Position numbers and translations under genes: made by a program. The notes below the pieces were generated by a model. That model ran no database searches. It was not told the origin of the DNA and saw only the letters and a list, made by a program, of their open reading frames with translations. From contig CAJQTG010000004.1 in the NCBI GenBank assembly GCA_905618925.1, positions 1-64,000 of the forward strand: a DNA stretch of 64,000 nt. The letters run 5' to 3'. The stretch is from an uncultured Candidatus Thioglobus sp. GTDB taxonomy: Bacteria; Pseudomonadota; Gammaproteobacteria; PS1; Pseudothioglobaceae. Of this stretch, positions 1-64,000 are shown piece by piece (position 1 is the first letter of the stretch; the number at the start of each line of letters is the position of its first letter).

Positions 1-487
1 AATCTATGATTTGCTAAAATTTGCACCAACCTCTGGTAATTGCTGTCCTGCAAGGTTCACATTTATCCAAAGTGCTGAAGCAAAAAATAGAATCAAGCCA
101 TCATTGGATGAGGGAAATATTGACAAAACTATGAACGCTCCTTCTGTAGTAATCATTAGCTATGACACTAAATTTTATGAATCATTACCGACCCTATCTC
201 CGCATAATGATGCCAAATCTTTTTATGAAGGCAAAGATAAAATGATAAAAAATGTTGCGGAATTTAACTCAGCGCTCCAAGGTGCGTACTTTATTTTGGC
301 AGCTCGTTCTATAGGACTAGATTGCTGTCCAATGCTGGGGTTTAATAAAGAGAAGCTTAATCAGGAATTCTTCCCAGATAATAAGAATAAGGCTATTTTT
401 ATTTGTGGAATTGGTTATGGAGATGAGTCAAAATTACGTCCTCGAGCGCCACGACTAAATTTTGAGGATGCTTGTAATATCTTATAA
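1..487 (+). CDS. rutE: RutE-like nitroreductase family protein (5' partial)
   Basis: The frame is open from the left edge, so the start codon lies outside the window; about 160 residues remain of roughly 196. The visible N-terminal segment (YDLLKFAPTSGNCCPAR) and the C-terminal IGYGDESKLRPRAPRLNFEDAC resemble E. coli RutE, a flavin-dependent malonic semialdehyde reductase of the nitroreductase fold that reduces malonic semialdehyde to 3-hydroxypropionate in pyrimidine breakdown. No other rut gene is visible nearby, so the substrate is uncertain; related HadB-type proteins share the fold. It is convergent with the next gene, with 34 bases between the stops. Confidence 0.75.
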   Translation, partial: IYDLLKFAPTSGNCCPARFTFIQSAEAKNRIKPSLDEGNIDKTMNAPSVVIISYDTKFYESLPTLSPHNDAKSFYEGKDKMIKNVAEFNSALQGAYFILAARSIGLDCCPMLGFNKEKLNQEFFPDNKNKAIFICGIGYGDESKLRPRAPRLNFEDACNIL

Positions 488-521
488 GAACTAACTCAAA
501 ATAACATTTAAAAATTTATTG

Positions 522-1028
522 CTACCAGTATTTAGGGTAACTTCTATTTTTAGATATGTTGTTATAAAGAAGAGCTACCAATACTATTAATACTGACCCT
601 ATGAGAGTTGGCATCCATAAATAATCCCAATTAGCGCCAAGTAAAAAAACAATAAACGGGTTAGAGCCTGCCGGTGGGTGAGGAATTCTTAGGAACTGCA
701 TTAATGCTATAGCAAAAGCTAAAGCTAACGCCATACTCCACCAGTCTGAACTAACTAAGTGATAAAAAATAAGTCCAACGAAAGTTGTGACAAAATGCCC
801 AAAAATTACATTTCTAGGCTGCGCAAATGGAGAGTCTGGAAGTACAAATAAAACAAAAATTGACGCGCCAAACGAGCCCATAATTATTGGTTCATTTGTG
901 TAATAAGCTAAAAATCCAATTACGCACGCTGCTAGAAACGCACCTAAGGAAATAAAACCCGTCTCCTTAAATGACGGTCTTGGCGGGATAGATGCTGGAG
1001 AGCCTTTAAGTTTAGTAAGATAAGACAT
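522..1028 (-). CDS. HPP family integral membrane protein
   Basis: A 168-residue protein with about four to five hydrophobic segments and the family hallmark HPPAGSNP near residues 117-124. HPP proteins are small inner-membrane proteins; some cyanobacterial and plant members have been linked to nitrite transport, but most have no known role. A short hydrophilic N-terminus (about 22 residues, proline rich) precedes the first membrane helix. It stands alone on the minus strand with about 60 bases separating it from the EamA transporter upstream. The function is not determined by context. Confidence 0.8.
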   Translation of the reverse strand: MSYLTKLKGSPASIPPRPSFKETGFISLGAFLAACVIGFLAYYTNEPIIMGSFGASIFVLFVLPDSPFAQPRNVIFGHFVTTFVGLIFYHLVSSDWWSMALALAFAIALMQFLRIPHPPAGSNPFIVFLLGANWDYLWMPTLIGSVLIVLVALLYNNISKNRSYPKYW

Positions 1029-1088
1029 ATTTTCGTCCTTAGCTAAAAAATGAGAATTATATATTAAATTATTACAGTTGCTTGAGAA

Positions 1089-1997
1089 TCAAGAAGTTTC
1101 AAGACTCTTTCTTGTAAAGTATTTTTGTAATATTAGGCCTAAACAAATAAGAATAACACCAAAAATAGTTGAAGCCAAGATGTCCTCTTTTAATACGAAA
1201 TGCAGAATCAACAGAGATAAAAAAGGGGTTATAAAAACAAGGCTAGCAACCCTTGAAACAGTTGTTGAAGTTTTTAAAGCTAGTTGCCAAAGAACTACAG
1301 AAACTCCCATCTCAAATAGACCTATATATGCAGAGCCAATAACCCCTTTTAATGAAGGAATGACAAATGAATCACTCAAGTAAACAATTATCAAAATATA
1401 GGGCAAACTAAATAAAAAAATAAAAAATAAACTCACTACAGAATCATTAGAATTTTTGGTGTTAAAAAGCCAGAATAAGGACCATATAACAGTCGTCATT
1501 AAAATATACCCAACACCTAAAAGGCTCTCAAACTGCATTGAAAATAAACTGCCTTTTGAGGCGATAACCACAACTCCAATATAACAAATAACAATTGACA
1601 GAAAGGATTTAATATCAATTTTTTGCTTAAGGATTGGAATGGATAAAATAACAATCATAACAGGCCAGCTAAAGTTGATCACCATGGCCTCTTGTGCGGG
1701 CAAAATATCATAACCCTTAAAAAGAATTATGTAATAAAGGCAAGGATTTAAAAGACCAAGAAAAGCGCAATATATTAGTGCACTTTTCGAGAAACTTTTA
1801 ATTAAACCTAGCTTGCCTTGAATAAGCGTAATAAAGAAAAGCACTATTACTGAAAATAGTGTCGAATAAAAAACCAACTGAATGGGCTCTAAATGCTCTA
1901 ATGCAAGTTTGAAAGCCGTAGCAACAGTAGACCAGAAAAAAATAGCAATGCCCGCAAAAAGGTACGCTTTATTTTGATTAGAAAAACTTGAAAACAT
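1089..1997 (-). CDS. EamA/DMT family permease
   Basis: This 302-residue protein is hydrophobic throughout, with about ten predicted membrane helices arranged as two similar halves, the typical layout of the drug/metabolite transporter (EamA) family. These inner-membrane carriers export or import small metabolites such as amino acids. The N-terminal segment reads AGIAIFFWSTVATAFK, a typical first EamA helix. It lies 6 bases downstream of the methyltransferase gene on the same strand, so the two are probably cotranscribed. The substrate cannot be predicted. Confidence 0.85.
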   Translation of the reverse strand: MFSSFSNQNKAYLFAGIAIFFWSTVATAFKLALEHLEPIQLVFYSTLFSVIVLFFITLIQGKLGLIKSFSKSALIYCAFLGLLNPCLYYIILFKGYDILPAQEAMVINFSWPVMIVILSIPILKQKIDIKSFLSIVICYIGVVVIASKGSLFSMQFESLLGVGYILMTTVIWSLFWLFNTKNSNDSVVSLFFIFLFSLPYILIIVYLSDSFVIPSLKGVIGSAYIGLFEMGVSVVLWQLALKTSTTVSRVASLVFITPFLSLLILHFVLKEDILASTIFGVILICLGLILQKYFTRKSLETS

Positions 1998-2003
1998 ATT
2001 ATT

Positions 2004-2648
2004 TTATTTAGTTACTTGATACAAGCATAATTGGCAGGTTACACCCTCTTGAGTGTTGTACTCTGATGTATGGCGTTCAACCTGCCGCCATAACTTAGAG
2101 CCTTCTAATTCTTTAATAATTTTTTCATAAGGCGATGCCTCCCACTCTTGCTTTCGAACAGTAAAACTTATGTATCCTTCATTTTTTGTTATTCTCACCA
2201 TTTCATTTAGCGCTTCAGGGCCCACATGGCCACATGTAAAAGTACCCGCACAAACGATAGCATCAAAAGAATTATCTTCAAACTCTAGCTTTTGAGTTAA
2301 ATCACATAAACTTAGAGATTCATAAACATTTTTTTTAAGCGCTCTATTGAGCATTTCTTTTGAAAAATCCACTCCAACTATGTTTTTATATTCCTTGTTA
2401 TAAAGAATATCGCCTACAAGTCCTGTACCGCAACCTGCATCCAATATCTTGGCTTCCTTATTCTTTAAGTGTTTAAGCAAAGCTTCAGTAGTAACTAGGT
2501 GACCAACGTACCCAGCTAATTGAATAACATCATTCTCATAGTCATCCCAATTTTTGTAAAGATCTCCTAATTCATCTAGATTTGCTACATGTAGTGTTTT
2601 AAAAATTGTAGGAATCATATTCTTAGTATTCTTCATAAAAATTTCCAC
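2004..2648 (-). CDS. Class I SAM-dependent methyltransferase
   Basis: A 214-residue Rossmann-fold methyltransferase. Motif I, DAGCGTGLVGD, lies at about residues 70-80 and is followed by the acidic ribose-binding strand ending VGVDFS. The spacing and the helical N-terminal leader resemble the small Williams-Beuren (WBSCR27-like) group, whose substrates are mostly unknown. It lies between two EamA-type carriers on the same strand, with 6 bases to the downstream one. A second possible ATG lies four codons in (2636). The substrate is not inferable from sequence. Confidence 0.8.
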   Translation of the reverse strand: MEIFMKNTKNMIPTIFKTLHVANLDELGDLYKNWDDYENDVIQLAGYVGHLVTTEALLKHLKNKEAKILDAGCGTGLVGDILYNKEYKNIVGVDFSKEMLNRALKKNVYESLSLCDLTQKLEFEDNSFDAIVCAGTFTCGHVGPEALNEMVRITKNEGYISFTVRKQEWEASPYEKIIKELEGSKLWRQVERHTSEYNTQEGVTCQLCLYQVTK

Positions 2649-2680
2649 ATAAGACCCAGTAGTAAGCTTTCTTGAGTTGG

Positions 2681-3544
2681 CTATTTACCTTTTATAAGCG
2701 CATAACTATACATAATAAGTCCAACCCAAACGCCGATAAATCCAAGCAATTGATTGAAATTAACAGGCTCGTCATATAATACATAACCAACTATAAATTG
2801 TAACGTAGGAGTAATTAAGAACAATATACCTACGGTTGTCATTGGAAGTAATTTTGCACCTGCAGTGAATAGTGCCAATGGAACAACAGTAACAATTCCT
2901 GCCAAAATTAATAAAATATCCGTTGACAAGTTTATATTAAAAATAGCTAAATCGTAATTTGCATAAAACCATAAGCTAAAAATAAAAATAAATGGCAAAA
3001 GAAGTAATGTCTCAATATATAACCCTGGAACTGCTGATGTAACCATTGCCTTTCTTGCAATTCCATAGGATGAGAAAGTAAGTCCAATGAGAAGGCCAAG
3101 CCATGGAAATGAGTCGCCACTAAAAACATAATATAGTGCACCTATTGTTGCAAAGAATACCGCCCATTGCTTAAGTCTAGAAATTCTTTCGTGAAAAAAA
3201 ATATAGCCGCCAACCATGTTTATTACTGGAGATAAAAAATACCCCATAGATGCTTCAACTACTCTTCCTAAATTCACAGCGAGAATATATCCTCCCCAAT
3301 TAATGGTGATGAGGATGGCTGTTAAAAATAAGAAAAATAATTCTTTTTTAGAAGATATTGCCACTTTAAAGTTTGCCTGCCAAGATGGCTTGAAGTAGAC
3401 AAGAACAAACAGAACAGGAATTGACCACAGGATCCTGTGAAGAAGAACTTCAGACGGGTTAACATGGTTCAGTAATGCCCAATAAAGAGGGAATGCTCCC
3501 CACATCAGGTAGCCTGAAAGGACAAGCAGGATGCCTTTATTCAT
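2681..3544 (-). CDS. rarD: RarD-type EamA transporter
   Basis: A 287-residue polytopic protein with about ten helices. The N-terminus (GILLVLSGYLMWGAFPLYW) and the following VNPSEVLLHRILWSIP segment are characteristic of RarD, the chloramphenicol-sensitive-protein branch of the drug/metabolite transporters. Its real substrate is unknown in most bacteria. The start ATG at 3544 is the first in frame. It precedes the methyltransferase gene by 32 bases on the same strand, so the three genes may form one transcript. Confidence 0.82.
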   Translation of the reverse strand: MNKGILLVLSGYLMWGAFPLYWALLNHVNPSEVLLHRILWSIPVLFVLVYFKPSWQANFKVAISSKKELFFLFLTAILITINWGGYILAVNLGRVVEASMGYFLSPVINMVGGYIFFHERISRLKQWAVFFATIGALYYVFSGDSFPWLGLLIGLTFSSYGIARKAMVTSAVPGLYIETLLLLPFIFIFSLWFYANYDLAIFNINLSTDILLILAGIVTVVPLALFTAGAKLLPMTTVGILFLITPTLQFIVGYVLYDEPVNFNQLLGFIGVWVGLIMYSYALIKGK

Positions 3545-3606
3545 AAAGCAAAAACTTACATAAGAAAAACGCCTATTGTAGACTAAATAATCTAATGTTA
3601 TTTTTA

Positions 3607-3966
3607 TTAATGCTTATAGTAATCTTTTTCAAAATTAGTATCACTTAGGGTGTCATTCTCACTAGTTTTCTCATTAATTTCATCTAAGTTTTCATTAATT
3701 CTAAATAGGATTACGACAAGTTCACAGGCCACTCGAGAGGCTAAAGAACCGCCAATTACCCAGACTAAGCCGCGCCAGAAATCACCCTCAAGGAATATAT
3801 CACCAAGTCCTTTTGTTATAAAAGCAAACAACAGTATCCAATAGAAAAGCGTTATTAACTTAGGAGTTACCATTTCATCTAGATAAAACATGTAGTGGTT
3901 ATCTAGCTTATCCACTGTAAGTTTAAAAGCTTTTTTTATGCTTTCTAAGATCTCATTATTATTCAT
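3607..3966 (-). CDS. DUF4282 domain membrane protein
   Basis: A 119-residue protein. Residues about 30-95 form the DUF4282 pattern: two membrane helices separated by a short loop, with the second followed by RVACELVVILFRINENLDEI, an amphipathic helix that recurs in this family. The N-terminus is charged and soluble, and the C-terminus is acidic and asparagine-rich. Its function is unknown. It is a single gene, 62 bases upstream of rarD on the same strand, with its own 3' spacing to the liv terminator. Confidence 0.7.
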   Translation of the reverse strand: MNNNEILESIKKAFKLTVDKLDNHYMFYLDEMVTPKLITLFYWILLFAFITKGLGDIFLEGDFWRGLVWVIGGSLASRVACELVVILFRINENLDEINEKTSENDTLSDTNFEKDYYKH

Positions 3967-4057
3967 TTTGGTTGCCCTTATTTTCTTAAACCTAAGTTAT
4001 TATTATACCAATCTAATAAAAAGTTGTAAATTCATACATTATCTAAATAATGCCAAT

Positions 4058-4087
4058 AAAAAAAGCCCATCATAAGACGGGCTTTTT
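4058..4087 (-). terminator. Rho-independent terminator after the liv binding-protein gene
   Basis: An inverted repeat AAAAAGCCC / GGGCTTTTT with a ten-base loop lies just downstream of the stop codon of the binding-protein gene on the minus strand. The A/T flanks give a U-run on either strand, so it could terminate in both directions. Confidence 0.8.
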
Positions 4088-4106
4088 AATCAATATTTAA
4101 AGCTTA

Positions 4107-5288
4107 TTACTGATGGATCTTTACGTTAGTAAATGCACCAGCAATAACTTCACGCTCTGCATATGAACCATTAGCTGTTCCACCTGCGTCTAACTCAACA
4201 CCAGTAGCACCAACATAGTCTACAGGTAAGCCGCCTGAAATGTACTTCAGACACGTAGCTAAATCACCAGCAGCACATTGAATACCTGGAGCATTAGCAA
4301 CATTTAATACCTGAGCTTGAATTGCCGCCCTGTCTGTTGAACCTGCAGCCTGTGAAGCAAGAATAATCAATGCCATAGCATCATAAGATTCACCTGCATA
4401 TGCACCAGAACCATCAACACCACCAGCAGTAGCTACTGCTGCCCAGACATCAACTAGATCTAAATCTGGAGATGCAATTGTACCCCAAGAGCCATCTGCA
4501 ACAGCGCCTGAAGTTAATGCACTGATCATACCATCACCAAATACATAGTCAGAAAATGCACCAGTATCTTCAGAAGCAGCAATAATTCCTCTACCACCAG
4601 TATCAGCATAACCTAATATAGCTAAAGTAGCTGAGCCACCTGCAGACAATGCAGCAACATCAGCTGAATAGTCAGCCTTGTCGTCATCATGTCCAGCCAT
4701 AACTGTAACTGTTCCACCCATAGCTTCATAAGCAGTTACGAATGCATCAGCCAAACCTTTACCATAGTCACTGTTTGAGTGAGTTACAGCCATATCAGTT
4801 TGCCCTCTTGACATTGCAATACTTGCAAGTACTGGACCTTGTCTAGCATCTGAAGGAGCAGTTCTAAAGAACCATCCACCATCTTCTAGAGTAGTTAAAG
4901 CAGGTGAAGTAGCTGATGGTGAAATTGAAACAATACCATTAGGTACAAGCACGTTGGTTATAACTGCACCAGTATTACCTGAGCAGTTAGGACCCATAAT
5001 AGCCATAACATTATCATCATTAATCATTTTTTCTGCTTGAGCAATCGCAACTGCAGGATCAATACATACTGAATCACCCTGGACAACATTAATTGTTCCT
5101 TGGAGGTAGTTACCAGAAGCATTAGCCTCAGTTACTGCTAAGTTTGCACCACCAGACATCGCACCAATCATTGATTCAAGCGGTCCAGTAAAGCCTTGTA
5201 GCTCTCCTATAGTTACATCAGCATGTGATACTGATGCCATCGTAGCTGATAATACAAATCCAGCTGTTGTTTTTAAATAACCTTTCAT
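4107..5288 (-). CDS. livJ: Branched-chain amino-acid-type ABC transporter substrate-binding protein
   Basis: A 393-residue periplasmic binding protein with an N-terminal Sec signal (basic MKGYLK, hydrophobic core, cleavage near SHA-DV) and the type I Leu/Ile/Val-binding fold: TIGELQGFTGP at the mature N-terminus, AIMGPNCSGNTGAV ligand-site loop and SYDAMALI near the C-terminal domain. It captures a ligand, probably an amino acid or small amide, for the adjacent LivHMGF complex. A good ribosome site, AGGAG, sits 5 bases before the ATG. It is the last gene of the importer locus and is separated from livM by a terminator-like hairpin, suggesting separate expression. Confidence 0.85.
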   Translation of the reverse strand: MKGYLKTTAGFVLSATMASVSHADVTIGELQGFTGPLESMIGAMSGGANLAVTEANASGNYLQGTINVVQGDSVCIDPAVAIAQAEKMINDDNVMAIMGPNCSGNTGAVITNVLVPNGIVSISPSATSPALTTLEDGGWFFRTAPSDARQGPVLASIAMSRGQTDMAVTHSNSDYGKGLADAFVTAYEAMGGTVTVMAGHDDDKADYSADVAALSAGGSATLAILGYADTGGRGIIAASEDTGAFSDYVFGDGMISALTSGAVADGSWGTIASPDLDLVDVWAAVATAGGVDGSGAYAGESYDAMALIILASQAAGSTDRAAIQAQVLNVANAPGIQCAAGDLATCLKYISGGLPVDYVGATGVELDAGGTANGSYAEREVIAGAFTNVKIHQ

Positions 5289-5404
5289 TTCGTCTCCTAA
5301 AATATAAAAAAGAGTCCCTACACCTAATAAAGCATTAAAGCGTATTTCTTATGGGAATCCCCTTAATGATAAACAGTTTCCTGTAGTTTGTGTTAAAAAT
5401 ATTA

Positions 5405-5444
5405 TAAAAAAAAATGAACTAAACCTTTCTAGAATAGTTCATTT
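5405..5444 (-). terminator. Intercistronic terminator between livM and the binding protein
   Basis: On the minus strand the arms AAATGAACTA and TAGTTCATTT form a ten-base-pair stem with a 13-base loop, followed directly by a run of T. This lies between the livM stop and the livJ start, so it would end or attenuate transcription arriving from livGFHM and leave the binding protein to its own promoter. Confidence 0.72.
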
Positions 5445-5465
5445 CAGCTCAATTTAAAGAACATA

Positions 5466-6839
5466 TTACAGTTCTTTATTTTTCTCTGGAAGAATTCCGC
5501 CAGGAGAAAATCTCATGATCAAGAGCATTATACTGCCCATAAAGATAAGTCTTAGATAGTGAACTCGATCTTCTATAAATTCTAATGATGCATTCCCTTC
5601 TTGAACATAATTACCAAGCATTTCAACCACCCAAAGACCTATAGGACCAGACTGAATCCAAATAAACCACATAATAAAAGCCCCTAGAACTGACCCTAAA
5701 TTATTACCCGATCCTCCAACAATAACCATCACCCATATCAAAAAAGTAAACCGAAGTGGCTGATATGCAGTGGGAATAAATATTCCATCATAGGTTACTA
5801 GTAATGCACCAGCGACACCAACAATTGCTGATCCTATAACAAAAATTTGTAGATGTTGACGCGTAATATTCTTACCCATCGCAGAGGCTGCCACTTCATT
5901 ATCTCGGATTGCCCTTACTTTTCTGCCCCATGGAGAATTTAAAGCAAGATTAGAAAGAACAATGAAGGCGACTAAAATTACAAGAAATAAACCTGAATAA
6001 CTAAGTTTTATAAAAACGACCGATGCCTCTCTAACATAGTCACTTAGAATTTTAATTTGTTCTGATTGAGATAAAAACTGCAGTTCTGATCTGTGAATCC
6101 AGGCAACAATATTTTGAAGCCATTCTGATTTTTGCATATCTACTTCATAAGGAACAGGCCTTTGAAGTCCATAAACATTCTTGAGCCCACGTACAAACCA
6201 GTCTTCATTTTTAATGACGTAAATAATAATTTCAGAAATTCCGAGAGTTGCTATCGCAAGATAATCTGACCTTAAGCTCAAAGTAATTTTTCCAATCCAC
6301 CATGCAGCTCCAGCTGCAGCTATGCCACCAACTATCCAAGAGAGCATTATAGGAAGTCCAAAACCGCCTAAGTAGCCTGTAATTGCAGGGTCTACCTTTT
6401 CAATTAATTTTGAAGCCTCAGAGAAATAAAATCTTGTAAAGAGATAGCCAATAACTACGATTAAAGATATTAACCATTTATTAACCCCCCTTCTATTTAA
6501 TAAAACTCCTGCGGCAATCGTTGCAGCTCCTAAAGCTAAAGCAAAAAGCATCTTTATGCCGCCAGCATCTATAGCTTCAGTTACAGGTTGCTGAGAAATC
6601 AAAACAACACTAACGCCTCCTAAAGCAGCAAACCCCATAATTCCAACATTGAATAATCCAGCATAGCCCCATTGAATATTAACCCCTAAAGCCATAATGG
6701 CTGAAATCAAAGACATGTTAATAATGCCTATTACGAGTGCCCATGACTGATTGAAACCAACAAATAAAAGTACGAGGCCCATCAGGGCAAAACTAATAAT
6801 TGCTCTATACGATTGCCAAACATTATTTAGATTATTCAT
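5466..6839 (-). CDS. livM: Liv-type ABC transporter permease LivM
   Basis: A 457-residue inner-membrane permease. The N-terminal half carries GVNIQWGYAGLFNVGIMGFAALGG, and the C-terminal half carries GRKVRAIRDNEVAASAMGKN, the cytoplasmic coupling loop, and VGGSGNNLGSVLGAF, all typical of LivM. It is longer than the common 300-420 residues: an extra hydrophilic loop of roughly 70 residues (about 210-280) and an additional pair of helices near residues 95-145 are visible. Its start overlaps the livH stop by 8 bases, consistent with translational coupling and hetero-oligomer assembly with LivH. Confidence 0.85.
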   Translation of the reverse strand: MNNLNNVWQSYRAIISFALMGLVLLFVGFNQSWALVIGIINMSLISAIMALGVNIQWGYAGLFNVGIMGFAALGGVSVVLISQQPVTEAIDAGGIKMLFALALGAATIAAGVLLNRRGVNKWLISLIVVIGYLFTRFYFSEASKLIEKVDPAITGYLGGFGLPIMLSWIVGGIAAAGAAWWIGKITLSLRSDYLAIATLGISEIIIYVIKNEDWFVRGLKNVYGLQRPVPYEVDMQKSEWLQNIVAWIHRSELQFLSQSEQIKILSDYVREASVVFIKLSYSGLFLVILVAFIVLSNLALNSPWGRKVRAIRDNEVAASAMGKNITRQHLQIFVIGSAIVGVAGALLVTYDGIFIPTAYQPLRFTFLIWVMVIVGGSGNNLGSVLGAFIMWFIWIQSGPIGLWVVEMLGNYVQEGNASLEFIEDRVHYLRLIFMGSIMLLIMRFSPGGILPEKNKEL

Positions 6840-7866
6840 CGACTATCACCTTACCTTTAAATAACCCAGTAGGCTTTATTAAAAGAACAATAACCAAAAT
6901 AACGAAGGATATTGCGTATTTATACTCAGTACCAATAAGCTGCACCAAAGATGAAGGATGCATAGATAGAGGCAATAAGTATATTAAAAACTTTTTATAG
7001 GCATAAGTAAGGAGTATTTCAGAAAATGCTACTAAGAAAGCACCTGCAATTGCTCCTATTGGAGAGCCAATACCGCCTACAATGACTGAGGCAAAAATTG
7101 GTAAGAGTAATAAGTGATATTGTTGAGGCGCGAAGCCTTTGTCTAGTCCATACAGTGCACCAGCGATTGTAGTAAGAGCTGCAACCAATAGCCAAGTTAT
7201 TTGAACCATCTTATCTGGATCAATACCAGAAAGAAGCGCTAACTCTTTATTGTCAGAATAAGCCCTCATAGCCTTACCAGTTTTAGTTTTTTGTAAAAAG
7301 TAAAATACAAAAGCAACTAATAAAAAAGCGATGGTAATAGTTAAAAATTGAGACGTTTTGAAGGCAATTCCTTGCTCAAGGCCGGTATAGGCCTTAAACT
7401 CTCTAACAGAAAAAATAAACCTCTCACCATCTTCAAATTTTTGTGCAGTAGCACCTAATACAAACCTGACTATTCCCCCAGTAACAAACATAACGCCTAT
7501 TGAGGACATTACGATCGTAATTGATTTTGCTTTTATTTTTCGATAGTGCCGATAAATCAGCCTATCCATTGTAAGCAAGTACATTGCAGTAAATACTATA
7601 GCTATAGGGATTACTAATAGAGCAGTAGGAATTCCTGAAATTGTCCACCCCCTACTAATCATAAAACCAGTAAGTAATATAACAATCATTGTCCCAAAAG
7701 CCATACTATCGCCTTGGGCAAAATTAGAAAACCTCAAAACTGAATAAACTAAAGTTACAGCTAGGGCTCCCAATGCCAATTGTGAGCCATAAGATAATGC
7801 AGGAAGTAATACAAAATTAGTTAGTAAGGCAAATGCATTAATAATATCAATTGAGTCTGATGTCAT
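6832..7866 (-). CDS. livH: Liv-type ABC transporter permease LivH
   Basis: A 344-residue polytopic permease. The N-terminal GSQLALGALAVTLVYSVLRFSNFAQGD and the later GKAMRAYSDNKELALLSGID coupling loop, followed by ASVIVGGIGSPIGAIAGAF, match LivH. It forms the membrane channel with LivM and is powered by LivG and LivF. Between its halves is a loop of about 40 residues (FEDGERFIFSVREFKAYTG) that is likely periplasmic. Its start ATG abuts the livF stop directly, and its end overlaps livM. Confidence 0.87.
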   Translation of the reverse strand: MTSDSIDIINAFALLTNFVLLPALSYGSQLALGALAVTLVYSVLRFSNFAQGDSMAFGTMIVILLTGFMISRGWTISGIPTALLVIPIAIVFTAMYLLTMDRLIYRHYRKIKAKSITIVMSSIGVMFVTGGIVRFVLGATAQKFEDGERFIFSVREFKAYTGLEQGIAFKTSQFLTITIAFLLVAFVFYFLQKTKTGKAMRAYSDNKELALLSGIDPDKMVQITWLLVAALTTIAGALYGLDKGFAPQQYHLLLLPIFASVIVGGIGSPIGAIAGAFLVAFSEILLTYAYKKFLIYLLPLSMHPSSLVQLIGTEYKYAISFVILVIVLLIKPTGLFKGKVIVDE

Positions 7867-8571
7867 CTAACCTCCTAAAAACTTTTTTCTAACTTCGGGG
7901 TTATTTATGAGCTCTTTACCAGTTCCAGTATGCTCATTACGTCCAGAAACTAAAACGTAGCCCTTGTCTGCTATATTTAATGCCTGCTGAGCATTTTGCT
8001 CAACCATAAGAACGGCCATGCCAGCATTCCTAACATCTAAAATATTAGAAAAAATTTCATCCATCACTATTGGTGAAACTCCAGCTGTTGGCTCGTCTAA
8101 GAGCATGATTGAAGGTTTTGTCATCATAGCCCTTCCAAACGCAACCTGTTGCCTTTGACCTCCAGAAAGCTGCTCTGCAAGTTGTTTGCGTTTGTCATAG
8201 AGAATCGGAAAAAGCGCATAAACCTCTTCGATTGTTTCATTGATATCATCTTGCCTAATAAAACCACCCATCTGAAGATTTTCTTCAACTGTCATTGAGG
8301 GGAAAACATTTTTTGTTTGAGGAACAAATGCTAACCCATGGCTAATTCTATCCTGTGTAGAAAGCATTGAAATATCTTTTCCATCTAATGTAACTGAGCC
8401 TGAAGTTGCATTCAACATTCCGAGCAATACTCTCATTACAGTAGACTTTCCTGCGCCATTTGGACCAACAATTACTGCAAGCTCTCCTTTTTCAACCTCT
8501 ACGGAACACTCATGAAGTATTGGAACTACTCCATAAGATGCAACTAAATTTTTACCTTCAAGATATGCCAT
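7867..8571 (-). CDS. livF: Liv-type ABC transporter ATPase LivF
   Basis: A 234-residue ABC ATPase with Walker A GPNGAGKST (near residue 37), a Q-loop in FVPQTKNVFPSMTVEENL, signature LSGGQRQQ (near 136), Walker B IMLLDEPTAG and the H-loop replaced by VLMVEQN, as usual in LivF. It hydrolyses ATP together with LivG to drive uptake through LivHM. Its ATG shares one base with the livG stop (TAATG), a tight coupling seen along this operon. Confidence 0.9.
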   Translation of the reverse strand: MAYLEGKNLVASYGVVPILHECSVEVEKGELAVIVGPNGAGKSTVMRVLLGMLNATSGSVTLDGKDISMLSTQDRISHGLAFVPQTKNVFPSMTVEENLQMGGFIRQDDINETIEEVYALFPILYDKRKQLAEQLSGGQRQQVAFGRAMMTKPSIMLLDEPTAGVSPIVMDEIFSNILDVRNAGMAVLMVEQNAQQALNIADKGYVLVSGRNEHTGTGKELINNPEVRKKFLGG

Positions 8572-9347
8572 TAACTAGTAGCCTCAGTCTTAATTCCTTT
8601 GCCTAGATAGGCCTCAATAACCGCATCACTACTTTTAATTTCATCAGGAGTGCCGCTTGTCAAAATTCGACCTTCAGCTAAAACAACTACTGGATTACAA
8701 AGCCTTGAAATAAAATCCATATCATGCTCAATCATGCAAAATGTGTACCCTCTTTCCGAGTTTAGTCGTAATATTGCATCGCCAATTTGATTAAGCAGAG
8801 TTCGATTAACACCTGCCCCAACTTCATCCAAAAGAACAACCTTAGCGTCAACCATCATAGTGCGAGCCAACTCTAACAATTTTTTCTGGCCGCCTGATAG
8901 ATTTCCTGCTCTTTCATTTTTAAGATGGCTTATGCTGAGAAAATCGATAACTTCTTCTGCTTTTTTTTGAAGCTCTCTTTCCTGGGCATGTATTTGCTTT
9001 CGCTTAAACCAAGTATTCATCAAGCTTTCGCCTAACTGATTTGCAGGCACCATCATTAAGTTTTCCAAGACACTTAGCGTTGGAAACTCATGTGCAATTT
9101 GAAATGTTCTTAAAAGTCCCTTATGAAAAAGTTGGTGAGATGTTAAGTTTGTTACGTCTTCACCATCAAGAATTATTTCACCCTCTGTAGGCTGATAAAG
9201 TCCAGCAATCAAATTAAACATTGTAGTTTTTCCAGCACCATTTGGGCCCACTAAACCTGTTATTGAGCCTCGCTCAATATGTAAGTCGACACCATCAACT
9301 GCCTTGATACCACCAAAATGTTTTGATAAATTTTTAACTGTAATCAT
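8571..9347 (-). CDS. livG: Liv-type ABC transporter ATPase LivG
   Basis: A 258-residue ATPase, the first gene of the importer operon. It has Walker A GPNGAGKTT (about residues 34-42), the LivG-specific RTFQIAHEFPTLSVLENL Q-loop region, signature LSGGQKK (about 153) and Walker B VVLLDEVGAG, where LivG proteins often read DEPxAG. The H-loop is CMIEHDMDFI. The C-terminal extension EAYLGKG is also typical. About 80 bases separate it from the upstream yciI gene on the same strand; that gap could hold the operon promoter. Confidence 0.9.
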   Translation of the reverse strand: MITVKNLSKHFGGIKAVDGVDLHIERGSITGLVGPNGAGKTTMFNLIAGLYQPTEGEIILDGEDVTNLTSHQLFHKGLLRTFQIAHEFPTLSVLENLMMVPANQLGESLMNTWFKRKQIHAQERELQKKAEEVIDFLSISHLKNERAGNLSGGQKKLLELARTMMVDAKVVLLDEVGAGVNRTLLNQIGDAILRLNSERGYTFCMIEHDMDFISRLCNPVVVLAEGRILTSGTPDEIKSSDAVIEAYLGKGIKTEATS

Positions 9348-9425
9348 TATTCAAGTCTTTGATTGAGCTACTTTTGTCAAAAAAGGCTAAATTATCCAGC
9401 AAAAAAACTCCTTTATGGAAATCAT

Positions 9426-9725
9426 TTAAGGCAAAACTTTATTGAAAGTTTTAACAACTACGCTGGAATATACGCCAGCAGCAACATAAGGATCAGCGTC
9501 GGCCCAAGAGCGCGCCTCTTTAAGATTTTCAAACTCAGCAACAATAAGCGACCCAGTAAAACCTGCATCACCTGGATCTATTGAGTCAATAGCAGGATGA
9601 GGTCCAGCCAAAATAAGACGATCTTCATCTTTTAATTGATTTAAACGATCAACATGATCGGGCCTAGCGCTCTTACGTTTTTTAAGACTATTCTCTATGT
9701 CTTGAGAAATAATAGCGTACAACAT
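9426..9725 (-). CDS. yciI: YciI family protein
   Basis: A 99-residue dimeric alpha-beta barrel protein of the YCII family. The pattern [13 protein letters not shown] at the start, [21 protein letters not shown] in the middle (with the conserved His and Asp) and [18 protein letters not shown] near the end match E. coli YciI. The family has the ferredoxin-like fold related to muconolactone isomerases; its enzymatic role in most bacteria is not established. It is 9 bases downstream of dapB on the same strand and probably cotranscribed. Confidence 0.85.
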
Positions 9726-9734
9726 TAAATACTC

Positions 9735-10466
9735 CTAAAGCTCTAAAACATCTTGCATTGAATATAGACCACTCGGCCTATCATGAAGCCAGTTAGCTGC
9801 CCTTACAGCGCCATTTGCATAAATCATTCTAGAAGATGCTTTATGCGTTATTTCAACTCGCTCACCATCCATAAAAAAAGTAACAGTATGATCACCTACA
9901 ACATCGCCACCTCTAATAGATGAAAATCCAATGGTATTTAAATCTCTAGGCTCATCAATACCTTCACGGCCATATACTGAACACTTAGCTAAGTCCCTTC
10001 CAAGTGCATTAGCAACAACCTCACCCATCTTAAGAGCTGTACCTGAAGGCGAATCAACCTTATATCGATGGTGGGTTTCAATAATTTCTATACTAGAATC
10101 TTGCCCAATAACTTTTGCAGAAGTCTCCAATAACTTAAGTGTTAAATTAACTCCAACACTCATATTAGGAGCAAAAACAATTGGTATCTGAGTTGATGCT
10201 TGCTTAATTTCTTCTAGCTCATCATCGCTAAACCCAGTAGTTCCAATGACCATAGCTTTTCCAGAATTTTTACAAATTGAAATGGCCTTCAGGGATGCCT
10301 CTGGTCTTGAGAAGTCAATTAAAACATCGAAATCTTGGAGTGAATCATTAAGGCTATCGCCTTTATCAAAGCCCGCACCTAATGTCGAACTAGTATTTAA
10401 ATTTATAGCTTCAAGAAGGGTTTGCCCCATCTTTCCTTTAGATCCGTTTATTGCAACTCTAGTCAT
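9735..10466 (-). CDS. dapB: 4-hydroxy-tetrahydrodipicolinate reductase
   Basis: DapB reduces 4-hydroxy-tetrahydrodipicolinate with NAD(P)H in lysine and meso-diaminopimelate synthesis, in the cytoplasm. The 243-residue protein has an N-terminal dinucleotide-binding loop GSKGKMGQT, the VIGTTGF strand, [10 protein letters not shown], and the substrate-binding signature [13 protein letters not shown] with the catalytic His and Lys. The C-terminal motif [17 protein letters not shown] is conserved. Its start overlaps the kdsA stop by 8 bases, so the two are translationally coupled although their pathways differ. Confidence 0.95.
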
Positions 10467-11298
10467 TGATAGAATCCTCTAATAAATCATTATTTTTAGT
10501 TACAGCATCAATCTTCTTGAGAGTTTCAAGTAAAGTAAACATTAAGTTCATTGGCATAGAATTAAGACCGTCACTTTTTGCAAGCTTTGGATTTGGATGC
10601 GTCTCCATAAAGACTCCAGAAACACCAACTGCAACAGCAGCTCTAGCTAAAACCGGCACCATTTCTCTTTGCCCACCAGAAGACGCTCCTTCTCCACCAG
10701 GCTGCTGAACAGAATGAGTTGCATCGAAAACAACAGGACAATTTGTTGACCTCATACTTGAAAGACCTCTCATATCTGAAATAAGCGTGTTGTATCCAAA
10801 AGATGTTCCTCTATCGCAAACCATAATCTGTTGATTTCCTGATGCCTTAGCCTTCTCAACAACATTGACCATATCCCAAGGTGCTTGAAATTGCCCTTTC
10901 TTAATATTTACAGGTAGTCCTTGACTACATACATTTTGAATAAAATTAGTTTGCCTTACAAGGAAAGCAGGAGTTTGAAGGACATCAACTACTGAAGAGA
11001 CCTCATCTAGAGGTGAATCTTCATGAACATCAGTTAAAACAGAGACGCCCACTTCAGACTTTACCTTTTCTAAAATACGTAGCCCTTCTTCAATACCCAA
11101 ACCACGAAAGCTATCTGCGCTTGTACGATTGGCCTTGTCATAGGAAGATTTATAGATGAAATTAATATTAAGTTCGCTACAAACTTTTTTTAAATAACTT
11201 GCAGTTTCCATTGCCAAAGACTCTGACTCAACTACGCATGGGCCAGCAATCAAAAAAAATGGGTGATCAATTCCAGCCTGAAAATCTAGTAAATTCAT
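10459..11298 (-). CDS. kdsA: 3-deoxy-8-phosphooctulonate synthase (KDO-8-P synthase)
   Basis: KdsA condenses phosphoenolpyruvate with arabinose 5-phosphate to give KDO-8-phosphate for lipopolysaccharide inner core. The 279-residue TIM-barrel protein begins with [11 protein letters not shown] and has [11 protein letters not shown] (PEP/A5P lysines), [17 protein letters not shown], and [13 protein letters not shown] with catalytic residues. The length and motifs fit the family. KdsB and lpxK lie about 12 kb away, supporting a complete LPS pathway. It diverges from trpC, leaving about 77 bases for two promoters. Confidence 0.95.
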
Positions 11299-11375
11299 GT
11301 ACTTCGCTCATTACTTAAATATATACGTAAATTATATTCGTTTAAAATAAGCATTGTTATAAATTCATTAAAACC

Positions 11376-12176
11376 ATGGCACAAAAAACACCCGACATAC
11401 TTAAAAAAATTGTTGCTCGAAAGCAAGAAGAAATAGCAGAGTCAATAAAGCGGCTTCCAATTGAAAGAATGATTGAGCTAGCAAATAGTGCAGATACTCC
11501 TCGAGGTTTCTTTAATTCATTAAACAAAAAAGTAATAGAACGCCAAAGTGGAATAATTGCCGAAATTAAAAAAGCTTCTCCAAGCAAAGGTATTTTAAGA
11601 GAAAATTTTGAGCCCGTAGAAATTGCAAAAAGCTATGAAGATGGAGGTGCAAGCTGCCTTTCTATATTGACGGATCGTGACTTTTTTCAAGGTGACCCTT
11701 TGTATTTGATAAAAGCGCGAGCTGCAGTTTCAATACCAGTTATTCGTAAAGACTTTATTATTGAGCCATATCAAGTCTATGAATCAAGAGCAATGGGCGC
11801 AGATTGTATTTTACTAATTGTGTCTTGCCTAGAGGATGATGAAATCAAACATTTAAGCGATCTTGCTTCATCCCTCAATATGGATGTATTAGTTGAAGCT
11901 CATGATTTAAATGAACTTCGTCGAGCTCTAAAATTAGACTTGCTAATGATTGGAATTAATAATAGAAATCTTCGAAACTTTGAAGTTAGCCTTCAAACCA
12001 CCATTGACTTGCTTAGTGAAATTAGCGATGATAAACTTGTGATAACTGAATCAGGTATTACTTCTAAGGCTGATGTAGAATTGATGCACCAGAATGATGT
12101 ATTTGGTTTTTTAATTGGCGAGGCGTTTATGAAGCACTCAAACCCTGGCCAAAAACTTAAGGAGTTTTTTGAATGA
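11376..12176 (+). CDS. trpC: Indole-3-glycerol phosphate synthase
   Basis: TrpC converts carboxyphenylaminodeoxyribulose phosphate into indole-3-glycerol phosphate in tryptophan synthesis. The 266-residue TIM barrel shows AEIKKASPSKGIL (catalytic lysine), ASCLSILTDRDFFQG, VIRKDFIIEPYQVYESRAMGADCILLI, IGINNRNL and ESGI near the phosphate site. It is a monofunctional version, not fused to TrpF. No other trp gene is in the window. The last bases overlap the start of the OsmC-like gene (ATGA). Confidence 0.95.
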   Translation: MAQKTPDILKKIVARKQEEIAESIKRLPIERMIELANSADTPRGFFNSLNKKVIERQSGIIAEIKKASPSKGILRENFEPVEIAKSYEDGGASCLSILTDRDFFQGDPLYLIKARAAVSIPVIRKDFIIEPYQVYESRAMGADCILLIVSCLEDDEIKHLSDLASSLNMDVLVEAHDLNELRRALKLDLLMIGINNRNLRNFEVSLQTTIDLLSEISDDKLVITESGITSKADVELMHQNDVFGFLIGEAFMKHSNPGQKLKEFFE

Positions 12177-12586
12177 ATCTTTCTGTAAATTGGGTTGATG
12201 GCATGCTAATGGTTGGTAAATCTCATAGTGGTCATTCTATTACGATGGATGGTCCAACAGAGATTGGTGGTGAGAATCTAGGTGTTAGACCGATGGAAAT
12301 GCTTCTACTTGGATTAGCAGGGTGCACTATGATTGATGTTGTTACAACCCTTAAAAAAATGCGTCAAGACCTGTCCCATTGTGAAACCAAGATTAGTGCT
12401 GAAAGAGCAAATGAGCATCCAAAAGTTTTTACTGATATACATATTCACTTTATTGTTAAAGGCAAAAATATAGATTCAAAAAAAGTTGATAAAGCAATTA
12501 CACTTTCAGCTGAAAAATATTGTTCTGCATCAATCATGCTAGGGAAAACCACAAAGATAACTCATGATTTTGAAGTCAATGAATAA
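12173..12586 (+). CDS. OsmC/YhfA-type peroxiredoxin-like protein
   Basis: A 137-residue OsmC-family protein. The first conserved cysteine lies in LLGLAGCTMIDVVTTLKK and the second in EKYCSASIML, the thiol pair used by OsmC/Ohr proteins to reduce organic hydroperoxides. The GGENLGVRPMEMLL stretch resembles the YhfA branch, whose role is less clear than OsmC. Its start overlaps trpC by 4 bases (ATGA), so it is coupled to it. The family is certain; the substrate is not. Confidence 0.85.
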   Translation: MNLSVNWVDGMLMVGKSHSGHSITMDGPTEIGGENLGVRPMEMLLLGLAGCTMIDVVTTLKKMRQDLSHCETKISAERANEHPKVFTDIHIHFIVKGKNIDSKKVDKAITLSAEKYCSASIMLGKTTKITHDFEVNE

Positions 12587-12635
12587 TATTTGATTAAACC
12601 GTTATTACTAAAATACTCATTTAAAATAATTCCAG

Positions 12636-12641
12636 TATAAT
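12636..12641 (+). promoter_or_regulatory. Likely -10 box of the tRNA-Ser promoter
   Basis: A perfect TATAAT lies 11 bases before the mature tRNA 5' end, which places a transcription start almost at the tRNA. No strong -35 hexamer is recognisable about 17 bases further upstream. Confidence 0.45.
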
Positions 12642-12652
12642 ATGCCTTCTTC

Positions 12653-12744
12653 GGAGAGATGGCCGAGTGGCTGAAGGCGCTCCCCTGCTAAGGGAGTATA
12701 GGCTTTAACTCCTATCGAGGGTTCGAATCCCTCTCTCTCCGCCA
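12653..12744 (+). tRNA. tRNA-Ser (anticodon GCU), CCA encoded
   Basis: The 5' GGAGAGA pairs with the 3' TCTCTCC, followed by discriminator G and an encoded CCA. The anticodon arm CTCCC-CTGCTAA-GGGAG presents GCT, which reads AGC/AGU serine codons. A long variable arm (about ATAGGCTTTAACTCCTAT) confirms a class II serine tRNA, and the T arm carries GGTTCGAATCC. It lies between an OsmC-like gene and phrB. Confidence 0.95.
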
Positions 12745-12760
12745 TAATATTGAACGCTCT

Positions 12761-14185
12761 ATGAATACACCTAAAGTTATCCATTGGTTTCGTCAAGACC
12801 TTAGGTTATCAGACAACCCTGCACTCTTTGAGGCGGCAAAAAATAGCTCAATACTTCCTATCTATATTCTGGATGACATAAATCCAAAAGAACTTATTGT
12901 GGGAGCTGCAAGTCGATTTTGGCTGCATCACTCTTTAAATTCTCTTAACAAAAGCTTAGATCAAAACTTATCAATTTATCATGGGGAGCCCCTTGAGATA
13001 ATATTGGAAATTACTGATCGACTGAACATTAAAGAAATATATTGGAATCGTTGTTATGAGCCATGGCGCATAAAACGGGATACTCAAATCAAAAAAGAAC
13101 TGGAATCTAAGGGTATTAAGGTAAATACTTTAAATGGCTCGTTGCTTTGGGAACCCTGGACAATAAAGAAAGGCGATGGGACTCCATATAAAGTTTTTAC
13201 GCCATACTTTCGAAAGGGATGTCTTTTATCTGACGAGCCTCGTAAACCAATTTCTACCCCTATAAATCCAGATTTTTTTCATGATAATAATAGTTTAAAA
13301 GATATTAATGCTTTGTCTTTATTGCCATCCACTAAATGGGATATTAAAATGAAATCATTTTGGAATATTGGCGAAATTGGAGCAAATAACCGATTAACAG
13401 AATTCTTAAATAATGGAGTTGAAAATTATAAAGAAGGTCGAAACATTCCATCAAAACCTTTTGTTTCTAGGCTATCACCTCACCTTCATTTTGGTGAGAT
13501 TTCTCCAAATCAAGCTTGGCATGCTGCAAAGCAAAAAGGTGATGATACTAATATTGATCACTTCTGTAGCGAGCTGGGTTGGCGTGAATTTTCATATACT
13601 CAGCTCTACTTTAACCCAGAGCTTCCAAAAAAGAATCTCCAATCAAAGTTTGATCTATTCCCTTGGGACAAAGATGAGAAAAAATTAATTGCTTGGCAAA
13701 AAGGTCAAACTGGAATACCTATGGTTGATGCAGGCATGAGGGAGTTATGGATTACTGGTGCAATGCATAACCGTGTAAGAATGGTTGTAGGTTCATTTTT
13801 AGTTAAAAATCTTCTACTTCATTGGCATCATGGTGAGCGATGGTTTTGGGACTGTTTAGTAGATGCAGATTTAGCTAGCAATAGTGCAAGTTGGCAATGG
13901 ATTGCAGGTTGTGGTGCAGATGCAGCGCCCTACTTTAGAATTTTTAACCCAGTCACACAGGGGCAAAAGTTCGACTCGGATGGGGAATATATTCGTAAAT
14001 ACATCCCTGAAATAAGTGAGCTGCCAAACAAATACTTATTTAATCCTTGGGAAGCGCCCCAAGAAGAATTAGATAGGGCTGGAGTTGTTATTGGAAAAGA
14101 CTATCCAAAGCCTATTATAGATTTAAAATTATCTCGCCAGAATGCACTTGAAGCGTTTAAATCTTTAAAAAAAGTGGATGATTAA
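12761..14185 (+). CDS. phrB: Deoxyribodipyrimidine photo-lyase (class I CPD photolyase)
   Basis: PhrB uses blue light and reduced FAD to split cyclobutane pyrimidine dimers. The 474-residue protein starts with the antenna-domain segment IHWFRQDLRLSDNPALFEAA and ends with the FAD-binding domain: ELGWREFSYTQLYFNP, GMRELWITGAMHNRVRMVVGSFLVKN, WHHGERWFWDCLVDADLASN and WQWIAGCGADAAPYFRIFNP, including tryptophans of the electron-transfer chain and the NP motif. The length matches E. coli PhrB. A photolyase fits life in sunlit surface water. It follows the tRNA gene by 16 bases. Confidence 0.95.
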   Translation: MNTPKVIHWFRQDLRLSDNPALFEAAKNSSILPIYILDDINPKELIVGAASRFWLHHSLNSLNKSLDQNLSIYHGEPLEIILEITDRLNIKEIYWNRCYEPWRIKRDTQIKKELESKGIKVNTLNGSLLWEPWTIKKGDGTPYKVFTPYFRKGCLLSDEPRKPISTPINPDFFHDNNSLKDINALSLLPSTKWDIKMKSFWNIGEIGANNRLTEFLNNGVENYKEGRNIPSKPFVSRLSPHLHFGEISPNQAWHAAKQKGDDTNIDHFCSELGWREFSYTQLYFNPELPKKNLQSKFDLFPWDKDEKKLIAWQKGQTGIPMVDAGMRELWITGAMHNRVRMVVGSFLVKNLLLHWHHGERWFWDCLVDADLASNSASWQWIAGCGADAAPYFRIFNPVTQGQKFDSDGEYIRKYIPEISELPNKYLFNPWEAPQEELDRAGVVIGKDYPKPIIDLKLSRQNALEAFKSLKKVDD

Positions 14186-14208
14186 TAACCAAAGCTCTGT
14201 TAAAGCCC

Positions 14209-15117
14209 CTACTCTAAAAAATCACTAACTGACTGACTCCAATCAGGGTGAATGTGTTTGTCCCAATAACTCTGATGAAGTATTCTGGTAATTTTTCCAG
14301 GGACACCTTTGCCAACTAATTTATTATTTATTCTTGTAATTGGCATTATTCCACCCGCTGTTGAAGTTGCAAAAACTTCATTTGAATCTTGAAGCTTTTC
14401 TAATGATATTGAGCTTAACTGAAAAGGAATGCCTAATTCTTTTGCTAAATCAAGAACTGTTTGCCTAGTTATGCCTTCTAAAACCCCCTGATTAGGAGAA
14501 TGAAGCCCATCCTTATCTACACAAAAAATATTAAAACCTGGCCCTTCAGAAATATTATTTTCTTCATCCACAAGGATTACCGTGTCATGATCTAAGTCAT
14601 AAGCTTCATACATTCCACTTACCAAATCAAGCCAGTGATAATTTTTAATTCTTGAATCAATAGAATTAGTTGGTATTCTCCTTCTAGCACTTACTAAAAC
14701 GTCCAATCCTTTCTCAAAATCTTCGGGCTTCAGAATCCAGCCAAATGGAACAGCAAAAGCAATAAACCGAGGCTTAGATTTGCGTGGATCTCTGTCAAAT
14801 TTAGGGGACATTCCTCTAGTCTGAATCATTTCTACATAGACATCATCCAGTCCAGATCGATGGACACAACCAGCAAGTATTTTTTTAAGCTCATCACGGC
14901 TAACTATACAAGGCATTCTTAATTTTTCTGTTGATTCAAAAAATCTGTCAATATGCTTATCTAAGCGAAAAAAACGACCTTTCCAAACATGAACAACATC
15001 ATAAGTTGCATCAGACCTTAAAAATCCCCAATCTAAAATCGGAATACGAGCTTCAGATAGTTGAATGAATTCACCATTCAACCAGGCCGCTCCTTTTGGA
15101 AAAATATCTTCTTCCAA
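14209..15117 (-). CDS. Class IV PLP-dependent aminotransferase
   Basis: A 302-residue fold-type IV aminotransferase of the IlvE / D-alanine aminotransferase group. The PLP-binding lysine lies in SRIKNYHWLDLV, the conserved glutamate region is NNISEGPGFNIF, and the cofactor-phosphate loop is ATSTAGGIMPIT. The N-terminal GAAWLNGEFIQLSEARIPILDWGFLRSDATYDVVHVW is typical. The arginine and glycine pattern does not resemble 4-amino-4-deoxychorismate lyase clearly, so branched-chain or D-amino-acid transamination is possible. It precedes no obvious pathway partner; upp lies 6 bases upstream on the same strand. Confidence 0.8.
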   Translation of the reverse strand: MEEDIFPKGAAWLNGEFIQLSEARIPILDWGFLRSDATYDVVHVWKGRFFRLDKHIDRFFESTEKLRMPCIVSRDELKKILAGCVHRSGLDDVYVEMIQTRGMSPKFDRDPRKSKPRFIAFAVPFGWILKPEDFEKGLDVLVSARRRIPTNSIDSRIKNYHWLDLVSGMYEAYDLDHDTVILVDEENNISEGPGFNIFCVDKDGLHSPNQGVLEGITRQTVLDLAKELGIPFQLSSISLEKLQDSNEVFATSTAGGIMPITRINNKLVGKGVPGKITRILHQSYWDKHIHPDWSQSVSDFLE

Positions 15118-15123
15118 GATTAT

Positions 15124-15753
15124 TTACTTAGTTCCAAAAATCTTATCACCAGCATCTCCTAACCCCGGAAGAATATAGCCCTGCTCATTCAAAGAGTCAT
15201 CTATTGCAGCTATAAAAAGATCTACATCAGGATGAAGTTTAGTTACCCTTTCTAACCCCTCAGGAGAGGCGACTAGAAATAAACCAATAATTTTTTTGCA
15301 ACCTTTCTGCTTTAGTAGGTCAATTGTAGCAAGGAGTGTTCCTCCAGTTGCCAGCATAGGATCAATAATTAAGGCAGTTCTTTGATCAATATCTGTAATA
15401 ACTTTATCAAAGTATGCAACCGGATTTAAAGTTTCCTCGTCTCTGTAAAGACCAACGACACTTACTTTAGCATTTGGCACTAAAGTCAATACACCATCAA
15501 GCATTCCCAAGCCAGCTCGCAAAATAGGAACAATTGATAATTTTTTTCCAGATAACATTTGAGTTTTGATTGGTTCTCCTTGCCAGCCATTAATTTCACG
15601 GTCTTCGAGTGGTAAATTCCGGGTAGCTTCATATGTCAATAGACTTGCAACTTCATTAGCTAGTTCGCGAAATTGTTTTGTGCTAATTCCATGTTGCCTA
15701 AGTAAGGCAATCTTATGGGCTAAAAGAGGGTGTTTTATTGCATTTAGTGGCAT
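15124..15753 (-). CDS. upp: Uracil phosphoribosyltransferase
   Basis: Upp salvages uracil with PRPP to make UMP. The 209-residue protein has the [18 protein letters not shown] segment, the PRPP-binding loop [19 protein letters not shown], and the C-terminal uracil-binding [16 protein letters not shown]. All are diagnostic and the length equals that of E. coli Upp (208). It sits 6 bases upstream of the class IV aminotransferase on the same strand and diverges from the Gfo/Idh/MocA gene across a 129-base gap. Confidence 0.96.
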
Positions 15754-15882
15754 TGATATTCCTTCAAAAAAAACTTATTAAGAAACTAATTTTACATGTT
15801 AAAACAATTTGTAATATTTTTCTAAAAATCATATAAAAAGAACAAGTATTATTAGCTCTTCATTAAAAAATAAAGGGTTTAA

Positions 15883-16824
15883 ATGAAATTTGGAATTTTA
15901 GGTGAAGCAAAAATTGCTCGCGAACATGTTGTTCCAGCAATATTAGCTGCAGGACATGAAGTTACCCATGTTGGAAGAAGAAATCCTGGTCAAGTGCCAT
16001 TACCAAGTATCTATAAAGATGCTAGTGAGACAGACTATGAAGCCCTCCTATCAGAACCATCAATAGATGCAATTTATAACCCACTCCCAAATCATCTGCA
16101 TGTTCCCTATTCTATTCAAGCACTCAAATTAGGAAAGCATGTTCTTTGTGAAAAACCTGTTGCACTTAACCTTGATGAATTAATTAAACTAGAAGCAGCA
16201 GCCAAAGAAACTGGTGCATTTTTCTATGAAGCTTATATGGTTAGAAGTCACCCTCAATGGAATTGGCTTAAAAAACTTGATATTGGAAAATATCAGTCAT
16301 CTCATTTTATTTTTAGCTACCCTCAGCAGCCTACAGGCAACTACCGTAATCGTGCAGTAGATGGTGGTGGCCCATTATACGACATTGGTTGTTATGCAAT
16401 ATTGTCAGGCTGTTTACTTTTTAAAGGTGGGCCTGAAGTTGTCTCGGCAACTGCAATAATGAATGATAGCTTCGATGTAGAAAAGCAAGTAGATGCAACC
16501 CTCAAATGGCCAAATGGTGAAACTCTTAGTTTTACTGTTTCAGGTAGTGCTGCACTATGTCAAACATTGACGGTATTAGGTTCAGATGGCTGGGCAAAAC
16601 TAAATGTGCCCGTTAACCCACCTGAAATAACTCATGCCTACTGGTCTAATGGGGGATTACAAGAAGGTAATAAAGTTAGTTTTCCACCTTGTAACCAATA
16701 CAAACTTATGGTGGATGACTTTGTAGCTCTTGCAGAATCAGGATCAAAATCTGACTTCTCAATTTCACGCATTGTTACTAAAGCTATAAATGAGATTCAA
16801 CAAGCAGCAGGATTAAGCATATAA
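15883..16824 (+). CDS. Gfo/Idh/MocA family oxidoreductase
   Basis: A 313-residue NAD(P)-dependent oxidoreductase. The N-terminal Rossmann domain starts GILGEAKIAREHVVPAI, and the family EKP motif appears as HVLCEKPVALNLDEL with the catalytic lysine. The C-terminal domain contains DGGGPLYDIGCYAI, where the conserved Asp and His-like positions sit. Such enzymes act on sugars, inositols or related polyols. The gene has its own spacing on both sides, so no pathway is indicated. Confidence 0.85.
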   Translation: MKFGILGEAKIAREHVVPAILAAGHEVTHVGRRNPGQVPLPSIYKDASETDYEALLSEPSIDAIYNPLPNHLHVPYSIQALKLGKHVLCEKPVALNLDELIKLEAAAKETGAFFYEAYMVRSHPQWNWLKKLDIGKYQSSHFIFSYPQQPTGNYRNRAVDGGGPLYDIGCYAILSGCLLFKGGPEVVSATAIMNDSFDVEKQVDATLKWPNGETLSFTVSGSAALCQTLTVLGSDGWAKLNVPVNPPEITHAYWSNGGLQEGNKVSFPPCNQYKLMVDDFVALAESGSKSDFSISRIVTKAINEIQQAAGLSI

Positions 16825-16900
16825 ATAATTCATCTAAAATTGAAAAGAATACTGAGCGATATACCATTATTTTTACTATCTCATGGTATCTTATAACGCT

Positions 16901-17683
16901 ATGAAAAAAGACACTCCATTTACAATAGCAGGCAGAACTTTTAACTCTAGACTCCTTGTTGGTTCTGGAAAATATAAAGATCTAGAGGAAACTAAATTAG
17001 CCACTGAAGCATCTGGCTCAGAAATTATTACTGTGGCAATTCGCCGTGTAAATATTGGTCAAAATCCAAATGAAGAAAGCCTTCTTGATGCTATATCACC
17101 TAAAAAATATACTATTCTTCCAAATACTGCCGGCTGTTACAACGCAAAAGATGCAGTTAGAACTCTACTTCTAGCGAGAGAATTGTTGGATGGGCATAAC
17201 CTGGTTAAATTAGAGGTTCTGGGTGATGAAAAAACACTTTATCCTAACATTGTAGAAACTCTTGAAGCATCTAAAATACTAATAAAAGAAGGTTTTGATA
17301 TTATGGTTTATACTTCGGATGATCCTATAGTAGCTAAAGAACTTGAAAATATTGGTTGCTGTGCAATTATGCCGTTAGCTTCTCTTATTGGATCAGGTCA
17401 AGGAATTGCAAATCCTTTTAATATTAAGTTAATTAAAGATCAAGCCAACGTTCCCGTCCTAGTTGATGCTGGGATTGGCTGCGCAAGTGATGCTGCTGAA
17501 GCAATGGAACTTGGGTGTGACGGCGTACTTATGAATTCTGCAATTGCAAATGCAGAAAACCCTATACTGATGGCAAGTGCAATGAAGCATGCTATTATAT
17601 CTGGGCGTGAATCCTATCTTGCAGGCAGAATGATTAAGAAAAGTTATGCAAGTGCTTCATCACCTATGGAAAATTTAATATAG
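16901..17683 (+). CDS. thiG: Thiazole synthase
   Basis: ThiG assembles the thiazole phosphate ring of thiamine from deoxyxylulose 5-phosphate, dehydroglycine and the sulfur carried by ThiS thiocarboxylate. Motifs: [23 protein letters not shown] with the Schiff-base lysine, [29 protein letters not shown] and [32 protein letters not shown] place the start at the ATG beginning [12 protein letters not shown] because homologues begin there; an ATG six codons upstream (16883) is also possible. The sulfur carrier gene thiS is about 32 kb away in this window instead of adjacent. Confidence 0.94.
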
Positions 17684-17701
17684 CCTTAAGATGTTAATGC
17701 A

Positions 17702-18811
17702 ATGAACTTCTCAAAAAAAATAAGTGATATTGAGCAGAATCACTTATTACGTTTAAGAAGAATTGCTAATAGTGCCCAGGGTGCTATTATGGAAATTGAT
17801 GGCAAGAAAATTGTGAATTTTTGCTCAAATGATTATCTATCTCTAGCCAATCATCCTAAAATTAAAGAGGCACTAATTGAAGGAGTAAAGCTATATGGAG
17901 TTGGATCAGGAGCGTCTCATCTAGTAAGTGGTCACTCAAAATCACATCATATATTTGAAGAATCATTAGCTGAGCATACTGGCCAGCAAAGAGCATTGCT
18001 TTTTTCATCAGGCTATAGCGCAAATCTAGGAATATTTTCTGCTCTAAGGGATGAAATAAAATGGTCACTTCAAGATAAATTAAATCATGCATCATTAATC
18101 GATGGCTCAAGACTTATTGACCTTCCACTTCAAAGGTATCTCCATAAAAATCTTGTCTCACTTCAAAAGAAATTAAAAAATCAAACTGGTCCTGGTCTTG
18201 TTGTAACTGATCATATTTTTAGTATGGATGGAGACGAGGCAGATATTTCAGAAATTGATAAAATTCTAAACCAAACTGATGCAATATTAATGCAAGATGA
18301 TGCTCATGGATTTGGCGTTTTTAACTCAACAATCCCTAAGCATTCTATTTACATGGCTACGCTAGGAAAATCTGCTGGTGTTATGGGGGCTTTTGTAGCT
18401 GGAGATGATGACTTTATAGAATTTTTAATCCAAAAATCAAGGCCATATACCTACACTACTGCCATCCCCCCTAGTTTTTGTCATGCAGGCCTTATGAGCC
18501 TTGAGTTAATTAAAAAGGGTGAGCAAAAAAATAAGTTATTAGCTAATATTAGTCACTTTAAGAATATTTATAGGCAGTTAGATCTTCAATTTGAAGAATC
18601 TGATAGTGCAATTCAACCGCTTATTGTAGGCTCAAGTAATAAAGCTCTCAAGCTAAGTAACAAGCTATTTGATGAAGGTTTTTTTGTTAGCGCTATTCGG
18701 CCTCCTACAGTTCCTCCTAACACCGCCCGACTTCGATTTACATTATCAGCGGGTCATAGTGAAAAGCAAATTGAAATACTTTTAAAAAAGGTACATGATG
18801 TTATGGCATAA
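17702..18811 (+). CDS. bioF: 8-amino-7-oxononanoate synthase
   Basis: BioF joins pimeloyl-ACP and alanine in biotin synthesis, using PLP. The 369-residue protein contains NFCSNDYLSLANHPKI, GVGSGASHLVSGHSKSHHIFEESLAE, the PLP-ring aspartate segment DDAHGFGVF and the PLP lysine in ATLGKSAGVMGAF. Length is slightly below the usual 385. It overlaps bioH by 17 bases, so the two are coupled. The biotin made is needed by the OadA biotinyl domain encoded about 12 kb away. Confidence 0.95.
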   Translation: MNFSKKISDIEQNHLLRLRRIANSAQGAIMEIDGKKIVNFCSNDYLSLANHPKIKEALIEGVKLYGVGSGASHLVSGHSKSHHIFEESLAEHTGQQRALLFSSGYSANLGIFSALRDEIKWSLQDKLNHASLIDGSRLIDLPLQRYLHKNLVSLQKKLKNQTGPGLVVTDHIFSMDGDEADISEIDKILNQTDAILMQDDAHGFGVFNSTIPKHSIYMATLGKSAGVMGAFVAGDDDFIEFLIQKSRPYTYTTAIPPSFCHAGLMSLELIKKGEQKNKLLANISHFKNIYRQLDLQFEESDSAIQPLIVGSSNKALKLSNKLFDEGFFVSAIRPPTVPPNTARLRFTLSAGHSEKQIEILLKKVHDVMA

Positions 18812-19496
18812 AACTGTAGGCGATGGCCCAAGTCTAGTTTTATTACATGGATGGGCCTTTAATAGCGATATATTTCAAAGCTTGATAGATAAATATAAGG
18901 CAAACTATCGAATAACAGTTATTGACCTTCCTGGTCACGGAAGAAGTAGAGATATAGATGGAAATATCGAAAACTGGTGCAATGAACTAACTAAATTAAT
19001 CCCAGAGCAATCAATCTTACTTGGTTGGTCTTTAGGTGGCTTACTTTCAACCTATATTGCAAGTCAAATTAAGATTAGCAAGTTAATTCTAGTTGCCGCA
19101 ACACCCTGTCTTGTAAATAATAAAAACTGGAAATATGGAATAAGTAGTGAGGTATTTGATCAATTTGCAATTAATTTAAAAAATGATAGTACTAAATCAC
19201 TCAAACGTTTCGTAAGCCTTCAAAGCAAAGACAAGTCTCAACTTCAAGAGCTTTACAAATCAATTCAAAAATATCCAGCCTCACATAGTGCGCTAAATAC
19301 TGGATTAGAAATAATCATTAATTCTGACTTGCGAGATATTTATAAAGATATTGCAGTACCTAAAACTACTATCCTTGGCTCACTTGATACTCTAGTTCCA
19401 GTAAAAATTAAAGAATGGTATGAGGCAGTTGGCTCACAAACCTCTATTATTCGCTCTGGTCATCTTCCTTTTATTGATAAAGACTTTAAACTTTAA
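18795..19496 (+). CDS. bioH: Pimeloyl-ACP methyl ester carboxylesterase
   Basis: BioH removes the methyl ester from pimeloyl-ACP methyl ester, ending the disguised fatty-acid phase of biotin synthesis. The 233-residue alpha/beta hydrolase has LVLLHGWAFNSDIF (oxyanion region), the nucleophile elbow GWSLGGL, an Asp in LGSLDTLVPV and a His in RSGHLPFID. Overlap with bioF supports the biotin role rather than a general esterase. The C-terminus is a little shorter than E. coli BioH (256). Two adjacent ATGs are possible starts. Confidence 0.88.
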   Translation: MMLWHKTVGDGPSLVLLHGWAFNSDIFQSLIDKYKANYRITVIDLPGHGRSRDIDGNIENWCNELTKLIPEQSILLGWSLGGLLSTYIASQIKISKLILVAATPCLVNNKNWKYGISSEVFDQFAINLKNDSTKSLKRFVSLQSKDKSQLQELYKSIQKYPASHSALNTGLEIIINSDLRDIYKDIAVPKTTILGSLDTLVPVKIKEWYEAVGSQTSIIRSGHLPFIDKDFKL

Positions 19497-19581
19497 TTAC
19501 CAGATCTTTCCAGATTAGTTTCAATTCTAATAACTATTTTATTTTTGGTATAATTTAATCAATTTCCTCACCAAAATCAAA

Positions 19582-20070
19582 ATGAGTGCACTAGTTGGAG
19601 TTATTATGGGCTCAAAGTCAGATTGGTCCACAATGAAAATTGCCACAGAGATGCTTGACGAATTAGGTGTTCCTTATGAAGTCAAGGTTGTCTCAGCCCA
19701 TCGCACACCTGATTTAATGTTTGAATACGCCGAAACAGCTCAAGCAAGAGGCCTTGAAGTAATTATTGCTGGTGCTGGTGGCTCTGCCCACTTACCAGGG
19801 ATGGTTGCTTCAAAAACAATTATTCCAGTCCTAGGGGTGCCAATTCAGTCTAAAGCATTAAGTGGTCACGACTCTTTATTATCCATTGTTCAAATGCCTG
19901 GTGGAATTCCTGTGGGCACGCTTGCCATAGGCGAAGCTGGAGCAAAAAATGCTGGAATTTTAGCAGCCCAGATCGTTGGCAACCATAATGAAGAAGTAAG
20001 ACAAAAGGTTGCTAAATTTCGTTTAGAGCAGACTCAAAATGTTCTCAACAATCCTAATCCTGACAAATAA
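19582..20070 (+). CDS. purE: N5-carboxyaminoimidazole ribonucleotide mutase
   Basis: PurE moves the carboxyl group of N5-CAIR to form CAIR in purine synthesis. The 162-residue class I enzyme has [24 protein letters not shown] and the [14 protein letters not shown] loop. A TATAAT at 19549-19554, with no clear -35, may be its -10 box. It is 3 bases upstream of purK, its pathway partner, giving the standard purEK order. Confidence 0.96.
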
Positions 20071-20073
20071 CTT

Positions 20074-21159
20074 ATGAAAATTGGGGTTCTTGGTGCTGGT
20101 CAATTGGGGAGAATGCTTGCGCTATCGGCTTATCCGTTAGGTCACCAAATGAGATTTTTAGCATTATCTGAAGAAGACCCTTCTTCACTTCTTGGAAAAA
20201 CATTTATCCATAATAATAATCCAGAAATGGTTAGTAATTTTGCTGATAGTTCGGACATTGTGACCTATGAAAGCGAAAATACTGACGTAACTATTGTTAA
20301 TGAAATTAGTAAAAATACCAAAGTTTTTCCTAGTGATAAATCTCTTTATATTTCTCAACATCGCGGCAGAGAAAAAGCACTTCTAGATTCATTAAAAATA
20401 CCTTGTGCGCCCTATCAAATGGTAAATAGTCTTGATGATTTAAAAAGTGCAATTAAGAATATTGGAATCCCTTCCATACTAAAAACAGCAACAGATGGCT
20501 ATGATGGTAAAGGTCAGTTTTTAATTAAATCTGAAACCCAGATCCATGAAGCATGGGAAAAGATGTGTGGCGCTGATTCTATCCTTGAAGGCTTTATAAA
20601 TTTTAAGCGAGAGCTATCTTTGATTGCAGTTAGAGGTATAGATGGCAGTCTTAAATATTATCCTTTAGTTGAAAATTCTCATCATGAGGGAATACTAAGA
20701 TTAACTATAGCGCCTGCTCAAAATATCTCAGCGTCTCTTCAAAAAAAAGCGGAAGAGTATATGAGTTCTATTCTTAAAGAAATTAAACATGTTGGAGTTT
20801 TAACCATTGAACTCTTTGAATCTGATGACCTTCTAGTTAATGAAATAGCTCCAAGAGTTCATAATTCTGGCCATTGGACCATTGAAGGCGCACAAACCTC
20901 TCAATTTGAAAATCATATAAGAGCTATTACTGAATCTCCCTTAGGGCAAACAACTATTACTTCAAAGTTCAGTGCTATGATCAATATAATTGGAGTCCAT
21001 GGACCAATCCAAAAAGTACTTAAAACTAAAAATGCTCACCTTCATTTATATAATAAAGAAGAGCGAACTGGAAGAAAGTTAGGCCATATAACTTTAACTT
21101 CTAACTCAACAGATGAATTAAATAAAACGATAGGAAGCTTAAAAGAGTATTTACCTTAA
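20074..21159 (+). CDS. purK: N5-carboxyaminoimidazole ribonucleotide synthase
   Basis: PurK is an ATP-grasp enzyme that carboxylates AIR with bicarbonate and ATP to give N5-CAIR, which PurE then uses. The 361-residue protein has the N-terminal GVLGAGQLGRMLALSA, the ATP-grasp lysine segment ILKTATDGYDGKGQF, and the metal-binding LLVNEIAPRVHNSGHWTIEG. Its stop overlaps the stop of the convergent HExxH gene by 4 bases. Length is normal for the family. Confidence 0.96.
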   Translation: MKIGVLGAGQLGRMLALSAYPLGHQMRFLALSEEDPSSLLGKTFIHNNNPEMVSNFADSSDIVTYESENTDVTIVNEISKNTKVFPSDKSLYISQHRGREKALLDSLKIPCAPYQMVNSLDDLKSAIKNIGIPSILKTATDGYDGKGQFLIKSETQIHEAWEKMCGADSILEGFINFKRELSLIAVRGIDGSLKYYPLVENSHHEGILRLTIAPAQNISASLQKKAEEYMSSILKEIKHVGVLTIELFESDDLLVNEIAPRVHNSGHWTIEGAQTSQFENHIRAITESPLGQTTITSKFSAMINIIGVHGPIQKVLKTKNAHLHLYNKEERTGRKLGHITLTSNSTDELNKTIGSLKEYLP

Positions 21160-21533
21160 TCCTCATTTAGATCTGAAAGACTTCCATTAATACTACCACC
21201 CAGTTCTTCTTGATAAAACTGCTCTGCTAGCTCCTCTTCATAGTGATATGCTGATAGCTCACTGACTTCAACTCCTGCTAAAAATTGACACACATGAATC
21301 ATCTCATGACACAGAGTAATAATGAATTTTTTTTTATCTAATGATTCTTCAATTTCTATAAAAAACTTTCCATCACCTTCATAATCTGTCCAAGCAAACG
21401 CATCATCTACTTTCTGGATAATTAGATCTATATTTGGAATATTATTTGCTTGAAACAAGCCGTTACTGCAGAAACTAAATAGCTGCTGCGAAAGTTCTAT
21501 TTGCTCTTTATTACCACCACGAATATAAAGCAT
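21156..21533 (-). CDS. Small HExxH zinc-metallopeptidase-like protein
   Basis: A 125-residue protein of unknown function. It contains one zinc-peptidase-like motif, ITLCHEMIHVCQFL (HExxH, about residues 82-86), followed about 25 residues later by an acidic YHYEEELAEQFYQEELGG helix that could provide a third ligand. The layout resembles small SprT-like or phage/host WLM-like minimal metallopeptidase domains, but I do not recognise a named family. There is no signal peptide, so it should be cytoplasmic. It ends 21 bases upstream of nothing else on its strand; the glutaredoxin-like gene lies on the same strand just upstream. Confidence 0.6.
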   Translation of the reverse strand: MLYIRGGNKEQIELSQQLFSFCSNGLFQANNIPNIDLIIQKVDDAFAWTDYEGDGKFFIEIEESLDKKKFIITLCHEMIHVCQFLAGVEVSELSAYHYEEELAEQFYQEELGGSINGSLSDLNED

Positions 21534-21554
21534 TTTTACAAAAAATCACATAGT

Positions 21555-21926
21555 TTATTGAAATCGTTCATCCAGGTACTTAATAATATCATTTGATTCA
21601 TAAATCCAACTAGCTTCACCAGCACCCTCTAGCTTTAAGCATGGAACCTTAATCTTTCCACCACTTATTTCCAGCTCTTTTCTGAATTGACCGGCAGTTT
21701 GAGCATCACGAGTCTCAACTTTAAGATTTAAACGTTTAATTGCTCTTCTAGTCTTAACGCAAAATGGGCAAGCATAGAACTGATAAAGCTTTAGAGTTTT
21801 TGTTTCTTGGTCAACCTTAGCTTGCTCTTCATCATTTCTTTTTACTACTGAAGGCTTAAATAACCAGTCAATTAATATCACTACCCTGCCCGAGCCTTCT
21901 CTTAATAATCTTAGAAAAAATCTCAT
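21555..21926 (-). CDS. Glutaredoxin-like thiol protein with N-terminal extension
   Basis: A 123-residue protein with a C-terminal glutaredoxin domain: the redox motif CPFC in YQFYACPFCVKTRRAIKRL (near residue 54), then VPCLKLEG at the cis-proline position and IYESNDIIKYLDERF at the end. About 45 residues precede the domain, including a hydrophobic stretch VVILIDWLF that might contact the membrane. It probably reduces disulfides or handles glutathione conjugates. Its start overlaps the folD stop by 4 bases (ATGA). Confidence 0.82.
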   Translation of the reverse strand: MRFFLRLLREGSGRVVILIDWLFKPSVVKRNDEEQAKVDQETKTLKLYQFYACPFCVKTRRAIKRLNLKVETRDAQTAGQFRKELEISGGKIKVPCLKLEGAGEASWIYESNDIIKYLDERFQ

Positions 21927-22756
21927 AAACTTTGCCTGTAAGCTATCAATGTGTTTTCTAAAAGCGTTGCAATAGTCATTGGCCCAACTCCACCAGGAAC
22001 TGGCGTTATAGCCCCGGCTATATCTTTGACTGCATCAAAGTCTACATCTCCAACTAGAGAGCCATCTTCCAATCGATTAATGCCTATATCTATAACGATA
22101 GCTCCATCTTTAACCCAGTCACCTTTGACCATTTCTGGAATTCCAACACCTACAACAACAATGTCAGCTTGCCTAACTTTTTCAGCAACATTTTTAGTTT
22201 TACTATTGCAAATAGTTACAGTTCCTCGAGCATTTAGAAGCTCCATTGCCATTGGCCTACCGACAATATTTGAAGCACCAATAACTACACAATTCATACC
22301 TTCCACCATACAATCAACTGATGCCAACATAGTCATAACGCCCTTTGGAGTGCATGGCCTTAAATGGGATTTATTCTGCATTAACTTTCCAATATTTTCA
22401 CTGTGGAACCCATCAACATCCTTATATGGTGAGATGTGCTCAATAACCTTATTTGCATCTATATGTTTAGGCAAGGGAAGCTGCACTAAAATGCCATCTA
22501 TATAAGGATTATTGTTAAGTCTCTCCACCTCTTCTAATAACTGTTCTTCTGTGATATTCTCTGATTTAATAATCTTATCTGAAAAAAAACCTGCCTGCTT
22601 ACATGCAATTTCTTTATTTCTTACATATACTGCTGAAGCAGGATCTTCACCTACTAAAATTACAGCGAGACCTGGAGGTCGTTGAAGCATTTTGACTTCT
22701 TCAGCAATTTTTAGACGTAAATTTTTTGCAATCTCTTTACCATCAATAATATTCAT
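21923..22756 (-). CDS. folD: Methylenetetrahydrofolate dehydrogenase / cyclohydrolase
   Basis: FolD interconverts 5,10-methylene-THF and 10-formyl-THF in one-carbon metabolism. The 277-residue protein has the catalytic YVRNKEIACKQ tyrosine-lysine pair, DGILVQLPLPKHI, VVIGASNIVGRPM in the NADP-binding domain, and the PVPGGVGPMTIATLL C-terminal signature. It is coupled to kdsB upstream by a 4-base overlap and to the glutaredoxin gene downstream by another, so it belongs to the lpxK-ycaR-kdsB-folD transcript. Confidence 0.96.
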   Translation of the reverse strand: MNIIDGKEIAKNLRLKIAEEVKMLQRPPGLAVILVGEDPASAVYVRNKEIACKQAGFFSDKIIKSENITEEQLLEEVERLNNNPYIDGILVQLPLPKHIDANKVIEHISPYKDVDGFHSENIGKLMQNKSHLRPCTPKGVMTMLASVDCMVEGMNCVVIGASNIVGRPMAMELLNARGTVTICNSKTKNVAEKVRQADIVVVGVGIPEMVKGDWVKDGAIVIDIGINRLEDGSLVGDVDFDAVKDIAGAITPVPGGVGPMTIATLLENTLIAYRQSL

Positions 22757-23490
22757 TTTTTTAATTCCTTTTTAACTTTTTTCAAATCACTTTCTGTATC
22801 AACACCATAGCCTGTTGGAGCACAAGAAACATCGACATTAATATCGATTCCTTGATTTAATATAGTTAGCTGCTCTAATTTCTCAGCTATTTCTAATTCA
22901 GATTTACCCATTTTCAAATATTGTTTTAAAAAACTAACTCGATAAGCATATAAGCCAATATGACGAAAACAAAAATCCAAATTAATTTCACTACTATTCC
23001 TAAATGCAGGGATTGGTGACCTTGAGAAGTACAATGCTTTGCCGCGCGAATTATATACGACTTTAACGCAATTTAGATCAAAGTAAGATTCCTCACTTTC
23101 AATTTTTTCACACAACGTTGCAACACTCATACCACTATTAATCAAATTAGAGGCAACTTGATTTATTGCATCAGGGCTCATCATAGGCTCATCACCCTGA
23201 ACATTAACAACGACTTCATCATCATTAAAATCTAGAGAGGTGACTACTTCAGATAAGCGAGAGGTTCCAGATGTGTGGCTTGAGTCAGTCATACAAACAT
23301 CTGCACCAAAATCTCTAGCAATTATGCTTATTCTTTCATCATCTGTTGCAATAATTACACGTTTAGCACTACTCTTAATGGCATTTGAATAAGTATGCTC
23401 AATAAGTGTTTTACCATTAATATTTTCTAATAACTTTGCCGGTAAACGGCTTGAAGCAAATCGAGCAGGAATAATAACGGAAAAATCCAT
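22753..23490 (-). CDS. kdsB: 3-deoxy-manno-octulosonate cytidylyltransferase
   Basis: KdsB activates KDO as CMP-KDO for transfer to lipid A. The 245-residue protein begins IIPARFASSRLPAKLLENINGK, the nucleotide-binding signature, and has VIIATDDERI, VVNVQGDEPMMSP and ALYFSRSPIPAFR. The start shares one base with the stop of the small ycaR gene (TAATG), and it is in the conserved lpxK-ycaR-kdsB order known from E. coli. Confidence 0.95.
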   Translation of the reverse strand: MDFSVIIPARFASSRLPAKLLENINGKTLIEHTYSNAIKSSAKRVIIATDDERISIIARDFGADVCMTDSSHTSGTSRLSEVVTSLDFNDDEVVVNVQGDEPMMSPDAINQVASNLINSGMSVATLCEKIESEESYFDLNCVKVVYNSRGKALYFSRSPIPAFRNSSEINLDFCFRHIGLYAYRVSFLKQYLKMGKSELEIAEKLEQLTILNQGIDINVDVSCAPTGYGVDTESDLKKVKKELKK

Positions 23491-23660
23491 TATTTTTCAG
23501 AATTAGTTTTTCGAGCCTCTTCTACAAGAAGAATTGGAATGCCATCAATGATAGGGTAAGCTAATTGACTTTTATCACACACTAATTCTTCACCAACTAA
23601 CTTTAGGGGCGCTTTACTTTCTGGGCAAACTAACATTTTTAATAAATTTTTGTCAATCAT
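23490..23660 (-). CDS. ycaR: YcaR/Trm112-like small protein (UPF0434)
   Basis: A 56-residue gene between lpxK and kdsB. It reads MIDKNLLKMLVCPESKAPLK at the start and continues with LVCDKSQLAYPIIDGIPILL, the Trm112-like zinc-ribbon fold of the UPF0434 family. As in several members only some cysteines remain (one in VCPES, one in LVCDK). Its start overlaps lpxK by 4 bases and its stop overlaps the kdsB ATG by one base. The same gene order occurs in E. coli, which supports the call. Confidence 0.88.
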   Translation of the reverse strand: MIDKNLLKMLVCPESKAPLKLVGEELVCDKSQLAYPIIDGIPILLVEEARKTNSEK

Positions 23661-24643
23661 AATTTAGACTCCAGTTGCTGATAAAAGTCAGGACTAATTT
23701 TTGCATCAACAGACAAATACCACATTTGAGTTGCTGCAAACTGTTTACATTTTACACAATCCTTAGCTGTCATTAGGATTGGATAGTCGTCCTTAAATTC
23801 GAAATCCTTCTCAGTAAACGCATGATGGTCTGCAAATTTTTTAGTAATTAAATTAACACCAAGTTTTTCAAGTAATGAATAAAAATTATCTGGCTTTCCA
23901 ATTCCTGCTACAGCAAAGCATTTTTTACTCTTAAAAAAATCAAGATCTTTTTTTTCATTTGTAACTAGATTAATATAACAGTTCGCTTCAATCTTGCTTG
24001 ATATCTCTCCTTCAGCTTGTGAACCATTATTTATAATAAAATCAACTGACTTGAGCCTTCTTTTTGATTCTCTTAGAGGTCCTGCTGGAAGAAGCCATCC
24101 GTTTCCTAATCGATTATGTCCATCTATAACTGCAATTTCAATATCACGCCCCATAGCATAATGCTGGAGACCATCATCACTAATAATTAAATCTACTGAA
24201 TGGTTTTCAGTTAAAAACTTTACTGCATTGCTTCGTTTTTTAGCCACCACAACAAAGGCTTCAGTTTGTTGCTTTATTAATAAAGGCTCGTCACCACAAT
24301 CAATTGGGTCACTTGTCGAAGTAACCTCTAATGATTCTTGAGTATACTTTCCTTTATAGCCCCTGGAAACAACTCCTACTGTTTTATTACGAGAGGCAAA
24401 ATATTTAGCGACTGCAATTACAATTGGCGTCTTTCCAGTTCCACCTGCTGTTATATTGCCTATAACAATAACTGGTACTGATGACTCACTTACTTTTAAT
24501 AACCCCACTTTGTAAAGACAAAGACGTATATAACTAAAAATGAAGAAGATAACGGAAAAAGGCAAAAGCAAAAAATTAACCAGGCCAAACTTACTGTGAT
24601 TGATAAAACTTGTAATACTTAGCATTTTGATAATTTTAATCAC
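23657..24643 (-). CDS. lpxK: Tetraacyldisaccharide 4'-kinase
   Basis: LpxK phosphorylates the lipid A disaccharide precursor at the inner membrane. The 328-residue protein has an N-terminal membrane helix (FLLLPFSVIFFIFSYIRL), a P-loop in GNITAGGTGKTPIVIAVA, VGVVSRGYKGKY, CGDEPLL, LIISDDGLQHYAMGRDIEIAVIDG and GNGWLLPAGPLRE, all diagnostic. It diverges from lolC/E with about 35 bases between the starts, so their promoters must overlap. Confidence 0.95.
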   Translation of the reverse strand: MIKIIKMLSITSFINHSKFGLVNFLLLPFSVIFFIFSYIRLCLYKVGLLKVSESSVPVIVIGNITAGGTGKTPIVIAVAKYFASRNKTVGVVSRGYKGKYTQESLEVTSTSDPIDCGDEPLLIKQQTEAFVVVAKKRSNAVKFLTENHSVDLIISDDGLQHYAMGRDIEIAVIDGHNRLGNGWLLPAGPLRESKRRLKSVDFIINNGSQAEGEISSKIEANCYINLVTNEKKDLDFFKSKKCFAVAGIGKPDNFYSLLEKLGVNLITKKFADHHAFTEKDFEFKDDYPILMTAKDCVKCKQFAATQMWYLSVDAKISPDFYQQLESKL

Positions 24644-24678
24644 TTTTAAAACATTAATTATGACAAAATATTCCGACC

Positions 24679-25914
24679 ATGAGTGTTGAATTTCATATTT
24701 CTAACCAATATTTAAGATCCAATCGAAAAAAAGGCTTTGTTTCTTTTATTTCTGGCGTTTCTATGGTTGGTCTAGTTCTAGCTGTTATGTCCCTTATTAC
24801 TGTCTTGTCAGTAATGAACGGCTTTCATGAAGAGCTAACAAATCGAGTTTTAAACACGATTTCTCACTCCTACATAACAGAAACTGATGATACTCTTGAT
24901 AATTGGCAAGATCTTAGAAAAAAAATTAACGCACAGGATCAGATTATTGCTTCCTCACCTTTTGTTGAAGACTTTGCCTTAATGACTTCAAAGAATGCCT
25001 CACAAGGTGTCAGTGTTAGAGGCATCCTTATAGATTTAGAATCAACAACCTCTGCCTTATTAGATGATATTAAATATGGCAGTCTTAGCCTTAATGAAGA
25101 CGATTCATCAATATTAATTGGTGTTGGCCTTGCAACACTTATGGGAACAGGAATTGGGGATAAGCTTACTCTGATAGCTCCCTCAAGAAATTCAAATGGC
25201 AAACTAATTCCTCAGTCACAAGCTTATACAGTGAGTGGCATATTTAATGCTGGCGTAAATGATTTTAACAACAATCTTGCATTTATCCACCTTTATGACG
25301 CTCAAGATTTATTCGCTCTTGGAAATCAAGTATCTGGAATTCGCCTTAAAGTAGATGACTTATTTGAAGCAAACGAGATTACAAATAGTGTAATTAAATC
25401 TCTTGGAGATGGATATTATGGGGTTGATTGGATGCAACAACAGCGAAACTTTATCAGAGCTTTAAATCTTGAAAAGCAAATGATTGCAATTATTCTTTCT
25501 TTGATAATTGCTATTGCTGCTTTTAATATAGTATCCATGATGGTTATGGTGGTTACTGACAAAAAGTCTGACATTGCAATCCTAAGAACTATCGGAATGA
25601 CTCCAAAAAGAATTGTTAGAATATTTTTCTACCAAGGCCTCAGTATTGGTTTTATTGGTATTACTATAGGAACAATTCTTGGATTAATTTTAGCTCTTAA
25701 TATCGAATCTGTAATTTCTGGAATTGAAAGTATTATTGGCTTCCAATTTTTCCCTAAAGATTTATTTTATATTAGCCGATTTCCATCAAAAATTCTACTA
25801 AGCGATGTGGTTAGTATAGTTCTGGGAGCTTTTATATTAGTAATCATTGCAGCTATTTATCCAGCAAAACGTGCTGGAAAAGTTAATATTTCAGAGGTTT
25901 TACGGCATGAGTAA
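24679..25914 (+). CDS. lolC: Lipoprotein-releasing ABC transporter permease LolC/LolE
   Basis: This 411-residue inner-membrane protein belongs to the LolCDE complex that extracts lipoproteins for transfer to LolA. An N-terminal helix (FVSFISGVSMVGLVLAVMSLITVLSVMNGFHEELTNRVL) is followed by a periplasmic domain of about 200 residues and a C-terminal FtsX-type domain with three helices, including KKSDIAILRTIGMTPKRIVRIFFYQG. Only one permease gene is present next to lolD, so it may act as a homodimer (LolF-like) or have a partner elsewhere. It overlaps lolD by 8 bases. Confidence 0.9.
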   Translation: MSVEFHISNQYLRSNRKKGFVSFISGVSMVGLVLAVMSLITVLSVMNGFHEELTNRVLNTISHSYITETDDTLDNWQDLRKKINAQDQIIASSPFVEDFALMTSKNASQGVSVRGILIDLESTTSALLDDIKYGSLSLNEDDSSILIGVGLATLMGTGIGDKLTLIAPSRNSNGKLIPQSQAYTVSGIFNAGVNDFNNNLAFIHLYDAQDLFALGNQVSGIRLKVDDLFEANEITNSVIKSLGDGYYGVDWMQQQRNFIRALNLEKQMIAIILSLIIAIAAFNIVSMMVMVVTDKKSDIAILRTIGMTPKRIVRIFFYQGLSIGFIGITIGTILGLILALNIESVISGIESIIGFQFFPKDLFYISRFPSKILLSDVVSIVLGAFILVIIAAIYPAKRAGKVNISEVLRHE

Positions 25915-26584
25915 TATAATTGAATGTCGCTCTGTTAGCTTTTCATATAATGAGGGCAATAATAAAACATCTGTTTTAAAAAATTTAAATTTTAAAATTA
26001 AGTCTGGAGAAACAACTGCAATTATTGGTCAATCAGGATGCGGAAAATCAACGCTACTTAATTTAATGGCTGGCCTTGATACTCCTACTGAAGGTGATGT
26101 GCTCATTGCTAATACCAATATTTCAAAAATTAGCGAAAAAGATAGGACAGAGTTGCGCGCCAAAAACCTTGGCTTTGTTTATCAATTTCATCACTTATTA
26201 AATGATTTTTCATCATTATATAACGTTGCCTTACCTTTGTTAATTATGGGCGTTGATAAAAGTGATGCGCTCTTACAATCTAAAAAAATATTAACAAAGG
26301 TTGGGCTAGAAAATCGATTGAATCATAAGCCTTCAGAGCTATCAGGTGGAGAAAGGCAAAGGGTTGCAATTGCAAGAGCTATGATAACTGAGCCAACTTG
26401 TCTCTTGGCAGATGAGCCTACAGGTAACTTAGATGCGGCAAATGCAAAGGATGTATTAGAACTTATCATTGAGCTAAACACAGCTAAAACTACCGCACTG
26501 TTAATTGTCACTCATGATCTTTCTATTGCAAATAAAATGAGTAGAAAGCTTACCTTAACCAATGGCGAAATACACGAAACATAA
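25907..26584 (+). CDS. lolD: Lipoprotein-releasing ABC transporter ATPase LolD
   Basis: LolD powers lipoprotein release by LolC/E. The 225-residue ATPase has Walker [10 protein letters not shown], the Lol-type [21 protein letters not shown]-loop, signature [15 protein letters not shown], Walker [12 protein letters not shown] and the H-loop VTHDL. I use the ATG at 25907 ([14 protein letters not shown]), which overlaps the permease stop and matches homologue starts. The frame is open upstream, but those codons are inside the permease gene. Confidence 0.93.
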
Positions 26585-26623
26585 AACTAGTTTGTTTTTT
26601 TAGGGTTAAAAACTTAAAGGCTT

Positions 26624-28558
26624 TTAATTTGGGTTATTGTCATCTCCAAGTTGAAACACCTGTTGGTAAAAAGCCAGTTCAGCCTCCAGGGACTGTATGA
26701 TATTTTTTGCCTTTCTAAAACCGTGGCCTTCATCTGCAAAGGTTACGTGTGCCACCTGAATGCCTTTTGACCTGAGTAACTCAACCATCATTTCAGCTTG
26801 ATTGGGAGGTACAACTTTATCTTCTAGACCCTGTAAAAAGATCACGGGGCAGTTGATACCCTCTGCATGGTGAATGGGGGAGCGCTCGATATAGATGTCT
26901 TTTCGTTCGGGGTAAGGACCAATAAGGCTGTCAAGATAACGAGACTCAAATTTATGAGTATCAGTAGCTAGGGTTTCTAGGTCACCAATGCCATAGAGAC
27001 TGCCTCCCGCTTTAAATGTATCGGTGAAGGTTAGGGCGGAGAGCACAGTGTACCCACCAGCACTGCCACCCCGAATGAGACAACGCTGCACATCTATTTT
27101 TTTTTGTTGAGCCAAATAGTGGACAGCATTTTGAGTGTCTTCAACATCGGCTAAACCCCATGCGCTCCCCAAAGCTTGGCGATAAAGTCGTCCAAAACCA
27201 GTACTGCCGCGGTAGTTAATATCCACAACAGCAAAGCCACGACTAGTCCAATACTGTAATTTCAGATTTAAAGCACTGTTAGTAGCACCTGTGGGGCCGC
27301 CATGGCACATCACAATAACAGGAGGAAGCTCATTAGCTTGCCCACAATACAAGGCGCTGGTGGGATGGTAGAAGAACGCATGCACCATTTGGTGATTGCC
27401 ACTTGGGAAAAAAATCGATGTGGGTTGAGCAAGATTAGTCGGTTCTACATCTAAAGTTGCTGGTGCATAAATAGAGGTAATAACGGCCTGTTGATTGATG
27501 CTGATGAGTTGATTAGGCAAAGCTGCAGCACCGGCAATAGTGTACAAACAGCCCTCATGGCAGGCGAGTGCGTGCATACTGCTGTAAGGGCTTATAATTG
27601 GACTTAGCTGAGCTGTTGCAATGTCAATAAAACCACTGTACCAAAGGCCTTTATCGGTCCATAGGCAAGCAATCGTGCTAGTGTCGATAAAATCATAGGT
27701 AGCCATGCCAAACTGCCATAAGGGTGTCGCAAACTCGCCATCTAAGGCAAATACTAGAATATTTTTAGAGCCATCAAAACGATAAATATTCCACCAATTC
27801 GTCTTATCAGACACAAAATACAGGTCATTATCAGGTGACCAGTGAGGCTGAAAGATAGCCTCGTTACCCTTACTTCCAGCAACTACTCTTTGTTCACTAA
27901 TACCTGTTTGGCTGAGGTTAGCCAAGCATAATTCACTACTATCCCAGGGCATATTAGGGTGTGACCACTGGATCCAGCAAAGCCTTGTTCGATCTGGACT
28001 TAGGCGTGGGTAAGCATAAAAATCAGCCCCAGACTGTATTTTTTTAATACTCGACCCTCTATCATTTAAGGCGATAGTAACCAAATAATTTTCAGCTTCC
28101 TGTTGTTCCTGATGTTCTTCACAGACCGCGATTAGGCGCTGGTGTTGAGCATCGACAATGAGGTCTGCAAAGCGCCATGGACCCTTTGGGGTAATGGCTA
28201 TTGGTGTACCCAGTGAGTCAAGGTGTTGACGGTAAATACGTTGGTCTGTGGCATTAACAAAGTATAAATAAGCATCATTAACTGCATAAGCCATACCTCC
28301 ATACTCATGCACACTGCTGTGATGACTAAAAGGACTGGGTAATAGGTCAGTGATTTTGTTCAGCTCATTACGCTGCATAATTACGCAGCGGCCAGCATCC
28401 CAGGGTCGGCTTTCAACCCAATATAGACACTGTTCATGAGATTGTACAAAATTTAAACCAGGCGCGGTGAGATCAGCAGTGCAATTGGGGGTATGAGTAA
28501 TCAACTCGGCACTAATTGGAGATGGCCAGCTGCCATAGGCTTTTGGAATTTGAGACAT
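26624..28558 (-). CDS. S9 family prolyl-oligopeptidase / acylaminoacyl peptidase
   Basis: A serine peptidase of about 644 residues. The N-terminal two thirds show beta-propeller-like repeats (for example PRLSPDRTRLCWIQW and FQPHWSPDNDLYFVSD), and the C-terminal alpha/beta hydrolase has the nucleophile loop RGGSAGGYTVL, an Asp in LQGLEDKVVPPNQAE and the catalytic His in DEGHGFRKA. No signal peptide is evident, so it probably trims peptides in the cytoplasm. I start at the ATG one base after the yciH stop; a longer in-frame start at 28591 would overlap yciH. Base composition is unlike neighbouring genes. Confidence 0.88.
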   Translation of the reverse strand: MSQIPKAYGSWPSPISAELITHTPNCTADLTAPGLNFVQSHEQCLYWVESRPWDAGRCVIMQRNELNKITDLLPSPFSHHSSVHEYGGMAYAVNDAYLYFVNATDQRIYRQHLDSLGTPIAITPKGPWRFADLIVDAQHQRLIAVCEEHQEQQEAENYLVTIALNDRGSSIKKIQSGADFYAYPRLSPDRTRLCWIQWSHPNMPWDSSELCLANLSQTGISEQRVVAGSKGNEAIFQPHWSPDNDLYFVSDKTNWWNIYRFDGSKNILVFALDGEFATPLWQFGMATYDFIDTSTIACLWTDKGLWYSGFIDIATAQLSPIISPYSSMHALACHEGCLYTIAGAAALPNQLISINQQAVITSIYAPATLDVEPTNLAQPTSIFFPSGNHQMVHAFFYHPTSALYCGQANELPPVIVMCHGGPTGATNSALNLKLQYWTSRGFAVVDINYRGSTGFGRLYRQALGSAWGLADVEDTQNAVHYLAQQKKIDVQRCLIRGGSAGGYTVLSALTFTDTFKAGGSLYGIGDLETLATDTHKFESRYLDSLIGPYPERKDIYIERSPIHHAEGINCPVIFLQGLEDKVVPPNQAEMMVELLRSKGIQVAHVTFADEGHGFRKAKNIIQSLEAELAFYQQVFQLGDDNNPN

Positions 28559-28559
28559 A

Positions 28560-28862
28560 TTACCCGCCTGCCAGTTTGACCTGGTGGCCACGTTTTTCTA
28601 GCTCAGTTTTGAGGATCTGACGATGATCACCTTGAATTTCAATCACCCCATCCTTGACCGTGCCGCCGGTAGAGCAAGTCTGCTTAAGTAGTTTGGCTAA
28701 GGTTTTTAACTCTGCGTCAGCTAGATTGACGCCAGACACATTAGTCACCCCTTTGCCTTTACGACCTTTAGTTTCGCGGCGGATACGCACGATCCCATCA
28801 GTCTTGAAAGACTTTTGGGTGGTAGGCTGTTTTATTCGCCCGACGTCGGTCGAATAAACCAG
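28560..28862 (-). CDS. yciH: SUI1/YciH-type translation initiation factor-like protein, start unclear
   Basis: The C-terminal part (RRETKGRKGKGVTNVSGV, then AELKTLAKLLKQTCSTGGTVKDG and EIQGDHRQIL) matches E. coli YciH, a small eIF1/SUI1-fold protein that can affect start-codon selection. The family's N-terminal LVYSTxxGRI segment is also present in frame (LVYSTDVGRI), upstream of the internal GTG at 28790, so the real protein is longer than that GTG implies. No ATG, GTG or TTG precedes this segment before the oadB stop region; only a CTG at 28862 or an ATT at 28889 could start it. It may be 5'-truncated at the edge of an acquired patch. Confidence 0.75.
   Translation of the reverse strand: MVYSTDVGRIKQPTTQKSFKTDGIVRIRRETKGRKGKGVTNVSGVNLADAELKTLAKLLKQTCSTGGTVKDGVIEIQGDHRQILKTELEKRGHQVKLAGG
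28831..28858. repeat. 28-base near-perfect palindrome inside the yciH 5' region
   Basis: TTTATTCG, a central CCGACGTCGG core and CGAATAAA form an inverted repeat with a single mismatched pair. It lies inside the reading frame for VYSTDVGRIK and about 40 bases downstream of the oadB stop, so it could form a hairpin in the oadB/yciH transcript. Confidence 0.6.
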
Positions 28863-28894
28863 ATGCGACGTTTTATTGTGCTCTAAAATTTTTA

Positions 28895-30025
28895 CTAGCC
28901 TAGAAATTGAATCATTATGCCTGCAGCGATTGCTGATCCTATAACACCAGCGACATTAGGTCCCATTGCATGCATAAGAAGGAAATTATTTGAATCAGCC
29001 TCAAGGCCAACTTTATTAGAGACACGAGCAGCCATTGGAACTGCTGAAACTCCCGCAGAACCAATTAATGGGTTAATTTTATTTTTACTAAACACATTCA
29101 TCAATTTTGCCATCAACAAGCCGCACATTGTTCCAATAGAAAAAGCAACTAAGCCCAATAGTAATATTCCTAAAGTATCAAGTTGAAGAAACTTATCGGC
29201 CATCAGTTTTGACCCTACTGCAAGGCCAAGAAAAATGGTTACTATATTAATTAAAGCATTCTGAGTAGTATCACTAAGGCGATCAACAACTCCAGATTCT
29301 TTCATTAAATTACCAAAAGCAAACATACCTAATAGAGGAGCTGCTGCGGGCAGAAGAAGAGCAACAAGTAATAACAAAATAATTGGGAATACAATTTTTT
29401 CAACCTTAGAGACCTCACGTAACTGAACCATCTTGATTTTTCTTTCTTTTTCAGTGGTCATCGCCCTCATAATTGGTGGCTGAATAAGAGGAACTAAGGC
29501 CATATATGAATATGAAGCAACTGCAATTGCTCCTAGTAACTCTGGCGCAAGAATTGAAGCTACATAAATAGAGGTTGGACCATCCGCGCCCCCAATAATT
29601 CCAATTGCAGCGGCCTGCTTCAAACTAAAGTCAAATAGACCAAGTACTGATAATCCTACTGCACCTAAGAGTGTGGCAAAAATTCCAAACTGCGCAGCAG
29701 CTCCAAGTAAAAGGGTTTTAGGATTAGCAAGAAGTGGGCCAAAATCTGTTAAAGCGCCAACACCCATAAAAATGATTAAAGGAAAAGCACCGGACTCAAT
29801 ACCAACAACATAGAATAGATGCAAAATTCCACCATCAATAGCTAAATTAGCTCCTGGTATATTACTTAAAAGAGCACCAAAACCAATAGGTAAAAGTAAA
29901 AGGGGTTCGAATTTTTTTACAATTGCTAGATAGATTAACAAGATACCTACAAGAAGCATAAGGCCTTGGCCCCAATCCATTTGATATAAGCCTGTGTTAA
30001 CCCAAAGTAGTTTTAGTTGCTCCAT
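28895..30025 (-). CDS. oadB: Sodium-translocating decarboxylase beta subunit
   Basis: The beta subunit decarboxylates the carboxybiotin made by OadA and couples this to Na+ export across the inner membrane. The 376-residue protein is highly hydrophobic (about nine to eleven helices) and has the conserved [13 protein letters not shown] segment and [21 protein letters not shown], plus a C-terminal [14 protein letters not shown] region carrying conserved polar residues. The GcdB/MmdB families look alike; the adjacent OadA supports the oxaloacetate version. It begins 2 bases downstream of the oadA stop. Confidence 0.93.
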
Positions 30026-30027
30026 AA

Positions 30028-31824
30028 CTAACCTAAAGAAAGAAGGAGTTGACCAACAGTTACCGAATCACCCTCTTTAACGCCAACATTTAAAACCACT
30101 CCAGAGCGTGTTGCTTTGATTTCAGTTTCCATCTTCATAGCCTCTAAAACAAGCAAAGTATCACCTTTTTTAACATTCTGATTAGGACTAACTAAAATTT
30201 TCCAAATAGTTCCTGATAGTGGCGCAGAAACGTCCTCTTTTCCATTCGCCAATGGCTCAGAGCCCACTTGGGAATCTTCAGAGCTTAATTCTAAGGTATC
30301 TGAGGAGGTCCCCATAGATTTTATCGTGCCACCTGCTGAAACGTTAACTGTATAAGATTGCCCTTTAAATGAAACAGTATATGTTCCTGCATCTTCCTCG
30401 TTAGTTGAAGAACTGATTGGCGCTTGAGGAACTGGCTCAAAGAAATCTGGATTATCTCTATTTTCTAAAAACTTAATTCCCACTTGTGGAAAAAGAGCAT
30501 AAGTCAAAAGATCATCAATTTTCTCATCTGCAACTCTAATGCCTTTCTCTACAACAAGTTTATCAAACTCAGATTCAAGAATATCTAGCTCAGGCTCAAT
30601 ATTGTCTGCAGGTCGACACGTAATAGGGTCTAAACCCTCTAAAACTCTCTCTTGCAGATCTTTATCAACTGGAGCAGGTGCAGCACCATATTCACCTTTC
30701 AGTATGCCAGCTGACTCTCTGGTAATAGTTTTATAACGTTCACCAGTTAGAACATTGAGTACAGATTGAGTACCAACAATTTGAGAGGTAGGAGTTACTA
30801 GAGGAATATAACCTAAGTCTTTTCGAACTCGAGGTATTTCTAGTAAAACTTCATCCATTTTATCAAGTGCATTTTGCTCTTTTAATTGGCTCTCCATATT
30901 AGTCAGCATGCCGCCCGGAACTTGAGATGTTAGAATTCTTGAATCGACACCCTTAAGTGATCCCTCAAACTTAGCATATTTAGCTCTGATTGGCTTAAAG
31001 TACTGATCAATTTCTTCAAGCTTTTTTAAATCTAAACCAGTTTTACGAGGGCTTGCCTCTAAAATAGAAACAATAGAATTAGTTGCAGAATGGCTGTAAG
31101 TCATACTCATCGAACCAATACAGGTATCAACGCGGTCTATCCCAGCCTCAACAGCCTTGATAATGCTAGCAGTAGAAAGACCAGTAGTCGCATGCGCATG
31201 AAGCTGAATAGGAATATCAATCACTTTTTTTAATTTTTTAACTAGGTCATAAGCAACATAAGGCTGCAATAAGCCAGCCATATCCTTAATGCATAAAGAG
31301 TGTGCGCCCATATCTTCAATTTTTTTAGCCATCTCAATCCATAATTCAGTTGTATGGACTGGACTAACTGTATATGAAATCGTACCTTGAGCATGCTGGC
31401 CAACTTTAACTGTTTGATCAATGGCAGTTTTAAGATTGCGCGTATCATTCATTGCGTCAAATATTCTTAAAACACCAACGCCATTTTCAGCACATCTATC
31501 AACAAATTTTCTAACTACATCGTCACTATAGTGGCGGTAACCCAATAAATTTTGGGCCCTAAGGAGCATTTGTTGAGGAGTGTTAGGCATAACTTTTTTG
31601 ATTTCACGTATTCTCTCCCAAGGATCTTCTCCAAGAAAACGAATACAAGCATCAAATGTAGCGCCACCCCAAGACTCCATTGACCAATAACCTATTTTGT
31701 CTAATTTTTCTGCAATAGGAAGCATGTCATCAATTCGCATTCTAGTTGCAAAAAGCGATTGATGTCCATCTCTAAGAACTAGCTCAGTTATTTGGACTGG
31801 TTTATTATTTTCTTTGTTAGACAT
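30028..31824 (-). CDS. oadA: Oxaloacetate decarboxylase alpha subunit (biotin carboxyl carrier)
   Basis: OadA transfers a carboxyl group from oxaloacetate to its biotin. The 598-residue protein has a carboxyltransferase TIM barrel ([16 protein letters not shown], metal-binding [33 protein letters not shown]), a linker of about 60 polar residues, and a C-terminal biotinyl domain with the biotinylated lysine in [10 protein letters not shown]. It could also act as pyruvate carboxylase subunit B, but the flanking oadG and oadB favour the sodium pump. The biotin may be supplied by bioF-bioH in the same window. Confidence 0.93.
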
Positions 31825-31828
31825 GTAG

Positions 31829-32062
31829 TTATCTCTGTGTATGCATTTTTATTGCTGCCTCAATAATTGCTCTTGTTTTTTCGTCAATCTCAATTATTGG
31901 ATCAGAATCTAACGCAGAAGCGTCATTAGTTGCAGGTTGGATTTTTGCTACAAGTAGCGACATTACATTTGTGACAACGACCATCAGAGCAAGAAATACA
32001 AAAACGAAACCCATACCAAACATGGTTAAAGTTAGTGCATCAGTTACAAAGTTGTTATCCAT
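31829..32062 (-). CDS. oadG: Oxaloacetate decarboxylase gamma chain
   Basis: A 77-residue single-helix membrane protein. The helix TMFGMGFVFVFLALMVVVTNVMSLLV near residues 13-38 and the short polar tail are the usual OadG shape; the protein anchors and stabilises OadA on OadB and helps assemble the complex. It is the first gene of the oadG-oadA-oadB operon, 4 bases upstream of oadA. Short length and low complexity make the call depend partly on context. Confidence 0.85.
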   Translation of the reverse strand: MDNNFVTDALTLTMFGMGFVFVFLALMVVVTNVMSLLVAKIQPATNDASALDSDPIIEIDEKTRAIIEAAIKMHTQR

Positions 32063-32084
32063 TTTATTACATCCTAAACAAGTT

Positions 32085-32171
32085 TGGTACCAGTGGCCGG
32101 GCTCGAACCGGCACTCCCGTGAAGGAACCGGATTTTGAATCCGGCGTGTCTACCAATTCCACCACACTGGC
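32085..32171 (-). tRNA. tRNA-Leu (anticodon CAA), CCA encoded
   Basis: On the minus strand the 5' GCCAGTG pairs with 3' CACTGGT (first pair G-U), with discriminator A and encoded CCA. The anticodon loop reads GGATT-CAA-AATCC, so it decodes UUG. A long variable arm marks a class II leucine tRNA, and the T arm has GGTTCGAGCC. It is located between infA and oadG. Confidence 0.95.
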
Positions 32172-32182
32172 TTATCTAAGGT

Positions 32183-32401
32183 TTATTTATGTCTGAAAGT
32201 AATTCTTCCTTTAGTTAGATCGTAAGGAGTCATTTCAACAGTTACCTTATCGCCAGGTAGTATGCGTATATAGTGCTTACGAATCTTTCCAGAAATATGA
32301 GCAAGAACGCTATGTCCATTTTCCAATTCAACTTTAAAAGTTGTATTAGGTAATTTTTCTTTTACAACACCTTCTAACTCAATGTAATCACTTTTTGACA
32401 T
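32183..32401 (-). CDS. infA: Translation initiation factor IF-1
   Basis: IF-1 binds the 30S A site during initiation. The 72-residue protein is a single OB/S1 fold: [20 protein letters not shown], the loop [24 protein letters not shown] and the C-terminal [12 protein letters not shown]. Length and sequence are standard. It lies 11 bases upstream of the tRNA-Leu gene on the same strand, so the tRNA could be cut from an infA transcript. Confidence 0.97.
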
Positions 32402-32526
32402 ATTTATTTAATAAGAATATTCATTTAAAAACCAAGTAGCATTATACCTAATTACTTTTCATTTTTACAGTATGAATCAAGACGAGAACGTCTCATCAAC
32501 AATAATAAAACTAAAAAAATTAAAGA

Positions 32527-32976
32527 TTAATGAAAGTGTCTTTTTGAATGGACCCAGCCCTGGAGCTTTTGAAAATCCGTCTTCTTACTAGGTTGTACAA
32601 TTTTTTCTAACTCAACTAATCTTTCATTTAGCTCATTAAAAGCATTCGTATAATGCTTGCTCTTAATAGACTCTTGATATAATTTTGATTTCAAAGTAGC
32701 AATTACCGATACAAGGTCCTGATCATTACTGGCATCACTCACCCGCTCTCCTTGGCTTAGCTTGACCTGAGTATCTTGGAAGCGCTTTAAGTGTCGGGTA
32801 GCCTGCGAATCATCAAAAGAATTTGCATTATTAATAGCTAAGTTACTAGGATTAAAAGGAACAATCCTTTCAGGAATATTTAAATCTTGGAGGGATCCAC
32901 GACTTGTTGGTTGTTGGACGGTAAAACCACTGACGCCAAGTAAGCGTGCCACCCATGAAATACCGAATCTAATCAC
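32527..32976 (-). CDS. Hypothetical protein with coiled-coil C-terminus
   Basis: I do not recognise this 149-residue protein. The N-terminus (RFGISWVARLLGVSGFTV) is weakly hydrophobic but not a clear signal. Residues about 60-130 are charged and helical, with heptad-like spacing in FNELNERLVELEKIVQ, suggesting a coiled coil. It is serine, asparagine and glutamine rich. It stands on the minus strand about 60 bases downstream of hemD and 125 bases upstream of infA, with no shared operon logic. Composition is similar to the core genome, so it is not an obvious import. Confidence 0.5.
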   Translation of the reverse strand: MIRFGISWVARLLGVSGFTVQQPTSRGSLQDLNIPERIVPFNPSNLAINNANSFDDSQATRHLKRFQDTQVKLSQGERVSDASNDQDLVSVIATLKSKLYQESIKSKHYTNAFNELNERLVELEKIVQPSKKTDFQKLQGWVHSKRHFH

Positions 32977-33035
32977 CTGAACTCCCGATATAGTTTAATG
33001 TATGTTACCCAATCATTTTCTACTTGTGAGTTTTT

Positions 33036-33755
33036 TTAAATTATTAATTCGTTTATTAGATCCTGATCAGAAGGATTTAGTGTGACTTTTATATTTTCAA
33101 AGCCTAGATTCTCTGCCAAAACTTTAATTTTCTGACTAAAAACAATAAGCCTTCTTGTTTTAAACTTATTAAAATTATCAGGAGAGGCGAGATTTAATAG
33201 GCGAACAATATTAGAAAGACTTTCATTGCTACTTGCCATTAGCACACCCTTTGGAGAATTTAAAAATACTTCAATTGATTCAGAATGAAGTTTTGTGAGC
33301 TCACAAGGCGCCCGCTCATAGACTTCAAGATAATCAACCTGATTCAATTTTTTCAAATTATTCTTTAGTGTTTCTGATCCTCCCTTTCCTCTAACAATGA
33401 GAATTTTCTTATCGATTAACTCTGAACAAGCTTGCATTGCCAATAACTCTTTACTGGATGCATTAATTTTAGGAAAGCAATCAACTTTAATATCTTTATT
33501 AATTAGTCTTTTAGCAGTAATGGGGCCGACTGCAAATACCTTAAATGTCCCAGAAAACAATTTTTTAAAATAATCTTCGGCATAGTTAACCGCATTAACA
33601 CTTATAAAAATAATAACATCATACTTCTGACTCAAAACCCCATTGTTTATTTTTTTTACTTCAAAGGCGGGAAAAAAAGCATACTCAATATCAGATGCTT
33701 CTAAAAGCATTTTGAGATTTTCAGTCTGTGCAATTGGTCGAGTTATAAGTATCAT
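33036..33755 (-). CDS. hemD: Uroporphyrinogen-III synthase
   Basis: HemD cyclises hydroxymethylbilane with inversion of ring D in heme synthesis. The 239-residue protein fits the poorly conserved HemD fold: ILITRPIAQTENLKMLLEA at the start, DVIIFISVNAVNYAEDYF, FAVGPITAKRL, ILIVRGKGGSETLKNNLK and VYERAPCEL. These short motifs are the family's best markers. Neither hemC nor hemX is adjacent. Its start is about 150 bases from the divergent antiporter gene. Confidence 0.85.
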   Translation of the reverse strand: MILITRPIAQTENLKMLLEASDIEYAFFPAFEVKKINNGVLSQKYDVIIFISVNAVNYAEDYFKKLFSGTFKVFAVGPITAKRLINKDIKVDCFPKINASSKELLAMQACSELIDKKILIVRGKGGSETLKNNLKKLNQVDYLEVYERAPCELTKLHSESIEVFLNSPKGVLMASSNESLSNIVRLLNLASPDNFNKFKTRRLIVFSQKIKVLAENLGFENIKVTLNPSDQDLINELII

Positions 33756-33903
33756 TGATTCATTATAAATACATGCTTTTGAGATTGTCTTTAATGTTTG
33801 TTATAAACACATTAATCTTTAGTAGGTAAATTAGAGGCCCTGTTTTTTAAATTCTAACTTAGATGACTTTATAATAGACATCATAATCATTCTATATAAC
33901 AAC

Positions 33904-34842
33904 ATGTTACTACCAATTTTATCTCTACTAGCTGGCTTCTTATTACTAATGTGGAGTGCAGATGCTTTCACTGATAATGGGGCTAAAATTGCACGAATAT
34001 TTAACATCTCACCTCTAGTGATTGGCCTGCTCGTTTTTGGATTTGGCACGTCAGCACCAGAAATGTTAGTCTCTGGCCTTGCAGCATATGATGGCCACCC
34101 TGAAATGAGTATAGGAAATGCATTCGGTTCAAACATTTTTAATATAGGTTTGGTTCTAGGAGTTACTGCAATCATTCTTCCTATTACAGTTGAAAAATCT
34201 GTACTAAAGAAGGAGTGGTTATTCTTATTTTTAGCAACTCTAATTGTAGGTTTTTTATTATTAGATGGGTTTCTAAGCTTTACTGATGGCTTGATACTTC
34301 TGACCTTATTATTACTATTTCTCATTAATGTATTTAGAGAATCAAAGAAAGGGCGCCCTATTGATACTGATAGTCTTGAAATTCATTCTCAGAATCAAGA
34401 TAAGGGGAAGACTTGGCTGCTCTTAATTGTATCTCTTACTATATTAGTTTCTAGTGCAAGACTTGTAGTGTGGGGCGGAACTAGTCTTGCTCTATCTTTT
34501 GGTGTTAGTGACCTAATTATTGGTCTAACAGTTGTAGCGCTTGGTACAAGCCTTCCTGAACTCGCAGTATCCATAAGCAGTGCATTAAAAAAGCAACATC
34601 AAATGGTCATTGGCAATATTATTGGGTCAAACTTATTTAACACCCTTGGGGTCCTTGCAATTCCAGGCTTAATTCTACCATTTCAAATTCCAGCCGAAGT
34701 AATGAGTCGTGACTATTTCTTCATGTTAATGTTTACACTTCTAATTGTCATTCTTTCAATAAGGCTAAAAATCAGTCGTTTTGGTGGCTTTATTCTACTA
34801 ACCGCCTTGTCTGTTTATTTGTATCAACTATTTTGGATTTAG
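33904..34842 (+). CDS. Calcium/sodium antiporter (CaCA family)
   Basis: A 312-residue inner-membrane cation exchanger with ten helices in two inverted halves. The two alpha repeats are clear: GLLVFGFGTSAPEMLVSG in the first half and GLTVVALGTSLPELAVSI in the second, each with the acidic residue that binds cations, and each followed by GNAFGSNIFNIGLVLG or GNIIGSNLFNTLGVLA. It resembles E. coli YrbG. It probably exports Ca2+ using Na+ or H+. The last 10 bases overlap tsaE. Confidence 0.93.
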   Translation: MLLPILSLLAGFLLLMWSADAFTDNGAKIARIFNISPLVIGLLVFGFGTSAPEMLVSGLAAYDGHPEMSIGNAFGSNIFNIGLVLGVTAIILPITVEKSVLKKEWLFLFLATLIVGFLLLDGFLSFTDGLILLTLLLLFLINVFRESKKGRPIDTDSLEIHSQNQDKGKTWLLLIVSLTILVSSARLVVWGGTSLALSFGVSDLIIGLTVVALGTSLPELAVSISSALKKQHQMVIGNIIGSNLFNTLGVLAIPGLILPFQIPAEVMSRDYFFMLMFTLLIVILSIRLKISRFGGFILLTALSVYLYQLFWI

Positions 34843-35291
34843 TTCTTAAAAATCTTCATGGTACTCAAGAGTTGGGTAGAAAGCTTGCTCAATGTTGCTC
34901 TGCCTTACAAAGCTCATGCGTAATATACTTAATTGGTGATCTTGGTGCTGGAAAAACTACTCTAGCGCAAAACTTTATTGGATACTTTGGGTTTGATAAA
35001 GTAAAAAGTCCCACTTATACTTTAGTTGAAAGTTATCAAAATGATGCAATAGATATTTATCATTTCGATTGCTATCGACTCAGTGATCCAGAAGAATTAG
35101 AGTACATTGGAATTCGTGAATATCTTAAGCCAAATAGTCTTCAACTTATTGAGTGGCCAGAATTAGGTAAAGGAGCTATTGCACATTCTGATATATCAAT
35201 CAATATTAGCGGGAGTGGCGAAAAAAGAACAATAAATATCACATCTCAAACTGAAACAGGAAAATTAATTCTAAAATGCGCTATTGGATAA
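34833..35291 (+). CDS. tsaE: tRNA threonylcarbamoyladenosine biosynthesis ATPase TsaE
   Basis: TsaE is the ATPase of the t6A tRNA modification complex with TsaB and TsaD. The 152-residue protein has Walker A GDLGAGKTTLAQNFIG, the KSPTYTLVESY switch, DIYHFDCYRLSDPEELEYIGI and LQLIEWPE, which are standard TsaE motifs. A TTG codon inside the antiporter end is the likely start because no ATG precedes the P-loop at a suitable distance. The end overlaps the amidase start, giving the common tsaE-amiC order. Confidence 0.94.
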   Translation: MDLVLKNLHGTQELGRKLAQCCSALQSSCVIYLIGDLGAGKTTLAQNFIGYFGFDKVKSPTYTLVESYQNDAIDIYHFDCYRLSDPEELEYIGIREYLKPNSLQLIEWPELGKGAIAHSDISINISGSGEKRTINITSQTETGKLILKCAIG

Positions 35292-36418
35292 GTTTGATTA
35301 TTGTTGTATTTGCCGCCTGTGCATTTAGTGAAGAAAAAACTTCACTTTATGATTTTAGGTATTGGACCGCTCCAGATCAAACTCGAATTGTTATTGATAA
35401 AGAGGAAGACACCCTCTTTAATATAACCAATACTGATAAGGTTGTAATTATAAGTTTTGATGATACTGAAGTATTGTCTGAAACTTTTTCAAATATTTTT
35501 TTTAAAGATAACAGAATACAAAAAGTCCTTATAAAGAGAGATAAAAGAACTATTAAGCTAATCGTTCATATTAATAAAAATTTCAAAGTTAAGCACTTCA
35601 CCCTAGAGCCTAATGCAAAATATAAGTTTCATCGACTTGTAGTTGATATTATTGATCTGGAGTCTCAAGTAAAAATACAAGAAATAGAAACTATAAAAGG
35701 CATTAAAAAAGTAAAAAAGTCAACTCAAAAGGATCAAAGAATTATCTTAGTTGATGCTGGTCATGGCGGTGAAGATTCTGGGGCTATTGGTAAAAATAAA
35801 TCACAAGAAAAGTCTGTAAATTTGGCAATTGCCAAAAAACTTGTAGCAATAATTAATAAAAATAGTAGCCTAAAAGCCATACTAACCAGGAGTGGTGACT
35901 ACTATATTCCGCTAACTAAAAGAATAACAATAGCCCAAAAAGAAAATGCTACCATGTTTATTTCTATTCACGCAGACTCTGTCGAAAGTTCAACTGCAAA
36001 AGGTGCTTCGATTTACACCTTAAGTGAGAAGGGAAATAATAGCAAACTAGCTAAGCAATTGGAGCAATCCCAGAATCTAGTAGACCAGTTTGGAGGCGTT
36101 GAAACTGTAATTGATAATGATCAATTTTTGAAAAATATTTTGTCAGATTTTTCAAGAAAAGATCGAGACATACAATCACAGAATCTTGCTAAGGAAATAC
36201 TCAGTGAACTTGGGAAAATTGGACCAGTCCATAAAAAAGAACCTCAAAAAGCCAACTTTGTAGTATTAAAATCGCCCAGCATACCTTCAGTTCTGGTTGA
36301 AACTGCATTTATATCAAATCCAACTCAAGAAAAACGTTTGACCAATAGTAAACAACAGAAAAAAATTGCAGAGTCAATGTATAAAGGAATACTTAATTAC
36401 TACCAAAAACTAGAATAG
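35276..36418 (+). CDS. amiC: N-acetylmuramoyl-L-alanine amidase AmiC
   Basis: This periplasmic amidase cuts the stem peptide from muramic acid for cell separation. The 380-residue protein has an N-terminal hydrophobic signal (WISLIIVVFAACAFSEE), an AMIN domain over about residues 30-125 that directs it to the septum, a charged linker and a C-terminal amidase_3 domain with zinc ligands in VDAGHGGEDSGAIG, FISIHADS and the catalytic Glu in VETAFISNP. The order tsaE-amiC is widespread in gammaproteobacteria. Confidence 0.93.
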   Translation: MRYWISLIIVVFAACAFSEEKTSLYDFRYWTAPDQTRIVIDKEEDTLFNITNTDKVVIISFDDTEVLSETFSNIFFKDNRIQKVLIKRDKRTIKLIVHINKNFKVKHFTLEPNAKYKFHRLVVDIIDLESQVKIQEIETIKGIKKVKKSTQKDQRIILVDAGHGGEDSGAIGKNKSQEKSVNLAIAKKLVAIINKNSSLKAILTRSGDYYIPLTKRITIAQKENATMFISIHADSVESSTAKGASIYTLSEKGNNSKLAKQLEQSQNLVDQFGGVETVIDNDQFLKNILSDFSRKDRDIQSQNLAKEILSELGKIGPVHKKEPQKANFVVLKSPSIPSVLVETAFISNPTQEKRLTNSKQQKKIAESMYKGILNYYQKLE

Positions 36419-36436
36419 TTACTTATAGCCTCTAGC

Positions 36437-37969
36437 TTAAGTTTCTGAATCTTTAGTTAAAATAATTGCATCACTTACCAGTTGATGAACACTTACAATC
36501 ATGTAAGGGTCAAAATCATAATTAGGTAGTACCTTTGAAAACTGTGATTTACATATAGCGCAGATAGCAGCTAATGTGTTTACGCCATTGTCTTGTTCAC
36601 TTTGCTTTAAGGCATGCATTCTTGGCTTTGCCCCCTTTATTCTTAAATCAATAAGATCATCGGTAAGAAGTCCACCACCGCCACCACAACAAAAGGTAGC
36701 GGACTTTATTGTGGATTTATGCATATCTGAAAAGTTATTACATGCTGCCTTGATTACCTCTCTTGGGAGAATAAACTGACCATTTTCAATATCACCCATA
36801 TTACTTCCACGAGCAACATTACACGAGTCATGGAAAGTTACAACTCGATGATCATTTTTAGACTTATCAAATGATAATTTATCTCTTTGGATTAAATCAT
36901 ACGTAAATTCAATCATATGTTGTGGCTGCGGATAGTTGCTATCTAATTGGTTTTGAAGTTTTAATGAATATTCATCACTCCCCCCATTTCCTAAGCCGGT
37001 AAGAGTATTCCAAAAACTGTAAGCAACTCGCCACGCATGTCCGCACTCACCGACTACTACACGTTTAACATTCAAGTCAAGTGCTGCTTTACGAATTCGC
37101 AATGCTCCTTGTCTCATAACATCATAATTACCAATAAACATGCCAAAATTTGCAGCCTCTGAGGCATAAGAACTTAATGTCCAACTTACACCGCTTTGAT
37201 GAAAAACTTTAGCATAACCAATAAGTCCATCAATATGAGGCTCAGCAAAGAAATCTGCTGAAGGAGTGACCATTAAAACTTCAGAATTTTTAATATCAAG
37301 GGGCAACTTAACACTAGCACCAGTCTCCTCTTCAATCTCCTCCTCTAAGTCAGCTAAAGTATCTCTTAGAGCTGGCTCAGGCATCCCTAAATTATTTCCA
37401 ATTTTATTAATTTTTCCTAAGATTTGGTTAGGGTATTTTTGGCCCACACCAATTGCATTCATTACCTCACGAGCTGCCATTGAAATTTCAGCAGTATCAA
37501 TTCCAATCGGGCAGAATACCGCACATCTTCGACATTGCGAGCATTGGTGAAAGTAGTTATACCAATCATCAAGCATATTCTCATCAAAGTCTTTAGCGCC
37601 TACTAGTTTTGGAAAATACTTCCCTGCAAAAGTAAAGTGTCTCCTATAAACACTTCTAAATAAATCTTGTCTAGCAACTGGCATATTTTTGGGGTCGGCA
37701 GTTCCTAAATAATAGTGACACTTATCAGTGCAAACACCACACTTCATACAAGAGTCCAAAAATACTTGGACAGAACGATATTTAGATTTAGTTTCAGCAA
37801 TTTTATTAATTGCTACTTGCTGCCAATTATCAACTTTTTCACCTGGAAATCCGAGGTCTTTTTGTATTTCTATACTGGCTTTAAAAGGCCCCTTACCAGC
37901 CATTGAGTCTTTCTTTAGTGGCGGAATTGCAAGATATGTAGGAAGTTTTTCGATACTATTTTTTGACAT
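36437..37969 (-). CDS. dsrK: DsrK, iron-sulfur subunit of the DsrMKJOP complex
   Basis: DsrK is the cytoplasmic heterodisulfide-reductase-like subunit thought to oxidise or reduce the DsrC trisulfide. The 510-residue protein has two ferredoxin-type cysteine clusters (SCMKCGVCTDKCHYY and QCSQCRRCAVFCPIG) and two cysteine-rich CCG-type regions: FHDSCNVARG and the very typical TFCCGGGGGLLTDDL. Its length matches Allochromatium DsrK (about 525). It is 2 bases downstream of dsrM. The usual dsrJOP partners are not in the window. Confidence 0.9.
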   Translation of the reverse strand: MSKNSIEKLPTYLAIPPLKKDSMAGKGPFKASIEIQKDLGFPGEKVDNWQQVAINKIAETKSKYRSVQVFLDSCMKCGVCTDKCHYYLGTADPKNMPVARQDLFRSVYRRHFTFAGKYFPKLVGAKDFDENMLDDWYNYFHQCSQCRRCAVFCPIGIDTAEISMAAREVMNAIGVGQKYPNQILGKINKIGNNLGMPEPALRDTLADLEEEIEEETGASVKLPLDIKNSEVLMVTPSADFFAEPHIDGLIGYAKVFHQSGVSWTLSSYASEAANFGMFIGNYDVMRQGALRIRKAALDLNVKRVVVGECGHAWRVAYSFWNTLTGLGNGGSDEYSLKLQNQLDSNYPQPQHMIEFTYDLIQRDKLSFDKSKNDHRVVTFHDSCNVARGSNMGDIENGQFILPREVIKAACNNFSDMHKSTIKSATFCCGGGGGLLTDDLIDLRIKGAKPRMHALKQSEQDNGVNTLAAICAICKSQFSKVLPNYDFDPYMIVSVHQLVSDAIILTKDSET

Positions 37970-37971
37970 AA

Positions 37972-38745
37972 TTAATTCCCTTTATCCTGATTGTGCTCGA
38001 GATCAATTTTAGTATTTTTTTCTTTTTGCATAGCCCAATTAGAGATATGCCTTTTTTTACGTGCATCATCTACTTGATTAAGCGTAGGGGCAAAAAATAT
38101 ACCAGGCCCATGTAATAATTTTGATATCGGGAAAATAGCTATAAGAAAGAAGACTGGAAAAATATGAGCTAAGAAAATCGCCTCTTTTGGTAATTCAGAC
38201 CATTGAAAAGTAATCAAACCTTCTGCAAAATTTTTAACTAGAAGCATATTTGGATGATTATTTGCAAAGGTCATTAACATTCCACTTGCACCAATCAAAA
38301 TTATTAATAGCAGCATGAGATAATCTGATGGCGCTGAAATATATCTAACTCTATCCACAAAAACTCTTCTACCTAGTAATCCAATCAAACCAAAAATAAG
38401 GGGATAAGCAGCATATTTTAATGGTTCAGTTTTAAGCAATATTAAAGGAATTTCGCCAGGCCAAAAATAAACTAAATGACGAAAAAAAAGAAGGACAAGA
38501 GCAAGGTGAAAACTCCAGCCAAAAAGCCAAGTCCATTTACTTGATTTAAAAAGAGTTGCAAATAAAAAAACTTCTTTAGCGAGCCTTAAAAATACTCCAG
38601 ATTTTGTTAATGGAGCAGGTGCAATAGGTATCTTAAGCGGCGCAGGGGTATTCCAATATTGAACAACCTTGTAAGAGAGGCCTGTAATAAAGATTAATAC
38701 AGAGAAGTAGAAAAAGAGTGTAAAAAAAATGCTGATTAATGACAT
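37972..38745 (-). CDS. dsrM: DsrM, NarI-like membrane cytochrome subunit
   Basis: DsrM is the heme b membrane subunit that exchanges electrons with the quinone pool and DsrK. The 257-residue protein has five to six helices of the nitrate-reductase gamma (NarI) type, with paired histidine candidates in SFHLALVLLFFRHL and FLAHIFPVFFLIAIFPISKLLHG. The polar C-terminus after the last helix faces the cytoplasm. It lies between dsrC and dsrK on the same strand. DsrM of A. vinosum is of similar size. Confidence 0.88.
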   Translation of the reverse strand: MSLISIFFTLFFYFSVLIFITGLSYKVVQYWNTPAPLKIPIAPAPLTKSGVFLRLAKEVFLFATLFKSSKWTWLFGWSFHLALVLLFFRHLVYFWPGEIPLILLKTEPLKYAAYPLIFGLIGLLGRRVFVDRVRYISAPSDYLMLLLIILIGASGMLMTFANNHPNMLLVKNFAEGLITFQWSELPKEAIFLAHIFPVFFLIAIFPISKLLHGPGIFFAPTLNQVDDARKKRHISNWAMQKEKNTKIDLEHNQDKGN

Positions 38746-38793
38746 ATGACTTATTTTTTATCCCAAAATGGAAGTCAAGGCTTATTTATCAGG

Positions 38794-39129
38794 CTAAACA
38801 CAGCCTGTTGGTTTAGGAAGGCCAGCAAATCGACAGCCTTGCTTCGCAGGGCCATATGGAAAAAGTGAGTATAGGTAGCGAGAATTTCCTTTGTCATTGC
38901 CCAGTTTCTTAGCTATTGCTTTTGTTAGAACTCTAACAGCTGGGGCAAACTCATACTCTTTATAATATGACTGAAGAAAATTAATAACTTCCCAATGTTC
39001 AGTGGAGAGTTCTATGCCGTCCTCTTGTGACATAGCATTAGCTATCTCAACACTCCAATCTGAAACTTTTAATAAGTAACCCTCTTCATCTACTTCCATT
39101 CCTAGAATTTCAGCCATACTATTTCTCAA
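38794..39129 (-). CDS. dsrC: DsrC sulfur carrier protein
   Basis: DsrC carries sulfur as a trisulfide between DsrAB sulfite reductase and DsrK. The 111-residue protein keeps both cysteines of the swinging arm: Cys99 and the penultimate Cys110 in KQGCRFAGLPKPTGCV, with exactly ten residues between. The segment HWEVINFLQSYYKEYEFAPAVRVLTKAIAKKLG is typical. Both cysteines distinguish true DsrC from TusE, which has one. A second ATG at residue 5 may be the start. It starts 4 bases after the gltD-like gene. Confidence 0.93.
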   Translation of the reverse strand: MRNSMAEILGMEVDEEGYLLKVSDWSVEIANAMSQEDGIELSTEHWEVINFLQSYYKEYEFAPAVRVLTKAIAKKLGNDKGNSRYLYSLFPYGPAKQGCRFAGLPKPTGCV

Positions 39130-39133
39130 TCCT

Positions 39134-40573
39134 TTAAGAGTTTACTAGAAAATTATTTACACTATTTGCAACACCTCGGCCTTCATTGATTGCCCAAACT
39201 ACAAGTGATTGGCCTCTTCGGCAGTCTCCAGCAGAGAAGATTCCTTTTTGAGAAGTAGTATACTCACCATGCTTAGCTTTGAAGTTGCCGCGTTCATCGA
39301 TATCAATATTTGCATCTTCACTTAGATAGTGCTCGGGAGAAAGAAAACCCATTGAAAGGAGAACCAACTCAGCATCCCAAGTTTTTTCAGTGCCATCAAT
39401 TTCATTTAATTTACCATCTGAAAATTCAACATTAATTGTTTTAATACCGCTCACATGTCCGTCATTATCTTTAATGAAAGATTTTGTGAGAAGCTGGTAT
39501 TGCCTTGGGTCTTTACCAAAAACTTTATTAGACTCTTCGTGACCATAATCGACACGGAAGATTACTGGCCACTCTGGCCAAGGATTGTTTTCAGAGCGAG
39601 CCTCTGGTGGCTGACTCATTAATTCAAAGTTGGTTATAGACTTAGCGCCCTGCCGAAGAGAGGTGCCAATACAGTCAGTCCCTGTGTCACCGCCACCAAT
39701 TATAATAACATTTTTGCCTTTAGCAGAGAGCTCACTGTTATCTGCATAGCCATTATCCAAAAGACTTTTAGTGTTGGACGTCAAATAATCCATGGCAGGA
39801 TGAATCCCAATAGCATTTCGATTTTCAGCTGGCAGATCTCTTGGCTTTGTTGCGCCAGTTGTAAAAACAATAGCATCAAATGATTTTTTCAATTCTTTCG
39901 TTGAGACATCCTTACCAATATCAGTATTAGAAATAAATTCAATACCTTCTTGTCTTAATAAATCTACGCGGCGATCTACAATATCTTTTCCTAGCTTCAT
40001 ATTAGGAATACCGTACATTAGAAGACCACCAATTCGGTCACTTCGCTCATAAACAGTTACGGAGTAACCCATTTGATTAAGCTCATCAGCAGCAGCTAGG
40101 CCTGCAGGTCCAGAGCCTACTAGAGCAACTTTTTTTCCAATTTGAGTATTAACTGGTCTGGCCTTTATCCAGCCCTCTTCAAAACCTTTATCAACTATAG
40201 CTAACTCGATATTCTTGATTGTAACCGCTGGAGTATTTAATCCAAGAACACATGAACCCTCACATGGAGCAGGGCAAACTCTTCCAGTAAACTCAGGAAA
40301 ATTATTTGTTTTCTCTAATCTCTCTAATGCCTCTTTCCATTCATTATTGTAGACAAGATCATTCCATTCAGGAATCAAATTATCTATTGGGCATCCACTT
40401 GAGGACTGGCAGAATGGAACTCCACAATCCATACAACGAGAACCTTGCTCTTGAAGTTGATCTAAATTATGGGTACCAGAAAAGATCTCACCAAAATCCT
40501 TTATACGAATTTCGACTTCACGATAGGATTCAACTTGCCTATCTAGCTCCAAAAATCCCGTTACTTTACCCAT
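39134..40573 (-). CDS. gltD: GltD-type NADPH flavoprotein (glutamate synthase small subunit-like; possible DsrL role)
   Basis: A 479-residue flavin and Fe-S protein: N-terminal cysteine-rich region ([37 protein letters not shown]), FAD loop [22 protein letters not shown] loop [22 protein letters not shown] and C-terminal [23 protein letters not shown]. This is the GltD family, which feeds electrons to GltB. No gltB is adjacent; instead the gene heads the dsrC-dsrM-dsrK cluster. DsrL is a related but longer protein (about 650 residues) with a C-terminal ferredoxin part that is lacking here. Either it is a normal GltD or an electron carrier for the Dsr system. Confidence 0.85.
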
Positions 40574-40671
40574 TATCTGTTTTTAAAAAATATTATTTTC
40601 ATTATCTCATATTATGGTTAAAGCATTTAAAAAATAATATGATTAATATCTATTTAATAGCCTTTAGCTTC

Positions 40672-40700
40672 TTGTGTAGGAAAGAAAAAATATGTATAAT
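40672..40700 (+). promoter_or_regulatory. Sigma-70 type promoter of rplS
   Basis: TTGTGT (-35) and TATAAT (-10) are separated by exactly 17 bases, about 35 bases before the rplS GTG. A pyrimidine-rich leader and AAAGG ribosome site follow. Confidence 0.65.
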
Positions 40701-40735
40701 TACGGCTTTTTCAGAAACCCTTAAAAGGTAGCAAC

Positions 40736-41086
40736 GTGAATTTAATTGATCAAATTGAAAGTGAGCAACTAAGATCGGACATTCCTGAATTTTCTTCAGG
40801 AGATACTGTAGTGGTTCAGGTAAAGGTCCGTGAAGGAACTCGTGAGAGATTACAAGCCTTTGAAGGTGTTGTTATCGCAATAAAAAACCGCGGCATAAGT
40901 TCTGCGTTTACTGTTCGTAAAATATCTCATGGTGAAGGAGTTGAAAGAGTTTTTCAAACTCACTCCACTTTGATTGATAGCGTAACAGTCAAACGAAGTG
41001 GTAAAGTTCGCCAAGCAAAACTTTATTACCTGAGAGGACTTACTGGTAAAGCTGCCCGTATTAAAGAAAAACTTAAAAAGAAGTAA
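40736..41086 (+). CDS. rplS: 50S ribosomal protein L19
   Basis: L19 sits at the 30S-50S interface. The 116-residue protein has [43 protein letters not shown] and ends [19 protein letters not shown], the normal L19 pattern and length. The start is GTG, preceded by an AAAGG site. The usual upstream rpsP-rimM-trmD genes are absent; here it is a single-gene transcription unit with its own promoter and terminator. Confidence 0.97.
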
Positions 41087-41104
41087 TCATTTTATTTGAA
41101 TTTT

Positions 41105-41132
41105 AAATGCCAGTTTTACTGGCATTTTTTTT
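41105..41132 (+). terminator. Rho-independent terminator of rplS
   Basis: AAATGCCAG, a five-base loop, and CTGGCATTT form a stem of nine pairs followed by a run of T, 18 bases after the rplS stop. Confidence 0.9.
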
Positions 41133-41169
41133 GCCCCATTTACAATATACTCAAGTAGAATAATCCCAA

Positions 41170-42051
41170 ATGAATAATGATCTAATAGACCAATTTATTG
41201 ATTTCTACTGGCTGACAACTGGTGCCAGTAAAAATACCTTAAGTGCGTATCGCTCTGATCTTAAAATTTTTAGTAAGTGGCTTGATGATAATTTGCTTAT
41301 CGATGTTGATAAAAAACAGATTCAAGATTACTTTTCATATAGAAAAGATTTAAATATAAGCGCCTCTTCGCAGTCTAGAATGCTAACTTGTCTGCATTCT
41401 TTCTATCAATATTTAGCTGACAAACATAATTTAAAAATTGACCCAACTGAACAATTAGATTATCCAAAATTAGAAAAAAAAATACCTGTCTTTCTAAATA
41501 TTCAAGAGGTTGAGAAATTATTAGAGACACCTAGTAGTAAATCGTTACTTGGTCAAAGAGATCGAGCAATGCTCGAATTACTTTACTCTTGCGGACTCCG
41601 CGTTTCTGAACTAATTAATTTAAGTTACCATAATATCAATCTAAAAGATGAATTTATACGTATTCATGGAAAAGGAAATAAAGAAAGATTACTCCCAATG
41701 GGCGAAATTGCAATTGATTATTTAACAAAATATGAACTCAACTCAAGACCAACACTTTTAAAAAATGGCCAGAATGATAGTTACTTTTTATCAAATAGAG
41801 GAACGGCAATGTCCCGACAAAATTTCTTCTACATTATTAAAGATTATGCATTGAAAGCAGGAATAGACAAACCGCTCTCTCCTCACTCTCTAAGACATGC
41901 CTTTGCTACTCACCTTGTTCAAAAAGGAGCTGACCTTCGATCTGTTCAATTAATGCTTGGACATAGCGATATTTCAAGCACTCAGCTTTACACTCATATT
42001 CAAAATGCGCAACTTAAGACGCAGCATCAAAAACATCATCCAAAAGGATAA
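41170..42051 (+). CDS. xerD: Site-specific tyrosine recombinase XerD
   Basis: XerD with XerC resolves chromosome dimers at dif. The 293-residue protein has an N-terminal SAM-like DNA-binding domain (TLSAYRSDLKIFSKWL) and a catalytic domain with the Arg in YSCGLRVSEL, Lys in HGKGNKERLLPMGE, the HxxR box SPHSLRHAFATHL, His in LGHSDISSTQLYTH and the Tyr nucleophile just after. The C-terminal ending LKTQHQKHHPKG is typical of XerD rather than XerC. It follows the rplS terminator, so it has its own transcript. Confidence 0.92.
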   Translation: MNNDLIDQFIDFYWLTTGASKNTLSAYRSDLKIFSKWLDDNLLIDVDKKQIQDYFSYRKDLNISASSQSRMLTCLHSFYQYLADKHNLKIDPTEQLDYPKLEKKIPVFLNIQEVEKLLETPSSKSLLGQRDRAMLELLYSCGLRVSELINLSYHNINLKDEFIRIHGKGNKERLLPMGEIAIDYLTKYELNSRPTLLKNGQNDSYFLSNRGTAMSRQNFFYIIKDYALKAGIDKPLSPHSLRHAFATHLVQKGADLRSVQLMLGHSDISSTQLYTHIQNAQLKTQHQKHHPKG

Positions 42052-42067
42052 AATACTAGACTAAAGT

Positions 42068-42781
42068 TTATGAGCAATCAAGATTGTCTAACTTGTATAG
42101 CAGTGGCTTTGTTAAAGCTGAAAGTGAGGCCAATGTCCGCCCTTCTTTATCAAAATTACTACTAGACAGGAATTTCTTAAAACAATATTCAACTTTTTCC
42201 CATTCCTTATCAATAATTGCAAACCAAGCTGTATCGCGATTTTGGCCCTTTACGATAGCCATCTGCCTAAAGACACCCTCATATGAAAAACCGAGTCTTT
42301 GGGCGGAGTTACGTGATCTTAGATTAAGAGCATTGCATTTCCACTCATACCTTCTATAGCCATTATCAAATGCCCACTTCATCATTAAAAACATTGTTTC
42401 AGTTGCTTCAGTCGTTCTTTGAAGCAGTGGGGAATAGTTTATATGGCCAACTTCAATTAAACCATCAGCTGGATTAATTCTTAAATAACTCGCAATACCA
42501 ATCGCTTTATTGAGTTTTTTACTAATAATTGCAAAAAAGACAGGATCGTCATTTTTTTCAAATGACTCTATCCATTGATAATATTCAGGCTCAGTTTCAA
42601 ACGGCCCATAAGGAAGATAAGCCCAGTTAATACCATCCTTATCTAGTGCATTAGACAAAAAAAGCTCTTCAGAATACTTGCTTGCAACCAAAGGTTTTAA
42701 GCTAACCAATTTTCCTTCGATTGAGATGCCTCTTGGGTGTGGAGGCTCTGAAAAATTATTTACAATTTCACCAAATTTCAT
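42068..42781 (-). CDS. GNAT family N-acetyltransferase (RimJ/RimL-like)
   Basis: A 237-residue acetyltransferase. The first half carries LKPLVASKYSEELFLSNALD and AIISKKLNKAIGIASYLRINP (beta strands of the GNAT core), then HINYSPLLQRTTEATETMFLMMKWAFDNGYRRYEWKCNALNLRSRNSAQRLGFSYEGVFRQ, the acetyl-CoA site and C-terminal strand as in RimJ/RimL-type proteins and their fungal homologues. The substrate is unknown. It lies 16 bases downstream of another GNAT gene on the same strand. Confidence 0.85.
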   Translation of the reverse strand: MKFGEIVNNFSEPPHPRGISIEGKLVSLKPLVASKYSEELFLSNALDKDGINWAYLPYGPFETEPEYYQWIESFEKNDDPVFFAIISKKLNKAIGIASYLRINPADGLIEVGHINYSPLLQRTTEATETMFLMMKWAFDNGYRRYEWKCNALNLRSRNSAQRLGFSYEGVFRQMAIVKGQNRDTAWFAIIDKEWEKVEYCFKKFLSSSNFDKEGRTLASLSALTKPLLYKLDNLDCS

Positions 42782-42797
42782 AAATAAGTCCTTGAAA

Positions 42798-43241
42798 CTA
42801 TTTTGACTGCATTTGATAAGTTACAAAATCGATTGTTCCTGAAATCTTATCATAAACTGCTCGCGCCCTATGATTATCACTTGCAGTAATCCACCTAACA
42901 TATGGCCAATCTTTCTTTTCAGCAAGTGACTTAAGCTCTCTAAATAAGGACTGAACCACGCCAGAGCCCCTGTAATCTGGATGAACATATAAGTCATCTA
43001 AAAAACCAATTAAGGAGCCTCTTAATGGAGATGGCATTTCTCTAAAATGCATAAAACCAACTAAATTTCCCTGAGAAGATCTTGCACCAATAGCATAAAA
43101 CTTATTTTCTTCAGCAAATATCCATGACCAGACTGTATCAAGAATATCATCATTCATTGGCATTTTATAAAAGTCAGCATAACCTTGATAAAGTTCGCAC
43201 CATTGTTCTTTATCATTTATTTTTAGACTCTCTACTTTCAT
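42798..43241 (-). CDS. GNAT family N-acetyltransferase
   Basis: A 147-residue GNAT protein with the acetyl-CoA P-loop region in LYVHPDYRGSGVVQSLFRELKSLAEKK (Q/RxxGxG/A variant RGSGVV) and the C-terminal ASDNHRARAVYDKISGTIDFVTYQM. The substrate is unknown; small-molecule or spermidine-type acetylation is possible. Its start shares one base with the stop of the class V aminotransferase gene, so both are expressed together. Confidence 0.86.
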   Translation of the reverse strand: MKVESLKINDKEQWCELYQGYADFYKMPMNDDILDTVWSWIFAEENKFYAIGARSSQGNLVGFMHFREMPSPLRGSLIGFLDDLYVHPDYRGSGVVQSLFRELKSLAEKKDWPYVRWITASDNHRARAVYDKISGTIDFVTYQMQSK

Positions 43242-44371
43242 TATGCCATTAATTGTTTAAAGGCAACCTCAAGCCTACCCACAGCAGCATCAACATCTTT
43301 GAGCTTATCTAGTCCAAATAAACCAAGTCTGAATGTTTGATAATCATTGCCTTCATCACACTTAAGAGGGACGCCAGCTGCAATTTGCATACCCATATCT
43401 TTAAATTTTGCACCATTATGTATTTCTTTATCAGAGGTATAGCTCACGACAACTCCTGGGGCAAGAAAGCCATCAGCTGCTACACTAATAAAATTATATT
43501 TACTAAGTAGGTCTCTGACTCTATCTCCAAGCTCTTGTTGTTTTTGACGTGCATTATCAAAACCAAATTCAGCAGTCTCATTAATAGTATTTCGAAAGTG
43601 CTTAATTGCATCTGTAGGCATTGTCGCATGATAAGCATGCCCACCATTTTCATAGGCTTGCATAATTTGAAGCCACTTAAGGAGGTCACATGAATAGCTT
43701 GTACTTTTAGTGTCATGAATCTTTTTAGAGGCATTTGATGAAAGCATTACCATTCCAAATGATGGCGATGCACTCCAGCCTTTTTGAGGTGCACTCACTA
43801 AAATATCAACACCAAGTTTCTCCATATCAACCCATATAGCGCCTGAAGCAATACAGTCCAAAACAAACATGCCGCCAACTGAATGAACCGCCTCTGCAAC
43901 AATCTGAATATAGTCATCTGGAAGAATAATACCGGCCGACGTCTCCACATGAGGTGCAAAAACCATAGCTGGCTTTTGATTTTTAATTTGGTTTACAACT
44001 TCATTAACATCAACAGGCGCAAATGGAGCTTGAGATCCATCACTAATCTTACTAGCTTTTAAGACTACTTGCTCAGAAGGAATATCACCCATTTCAAGAA
44101 TCTGAGACCAGCGATAACTAAACCAGCCATTTCTCAAAACTAGACAACTTTTATCAGTTGCAAATTGTCGAGCTACAGCCTCCATAGCGTAAGTTCCACC
44201 GCCAGGCACTAAAACAACTGCTTCAGCGCTATAGACCTTTTTAAGAGATGTAGAAACCTCATTCATTACGCTTTGAAATGAATTTGACATGTGATTAAGC
44301 GATCTATCAGTATAGACTACTGAATATTCTAAGAGTCCATCAGGATCAATGTTTGGTAATAAGCCTGGCAT
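43241..44371 (-). CDS. Class V PLP-dependent aminotransferase
   Basis: A 376-residue fold-type I aminotransferase of the class V group (serine-glyoxylate / alanine-glyoxylate aminotransferase and phosphoserine aminotransferase-like). PLP contacts: GGGTYAMEAVARQF near the phosphate, HVETSAGIILPDD, FVLDCIASGAIWVDMEKLGVDILVSAPQKGWSASPSFGMV with the PLP lysine in QKGW. It might use glyoxylate or a 2-aminoethylphosphonate-like substrate; the sequence does not decide. It sits upstream of two GNAT genes on the same strand. Confidence 0.83.
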   Translation of the reverse strand: MPGLLPNIDPDGLLEYSVVYTDRSLNHMSNSFQSVMNEVSTSLKKVYSAEAVVLVPGGGTYAMEAVARQFATDKSCLVLRNGWFSYRWSQILEMGDIPSEQVVLKASKISDGSQAPFAPVDVNEVVNQIKNQKPAMVFAPHVETSAGIILPDDYIQIVAEAVHSVGGMFVLDCIASGAIWVDMEKLGVDILVSAPQKGWSASPSFGMVMLSSNASKKIHDTKSTSYSCDLLKWLQIMQAYENGGHAYHATMPTDAIKHFRNTINETAEFGFDNARQKQQELGDRVRDLLSKYNFISVAADGFLAPGVVVSYTSDKEIHNGAKFKDMGMQIAAGVPLKCDEGNDYQTFRLGLFGLDKLKDVDAAVGRLEVAFKQLMA

Positions 44372-44485
44372 TTTATAACTCCATTAGTTGTAATTAGAAA
44401 AAAGAATACAACAATTCTACACAGAATTGAAAAAAAAATATGAGGAAAAAACTGAAATAACTAGAGAGCTAAAAGATGTATTGAA

Positions 44486-44962
44486 CTAAATATAAAGAAC
44501 TTCAAGAATTTCATAAAGAATATCACCTTTGGGTGCCTTAACAGTTACCTCATCACCCTCTTCATTTCCCAATAGGGCCTTAGCAATTGGTGAATGACAA
44601 GAAATTTTACCAAAAGCAATATCTGCCTCATCTTCTCCAACAATTTGATAGGTTATTTCACTGTCGTCTGATAAATTTAAAAGCTTTGTAGTGGTCCCAA
44701 AAACGCATCGACCATCTTGGCTAAGCTGCCTAACATCTATGACTTGTAATCGAGATAACTTGGATCCAATATCTTGAATTCTTCCCTCAATAAAGCCTTG
44801 CTCTTCTTTAGCAGCATGATATTCAGCATTCTCTTTTAAATCTCCATGCTCTCTAGCCGTAGCAATGTCACTTACTATTCTTGGGCGCTCTTCATCTTTA
44901 AGTTTCAGTAACTCAACTTCAAGAGCTTTTGCTCCACTAACTGTTATAGGTATTGTATCCAT
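44486..44962 (-). CDS. greA: Transcription elongation factor GreA
   Basis: GreA rescues backtracked RNA polymerase by stimulating transcript cleavage. The 158-residue protein has the N-terminal coiled coil ([53 protein letters not shown]) with the two acidic tip residues in GDLKENAEY, and a C-terminal FKBP-like domain ending [25 protein letters not shown]. It lies 5 bases downstream of carB on the same strand, the common carAB-greA order in gammaproteobacteria. Confidence 0.95.
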
Positions 44963-44967
44963 AAAAC

Positions 44968-47900
44968 TTATTTGTGAATTGATTGTAAAGAGCGAACTTC
45001 AAGCTTGTTAGGGGACATTAATCCATCAAGCATTGCAAAGGCAGCAGCAACTGTTGTCGTACATGGAATCTTATGAATCAAAGCTTGACAACGTATAACT
45101 GAGGCATCTTCAAATCCTTGAGAGTCATCAGTTGAATTAATAATTAAACTAATTTCATCATTTTTAATCGCATCAACAATGTGCGGCGAACCCTCTGAAA
45201 CTTTATTAACCATTGTACATTCAAGGCCAGCTTGTTTGAGAATTTCTTGATTAGTGCGTGTTGCAACAATTTCAAAACCTTGGCTAATTAGTCTTTGACC
45301 TAACTCCACAAGCCTGTCTCTATCTAAAGTTCGAAGACTTACTAAAACTTTACCACTAGTGGGAATTATATCGCCCGCTGCAAGAAAGGCTTTATCAAAT
45401 GCAGAAGGAAAATCTGGACCAACTCCCATGACTTCTCCAGTTGATCTCATTTCTGGACCTAAAAATGGATCAACTCCTAAAAATTTATTAAATGGAAAAA
45501 CTGACTCTTTAACTGAGAAATGCTTGGGAATAATCTCCGTCGTAAAGTTTTGCTCTTCTAAGGACATCCCAGCCATGACGCGTGCTGCGATATTAGCAAT
45601 TGAAGCGCCAGTTGCTTTAGAGACAAATGGAACAGTTCTAGAAGCTCTTGGGTTTACTTCAATTACGTAAATCTCGCCATCTTGATATGCAAGTTGGGTA
45701 TTCATTAAACCAATTACGTTAAGCTCATTAGCCATTAGCTTAACTTGCCTTCTCATCTCATCAAGAACGTCACCAGGAAGTGAATGAGGTGGCAATGAAC
45801 AAGCAGAATCTCCAGAATGAATTCCCGCCTGCTCAATATGCTCCATAATTCCGCCAATAACAATATCTTTACCATCGCTTATTACGTCAATATCGACCTC
45901 AATTGCATGATCTAAAAATGAATCTAGCAACACTGGAGAATCATTAGAAACCTGAACTGCAGTTTTCATGTAACGCTCTAAATTTTCCTTGTTATACACA
46001 ATCTCCATAGCGCGTCCACCTAGAACATATGAAGGCCTTACAACCAGAGGAAATCCAATAGAATCTGCAATCTTAGCTGCTTCCTCTTGTGATCGAGCGG
46101 TACCATTAACAGGCTGCTTAAGATTCAGTTTTTGAATCATTTTTTGAAAACGCTCTCTATCTTCTGCCAGATCAATCGAGTCTGGACTAGTACCTATAAT
46201 TTTTGCCCCACTTTTTTCAAGTGCTGCAGCAAGCTTGAGCGGTGTTTGTCCGCCATAATGAACAATAATGCCTTCAGGCTTCTCAACATCAATTACTGCC
46301 AAAACATCTTCAAGTGTTAGTGGCTCAAAATATAACCGATCTGACACATCATAATCCGTAGAAACAGTTTCAGGATTACAGTTAACCATAATAGTTTCAA
46401 ACCCATCTTTTTGAAGAGCTAAAGAGGCGTGAACACAGCAATAATCGAACTCTATTCCTTGTCCAATTCTATTTGGACCTCCGCCCAAAATCATAATCTT
46501 TTTATTATCTGTTGGCTTTGCCTCACACTCAGACTGATAGGTGGAATATAGATAAGCCGTTTGTGTATCAAACTCTGCTGCACAGCTATCTACTCTCTTA
46601 AAAACTGGCTTGATATCTAAAGATAATCTTTTATCTCTAAAAGCATCTTCAGTACATTGAAGAAGTTCAGATAATCGCTTATCAGAAAACCCTTTTTGCT
46701 TTAATTTATATATTGTGTTAGCACTAAGTTTGCCTAGATCAGAGCCTTCAATTCTTTTTTCTGATAGAACAAGATCTTCAACTTGGGATAAAAACCAAGG
46801 GTCAATTTTAGAAAGATCAAAAGCATCTTTTAAGCTCATTCCCATCCTAAATGCATCGGCTAAATAGAATATTCTATCTGCTCCAGCAGACAAAAGTTCA
46901 CTTCTAATTTTTCCTTTAGAGTCTTCTGCATTAATATCTACAATTGGGTCTAAACCTGATTTGTCTGTCTCAAGACCTCTTATAGCTTTTTGAAATGACT
47001 CCTGAAAAGTTGAGCCCATTGCCATTACCTCACCTACAGACTTCATTTGAGTTGTAAGCCGATCATCAGCTTGAGGAAATTTTTCAAAAGCAAATCTTGG
47101 AATTTTTGTTACAACATAATCAATAGATGGCTCAAATGATGCAGGTGTTTTACCGCCTGTAATATCATTATCAAGCTCATCCAGGGTGTATCCAATAGCT
47201 AATTTAGCCGCTACTTTTGCAATAGGAAAGCCAGTTGCCTTTGATGCAAGGGCCGATGATCTAGAAACTCTTGGATTCATCTCAATAATTGTTAATCTTC
47301 CATTCTCAGGATTTACAGCAAACTGAACATTGGAGCCTCCTGTGTCGACTCCAATTTCCCTAAGAACCATTAGAGAAGCATTTCTCATTACTTGATATTC
47401 TTTATCAGTTAGTGTTTGAGCTGGAGCAACTGTTATCGAGTCACCGGTATGAATACCCATAGGATCAAAATTCTCAATAGCGCAGATGATAATGCAGTTA
47501 TCCTTACTATCTCTAATAACCTCCATTTCAAACTCTTTCCAACCTAGGATTGACTCCTCAATTAAAAGCTCATTGGTTGGAGATAGATCAAGTCCTCGCT
47601 GACATATCTCAATAAATTGCTCTTTATTGTAAGCAATTCCACCACCAGAACCACCCATTGTAAATGACGGCCTAATAATAGTTGGATAACCGACTTGTTC
47701 TTGAACTTTAAGAGCCTCATCAATAGTATGAGCAATTGCAGCCTTAGGCATATCAAGACCAATTTTTAACATGGCTTGGCGAAATAACTCTCTATCTTCC
47801 GCCTTATCGATTGCCTCTTTATTAGCACCAATCATCTCAACATTATGTTTTTCTAAAACACCATGACGATCAAGATCTAACGCACAATTAAGCGCTGTCT

Positions 47901-48177
47901 GACCCCCCATAGTTGGCAGCAAGGCATCAGGTTTTTCTTTTTCAATAATTTTTTCAACTATTTTCCACTCGATTGGCTCAATATAAGTCGCATCAGCCAT
48001 TTTTGGATCAGTCATAATGGTTGCAGGATTTGAATTTACCAAAATCACTCGATACCCTTCTTCTCGAAGAGCTTTACATGCCTGAGCGCCAGAGTAGTCA
48101 AACTCACAAGCTTGTCCTATAACAATCGGCCCTGCTCCAATAATTAAAATACTTTTTATGTCTTGTCTTCTAGGCAT
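44968..48177 (-). CDS. carB: Carbamoyl-phosphate synthase large subunit
   Basis: CarB makes carbamoyl phosphate from ammonia, bicarbonate and two ATP for arginine and pyrimidine synthesis. The 1069-residue protein has two homologous ATP-grasp halves: the first with [21 protein letters not shown] and [15 protein letters not shown], the second with [24 protein letters not shown] and [15 protein letters not shown], then a C-terminal allosteric MGS-like domain starting around [20 protein letters not shown]. It overlaps carA by 8 bases. Confidence 0.97.
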
Positions 48178-49324
48178 TTTTATTCAAATGTGAAGTTAAA
48201 TTTGATTTTGACATGAGATCTATAAATTCATCAAACAAGTAACTCACATCATGGGGGCCAGGAGAGGCTTCAGGATGCCCTTGAAAGCTGAAAGCAGGCT
48301 TATTTTTTACCTTAATGCCTTGGATACTTTTATCAAATAAAGATCTATGCGTTATCTCAATATTATCAGAAATACTTTCTTCTGAAACTGCAAAGCCATG
48401 ATTTTGAGAGGTAATCATTACTTGTTTAGATTTTAGATCTTGAACTGGATGGTTTGCACCGTGATGGCCAAATTTCATTTTTTCTGTTTTAGCGCCAGAT
48501 GCAATTGATAAGAGCTGGTGACCTAAGCATATTCCAAAAATTGGAACATCTTTTTCTAATAATTTTTTAATACTTCTAATCGCATAATCGCATGGCTCAG
48601 GATCTCCTGGTCCATTTGACAGAAAAACACCATCAGGATTTATCGCTAATAAGTCCTCAAGGGGTGCCTGTGCATTAAAGATGGAAAGTTCACAGCCTCT
48701 ATCAACCAACATTCTTAAAATATTTTTCTTAACTCCATAATCATAAACTGCCACTTTTAGTTTTGTAGGTGTCTTGTTAAAAGTAGACTGTTGGATATTG
48801 AAGGATCCTTGATTAAAAGAATAAGCCTTGGGAGTCGATACTACTTTTGCCAAATCCATATTTTTAAGACCAGAAAAATCTTTTGCTTTTTGAATTGCCT
48901 TATTCGAATCAATTTTATTAGAAGCCATAATGCAGCCTTTAAGGGCGCCATGAGTCCGTAAGTGGCGAGTCAGGGCCCTAGTATCAATATTTGAAATTGC
49001 AACTATGTTGTTACTCGATAGGTAGCTATCAAGACTCATCTCAGAGCGCCAATTGCTATAAGCAATTGGTAAGTTTCTAATAATTAAACCGGCAGCATAA
49101 ACATTTGATGACTCTTCATCGACTATATTTATTCCCGTATTTCCGATATGAGGATAAGTGAGCGCAACAATTTGTTGATTGTAAGATGGGTCAGTAAGTA
49201 TTTCCTGATACCCTGTCATTGCGGTATTAAAGACAACCTCACCAACTGTTTCACCAATAGAGCCAATAGACTCACCCCAAAAAACTGAACCATTTTCGAG
49301 TGCTAATATAGCAGTTTGAGGCAA
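48170..49324 (-). CDS. carA: Carbamoyl-phosphate synthase small subunit (glutaminase)
   Basis: CarA releases ammonia from glutamine and passes it to CarB. The protein of about 384 residues has the N-terminal [39 protein letters not shown] and a class I amidotransferase domain with the Cys nucleophile in [11 protein letters not shown] and catalytic His/Glu in [14 protein letters not shown] choose the TTG at 49324 because an AGGAG site lies seven bases before it; a TTG eight codons upstream (49348) lacks such a site. No ATG is available before the conserved region. Confidence 0.94.
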
Positions 49325-49446
49325 AACTTTACTCCTAGTAGAGGTCAAAAAACTTGAGAAATTTTACCATGTGTTTAAGGTTAACTTATCCTGAATTTTA
49401 TAATCCAATGTTATAATTAGCTTGCTTATAACAACTCAGTGCATTT

Positions 49447-49647
49447 GTGGAAATTTTAGTAAATGGTGAAAAAATATCACTCCCTGAATATTCAAGTATT
49501 GAAGATCTAATTGTGCATTTAGGTTATCAAAATCAGCGAATTGCAATCGAAATTAATGAATCAATTATCCCAAAATCTAATCATTCTTCATTTCTACTTA
49601 ATGACCTAGATAAGGTTGAAGTAATTAACGCAGTCGGAGGTGGTTAA
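49447..49647 (+). CDS. thiS: Sulfur carrier protein ThiS
   Basis: ThiS carries sulfur as a C-terminal thiocarboxylate to ThiG. The 66-residue ubiquitin-like protein starts MEILVNGEKISLP and ends EVINAVGGG, the glycine pair that is activated by ThiF. The start is GTG. Two TATAAT-like boxes lie 35-50 bases upstream. It is isolated from thiG (about 32 kb away) and diverges from carA. A single extra glycine at the end is within family variation. Confidence 0.93.
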   Translation: MEILVNGEKISLPEYSSIEDLIVHLGYQNQRIAIEINESIIPKSNHSSFLLNDLDKVEVINAVGGG

Positions 49648-49677
49648 GAGATAAACATAAAAATTTAACTACGATTT

Positions 49678-50556
49678 TTATTTTCTTTTGGCAGAAATCC
49701 TAAACCATTCATCTTTATTGACAACTTCAATATTTGAAAAATTAACTGAATAGCAATTAACCACTCTGTCAACTTGTTCTTTTAAGATGCCAGATAGAAG
49801 TAGCAGGCCATTTGAGTAAACTAGATCTGAAAACAATGGTTCCAATTCAACTAGTGGATTGGCCAAAATATTAGCTATCAATAAATCACATTGATTACTA
49901 TCCTCCCGGTCTATTGAATGAATTGTACTAATGATATTTTTACAATTATTTTTGGCTACATTTTCTTTACTTGAAAGCACTGCTTGTGGGTCATTATCAA
50001 TAGCAATAACACTCTCAGCGCCAAGCTTCGCAGCTGCTATTGCAAGTATTCCAGTACCACAACCAAAATCAATAACGTGAAGGTTTTTTGGTGGATTTGA
50101 ATCTAAGTATTCGAGACATAATCTAGTTGTTTGATGGGTCCCAGTTCCAAAAGCTAGCCCTGGATCCATGTTAATTATAAGAGAGTCATTTGAAAGTTTA
50201 GTTTCAGTGTCCCATGAGGGGCATACCCATAGTTTTTTACCAAAGCGCATTGAAGGAAAATCTTTTTTGCACTCATCCTCCCAAACTGTATCTTTAAGCT
50301 CTAAAGTACCTATAACAACAATATTGCAGATTTCTAAAATAGAAGCTTCGATAGACTTTTGATTTACTTCTGAAGAAAATAAAGCATTTACTTTAACGCT
50401 ATCCCACAAAGGTGTTTGCCCAACTGGAGGCTCGTAAATTGCATCATCAAGGGCGTCTGAGTAGGTTATGGATAGACTTCCTAGGCCCATCAAAACCTCT
50501 GAAATAAGATCTATTTCAGACTTTTTAACTTCAAAAGATATTTGTTTCCAGCTCAT
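49678..50556 (-). CDS. prmA: Ribosomal protein L11 methyltransferase
   Basis: PrmA trimethylates ribosomal protein L11. The 292-residue protein has the N-terminal substrate-binding domain (residues 1-60), a linker, and a methyltransferase domain with INMDPGLAFGTGTHQTTRLCLEYL, VIDFGCGTGILAIAAAKLGAESVIAIDNDPQAV and LLIANILANPLVEL, all diagnostic for PrmA. It is on the minus strand, 43 bases downstream of alaS, and its stop faces thiS. Confidence 0.94.
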   Translation of the reverse strand: MSWKQISFEVKKSEIDLISEVLMGLGSLSITYSDALDDAIYEPPVGQTPLWDSVKVNALFSSEVNQKSIEASILEICNIVVIGTLELKDTVWEDECKKDFPSMRFGKKLWVCPSWDTETKLSNDSLIINMDPGLAFGTGTHQTTRLCLEYLDSNPPKNLHVIDFGCGTGILAIAAAKLGAESVIAIDNDPQAVLSSKENVAKNNCKNIISTIHSIDREDSNQCDLLIANILANPLVELEPLFSDLVYSNGLLLLSGILKEQVDRVVNCYSVNFSNIEVVNKDEWFRISAKRK

Positions 50557-50599
50557 GAAAAAATAATATATTGCATTGTGTTTTGCTTTTTATATCGAC

Positions 50600-53197
50600 T
50601 TAGAGTAAGTCTTTAATAGAGTCCAGTGCTTTTGGTAATTTATCCGGCTCTGTGCCTCCACCTTGCGCCATATCTGCGCGGCCACCGCCTTTTCCACCAA
50701 TCTGGGTAGCAACATGATTCAAAATATTTCCTGCTTGATATTTATCAGTAAGGTTTTTGGTAACCACTGCAACAAGAGAGACTTTTTTATCAGAGACAAC
50801 TGCCAATACAACGATTGCTGTTCCAAGCTTATCTTTTAGCTTATCCGCTAAATCTCTTAAATCTTTTGCAGGAATATCTAAAACTTCAGTCGCCAAAACC
50901 TTAACGCCTTTAACTTCTATAGCTTTGGATAAAAGTGAGTCACCTTGATCACTTGATAATTGTTTCTGAAAAACTGCGATCTGTCTCTCAAGGTTTTTTT
51001 GATTACTAAGTAATTGCTTTACTTTATTCAAGGCCATTGAATTAGTAGATTTTGTAAGACTTGCAATCATACTAAGGGTCTCTTCATTTTTCTTATCAAG
51101 CTGATAAGCATCAACTCCAGTAACTGCCTCTATCCTTCTAACACCTGAAGCTACTCCGCCCTCAGAAATAACTTTGAACCTGCCAATATCTCCTAGCCTT
51201 TGAACATGAGTACCTCCACAAAGCTCAACCGAGAAGTTATCGTCGCCCATTGAAAGAACCCTAACTGAATCTCCATATTTCTCACCAAAAAGAGCCATTG
51301 CGCCCTTCTTCTTAGCAGTTTTAATATCAGTTTCTTCAGTAATTACTTGTGTATTACCCAAAATTTGCTCATTAACGATCGCCTCAACCTTATCTAAATT
51401 AGATCTTGACACGACCTCATCATGTGAGAAATCAAACCGTAACTTTTCAGATTCAACCAGAGAGCCTTTTTGACTTACCTGGTCACCAAGAACCTGCCTT
51501 AAAGCCTCATGCAAAAGATGGGTTGCCGAGTGATTGTGCATAATTTTTTTTCGTCTATCCTGGTCAATTGATGCCTCAACCTTATCACCAACATGAAGTG
51601 AGCCACTAGCTTGAAACCCATGATGTTCAAATGCACTTGAAGCCTGTTTTTGAGTATCAGTAACTTTAAATTGTGCACCATTTTTTGACAAAGTCCCATG
51701 GTCGCCACTTTGACCACCAGATTCTCCATAGAAACTACTTTTATCGATCACTAAAATCGCCTCTTCGCCCTCATTAAGAGAATCTACAGATTTATTGTCT
51801 TTAATAATAGCGCTAATAATTGCACTGTTTTTGAATTGATCATAACCCAAAAACTCAGTTGATTTTTCGATCGTTATAGTTGATTTTATAGAATCAAAAT
51901 CACCTGCTTTACGTGCGCGCTCTTTCTGGAGCATCATTTCAGCTTCAAAACCTTCCATATCTACAGTAAGGCTGCGTTCTCTTGCTACGTCAGCTGTAAG
52001 GTCAACTGGAAATCCATAAGTGTCATATAGCTTAAAGGCCACAACCCCACTTATTTCTTTCCCAGAAATCTCATTGATTGCAGACTCAAGCATTCCCATA
52101 CCAATATCTAATGTTTGTATAAACCGATCCTCTTCTTTTTTAAGAACTTTTTCAACATGGGATTGCTTAGAGATTAATTCTGGATAAGCACTCTTATTCT
52201 GTTTTGCTAAAACTGAAACAAGTTTATAAAAAAAGGTCTCTTCAATTCCCAACTTATGGCCATGCCTAATGGCTCGACGAATTATTCTGCGCAGTACGTA
52301 ACCTCTGCCTTCATTGGAAGGAATAATACCGTCAACAATCATAAATGCAGTAGAACGGATATGATCAGCAATTACCCTTACTGAGGCATTACTAGCTTTA
52401 ATTTTCTGAGCCTTGGGAATAAGATTTACAATCGCACTTGTGAGATCTTTAAAAATATCAATATCGTAATTATTATTCTCGTATTGTAAAACAGCGGCTA
52501 GTCTTTCAAGACCCATTCCTGTATCAACTCCTGTTGACTTAAGGGGCACTAATGTTCCGTCTTGCTGACGATCAAACTGCATAAAGACCAAGTTCCAAAT
52601 TTCAATAAACCTGTCGCCATCTTCCTCAGGTGTTCCTGGAGGGCCACCCTTAATATGATCACCATGGTCATAAAAAATTTCACTGCAAGGTCCGCATGGA
52701 CCGGTATCACCCATTTGCCAAAAATTATCTTTAGCTCCACAGCGTGAAATTCTTTCTCTAGGGAAGCCTATCTCGTTGACCCAAATATCAGCCGCCTCAT
52801 CATCATCCTCAAAGACGCTTACCCATAGCTTATCTTTAGAGAGTTCAAGTTCTACTGTTAAAAAATCCCAGGCAAAGCGAATCGCCTCACTCTTAAAATA
52901 ATCCCCAAAGCTAAAATTCCCAAGCATCTCAAAAAATGTATGGTGACGAGCTGTATAGCCAACATTATCTAAATCATTATGCTTTCCTCCAGCCCTAACG
53001 CATCTTTGACAGGAAACTGCACGATTAAATGAACTTTTAGTAGCACCAGTAAAAATATCTTTAAATGGAACCATTCCAGCATTAACAAATAGCAACGTTT
53101 TATCATTATGTGGCACCAAAGATGCGCTCTGCTGAATTGAATGTCCATGACTTTCAAAGTACCTTAAAAAATTCTGTCGTATTTCAGCAGTTTTCAT
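50600..53197 (-). CDS. alaS: Alanyl-tRNA synthetase
   Basis: AlaS charges tRNA-Ala. The 865-residue class II synthetase has MKTAEIRQNFLRYFESHGH, SCQRCVRAGGKHNDLDNVGYTARHHTFFEMLGNFSFGDYFK, GMGLERLAAVL (motif 3) and an editing domain with the zinc ligands HNHSATHLLHEAL and ELCGGTHVQRLG. The C-Ala domain ends NHVATQIGGKGGGRADMAQGGG. Slightly shorter than E. coli AlaS (876). It lies upstream of prmA. Confidence 0.97.
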   Translation of the reverse strand: MKTAEIRQNFLRYFESHGHSIQQSASLVPHNDKTLLFVNAGMVPFKDIFTGATKSSFNRAVSCQRCVRAGGKHNDLDNVGYTARHHTFFEMLGNFSFGDYFKSEAIRFAWDFLTVELELSKDKLWVSVFEDDDEAADIWVNEIGFPRERISRCGAKDNFWQMGDTGPCGPCSEIFYDHGDHIKGGPPGTPEEDGDRFIEIWNLVFMQFDRQQDGTLVPLKSTGVDTGMGLERLAAVLQYENNNYDIDIFKDLTSAIVNLIPKAQKIKASNASVRVIADHIRSTAFMIVDGIIPSNEGRGYVLRRIIRRAIRHGHKLGIEETFFYKLVSVLAKQNKSAYPELISKQSHVEKVLKKEEDRFIQTLDIGMGMLESAINEISGKEISGVVAFKLYDTYGFPVDLTADVARERSLTVDMEGFEAEMMLQKERARKAGDFDSIKSTITIEKSTEFLGYDQFKNSAIISAIIKDNKSVDSLNEGEEAILVIDKSSFYGESGGQSGDHGTLSKNGAQFKVTDTQKQASSAFEHHGFQASGSLHVGDKVEASIDQDRRKKIMHNHSATHLLHEALRQVLGDQVSQKGSLVESEKLRFDFSHDEVVSRSNLDKVEAIVNEQILGNTQVITEETDIKTAKKKGAMALFGEKYGDSVRVLSMGDDNFSVELCGGTHVQRLGDIGRFKVISEGGVASGVRRIEAVTGVDAYQLDKKNEETLSMIASLTKSTNSMALNKVKQLLSNQKNLERQIAVFQKQLSSDQGDSLLSKAIEVKGVKVLATEVLDIPAKDLRDLADKLKDKLGTAIVVLAVVSDKKVSLVAVVTKNLTDKYQAGNILNHVATQIGGKGGGRADMAQGGGTEPDKLPKALDSIKDLL

Positions 53198-53244
53198 TTC
53201 AAAATTGATTTATTATAAATAAAGTTATTATACTCATGGCACTG

Positions 53245-53559
53245 TTAGAGGGCAAAAAACTCTTGGAGACAATCACATAGAGTTACCTGAATATCTAATT
53301 CAAGTTCGCCTAATTTTTTTATGAAGCTAGTTTTTTCTACAGCTCTAATCTGATCAAGCATGACATACCCTTTTGAACCTTCAAAATCACACTCGACTCT
53401 ACTTGGAAGGCTCGCACTCGAAGTCGTCATTGGAGCCACCATAAGGCTTGGTAAGTCAATTAATTCTTCAGGAGTTACAATTACACATAGGCCTAGATTA
53501 TCAACCACTCTTCCATGTTCAGAATTTTTCATAACTAACCAAACATCAAAGCGTTTCAT
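53245..53559 (-). CDS. mazF: MazF/PemK-type endoribonuclease toxin
   Basis: A 104-residue toxin of the MazF/PemK family, which cuts mRNA at short sites. FDVWLVMKNSEHGRVVDNLGLCVIVTPEEL, the strand LMVAPMTTSSASLPSRVECDFEG with the conserved Ser-Arg, and GYVMLDQIRAVEKTSFIKKLGEL follow the family's beta-barrel pattern. Its start overlaps the mazE stop by 4 bases (ATGA), so both are made from one transcript with antitoxin first. Confidence 0.87.
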   Translation of the reverse strand: MKRFDVWLVMKNSEHGRVVDNLGLCVIVTPEELIDLPSLMVAPMTTSSASLPSRVECDFEGSKGYVMLDQIRAVEKTSFIKKLGELELDIQVTLCDCLQEFFAL

Positions 53560-53768
53560 GAATTTTTAAGCCACTCCCAATTAGCAGTTAAGTCATCCTG
53601 TTTAGTAGCATTCTCCCATCCTACACGGGCTTTTTTATCAGGAGTAATAAGTAAGCCGCTATCCAGAACAACAAAATCTAACTCTATATTCTCAAGATTA
53701 GCTAGTGCAATTATTGGTTTAGGAATTCTTATTCCTTGTGAATTGCCTATTTTGATTATTTTTGCCAT
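53556..53768 (-). CDS. mazE: MazE/AbrB-type antitoxin
   Basis: A 70-residue antitoxin. The N-terminal half, AKIIKIGNSQGIRIPKPIIALANLENIELDFVVLDSGLLIT, is the MazE/AbrB swapped-hairpin DNA-binding domain; the C-terminal tail, rich in acid and tryptophan residues (GWENATKQDDLTANWEWL), should bind and block the toxin. It is the first gene of the pair and its start codon lies at the edge of a large palindrome that is a likely operator. Confidence 0.9.
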   Translation of the reverse strand: MAKIIKIGNSQGIRIPKPIIALANLENIELDFVVLDSGLLITPDKKARVGWENATKQDDLTANWEWLKNS

Positions 53769-53794
53769 AATGTAATTATATTGTAATTACATTA
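53768..53794 (-). promoter_or_regulatory. Palindromic operator/promoter of the mazEF operon
   Basis: TAATGTAATTA, five bases, then TAATTACATTA form a perfect 11-base inverted repeat. One edge touches the mazE start codon and the other contains a TATAAT in the minus-strand direction, so a MazE-MazF complex bound here would cover the promoter. No mRNA leader of normal length is available. Confidence 0.65.
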
Positions 53795-53809
53795 TAAAAA
53801 CAAGCGCTA

Positions 53810-54424
53810 CTAAACTAAAAAATCAATACTACCAGCGCCCTCTCGTAAGACCAGAACATCATCGCTTGAGAGGTCAATTACTGAAGTTGGCTCTGGTGGG
53901 CAGTGACCTGCATCAATTACAAGATCAATAGATCCATTAAGTACTGCCTTAACATCATTACAATTATAAAATTCAAAACCTTTAATTATTAAAGAAACGC
54001 TCATCATTGGCTCGATCAAATCTGCAAGAATCGACTGAACTATAAGATTATTTGAAACTCGGATTCCAATAGTCTTACTTTTTCCATTTAGTAAACGATT
54101 TGGAATGTCTTTTGAGCCCTCTAAAATAAATGTATAAGCGCCTGGTAATAATTTTTTCATTAACCTAAAACTTGAATTATTTAATTTTGCATATTCACCA
54201 ACATGTGACAAATCTTTGAGCATCAAGGTAAAGTGATGACTCTTACTCAGTTTTCTAATGTTGATAATTTGATCCATGGCTTTTTTATTTCCCAGGGTGC
54301 AGCCTAAAGCGTAACCTGAATCTGTTGGGTAAGCTATAACCCCACCTTTTTCCATAATTTCAATGACTTGTTTAATGATTCGTGGCTGAGGATTTTCAGG
54401 ATGAATATTAACTATTGTCGACAT
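53810..54424 (-). CDS. yciO: TsaC/Sua5/YciO family protein
   Basis: A protein of about 204 residues with the Sua5/YrdC/YciO fold: IEIMEKGGVIAYPTDSGYALGCTLGNKKAMDQIINIRKLSKSHHFTLMLKDLS, LPGAYTFILEG and SLIIKGFEF. The TDSGYA and RKLSKSHHFTLM forms resemble YciO rather than the t6A enzyme TsaC, so its substrate is uncertain. I start at the ATG at 54424, which overlaps the PHP gene's stop (TAATG). The yciV-yciO pair is conserved from E. coli. Confidence 0.85.
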   Translation of the reverse strand: MSTIVNIHPENPQPRIIKQVIEIMEKGGVIAYPTDSGYALGCTLGNKKAMDQIINIRKLSKSHHFTLMLKDLSHVGEYAKLNNSSFRLMKKLLPGAYTFILEGSKDIPNRLLNGKSKTIGIRVSNNLIVQSILADLIEPMMSVSLIIKGFEFYNCNDVKAVLNGSIDLVIDAGHCPPEPTSVIDLSSDDVLVLREGAGSIDFLV

Positions 54425-55248
54425 TATAAGTACCTCCAAACAGCTTTTTCAGGGTCCGGCAAATCTCTTAAATTTCCTATACGAACTCTTTGGTTTGGCC
54501 ATCCATGAAAATCGGAGCCGCATGTTGCTAGTAAATTATATTTACCTGCCCACTGATTTCCAAGTTGAATTTCTTCGTCCGAACTGGTTCCTGTTACGAT
54601 TTCTATACCATCACCTAATACACATTTAAAATCATTAAGCATAGCTTTGATTTTTGTATGAGTCATTCGGTATCTAAATGGGTGAGCTATTAAGGCCTTT
54701 CCGCCAGCTGAATGAATCCAATGAACGATCTCATCAAAATCTTCCCACTCAACGCGAACACCACCAGGTTTTTTCCCTGTCAAATATCGTCTAAATACTG
54801 CCTTCATGTCTTTACAATAACCCTCACTGATTAGCATCTGTGCAAAATGCGTACGGGTTAGCATTTCAGTTTTGCTAAAACTTTGCGTTTTTTCTAGTGC
54901 GTCTTTAATTCCAGAGCGCCAAAGATCAAGAGCAATTTTTTCCGCTCTTTCTTTTCGTAATTTTTGATTATGCTCTAGGCCAGTCTGCAAGATTTCATTA
55001 TTGACATCAATACCCAGGCCCAAAATATGAATCGCCATATTTCGCCAAAGTGCTGATATTTCAACACCATTAACAAGATTTAAGTTTAATTTATCCGCCT
55101 CTAGTTGAGCCTCTGCAATTCCATCAGTAGTATCATGATCTGTTAATGAAAATAAATCACACTCGGCTTCACTGGCTAGTCTAACAACCTCACTTGGTGA
55201 TAGAACGCCATCTGAATAGTAAGAATGATTATGTAAGTCCGCTTTCAT
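54424..55248 (-). CDS. rnm: PHP-domain phosphoesterase, YciV/RNase AM-like
   Basis: A 274-residue PHP phosphoesterase. Metal-binding motifs: DLHNHSYYSDGVLSPSEV, FSLTDHDTTDGIAEA, NGVEISALWRN with IHILGLGID, IAHPFRY and CGSDFHGWPNQR. This matches YciV (TrpH), the 5'-3' exonuclease and nucleoside 3',5'-bisphosphate phosphatase also named RNase AM that matures rRNA 5' ends. It is coupled to yciO downstream. The pair diverges from glmS across a 159-base gap. Confidence 0.88.
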   Translation of the reverse strand: MKADLHNHSYYSDGVLSPSEVVRLASEAECDLFSLTDHDTTDGIAEAQLEADKLNLNLVNGVEISALWRNMAIHILGLGIDVNNEILQTGLEHNQKLRKERAEKIALDLWRSGIKDALEKTQSFSKTEMLTRTHFAQMLISEGYCKDMKAVFRRYLTGKKPGGVRVEWEDFDEIVHWIHSAGGKALIAHPFRYRMTHTKIKAMLNDFKCVLGDGIEIVTGTSSDEEIQLGNQWAGKYNLLATCGSDFHGWPNQRVRIGNLRDLPDPEKAVWRYL

Positions 55249-55407
55249 TATGTGCTTTATTATAATCTAAAAGTTGATTTAGCTCAGAATCCCTTTAATT
55301 TCTTAGGGTATAGCTAAAAAACAACTAAAAACTTTAAGTTAATTTCCAATAGCTCAAAAATTTATTATTAACTATAATAATAATCCTTCTTATAATAATA
55401 AGTACTT

Positions 55408-57255
55408 ATGTGCGGAATTGTTGGTGGCGTTACAAATAAAGATATTACAACACTTTTATTAGAAGGGTTAAATCACTTAGAATATAGAGGTTATGACTCA
55501 TCTGGACTTATAGTCTTATCTAAAAATAATATTTTTGATCGAGCAAGGTCAGTTGGTAAGGTTAAAAACCTTGAAGACAATTTAAAGGCAAGAGATAATA
55601 AAATTAAAGGGAATATTGGAATCGCTCACACACGTTGGGCAACTCATGGTGAGCCTACTATTAATAATGCACACCCTCATATATCAATGAATTCAGTAAG
55701 CTTGGTTCATAATGGCATTATTGAAAACTACGTTGAACTTAAAAATGACCAATTAACCAAGGGTTACACATTTGCTTCTGAAACTGATACTGAAGTTATT
55801 GCCCATGCAATTGACTTTGCCATGAAATCATGCAGCACTTTAATATCATCAGTCCAACTAGCAATTAAATCTTTTTCTGGGTCCTATGGACTGGGAATTA
55901 TTTCATCTAAATATCCAGATCAAATTATTGCTGCAAGAAAAGGCTCACCTTTAGTAATAGGAGTTGGAGTTAATGGAAACTATATTGCTTCTGATCAAAT
56001 GGCTCTTTTATCTGTAACTAAAGAATTTATTTTTCTGGAAGAGGGAGATATTGCCGAAATAAAAATAGACAAAATTACTATTTATGACTTAGATGGTAAT
56101 TTAGTTGATCGCCCTATCAAGACCTCTAATTTAAAACCCGGTCAAACGGATTTAGGAAATTATGATCACTTCATGCAAAAAGAAATTTTTGAGCAGCCTC
56201 AAGCAATACGAGACACATTAGAGTCGCGTATTACAAATGACTCTGTTTTGATTTCAGCTTTTGGAGATAAAGCTGAGGAAATTGTTAGTAGAATTAAACA
56301 GGTTCAAATTATTGCGTGTGGTACAAGCTATAACGCAGGACTAGTTGCCAAATATTGGCTAGAGGACATAGCAAAAATCCCATGTAATGTAGAAGTAGCA
56401 AGTGAATATCGTTATCGTCACCCCATACTTTTAAATAACACTCTTTTTATTACCCTTTCACAAAGTGGTGAAACAGCAGATACAGTTGAGGCTCTTAAAA
56501 CTGCCAAGAAAATTAATAATAATATTTCTACTCTTTGTATAACCAATTCTGCAGAATCAAGTTTAACGAGACTTTCAGACTTAATATTTTTAACTCATGC
56601 TGGCCCTGAAATTGGTGTTGCAAGCACAAAATCATTTACTACTCAGCTTGTTTCTTTAGCGCTTTTAACTTGCTCTATTGGCAAAATTAAACAAGTCATT
56701 AATAAGAAGCAAGAAAGAGAGATAGTTGATGGTCTAAAAAGACTACCTGGACTTATTAATGAGGCTCTTCTTCAAGAAACACAAATTAAGAAGCTGGCAA
56801 TTCGCTTTAAAACCAAAAATAGTGCGCTATTTCTTGGAAGAGGGACAATGCATGCTATTGCTATGGAAGGGGCCCTTAAGCTTAAAGAAATTAGCTACAT
56901 ACATGCTGAAGCATACCCTGCAGGAGAATTAAAACATGGCCCTATCGCACTTATTGACAAAGACATGCCTGTAATTGCTATTGCACCGAATGATGAGCTT
57001 CTTGAAAAATTAAAATCTAATTTACAAGAAGTTAAATCTAGGGGCTCTCAAATGATTGTTTTTGAGGATGAAAATTCAAAAGTTCAGGAATTGGAAGCAA
57101 TGGAAGTTATCCCAATTACTTCAAATCTTGGCCGTATTACAGCTCCAATTATCTTTACAATACCCTTGCAGCTCTTAAGCTACCATGTTGCACTCATTAA
57201 AGAGACTGATGTAGATAAACCAAGAAATTTAGCTAAATCCGTCACGGTGGAGTAG
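55408..57255 (+). CDS. glmS: Glutamine-fructose-6-phosphate aminotransferase
   Basis: GlmS makes glucosamine 6-phosphate, the first step to UDP-GlcNAc for peptidoglycan and LPS. The 615-residue protein has the N-terminal Cys nucleophile in MCGIVGG, THTRWATHGEP-type glutaminase loop, two SIS sugar isomerase domains (CGTSYNAGLVAKYW, ITLSQSGETADT, LGRGTMHAIAMEGALKLKEISYIHAEAYPAGELKHGP), and the invariant C-terminus PRNLAKSVTVE. Its stop is the exact left border of the accessory element. AT-rich boxes 10-35 bases before the ATG may be its promoter. Confidence 0.97.
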   Translation: MCGIVGGVTNKDITTLLLEGLNHLEYRGYDSSGLIVLSKNNIFDRARSVGKVKNLEDNLKARDNKIKGNIGIAHTRWATHGEPTINNAHPHISMNSVSLVHNGIIENYVELKNDQLTKGYTFASETDTEVIAHAIDFAMKSCSTLISSVQLAIKSFSGSYGLGIISSKYPDQIIAARKGSPLVIGVGVNGNYIASDQMALLSVTKEFIFLEEGDIAEIKIDKITIYDLDGNLVDRPIKTSNLKPGQTDLGNYDHFMQKEIFEQPQAIRDTLESRITNDSVLISAFGDKAEEIVSRIKQVQIIACGTSYNAGLVAKYWLEDIAKIPCNVEVASEYRYRHPILLNNTLFITLSQSGETADTVEALKTAKKINNNISTLCITNSAESSLTRLSDLIFLTHAGPEIGVASTKSFTTQLVSLALLTCSIGKIKQVINKKQEREIVDGLKRLPGLINEALLQETQIKKLAIRFKTKNSALFLGRGTMHAIAMEGALKLKEISYIHAEAYPAGELKHGPIALIDKDMPVIAIAPNDELLEKLKSNLQEVKSRGSQMIVFEDENSKVQELEAMEVIPITSNLGRITAPIIFTIPLQLLSYHVALIKETDVDKPRNLAKSVTVE

Positions 57256-57262
57256 TATTGAG
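57230..57262. other. Candidate left attachment site at the glmS 3' end
   Basis: The last conserved glmS codons (KSVTVE) and stop are followed immediately by sequence of different style, without the normal terminator. The reading frame of the next gene runs backward through the glmS stop region with no start codon. This fits integration using the 3' end of glmS as target, as genomic islands and Tn7 do. No Tn7 end sequence (TGTGGG) is visible here and the matching right repeat lies outside the window. Confidence 0.45.
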
Positions 57263-57592
57263 GACATTCTACCACCCTTCCCTCATGTAAAAAAACCTGA
57301 AGATTTAATCATAACCTTTGATGTAAATCTAAAGACACAAGTATTAACAAGATTCAGAAAATCAAAACGATTTGAAGATACCCATAACCTCATTAATAAA
57401 CTTCATGAAGAAGGAATGGGTAATAAGGAAATATCAAATTACCTCAATTCCCATAATATCAAAACACCAACAGGAAAGGATTACACAAGACAACTCATTG
57501 GAATGTATTTCTATAAATCAAGAAAAATAAATAGAAGATTAAAACATTCAGAACTAAAAATAACTAACATTAAATTTTGGTTTCCTGATTAA
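57257..57592 (+). pseudogene. 5'-truncated HTH protein, serine-recombinase-like C-terminal pattern
   Basis: The frame is open from just after glmS but has no ATG, GTG or TTG until the ATG at 57416. The segment LINKLHEEGMGNKEISNYLN and then SHNIKTPTGKDYTRQL is the 'eG.s.keIa..Ln..gi.tp.Gk' pattern found in HTH parts of recombinases and phage regulators. About 111 codons remain before the stop. The missing 5' part could have been cut off at integration, or it may lie at the other end of the element. I cannot name the family with certainty. Confidence 0.45.
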
Positions 57593-57615
57593 CAAACCCT
57601 AGTAGAATGGTAAAT

Positions 57616-57999
57616 ATGAAAAAACTACCAACAATTTTATTTGGATTAATTGTTACTCTAATCTTGACAGGTTGTGGTCCTACCAATCAATTATTACAGG
57701 ATGGGTATTATTATAAAGATATTGGTGGATCGTCATGTCAAAGTTATGATGTTGTTACCCCTGGGGAAATCAAATGTTTTGATAAAGATGGTAAATTTAC
57801 TTACAGTCAGAATTCTATGACAGAACAAGAAGTATTAGTTTGGAAGGTAGAAGAAATGGAAAGTAAAGTTCAATCATTACAAATCCAACAAATGTTTAAC
57901 AACATCAATCAAAATAATAACAATAACCAACAAAACAATAACAACCTTTATAACAACAATAACTTTATTACTACTTGTCCTTGGTGGGACATCTGTTAA
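57616..57999 (+). CDS. Small lipoprotein with Asn/Gln-rich tail
   Basis: A protein of about 127 residues with a lipoprotein signal: KKLPTILFGLIVTLILTGC, cysteine at about residue 20 as the lipidation site. The mature part includes DGYYYKDIGGSSCQ and EVLVWKVEEMESKVQ, a short helix, then a low-complexity stretch of asparagine and glutamine and a final CPWWDIC. The function is unknown. I start at the second ATG (MKK), three codons after the ATG at 57607, because it gives a standard signal. It could be an outer-membrane lipoprotein of the element. Confidence 0.6.
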   Translation: MKKLPTILFGLIVTLILTGCGPTNQLLQDGYYYKDIGGSSCQSYDVVTPGEIKCFDKDGKFTYSQNSMTEQEVLVWKVEEMESKVQSLQIQQMFNNINQNNNNNQQNNNNLYNNNNFITTCPWWDIC

Positions 58000-58005
58000 T
58001 TAATT

Positions 58006-58503
58006 ATGAAAATGAAAAAGTGTCGTCACTGTTCAGAAGAAATCCTACATTCAGCAAAGGTATGTCGTTTCTGTAAAAAGAAAACGGAAAAAAGTAACAT
58101 CTTATTAAACATGATAGGGTTAGGTGTTCTTGTATGGATTACTTACGGATTGTATCAACAAGGTTATTTTGATGGTTTATTCAATGGATCATCTTCAAAC
58201 AGTATAGGAAGTATTGAAGAAACAACCTGTACTGATCTTCAAGAATACACAATTGGTGAAAAACTTACGGATGGAACAGATACTTGGGAAATCTATGACA
58301 TAAGGGATTCTAAAGAAGAATCCAGAACAAATAATGAACTAGTTTGTATTGGTGAGTTAATGTGGGATGGAGTTAGTGGTGTTCACTTAAGAATGGAATT
58401 ATCTGAGAAAGGTGGGAAACAATGGTATGACTATAGAGTTGATGATGAGTTCATAACCATACTAAAACAGTTTGCTGACATGGTCGATGGAGATCTTAAC
58501 TAA
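58006..58503 (+). CDS. Zinc-ribbon membrane protein of unknown function
   Basis: A 165-residue protein starting with a zinc ribbon: CRHCSEEILHSAKVCRFCKKK, two CxxC knuckles within the first 25 residues. One membrane helix follows (LLNMIGLGVLVWITYGLYQ, about residues 34-52). The remaining 100 residues are outside, with a cysteine in TTCTDLQEYTIGEK and another in ELVCIGELMWDG that could form a disulfide. No named family is recognised. It lies 6 bases after the lipoprotein gene, so the two may be one transcript. Stop-to-stop overlap with the next gene is 8 bases. Confidence 0.6.
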   Translation: MKMKKCRHCSEEILHSAKVCRFCKKKTEKSNILLNMIGLGVLVWITYGLYQQGYFDGLFNGSSSNSIGSIEETTCTDLQEYTIGEKLTDGTDTWEIYDIRDSKEESRTNNELVCIGELMWDGVSGVHLRMELSEKGGKQWYDYRVDDEFITILKQFADMVDGDLN

Positions 58504-58957
58504 CCAATTCTAGTAATAAATCCAATACAACCCTACAATTTCTTTCAGTCATAATCACTACTGATTTAACATAACCATCATTGTCAACATTCACAACATA
58601 ATCACATCTTTTATCAGTACCGATACCATTGGTATTCAATTCCTTTATTAGATTGTATGATGGTACTTCCCAGTTTTCAACAATCCTTTGTAGATCCAAT
58701 GGATGTTGTTTTTCAACATAGTCAATAATCTTTTCTTCGAAGTAACTTAAATCAACATTCATATGATGTCGATTTGGTTGTACTTCCATCTCAACCCCAT
58801 TCCACATATCAATACTAACCATATCTAATGATCTTAGATCATCAATATGGATCTTATCTGTTACTTGGATACTATCCATTCTTATCATTCCCATTCTTAC
58901 TGTCCTCCATTTGTATTTATTAGATTGTTGGTATGTAAAGATATTCCTTAATACCAA
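58496..58957 (-). CDS. Hypothetical protein of the accessory element
   Basis: I do not recognise this 153-residue protein. It is acidic to neutral, with RTVRMGMIRMDSIQVTDKIHIDDLRSLD near the N-terminus and NVDLSYFEEKIIDYVEKQHP in the middle, and alternates strand- and helix-like stretches without membrane segments or cysteines in clusters. A possible later start is the ATG for MGMIRMDSI. It is the only minus-strand gene between the lipoprotein pair and the HUH gene, and its end overlaps the convergent zinc-ribbon gene by 8 bases. Confidence 0.5.
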   Translation of the reverse strand: MVLRNIFTYQQSNKYKWRTVRMGMIRMDSIQVTDKIHIDDLRSLDMVSIDMWNGVEMEVQPNRHHMNVDLSYFEEKIIDYVEKQHPLDLQRIVENWEVPSYNLIKELNTNGIGTDKRCDYVVNVDNDGYVKSVVIMTERNCRVVLDLLLELVS

Positions 58958-59037
58958 TTAAAAAAGATTGTTCTGGAAACACTAATTTGTATAAATATAT
59001 TTTATATATATGAAGTATTTATAGATTTGGGGGTTTT

Positions 59038-59496
59038 GTGTTGTTGTTGAGTGAACAATTAAAAATTGATGTTAAAAATTATTTGATTAACTTTGATGTT
59101 AATAATTCCTTTGGTGTCACCCTCACCCTTCAACAAGGAATTAAGAATCAAAAATTAGATAAGATTTCATCTTCACAAAACCTTAGACATTTCCTTAATG
59201 TCCTAAACCAAAAATGTTTTGGTAATCAATCTAAAAGATTTAACAAAAGATTGAAAGTATTACCAGTAATAGAAAGATCAAGTGGGAAAAGGTTACATTT
59301 TCATCTAACCCTAGAAAATCCTTTTCCCAATGATCCCAATAGGTTTTCCTATTTGATTAATTCTGTATGGAAGAAAACCAAATTTGGTCATAACCATATT
59401 CATATTAATTCAAATATTGATGAAGGTTGGAATGACTATATTACCAAGTTTGATCATAAGGATGATGAAGTAGATTGGATGAATTTCCATAGTTAG
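59038..59496 (+). CDS. HUH-type single-strand DNA endonuclease (Rep-like)
   Basis: A 152-residue protein with the three rolling-circle Rep motifs in order. Motif I is GVTLTLQQG near residues 26-34, motif II is H87-F-H89 in RLHFHLTLEN (the HUH metal site), and motif III is Y134 with K137 in WNDYITKFD (YxxK, the nicking tyrosine). Such enzymes nick one DNA strand and stay covalently attached. It has no helicase domain. It starts with GTG after a G-rich ribosome site. The relation to RAYT transposases or inovirus/plasmid Reps is not settled. Confidence 0.72.
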   Translation: MLLLSEQLKIDVKNYLINFDVNNSFGVTLTLQQGIKNQKLDKISSSQNLRHFLNVLNQKCFGNQSKRFNKRLKVLPVIERSSGKRLHFHLTLENPFPNDPNRFSYLINSVWKKTKFGHNHIHINSNIDEGWNDYITKFDHKDDEVDWMNFHS

Positions 59497-59591
59497 ATTT
59501 GATGATCATAGGATCCTTATCTAAACAATCTATTGACAATTTAACAATAACAAAAAGAAGTAAATTACTTCTTTATTAATTAATAGTACCC

Positions 59592-59903
59592 ATGTATAAA
59601 ACTAAACAAAACATAATCAAAGATCTAAACCAATATCATAATATTCTTAACTTCTTTATTAACTATTCCAGTAACTTATTAAAGAAGAAACATATATTAA
59701 GAAAACAACAATTACTTGAAGTTAAACATTACCTTATCACTAAAGGTCATTTACATTCTAAATACCATTACAGGTTATTAAATAGTTTTCTTAAACAAGA
59801 AAAAAATCTTAATTATATAAATATAACTGAACAACTCTATTCACTTGAGTTATTCAAGAAACAAAAGAAACAAGAACCACAATCCTATACTTTACCCATT
59901 TAG
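59592..59903 (+). CDS. Basic hypothetical protein
   Basis: A 103-residue protein, very rich in lysine, asparagine, leucine and tyrosine, predicted mostly helical (NIIKDLNQYHNILNFFINYS and LLKKKHILRKQQLLEVKHYL). The charge suggests nucleic acid binding, but no named fold is recognised. It is 95 bases after the HUH gene and 12 bases before the ribbon-helix-helix gene on the same strand, so these three could be one operon. Confidence 0.45.
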   Translation: MYKTKQNIIKDLNQYHNILNFFINYSSNLLKKKHILRKQQLLEVKHYLITKGHLHSKYHYRLLNSFLKQEKNLNYINITEQLYSLELFKKQKKQEPQSYTLPI

Positions 59904-59915
59904 AGGAAACAATTA

Positions 59916-60185
59916 ATGACCAACACCACAATGATGACAATGAACATTCCTAATCAAATTAAAGATGACTTCAAAACTGTATGTACATTTAACCAATCAA
60001 CAATGACATCTGAAATTGTAAGATTTATCAATAACTACATTTCACAAGAACATATTAAATTGAAACAATATCAAATCAGTAGTAAAGAATTGAATGAATT
60101 GAAACAAAGGAAACTAACACCAAAAACCCATTTCCATCCTCAACCTAGATCAATGAATCAAAAAACATGGGAAAACAGTTATTGA
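59916..60185 (+). CDS. Ribbon-helix-helix (CopG/Arc-like) DNA-binding protein
   Basis: An 89-residue protein. The first 45 residues fit a ribbon-helix-helix: a short strand (TMMTMNIPNQIKDDF), helix A (KTVCTFNQS) and helix B (MTSEIVRFINNYISQEH). The C-terminal half is basic and proline containing. It probably represses element genes or controls copy number, in the manner of CopG next to Rep genes of rolling-circle plasmids. It follows the HUH and basic genes on the same strand. Confidence 0.65.
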   Translation: MTNTTMMTMNIPNQIKDDFKTVCTFNQSTMTSEIVRFINNYISQEHIKLKQYQISSKELNELKQRKLTPKTHFHPQPRSMNQKTWENSY

Positions 60186-60273
60186 TGACTTCCAGAACTA
60201 CATTCTTGGTTATTTAGACACATTACCCATATAACTTAATTCCTTATCAATTAAAACTAACAAACGGACAGAT

Positions 60274-60543
60274 ATGATGACCTTAAAACGAAATATAGAA
60301 GAAAACCAAGATTACCTTGAAGAGGGGTTAAATCTAAGAACTGTATCTGGGGTAGTTTTGGTTGGAAAGATCCAAGGAAACAACAAACAACTAAAATCCA
60401 TTAGTTTAGTTAATCCTGAAAACGGACAGATTGACCCAACAAAACTTCAAAAGAAATTAGATCTTCTATCAGATCAAAATTTATATCTATCAATTCTTAC
60501 TGGATCACTTCAATTGTTGGGGAAGGGGAAAGGTAGAAGGTAG
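60274..60543 (+). CDS. Hypothetical protein
   Basis: An 89-residue protein of unknown function. It has a predicted strand-rich start after a charged N-terminus (RTVSGVVLVGKIQGNN), the segment LKSISLVNPENGQIDPTKLQKKLDLLSD, and ends with a glycine- and lysine-rich GKGKGRR tail. It lacks cysteines and membrane helices. It is 10 bases upstream of the NERD gene on the same strand, which suggests joint transcription with it. Confidence 0.5.
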   Translation: MMTLKRNIEENQDYLEEGLNLRTVSGVVLVGKIQGNNKQLKSISLVNPENGQIDPTKLQKKLDLLSDQNLYLSILTGSLQLLGKGKGRR

Positions 60544-60553
60544 AATACCTTTT

Positions 60554-61300
60554 ATGTTGAAAGGTTGGTTTGGGGAACAAAAAACAGAATTTAATTTATG
60601 GTTTAGTTTGGATAAAAAACTTTACCGTCGTTTCCATGATGTCATCATCCCATCTTCTAACGGTACAACACAAGTAGATCATATTCTTGTATCACCATTT
60701 GGATTGTTCATAGTTGAAACAAAAAATAAAACAGGATGGATCTTTGGATCTGAAACCCAATCTAAATGGACACAAGTTATTTATGGGAAAAAGTATTACT
60801 TTCAAAATCCTCTAAGACAGACACATAGACATAAAAAAGTATTATCTAAATTCCTTGATGTAAATGAATCAAATATTGAAACGGTGGTTTACTTTAATGG
60901 TAATTCTGAATTCAAAACTGAACTACCTTCAAATGTCTTATCTTACGGATTAGGTTCCTACATCAAACAATTCAATGAAACAGTTTTGTCTAATGATGAA
61001 ATTGAAAGGATATGTAATTTGTTAATTAATAATGAAGGTAAGATTTCAAAACAAGAACATCTTCAATCATTACATGACAGACATACATCTGATACTGTTT
61101 GTCCTTCATGTGGATCTGACTTAGTTGAAAGAACAGTTAAACAAGGATCAAGAACAGGTAACAGGTTTTTAGGATGTAGTAGTTATCCTAAATGTAAATT
61201 TTCAAAAGACATTAAAGTCAGTTATGAAAAAAGGAATCCTATTAATATTTGGATTGTAATCTTGGTTGTGATTGTTTTAATTGGTTTATCACAGATCTAA
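60554..61300 (+). CDS. NERD-domain nuclease with topoisomerase-type zinc ribbon and C-terminal membrane helix
   Basis: A 248-residue protein in three parts. Residues 1-110 are a NERD domain: GWFGEQ with E8, QVDHILVSPFGLFIVETKNK with D42 and E55-x-K57, and W72 and NPLRQ further on; this restriction-fold nuclease core should cut DNA. Residues 183-214 are a topoisomerase I-type zinc ribbon with C183, C186, C208 and C214. A hydrophobic segment (IWIVILVVIVLIGL) near residues 231-247 may anchor it. Its end overlaps the next, convergent gene by 12 bases. Confidence 0.83.
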   Translation: MLKGWFGEQKTEFNLWFSLDKKLYRRFHDVIIPSSNGTTQVDHILVSPFGLFIVETKNKTGWIFGSETQSKWTQVIYGKKYYFQNPLRQTHRHKKVLSKFLDVNESNIETVVYFNGNSEFKTELPSNVLSYGLGSYIKQFNETVLSNDEIERICNLLINNEGKISKQEHLQSLHDRHTSDTVCPSCGSDLVERTVKQGSRTGNRFLGCSSYPKCKFSKDIKVSYEKRNPINIWIVILVVIVLIGLSQI

Positions 61301-61720
61301 ATAATCTTTGAATTCTTCCTTAACATCAATACCAACTTTATTAGTTAGGTATTCATAAACATTGACGATACAGTCATAATAAATATCAGATAAGAAGTCA
61401 CTAATCAGATCATAATCTTTATGACCTGAATCAACCCACCATCTTGAATGTGGATCTTCTTCAACTTCATTCATTAGTTCAGAATCTAAAAACCTCAGAT
61501 AGTGTTTTTCTACATACATAATCCTGTGAATTAACATATGTAATGATTCGTCAAATGAACCATCTACTTTATTCATATAAAAGGAATCATCTGAAAATTT
61601 TGTATTGACCTTGTAATGAACAGTAGTTGATGACCAACCACCTGAATTTTCATCAAGAATCGTTGTCAATTCTTGTGTAACAAATCTAATTATTGAATGT
61701 TTAACAAAGTTATTCAACAC
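61289..61720 (-). CDS. Hypothetical protein coupled to the DNA polymerase gene
   Basis: A 143-residue acidic protein without a recognised family. Features are the start FVKHSIIRFVTQELTTILDEN, an aromatic and acidic middle (VEEDPHSRWWVDSGHKDYDLI) and a helical end (DFLSDIYYDCIVNVYEYLTN). Its start overlaps the DNA polymerase stop by 11 bases, so it is very likely translated with it. This position suggests a role connected with the polymerase, such as a regulator or accessory factor, but nothing in the sequence proves it. Confidence 0.55.
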   Translation of the reverse strand: MLNNFVKHSIIRFVTQELTTILDENSGGWSSTTVHYKVNTKFSDDSFYMNKVDGSFDESLHMLIHRIMYVEKHYLRFLDSELMNEVEEDPHSRWWVDSGHKDYDLISDFLSDIYYDCIVNVYEYLTNKVGIDVKEEFKDYLDL

Positions 61721-64000
61721 AAACCACCCTCTGACTCAATTCACAATCTTTATATTGTACAGAATCCAGATTCAATGTACTTTTCGTTGGTAAGAAATCC
61801 TCAATCACTAAATCAGGGAACACCAATCGTTTAACAAGATCTAATTTATCCCTTGTTAGTTGGGTATTTGGTGTTGAATGTTTTTCAAATGATGATTTCT
61901 TCCTATCATTATCAACATCTGACTTCTTACAAGGTATTCCCACAACATCATTTAATAGATATGTTAATTCTTTAGATGTTAGTTTTTTATCTTTGAAGAT
62001 GTATTTGGTCAATGGTGGTGGTGGGTTGTGAGGATAGTTATTAGTAGTTCCTGATCTTCTATGTTTATGTGAAACAATAAGATCCCTTCGTAACCGTATC
62101 AAGTCACCATCCTTCTTCTTCAAATACTTTTTGTTACTACTTGATAGTGATAGATTGGATTCAACATAGTTATTAAAATTTTGATAATCATCCATTGTCT
62201 TAAGACAATGATAACCCCCTTGATTATATTGATTCCATAACTCTCTGACCGTTAGAAAATCCTTGACCGATTCCCATGGTGTTGTTGAAAAGAAAAGATG
62301 ATTCTGATCAACAGTATCTTTATATTTGACGTTACTCATACCAACGAATAATGGTTTCCTTTTCCAATCGAATTCCATTGATAACCGTTTCTTCATATCC
62401 TTATGAACAAAATCGTAACCACCACGATATAAATCCTTAATACCTAACCCTAAAGTCATAGGTATTTGATCTGTTGGTTTCCTATGAAAGAACAATCTAA
62501 TGATTTCATCATTTTCTTCTTCCTTACCTAGAACATTTGGTAACTTGATTCCAGATTTTGCTAGGACAATCTTTTCATCATCCTTTGGTTTGGATGACCA
62601 ATCAGAATCAATGGATGGTTTTAATGTTGATTGACCTCTTGTCCTCCAACCTAGTAATTGTCTGACCTTATGTTTACTTTCAATCACATCATCCTTATTA
62701 ACCAACTTATCCCTACCATCCCTAAAGTAATTACACAAAACCCCATGAATCGAATCATCCATTTGTTGTTGTGTTGAATTGGTTAGGAATCCATCTGTCG
62801 TTACTGAAAACACATTTACATCAGATGGAAGATTATTCATGATCTCACCCAGTACCCCTCTGGAAAACGAAGTAATAAATGAAGAATAGATTGAATTTGT
62901 TATTTTGGATTCACCCAACTCTTTAACCCTATCACTTTTGAGATCATATACCCTTCGTTCCCTTAACCCTTGACCTGTTTTTCCATATATAGAATTCGAT
63001 ATTTCTTTCCAAAATAGATTCTCAACAGTTTTCTTCTTATGTTGATTCCTATTTTCTGAACAGTTCTTTAAGAATTCCCTAAAGATTCTATTGTTCTTAT
63101 CCTTAAATCTTTCTGATTCCCATGTCCATCCTTCAACCAATGTTAATTTACATCCTAATTTTTTAGACAATAGGATTTCAGATATATGACAAACAGATTC
63201 ACCAGTTTTTGGGAATATGATTCCTTCTTCTGTTCTTACTGGTAGTGTTGGATACCTTACTGATTTAGGGAATTCAAATTTAACAAAACAATAAGTAAGA
63301 TCAACTGGTTTAGAATCTAACATATCTTTAGTATCTTTAAGGATCCTCATTGAATCCCAATCAGGTTTACCAATCAATGACATGATCGTAGGATAACAAC
63401 CACTCAAATCAAAATCTGTCCATTGATCTTGATGTGATTGTCCAAACCAAAATTGTTCGTTCCTACCACCATGATATGAATCTGTTAGAAAATCCTGTCG
63501 GTAATATAAATCTTGTCGGTACTGTTCTGTTTTGTTGGTTATGTATCGTTGATGTTTTGTACTATATTTCTTATAAGTTTTTACATACTTACCAATCACA
63601 TCTAATCGATCTAAACCAACATTCAACCAATGTTGTTCAAGAAGGGATACACCAATGGATGATAGTGTTAATGGTAATTTGAATTGTTTTGGTTTTTGAT
63701 CATGAACTTTGTAATTCAATCTGATTAACCTGTTAACCCATTTCTGACAGATCTCACTATCCCTAATTCCGTATTTCCTAAAACTATCCCAATGATTCTC
63801 AAGATAAGTTTTCATATGGGTTTTGATTTCTTTTTCTTCTATTGAATCTTTACCTAGTTTGACTTTCTCATATCCTAACACCAATCCTAGTTTTTCTAAT
63901 GATCCACCTTGTTGTGGTGATATGTGAAGGGTATCCCTGACCTTGATCCTTACTTTGATATCTTCATTTGTTTCTGAATCATTCAGATCAAACGGTAGAT
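61710..64000 (-). CDS. Family B DNA polymerase, piPolB/pipolin-like (N-terminus beyond window)
   Basis: The frame is open to the right edge, at least 762 residues, so its start lies outside. At the edge the text DTLHISPQQGGSLEKLGLVLG resembles the N-terminal exonuclease region. Numbering from the TTG at 63884: motif A DLSGCYPT (159-166, D159), motif B K293 and NSIYG (297-301), motif C SVTTDGF (D364) diverged from YxDTD, and RTRGQ (414-418) where the primer-independent group has, as I recall, KTRG in place of KxY. A PolB of protein-primed linear elements is the alternative. No TTG start should be trusted. Confidence 0.78.
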   Translation of the reverse strand, partial: LPFDLNDSETNEDIKVRIKVRDTLHISPQQGGSLEKLGLVLGYEKVKLGKDSIEEKEIKTHMKTYLENHWDSFRKYGIRDSEICQKWVNRLIRLNYKVHDQKPKQFKLPLTLSSIGVSLLEQHWLNVGLDRLDVIGKYVKTYKKYSTKHQRYITNKTEQYRQDLYYRQDFLTDSYHGGRNEQFWFGQSHQDQWTDFDLSGCYPTIMSLIGKPDWDSMRILKDTKDMLDSKPVDLTYCFVKFEFPKSVRYPTLPVRTEEGIIFPKTGESVCHISEILLSKKLGCKLTLVEGWTWESERFKDKNNRIFREFLKNCSENRNQHKKKTVENLFWKEISNSIYGKTGQGLRERRVYDLKSDRVKELGESKITNSIYSSFITSFSRGVLGEIMNNLPSDVNVFSVTTDGFLTNSTQQQMDDSIHGVLCNYFRDGRDKLVNKDDVIESKHKVRQLLGWRTRGQSTLKPSIDSDWSSKPKDDEKIVLAKSGIKLPNVLGKEEENDEIIRLFFHRKPTDQIPMTLGLGIKDLYRGGYDFVHKDMKKRLSMEFDWKRKPLFVGMSNVKYKDTVDQNHLFFSTTPWESVKDFLTVRELWNQYNQGGYHCLKTMDDYQNFNNYVESNLSLSSSNKKYLKKKDGDLIRLRRDLIVSHKHRRSGTTNNYPHNPPPPLTKYIFKDKKLTSKELTYLLNDVVGIPCKKSDVDNDRKKSSFEKHSTPNTQLTRDKLDLVKRLVFPDLVIEDFLPTKSTLNLDSVQYKDCELSQRVVCVE

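Follow-up and report, generated by a model that had tools for sequence, protein, structure and literature searches.

The family B DNA polymerase gene at the right edge of the analysed window, a stretch of 64,000 nucleotides that shares its numbering with contig G000:C4, is not a core gene but part of a mobile element of ∼9.8 kb at the 3' end of glmS. The combined motifs, leave-one-out profiles, maximum-likelihood (ML) tree and AlphaFold model support that the encoded protein is a primer-independent polymerase (piPolB) by descent. The element is likely an integrated pipolin-type element, the excised form of which would be copied by a nick of an HUH protein and de novo priming by piPolB.

In the window the polymerase frame (61710-63998, minus strand, 762 aa) runs off the edge. 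The contig extends to 69,495, past the window end, and completion with the sequence right of the window, as proposed in the earlier note, gave a full gene of 933 aa with an ATG at 64511, of which the window part (61710..64000, minus strand) encodes residues 172-933. All motifs listed in that note were recovered: motif A (DFDLSGCYPT, residues 366-375), motif B (KEISNSIYGKTGQG, residues 502-515), a diverged motif C (SVTTDGF, residues 569-575) and the RTRG motif (GWRTRG, residues 621-626). The exonuclease residues were located in ExoI (GFDTEY, 46-51), which lies in the N-terminal part beyond the window and was read from the completed gene, and in ExoIII (YGIRD, 247-251). D48 and E50 of ExoI and Y247 and D251 of ExoIII align with the conserved 3'-5' exonuclease residues of the relatives. 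The polymerase may also have a TPR2-like insertion: the spacing between motifs B and C is 53, compared to 57 in phi29 and 36 in Pol II, and phi29 polymerase could be aligned to the model over its length. The assignment to family B also held: the match of the window part to Pfam DNA_pol_B_2 (E=1e-14) and that of the protein to a profile of five plasmid-borne relatives (E=8e-93) exclude chance. In hmmscan against Pfam the full 933 aa gave no match at E<=0.1; the truncated protein and a relative (L051) did match, and the missing match is read as a HMMER filter effect and not as counter-evidence.

Relatives were identified by tblastn on Fusobacterium and Staphylococcus plasmids, including pSE-12228-03 (25-27% identity, E 1e-40 to 1e-26). 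A scan with an alignment of three sequences, run on 84,980 species genomes, yielded 25 loci, mostly in Alphaproteobacteria, the best of which belong to Roseobacteraceae and are 47-48% identical to the polymerase. A leave-one-out profile built from five plasmid-borne piPolB relatives matched the polymerase with E=8e-93 and protein-primed PolBs with E 1e-12 or weaker, and the profile of protein-primed PolBs matched the polymerase only with E 1e-10. A chromosomal PolB of the Pol II type was rejected, with a profile E of ∼2 for Pol II. In the ML tree, which was calculated without the characterised E. coli piPolB of proven activity, the polymerase nests among Rhodobacterales piPolBs (support 95/100), inside the wider piPolB group and apart from protein-primed and RNA/DNA-primed PolBs; the deep branches of this tree are long and thus less certain. 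Nearly all relatives in the alignment have TTDG, and most have [K/R]TRG, while DTDS takes the place of TTDG in phi29, PRD1 and E. coli Pol II. RTRG is found in the polymerase and most of its clade, and KTRG in S. epidermidis and Methylobacter. In piPolBs, KTRG replaces the KxY of other PolBs. The first Asp of motif C is absent from the polymerase, matching the piPolBs, which lack this residue and yet are efficient polymerases (PMC7544198).

The AF2 model of the polymerase (pLDDT 87) matched phi29 polymerase best, with Z 20.1 over 513 residues (41-711) at 12% identity. About 220 C-terminal residues of the model have no counterpart in phi29 polymerase, which has no such extension, retains an intact DTD and is primed by a terminal protein. 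The extension has the size expected of a piPolB: 293-392 residues follow motif C in C-terminally complete relatives, compared to 115-121 in phi29 and PRD1. That the protein is a protein-primed PolB of the phi29, PRD1 or casposon type, starting on a terminal protein, is extremely improbable. Its closest solved fold is indeed phi29 polymerase and Pfam DNA_pol_B_2 is a shared family, but profile and tree place it with the piPolBs, its motif C is TTDG and not YxDTD, the C-terminal residues are extra, and family searches of those element genes that lie in the window revealed no terminal-protein-like neighbour (terminal proteins diverge fast). Of the observations that the earlier note had named as speaking against a piPolB, neither placement among protein-primed PolBs nor a lack of exonuclease features was made, since the protein groups with piPolBs and carries the exonuclease motifs. 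From family membership only, we infer that the polymerase would synthesize DNA without a primer.

Sequence searches of the PDB with the polymerase, both single and profile, found no polymerase. In a phage collection the window protein had no match and L051 had weak matches to tectivirus polymerases only. Among viral contigs, a single-sequence scan found no relative of the polymerase and an alignment scan found one (L075). The tectivirus polymerase of Streptomyces phage Forthebois (L082 2095-4197) has ATDG in motif C and KSRG, features shared with piPolB. On a Pseudosulfitobacter plasmid (L046 7608-13152), an IS66-type insertion splits the piPolB gene into two pieces; this piPolB has matches in 30 Pseudosulfitobacter plasmid records.

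The features of the element and its site are listed in Table 1. The genome contains no copies of the 19-mer beyond the three listed. Over 24 bases the inverted ends match at 21, compared to a maximum of 16 among 200 random window pairs. Direct repeats around the element were limited to 12-15-mers of the kind expected by chance, no tRNA was found near it, and Rfam detected only two tRNAs in the window. Both recombinase genes are divergent from the polymerase gene. The serine recombinase reached 80.7 bits with the CcrB model, for which the cut-off is 900.

Table 1. Features of the element and its insertion site; positions beyond 64,000 lie on the contig, outside the window.
Feature	Position	Strand	Remarks
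glmS, host gene at the 3'-end site	55408..57255	+	
Left end, 19-mer GAGTAGTATTGAGGACATT	57250..57268	+	Contains glmS stop codon (VTVE-TAG)
Lipoprotein, accessory	57607-57999	+	
Zinc-ribbon-like protein, accessory	58006-58503	+	165 aa
Accessory protein	58496-58957	-	153 aa
Predicted HUH endonuclease (Rep, PF23343-like)	59038..59496	+	152 aa; HFH and YITK intact
Small protein of the 103-aa type	59592..59903	+	Between Rep and RHH, likewise in the G071 element
Ribbon-helix-helix (RHH) protein	59916..60185	+	Arc/CopG-like
Small protein	60274..60543	+	No family match
NERD nuclease-related protein	60554..61300	+	Topoisomerase zinc ribbon; homologs 74-75% identical in the G071 and G016 elements
143-aa protein	61289..61720	-	Overlaps end of polymerase frame; homolog in G006 (L031)
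piPolB-type family B DNA polymerase	61710..64511	-	933 aa; no internal stop or frameshift
Tyrosine recombinase	64729-65328	+	199 aa; PF00589 E 3e-17
Third copy of the 19-mer	65343-65361	+	Before the serine recombinase
Large serine recombinase	65369-67012	+	547 aa; nearest CcrB and XisF, well below cut-offs
Right end, perfect inverted copy of the 19-mer	67057-67075	-	

An open frame runs through the left end (window 57256-57593, SSIEDILPPFP...), is conserved in G010, G067, G068 and G071 and resembles a small recombinase-type domain that may be completed in the circular form. Further inside, the stretch 58804-59107 is ∼76% conserved in G006:C20 and G018:C58, which belong to two further genomes of the genus and in which it has other contexts. 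It matched no Rfam family and, as Rfam gave only the two tRNAs in the window, it is no listed RNA.

The 152-aa Rep matches PF23343 (REP_ORF2-G2P) at E 6e-6, just under the cut-off, and its HxH and YxxK residues (H87, H89, Y134 and K137) are invariant in 8/8 sequences. Its model (pLDDT 88.5) aligned best with SIRV1 ORF119, at Z 9.1 across 105 residues, followed by AAV Rep, at Z 8.8 across 121 residues, and Foldseek gave a best E of only 0.015. VIA-align also returned many ribosomal S6 chains with Z 7-7.7; the S6-type fold is a common arrangement, and therefore only HUH matches above these values were used. Since the Z values are modest, the HxH and YxxK motifs carry the weight. By motifs and Rep-nuclease fold, the protein is predicted to be an HUH single-Tyr endonuclease. 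Homologs of Rep are found near piPolB in 8 of 24 loci; those in L052, L054, L058, L059, L060, L062 and L071 are separated from it by ∼50 bases to 2.4 kb. RHH proteins recur beside Rep. The other 16 loci, some of them cut by contig ends, have no such Rep, which is therefore not universal. Within the host family, Rep occurs only in the window genome and in the related element of G071. No mention of a pairing of HUH Rep with piPolB was found in the literature examined; several key pipolin papers are outside it, and the pairing may already be noted there.

Among the 83 genomes of the order that were examined, which form a single family and of which 29 belong to the genus of the host, the polymerase is present in one and absent from the 82 others; in the class it is present in one of 369 genomes and absent from the 368 further ones. 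The earlier note did not expect such a polymerase in core genes here; to speak of core genes is misleading for a gene in a small mobile element. G071, from a different genus, has an end of this kind after glmS and then a Rep with a broken frame, a homolog of the 103-aa protein, RHH and NERD; this element closes with an inverted end and then GTTACTGTGGAATAG, which resembles the 3' end of glmS. In G016, NERD and a distant serine recombinase lie between inverted ends, followed by a glmS-like 3' end (GTCACTGTTGAGTGA). In G067 and G068, all that is left is the left end together with ∼88 residues from the C-terminus of the serine recombinase (79-80% identical). No polymerase was found in the elements or remnants of these four genomes, and the other family members have unrelated sequence after glmS. 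The PolB-less or remnant elements of G071, G016, G067 and G068 support a family of elements that use the 3' end of glmS, with piPolB carried by the copy in the window. If SCC elements (PMC10061031) are a guide, the displacement of a glmS-like 3' end would point to site-specific recombination at this place.

The PolB-less elements also imply that the polymerase is not needed for integration, and so lend some weight to another reading, in which piPolB is a repair or damage-tolerance cargo for host or element and the recombinases move the element passively, with no self-replication. PMC9710591 describes the role of piPolB as unclear and a function in damage tolerance as shown. This reading is nevertheless unlikely: piPolB recurs on small plasmids with relaxases and together with HUH Rep, which fits replication.

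The genome is a 70%-complete draft, and the piPolB element was seen in this one genome only. The host had been called SUP05-like in the earlier note; the sizes of order and family fit this, but rDsrA was not found in the incomplete assembly. At the right junction, a fragment of an Ig-like repeat (67069-67309) meets a truncated hydrolase at 67297-67309 of contig C4, and the junction may be rearranged or a chimeric assembly. The Ig-like fragment (240 bp; L002 6069-6309) is 87% identical to the end of contig C17; the alpha/beta hydrolase, which starts at 67297 and is 5'-truncated on C4, is intact in G028. Draft state and odd junction would both agree with a binning or assembly artefact that brought in an element of another organism. 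Such an artefact is very improbable, as the contig that links the element to glmS has genes typical of the family, and elements of the same design occur at glmS in other family genomes, with NERD 74-75% and serine recombinase remnants 79-80% identical.

Gene content, intact catalytic motifs, ends and site come directly from the sequence, and from these we infer excision and integration, nicking and self-primed copying. In the preferred scheme, the serine recombinase would excise the element and integrate it at the 3' end of glmS, a nick made by the HUH protein in the circular form would provide one 3' end, and piPolB would extend the DNA and begin the second strand de novo, which would make the copying of the element independent of the host primase. 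Integration events might be resolved or added by the tyrosine recombinase of 199 aa. Bearing against this scheme are the inverted ends, the single 70%-complete draft, the odd right junction and the 16 of 24 loci without Rep. The small HUH protein and its RHH partner could also serve conjugal mobilisation instead of replication, as relaxase and accessory protein, with piPolB making the complementary strand after single-strand entry into a new cell. Relaxases and MobC on piPolB plasmids, the RHH partners adjoining Rep and the second-strand synthesis proposed for SCC primase-polymerases (PMC10061031) are in line with mobilisation, but the matches of the small HUH protein are to initiators of replication (PF23343, SIRV1 ORF119), and we regard mobilisation as somewhat unlikely. 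More tentatively, and with some doubt, it is conceivable that glmS-3'-end cassettes of marine gammaproteobacteria with a Ccr/XisF-like serine recombinase gained an HUH/piPolB module for rolling-circle-like, primase-free replication, and that this module is general to proteobacterial pipolins.

A tyrosine recombinase is typical of pipolins, and att-like direct repeats, often at a tRNA, are typical of E. coli pipolins, though not universal. Work on the piPolB of pipolins was reportedly presented by Redrejo-Rodriguez et al. in 2017. With pipolin piPolBs (PMC7385651, PMC9710591) the polymerase shares TTDG, [K/R]TRG, the Exo motifs and the C-terminal extension, and the window element is likewise mobile and encodes a piPolB, the only gene common to all pipolins (PMC9710591), and a tyrosine recombinase. 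It differs in lying at glmS and not at a tRNA, in having inverted ends and not the direct repeats of E. coli pipolins, in its large serine recombinase and HUH Rep, in its size of about 10 kb, and in a host family that otherwise lacks piPolB (0/82 other genomes). The marine alphaproteobacterial piPolBs, including those of Rhodobacterales (L050-L054, L065), form the sister group with 43-48% identity (closest 48%); homologs of the tyrosine recombinase are found in L050 and L053 and of Rep in L052 and L054, but blastp found no homolog of the large serine recombinase at these loci.

According to PMC9710591, it is still to be clarified what piPolB does biologically, and in vivo proof is needed for the excision and integration of pipolins. 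The element packs piPolB, site-specific recombinases of both classes and a predicted nicking enzyme into ∼10 kb and offers a compact test case; it suggests how such elements may copy themselves, and the recurring HUH partner of piPolB makes for a concrete, falsifiable replication scheme. SCC and SCCmec elements (Ccr, PolA-SSB primases; PMC10061031) offer a parallel, as they too have large serine recombinases, insert where a housekeeping gene ends and bring their own priming polymerase, of the unrelated family A; such cassettes would therefore have recruited priming polymerases more than once. Membership of the window element in SCC was rejected, since the Ccr cut-offs were not reached, the site is glmS and not rlmH, and the polymerase is of family B; in this comparison no helicase was recognised in the window element. 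Tn7-like transposons at attTn7 occupy the same chromosomal spot at the glmS 3' end, but the window element has recombinases instead of a recognised transposition gene. In G010:C13 (L034 3739-5941), a formyltransferase and a polysaccharide deacetylase lie between the same inverted ends with no recombinase, and this is possibly a passive cassette.
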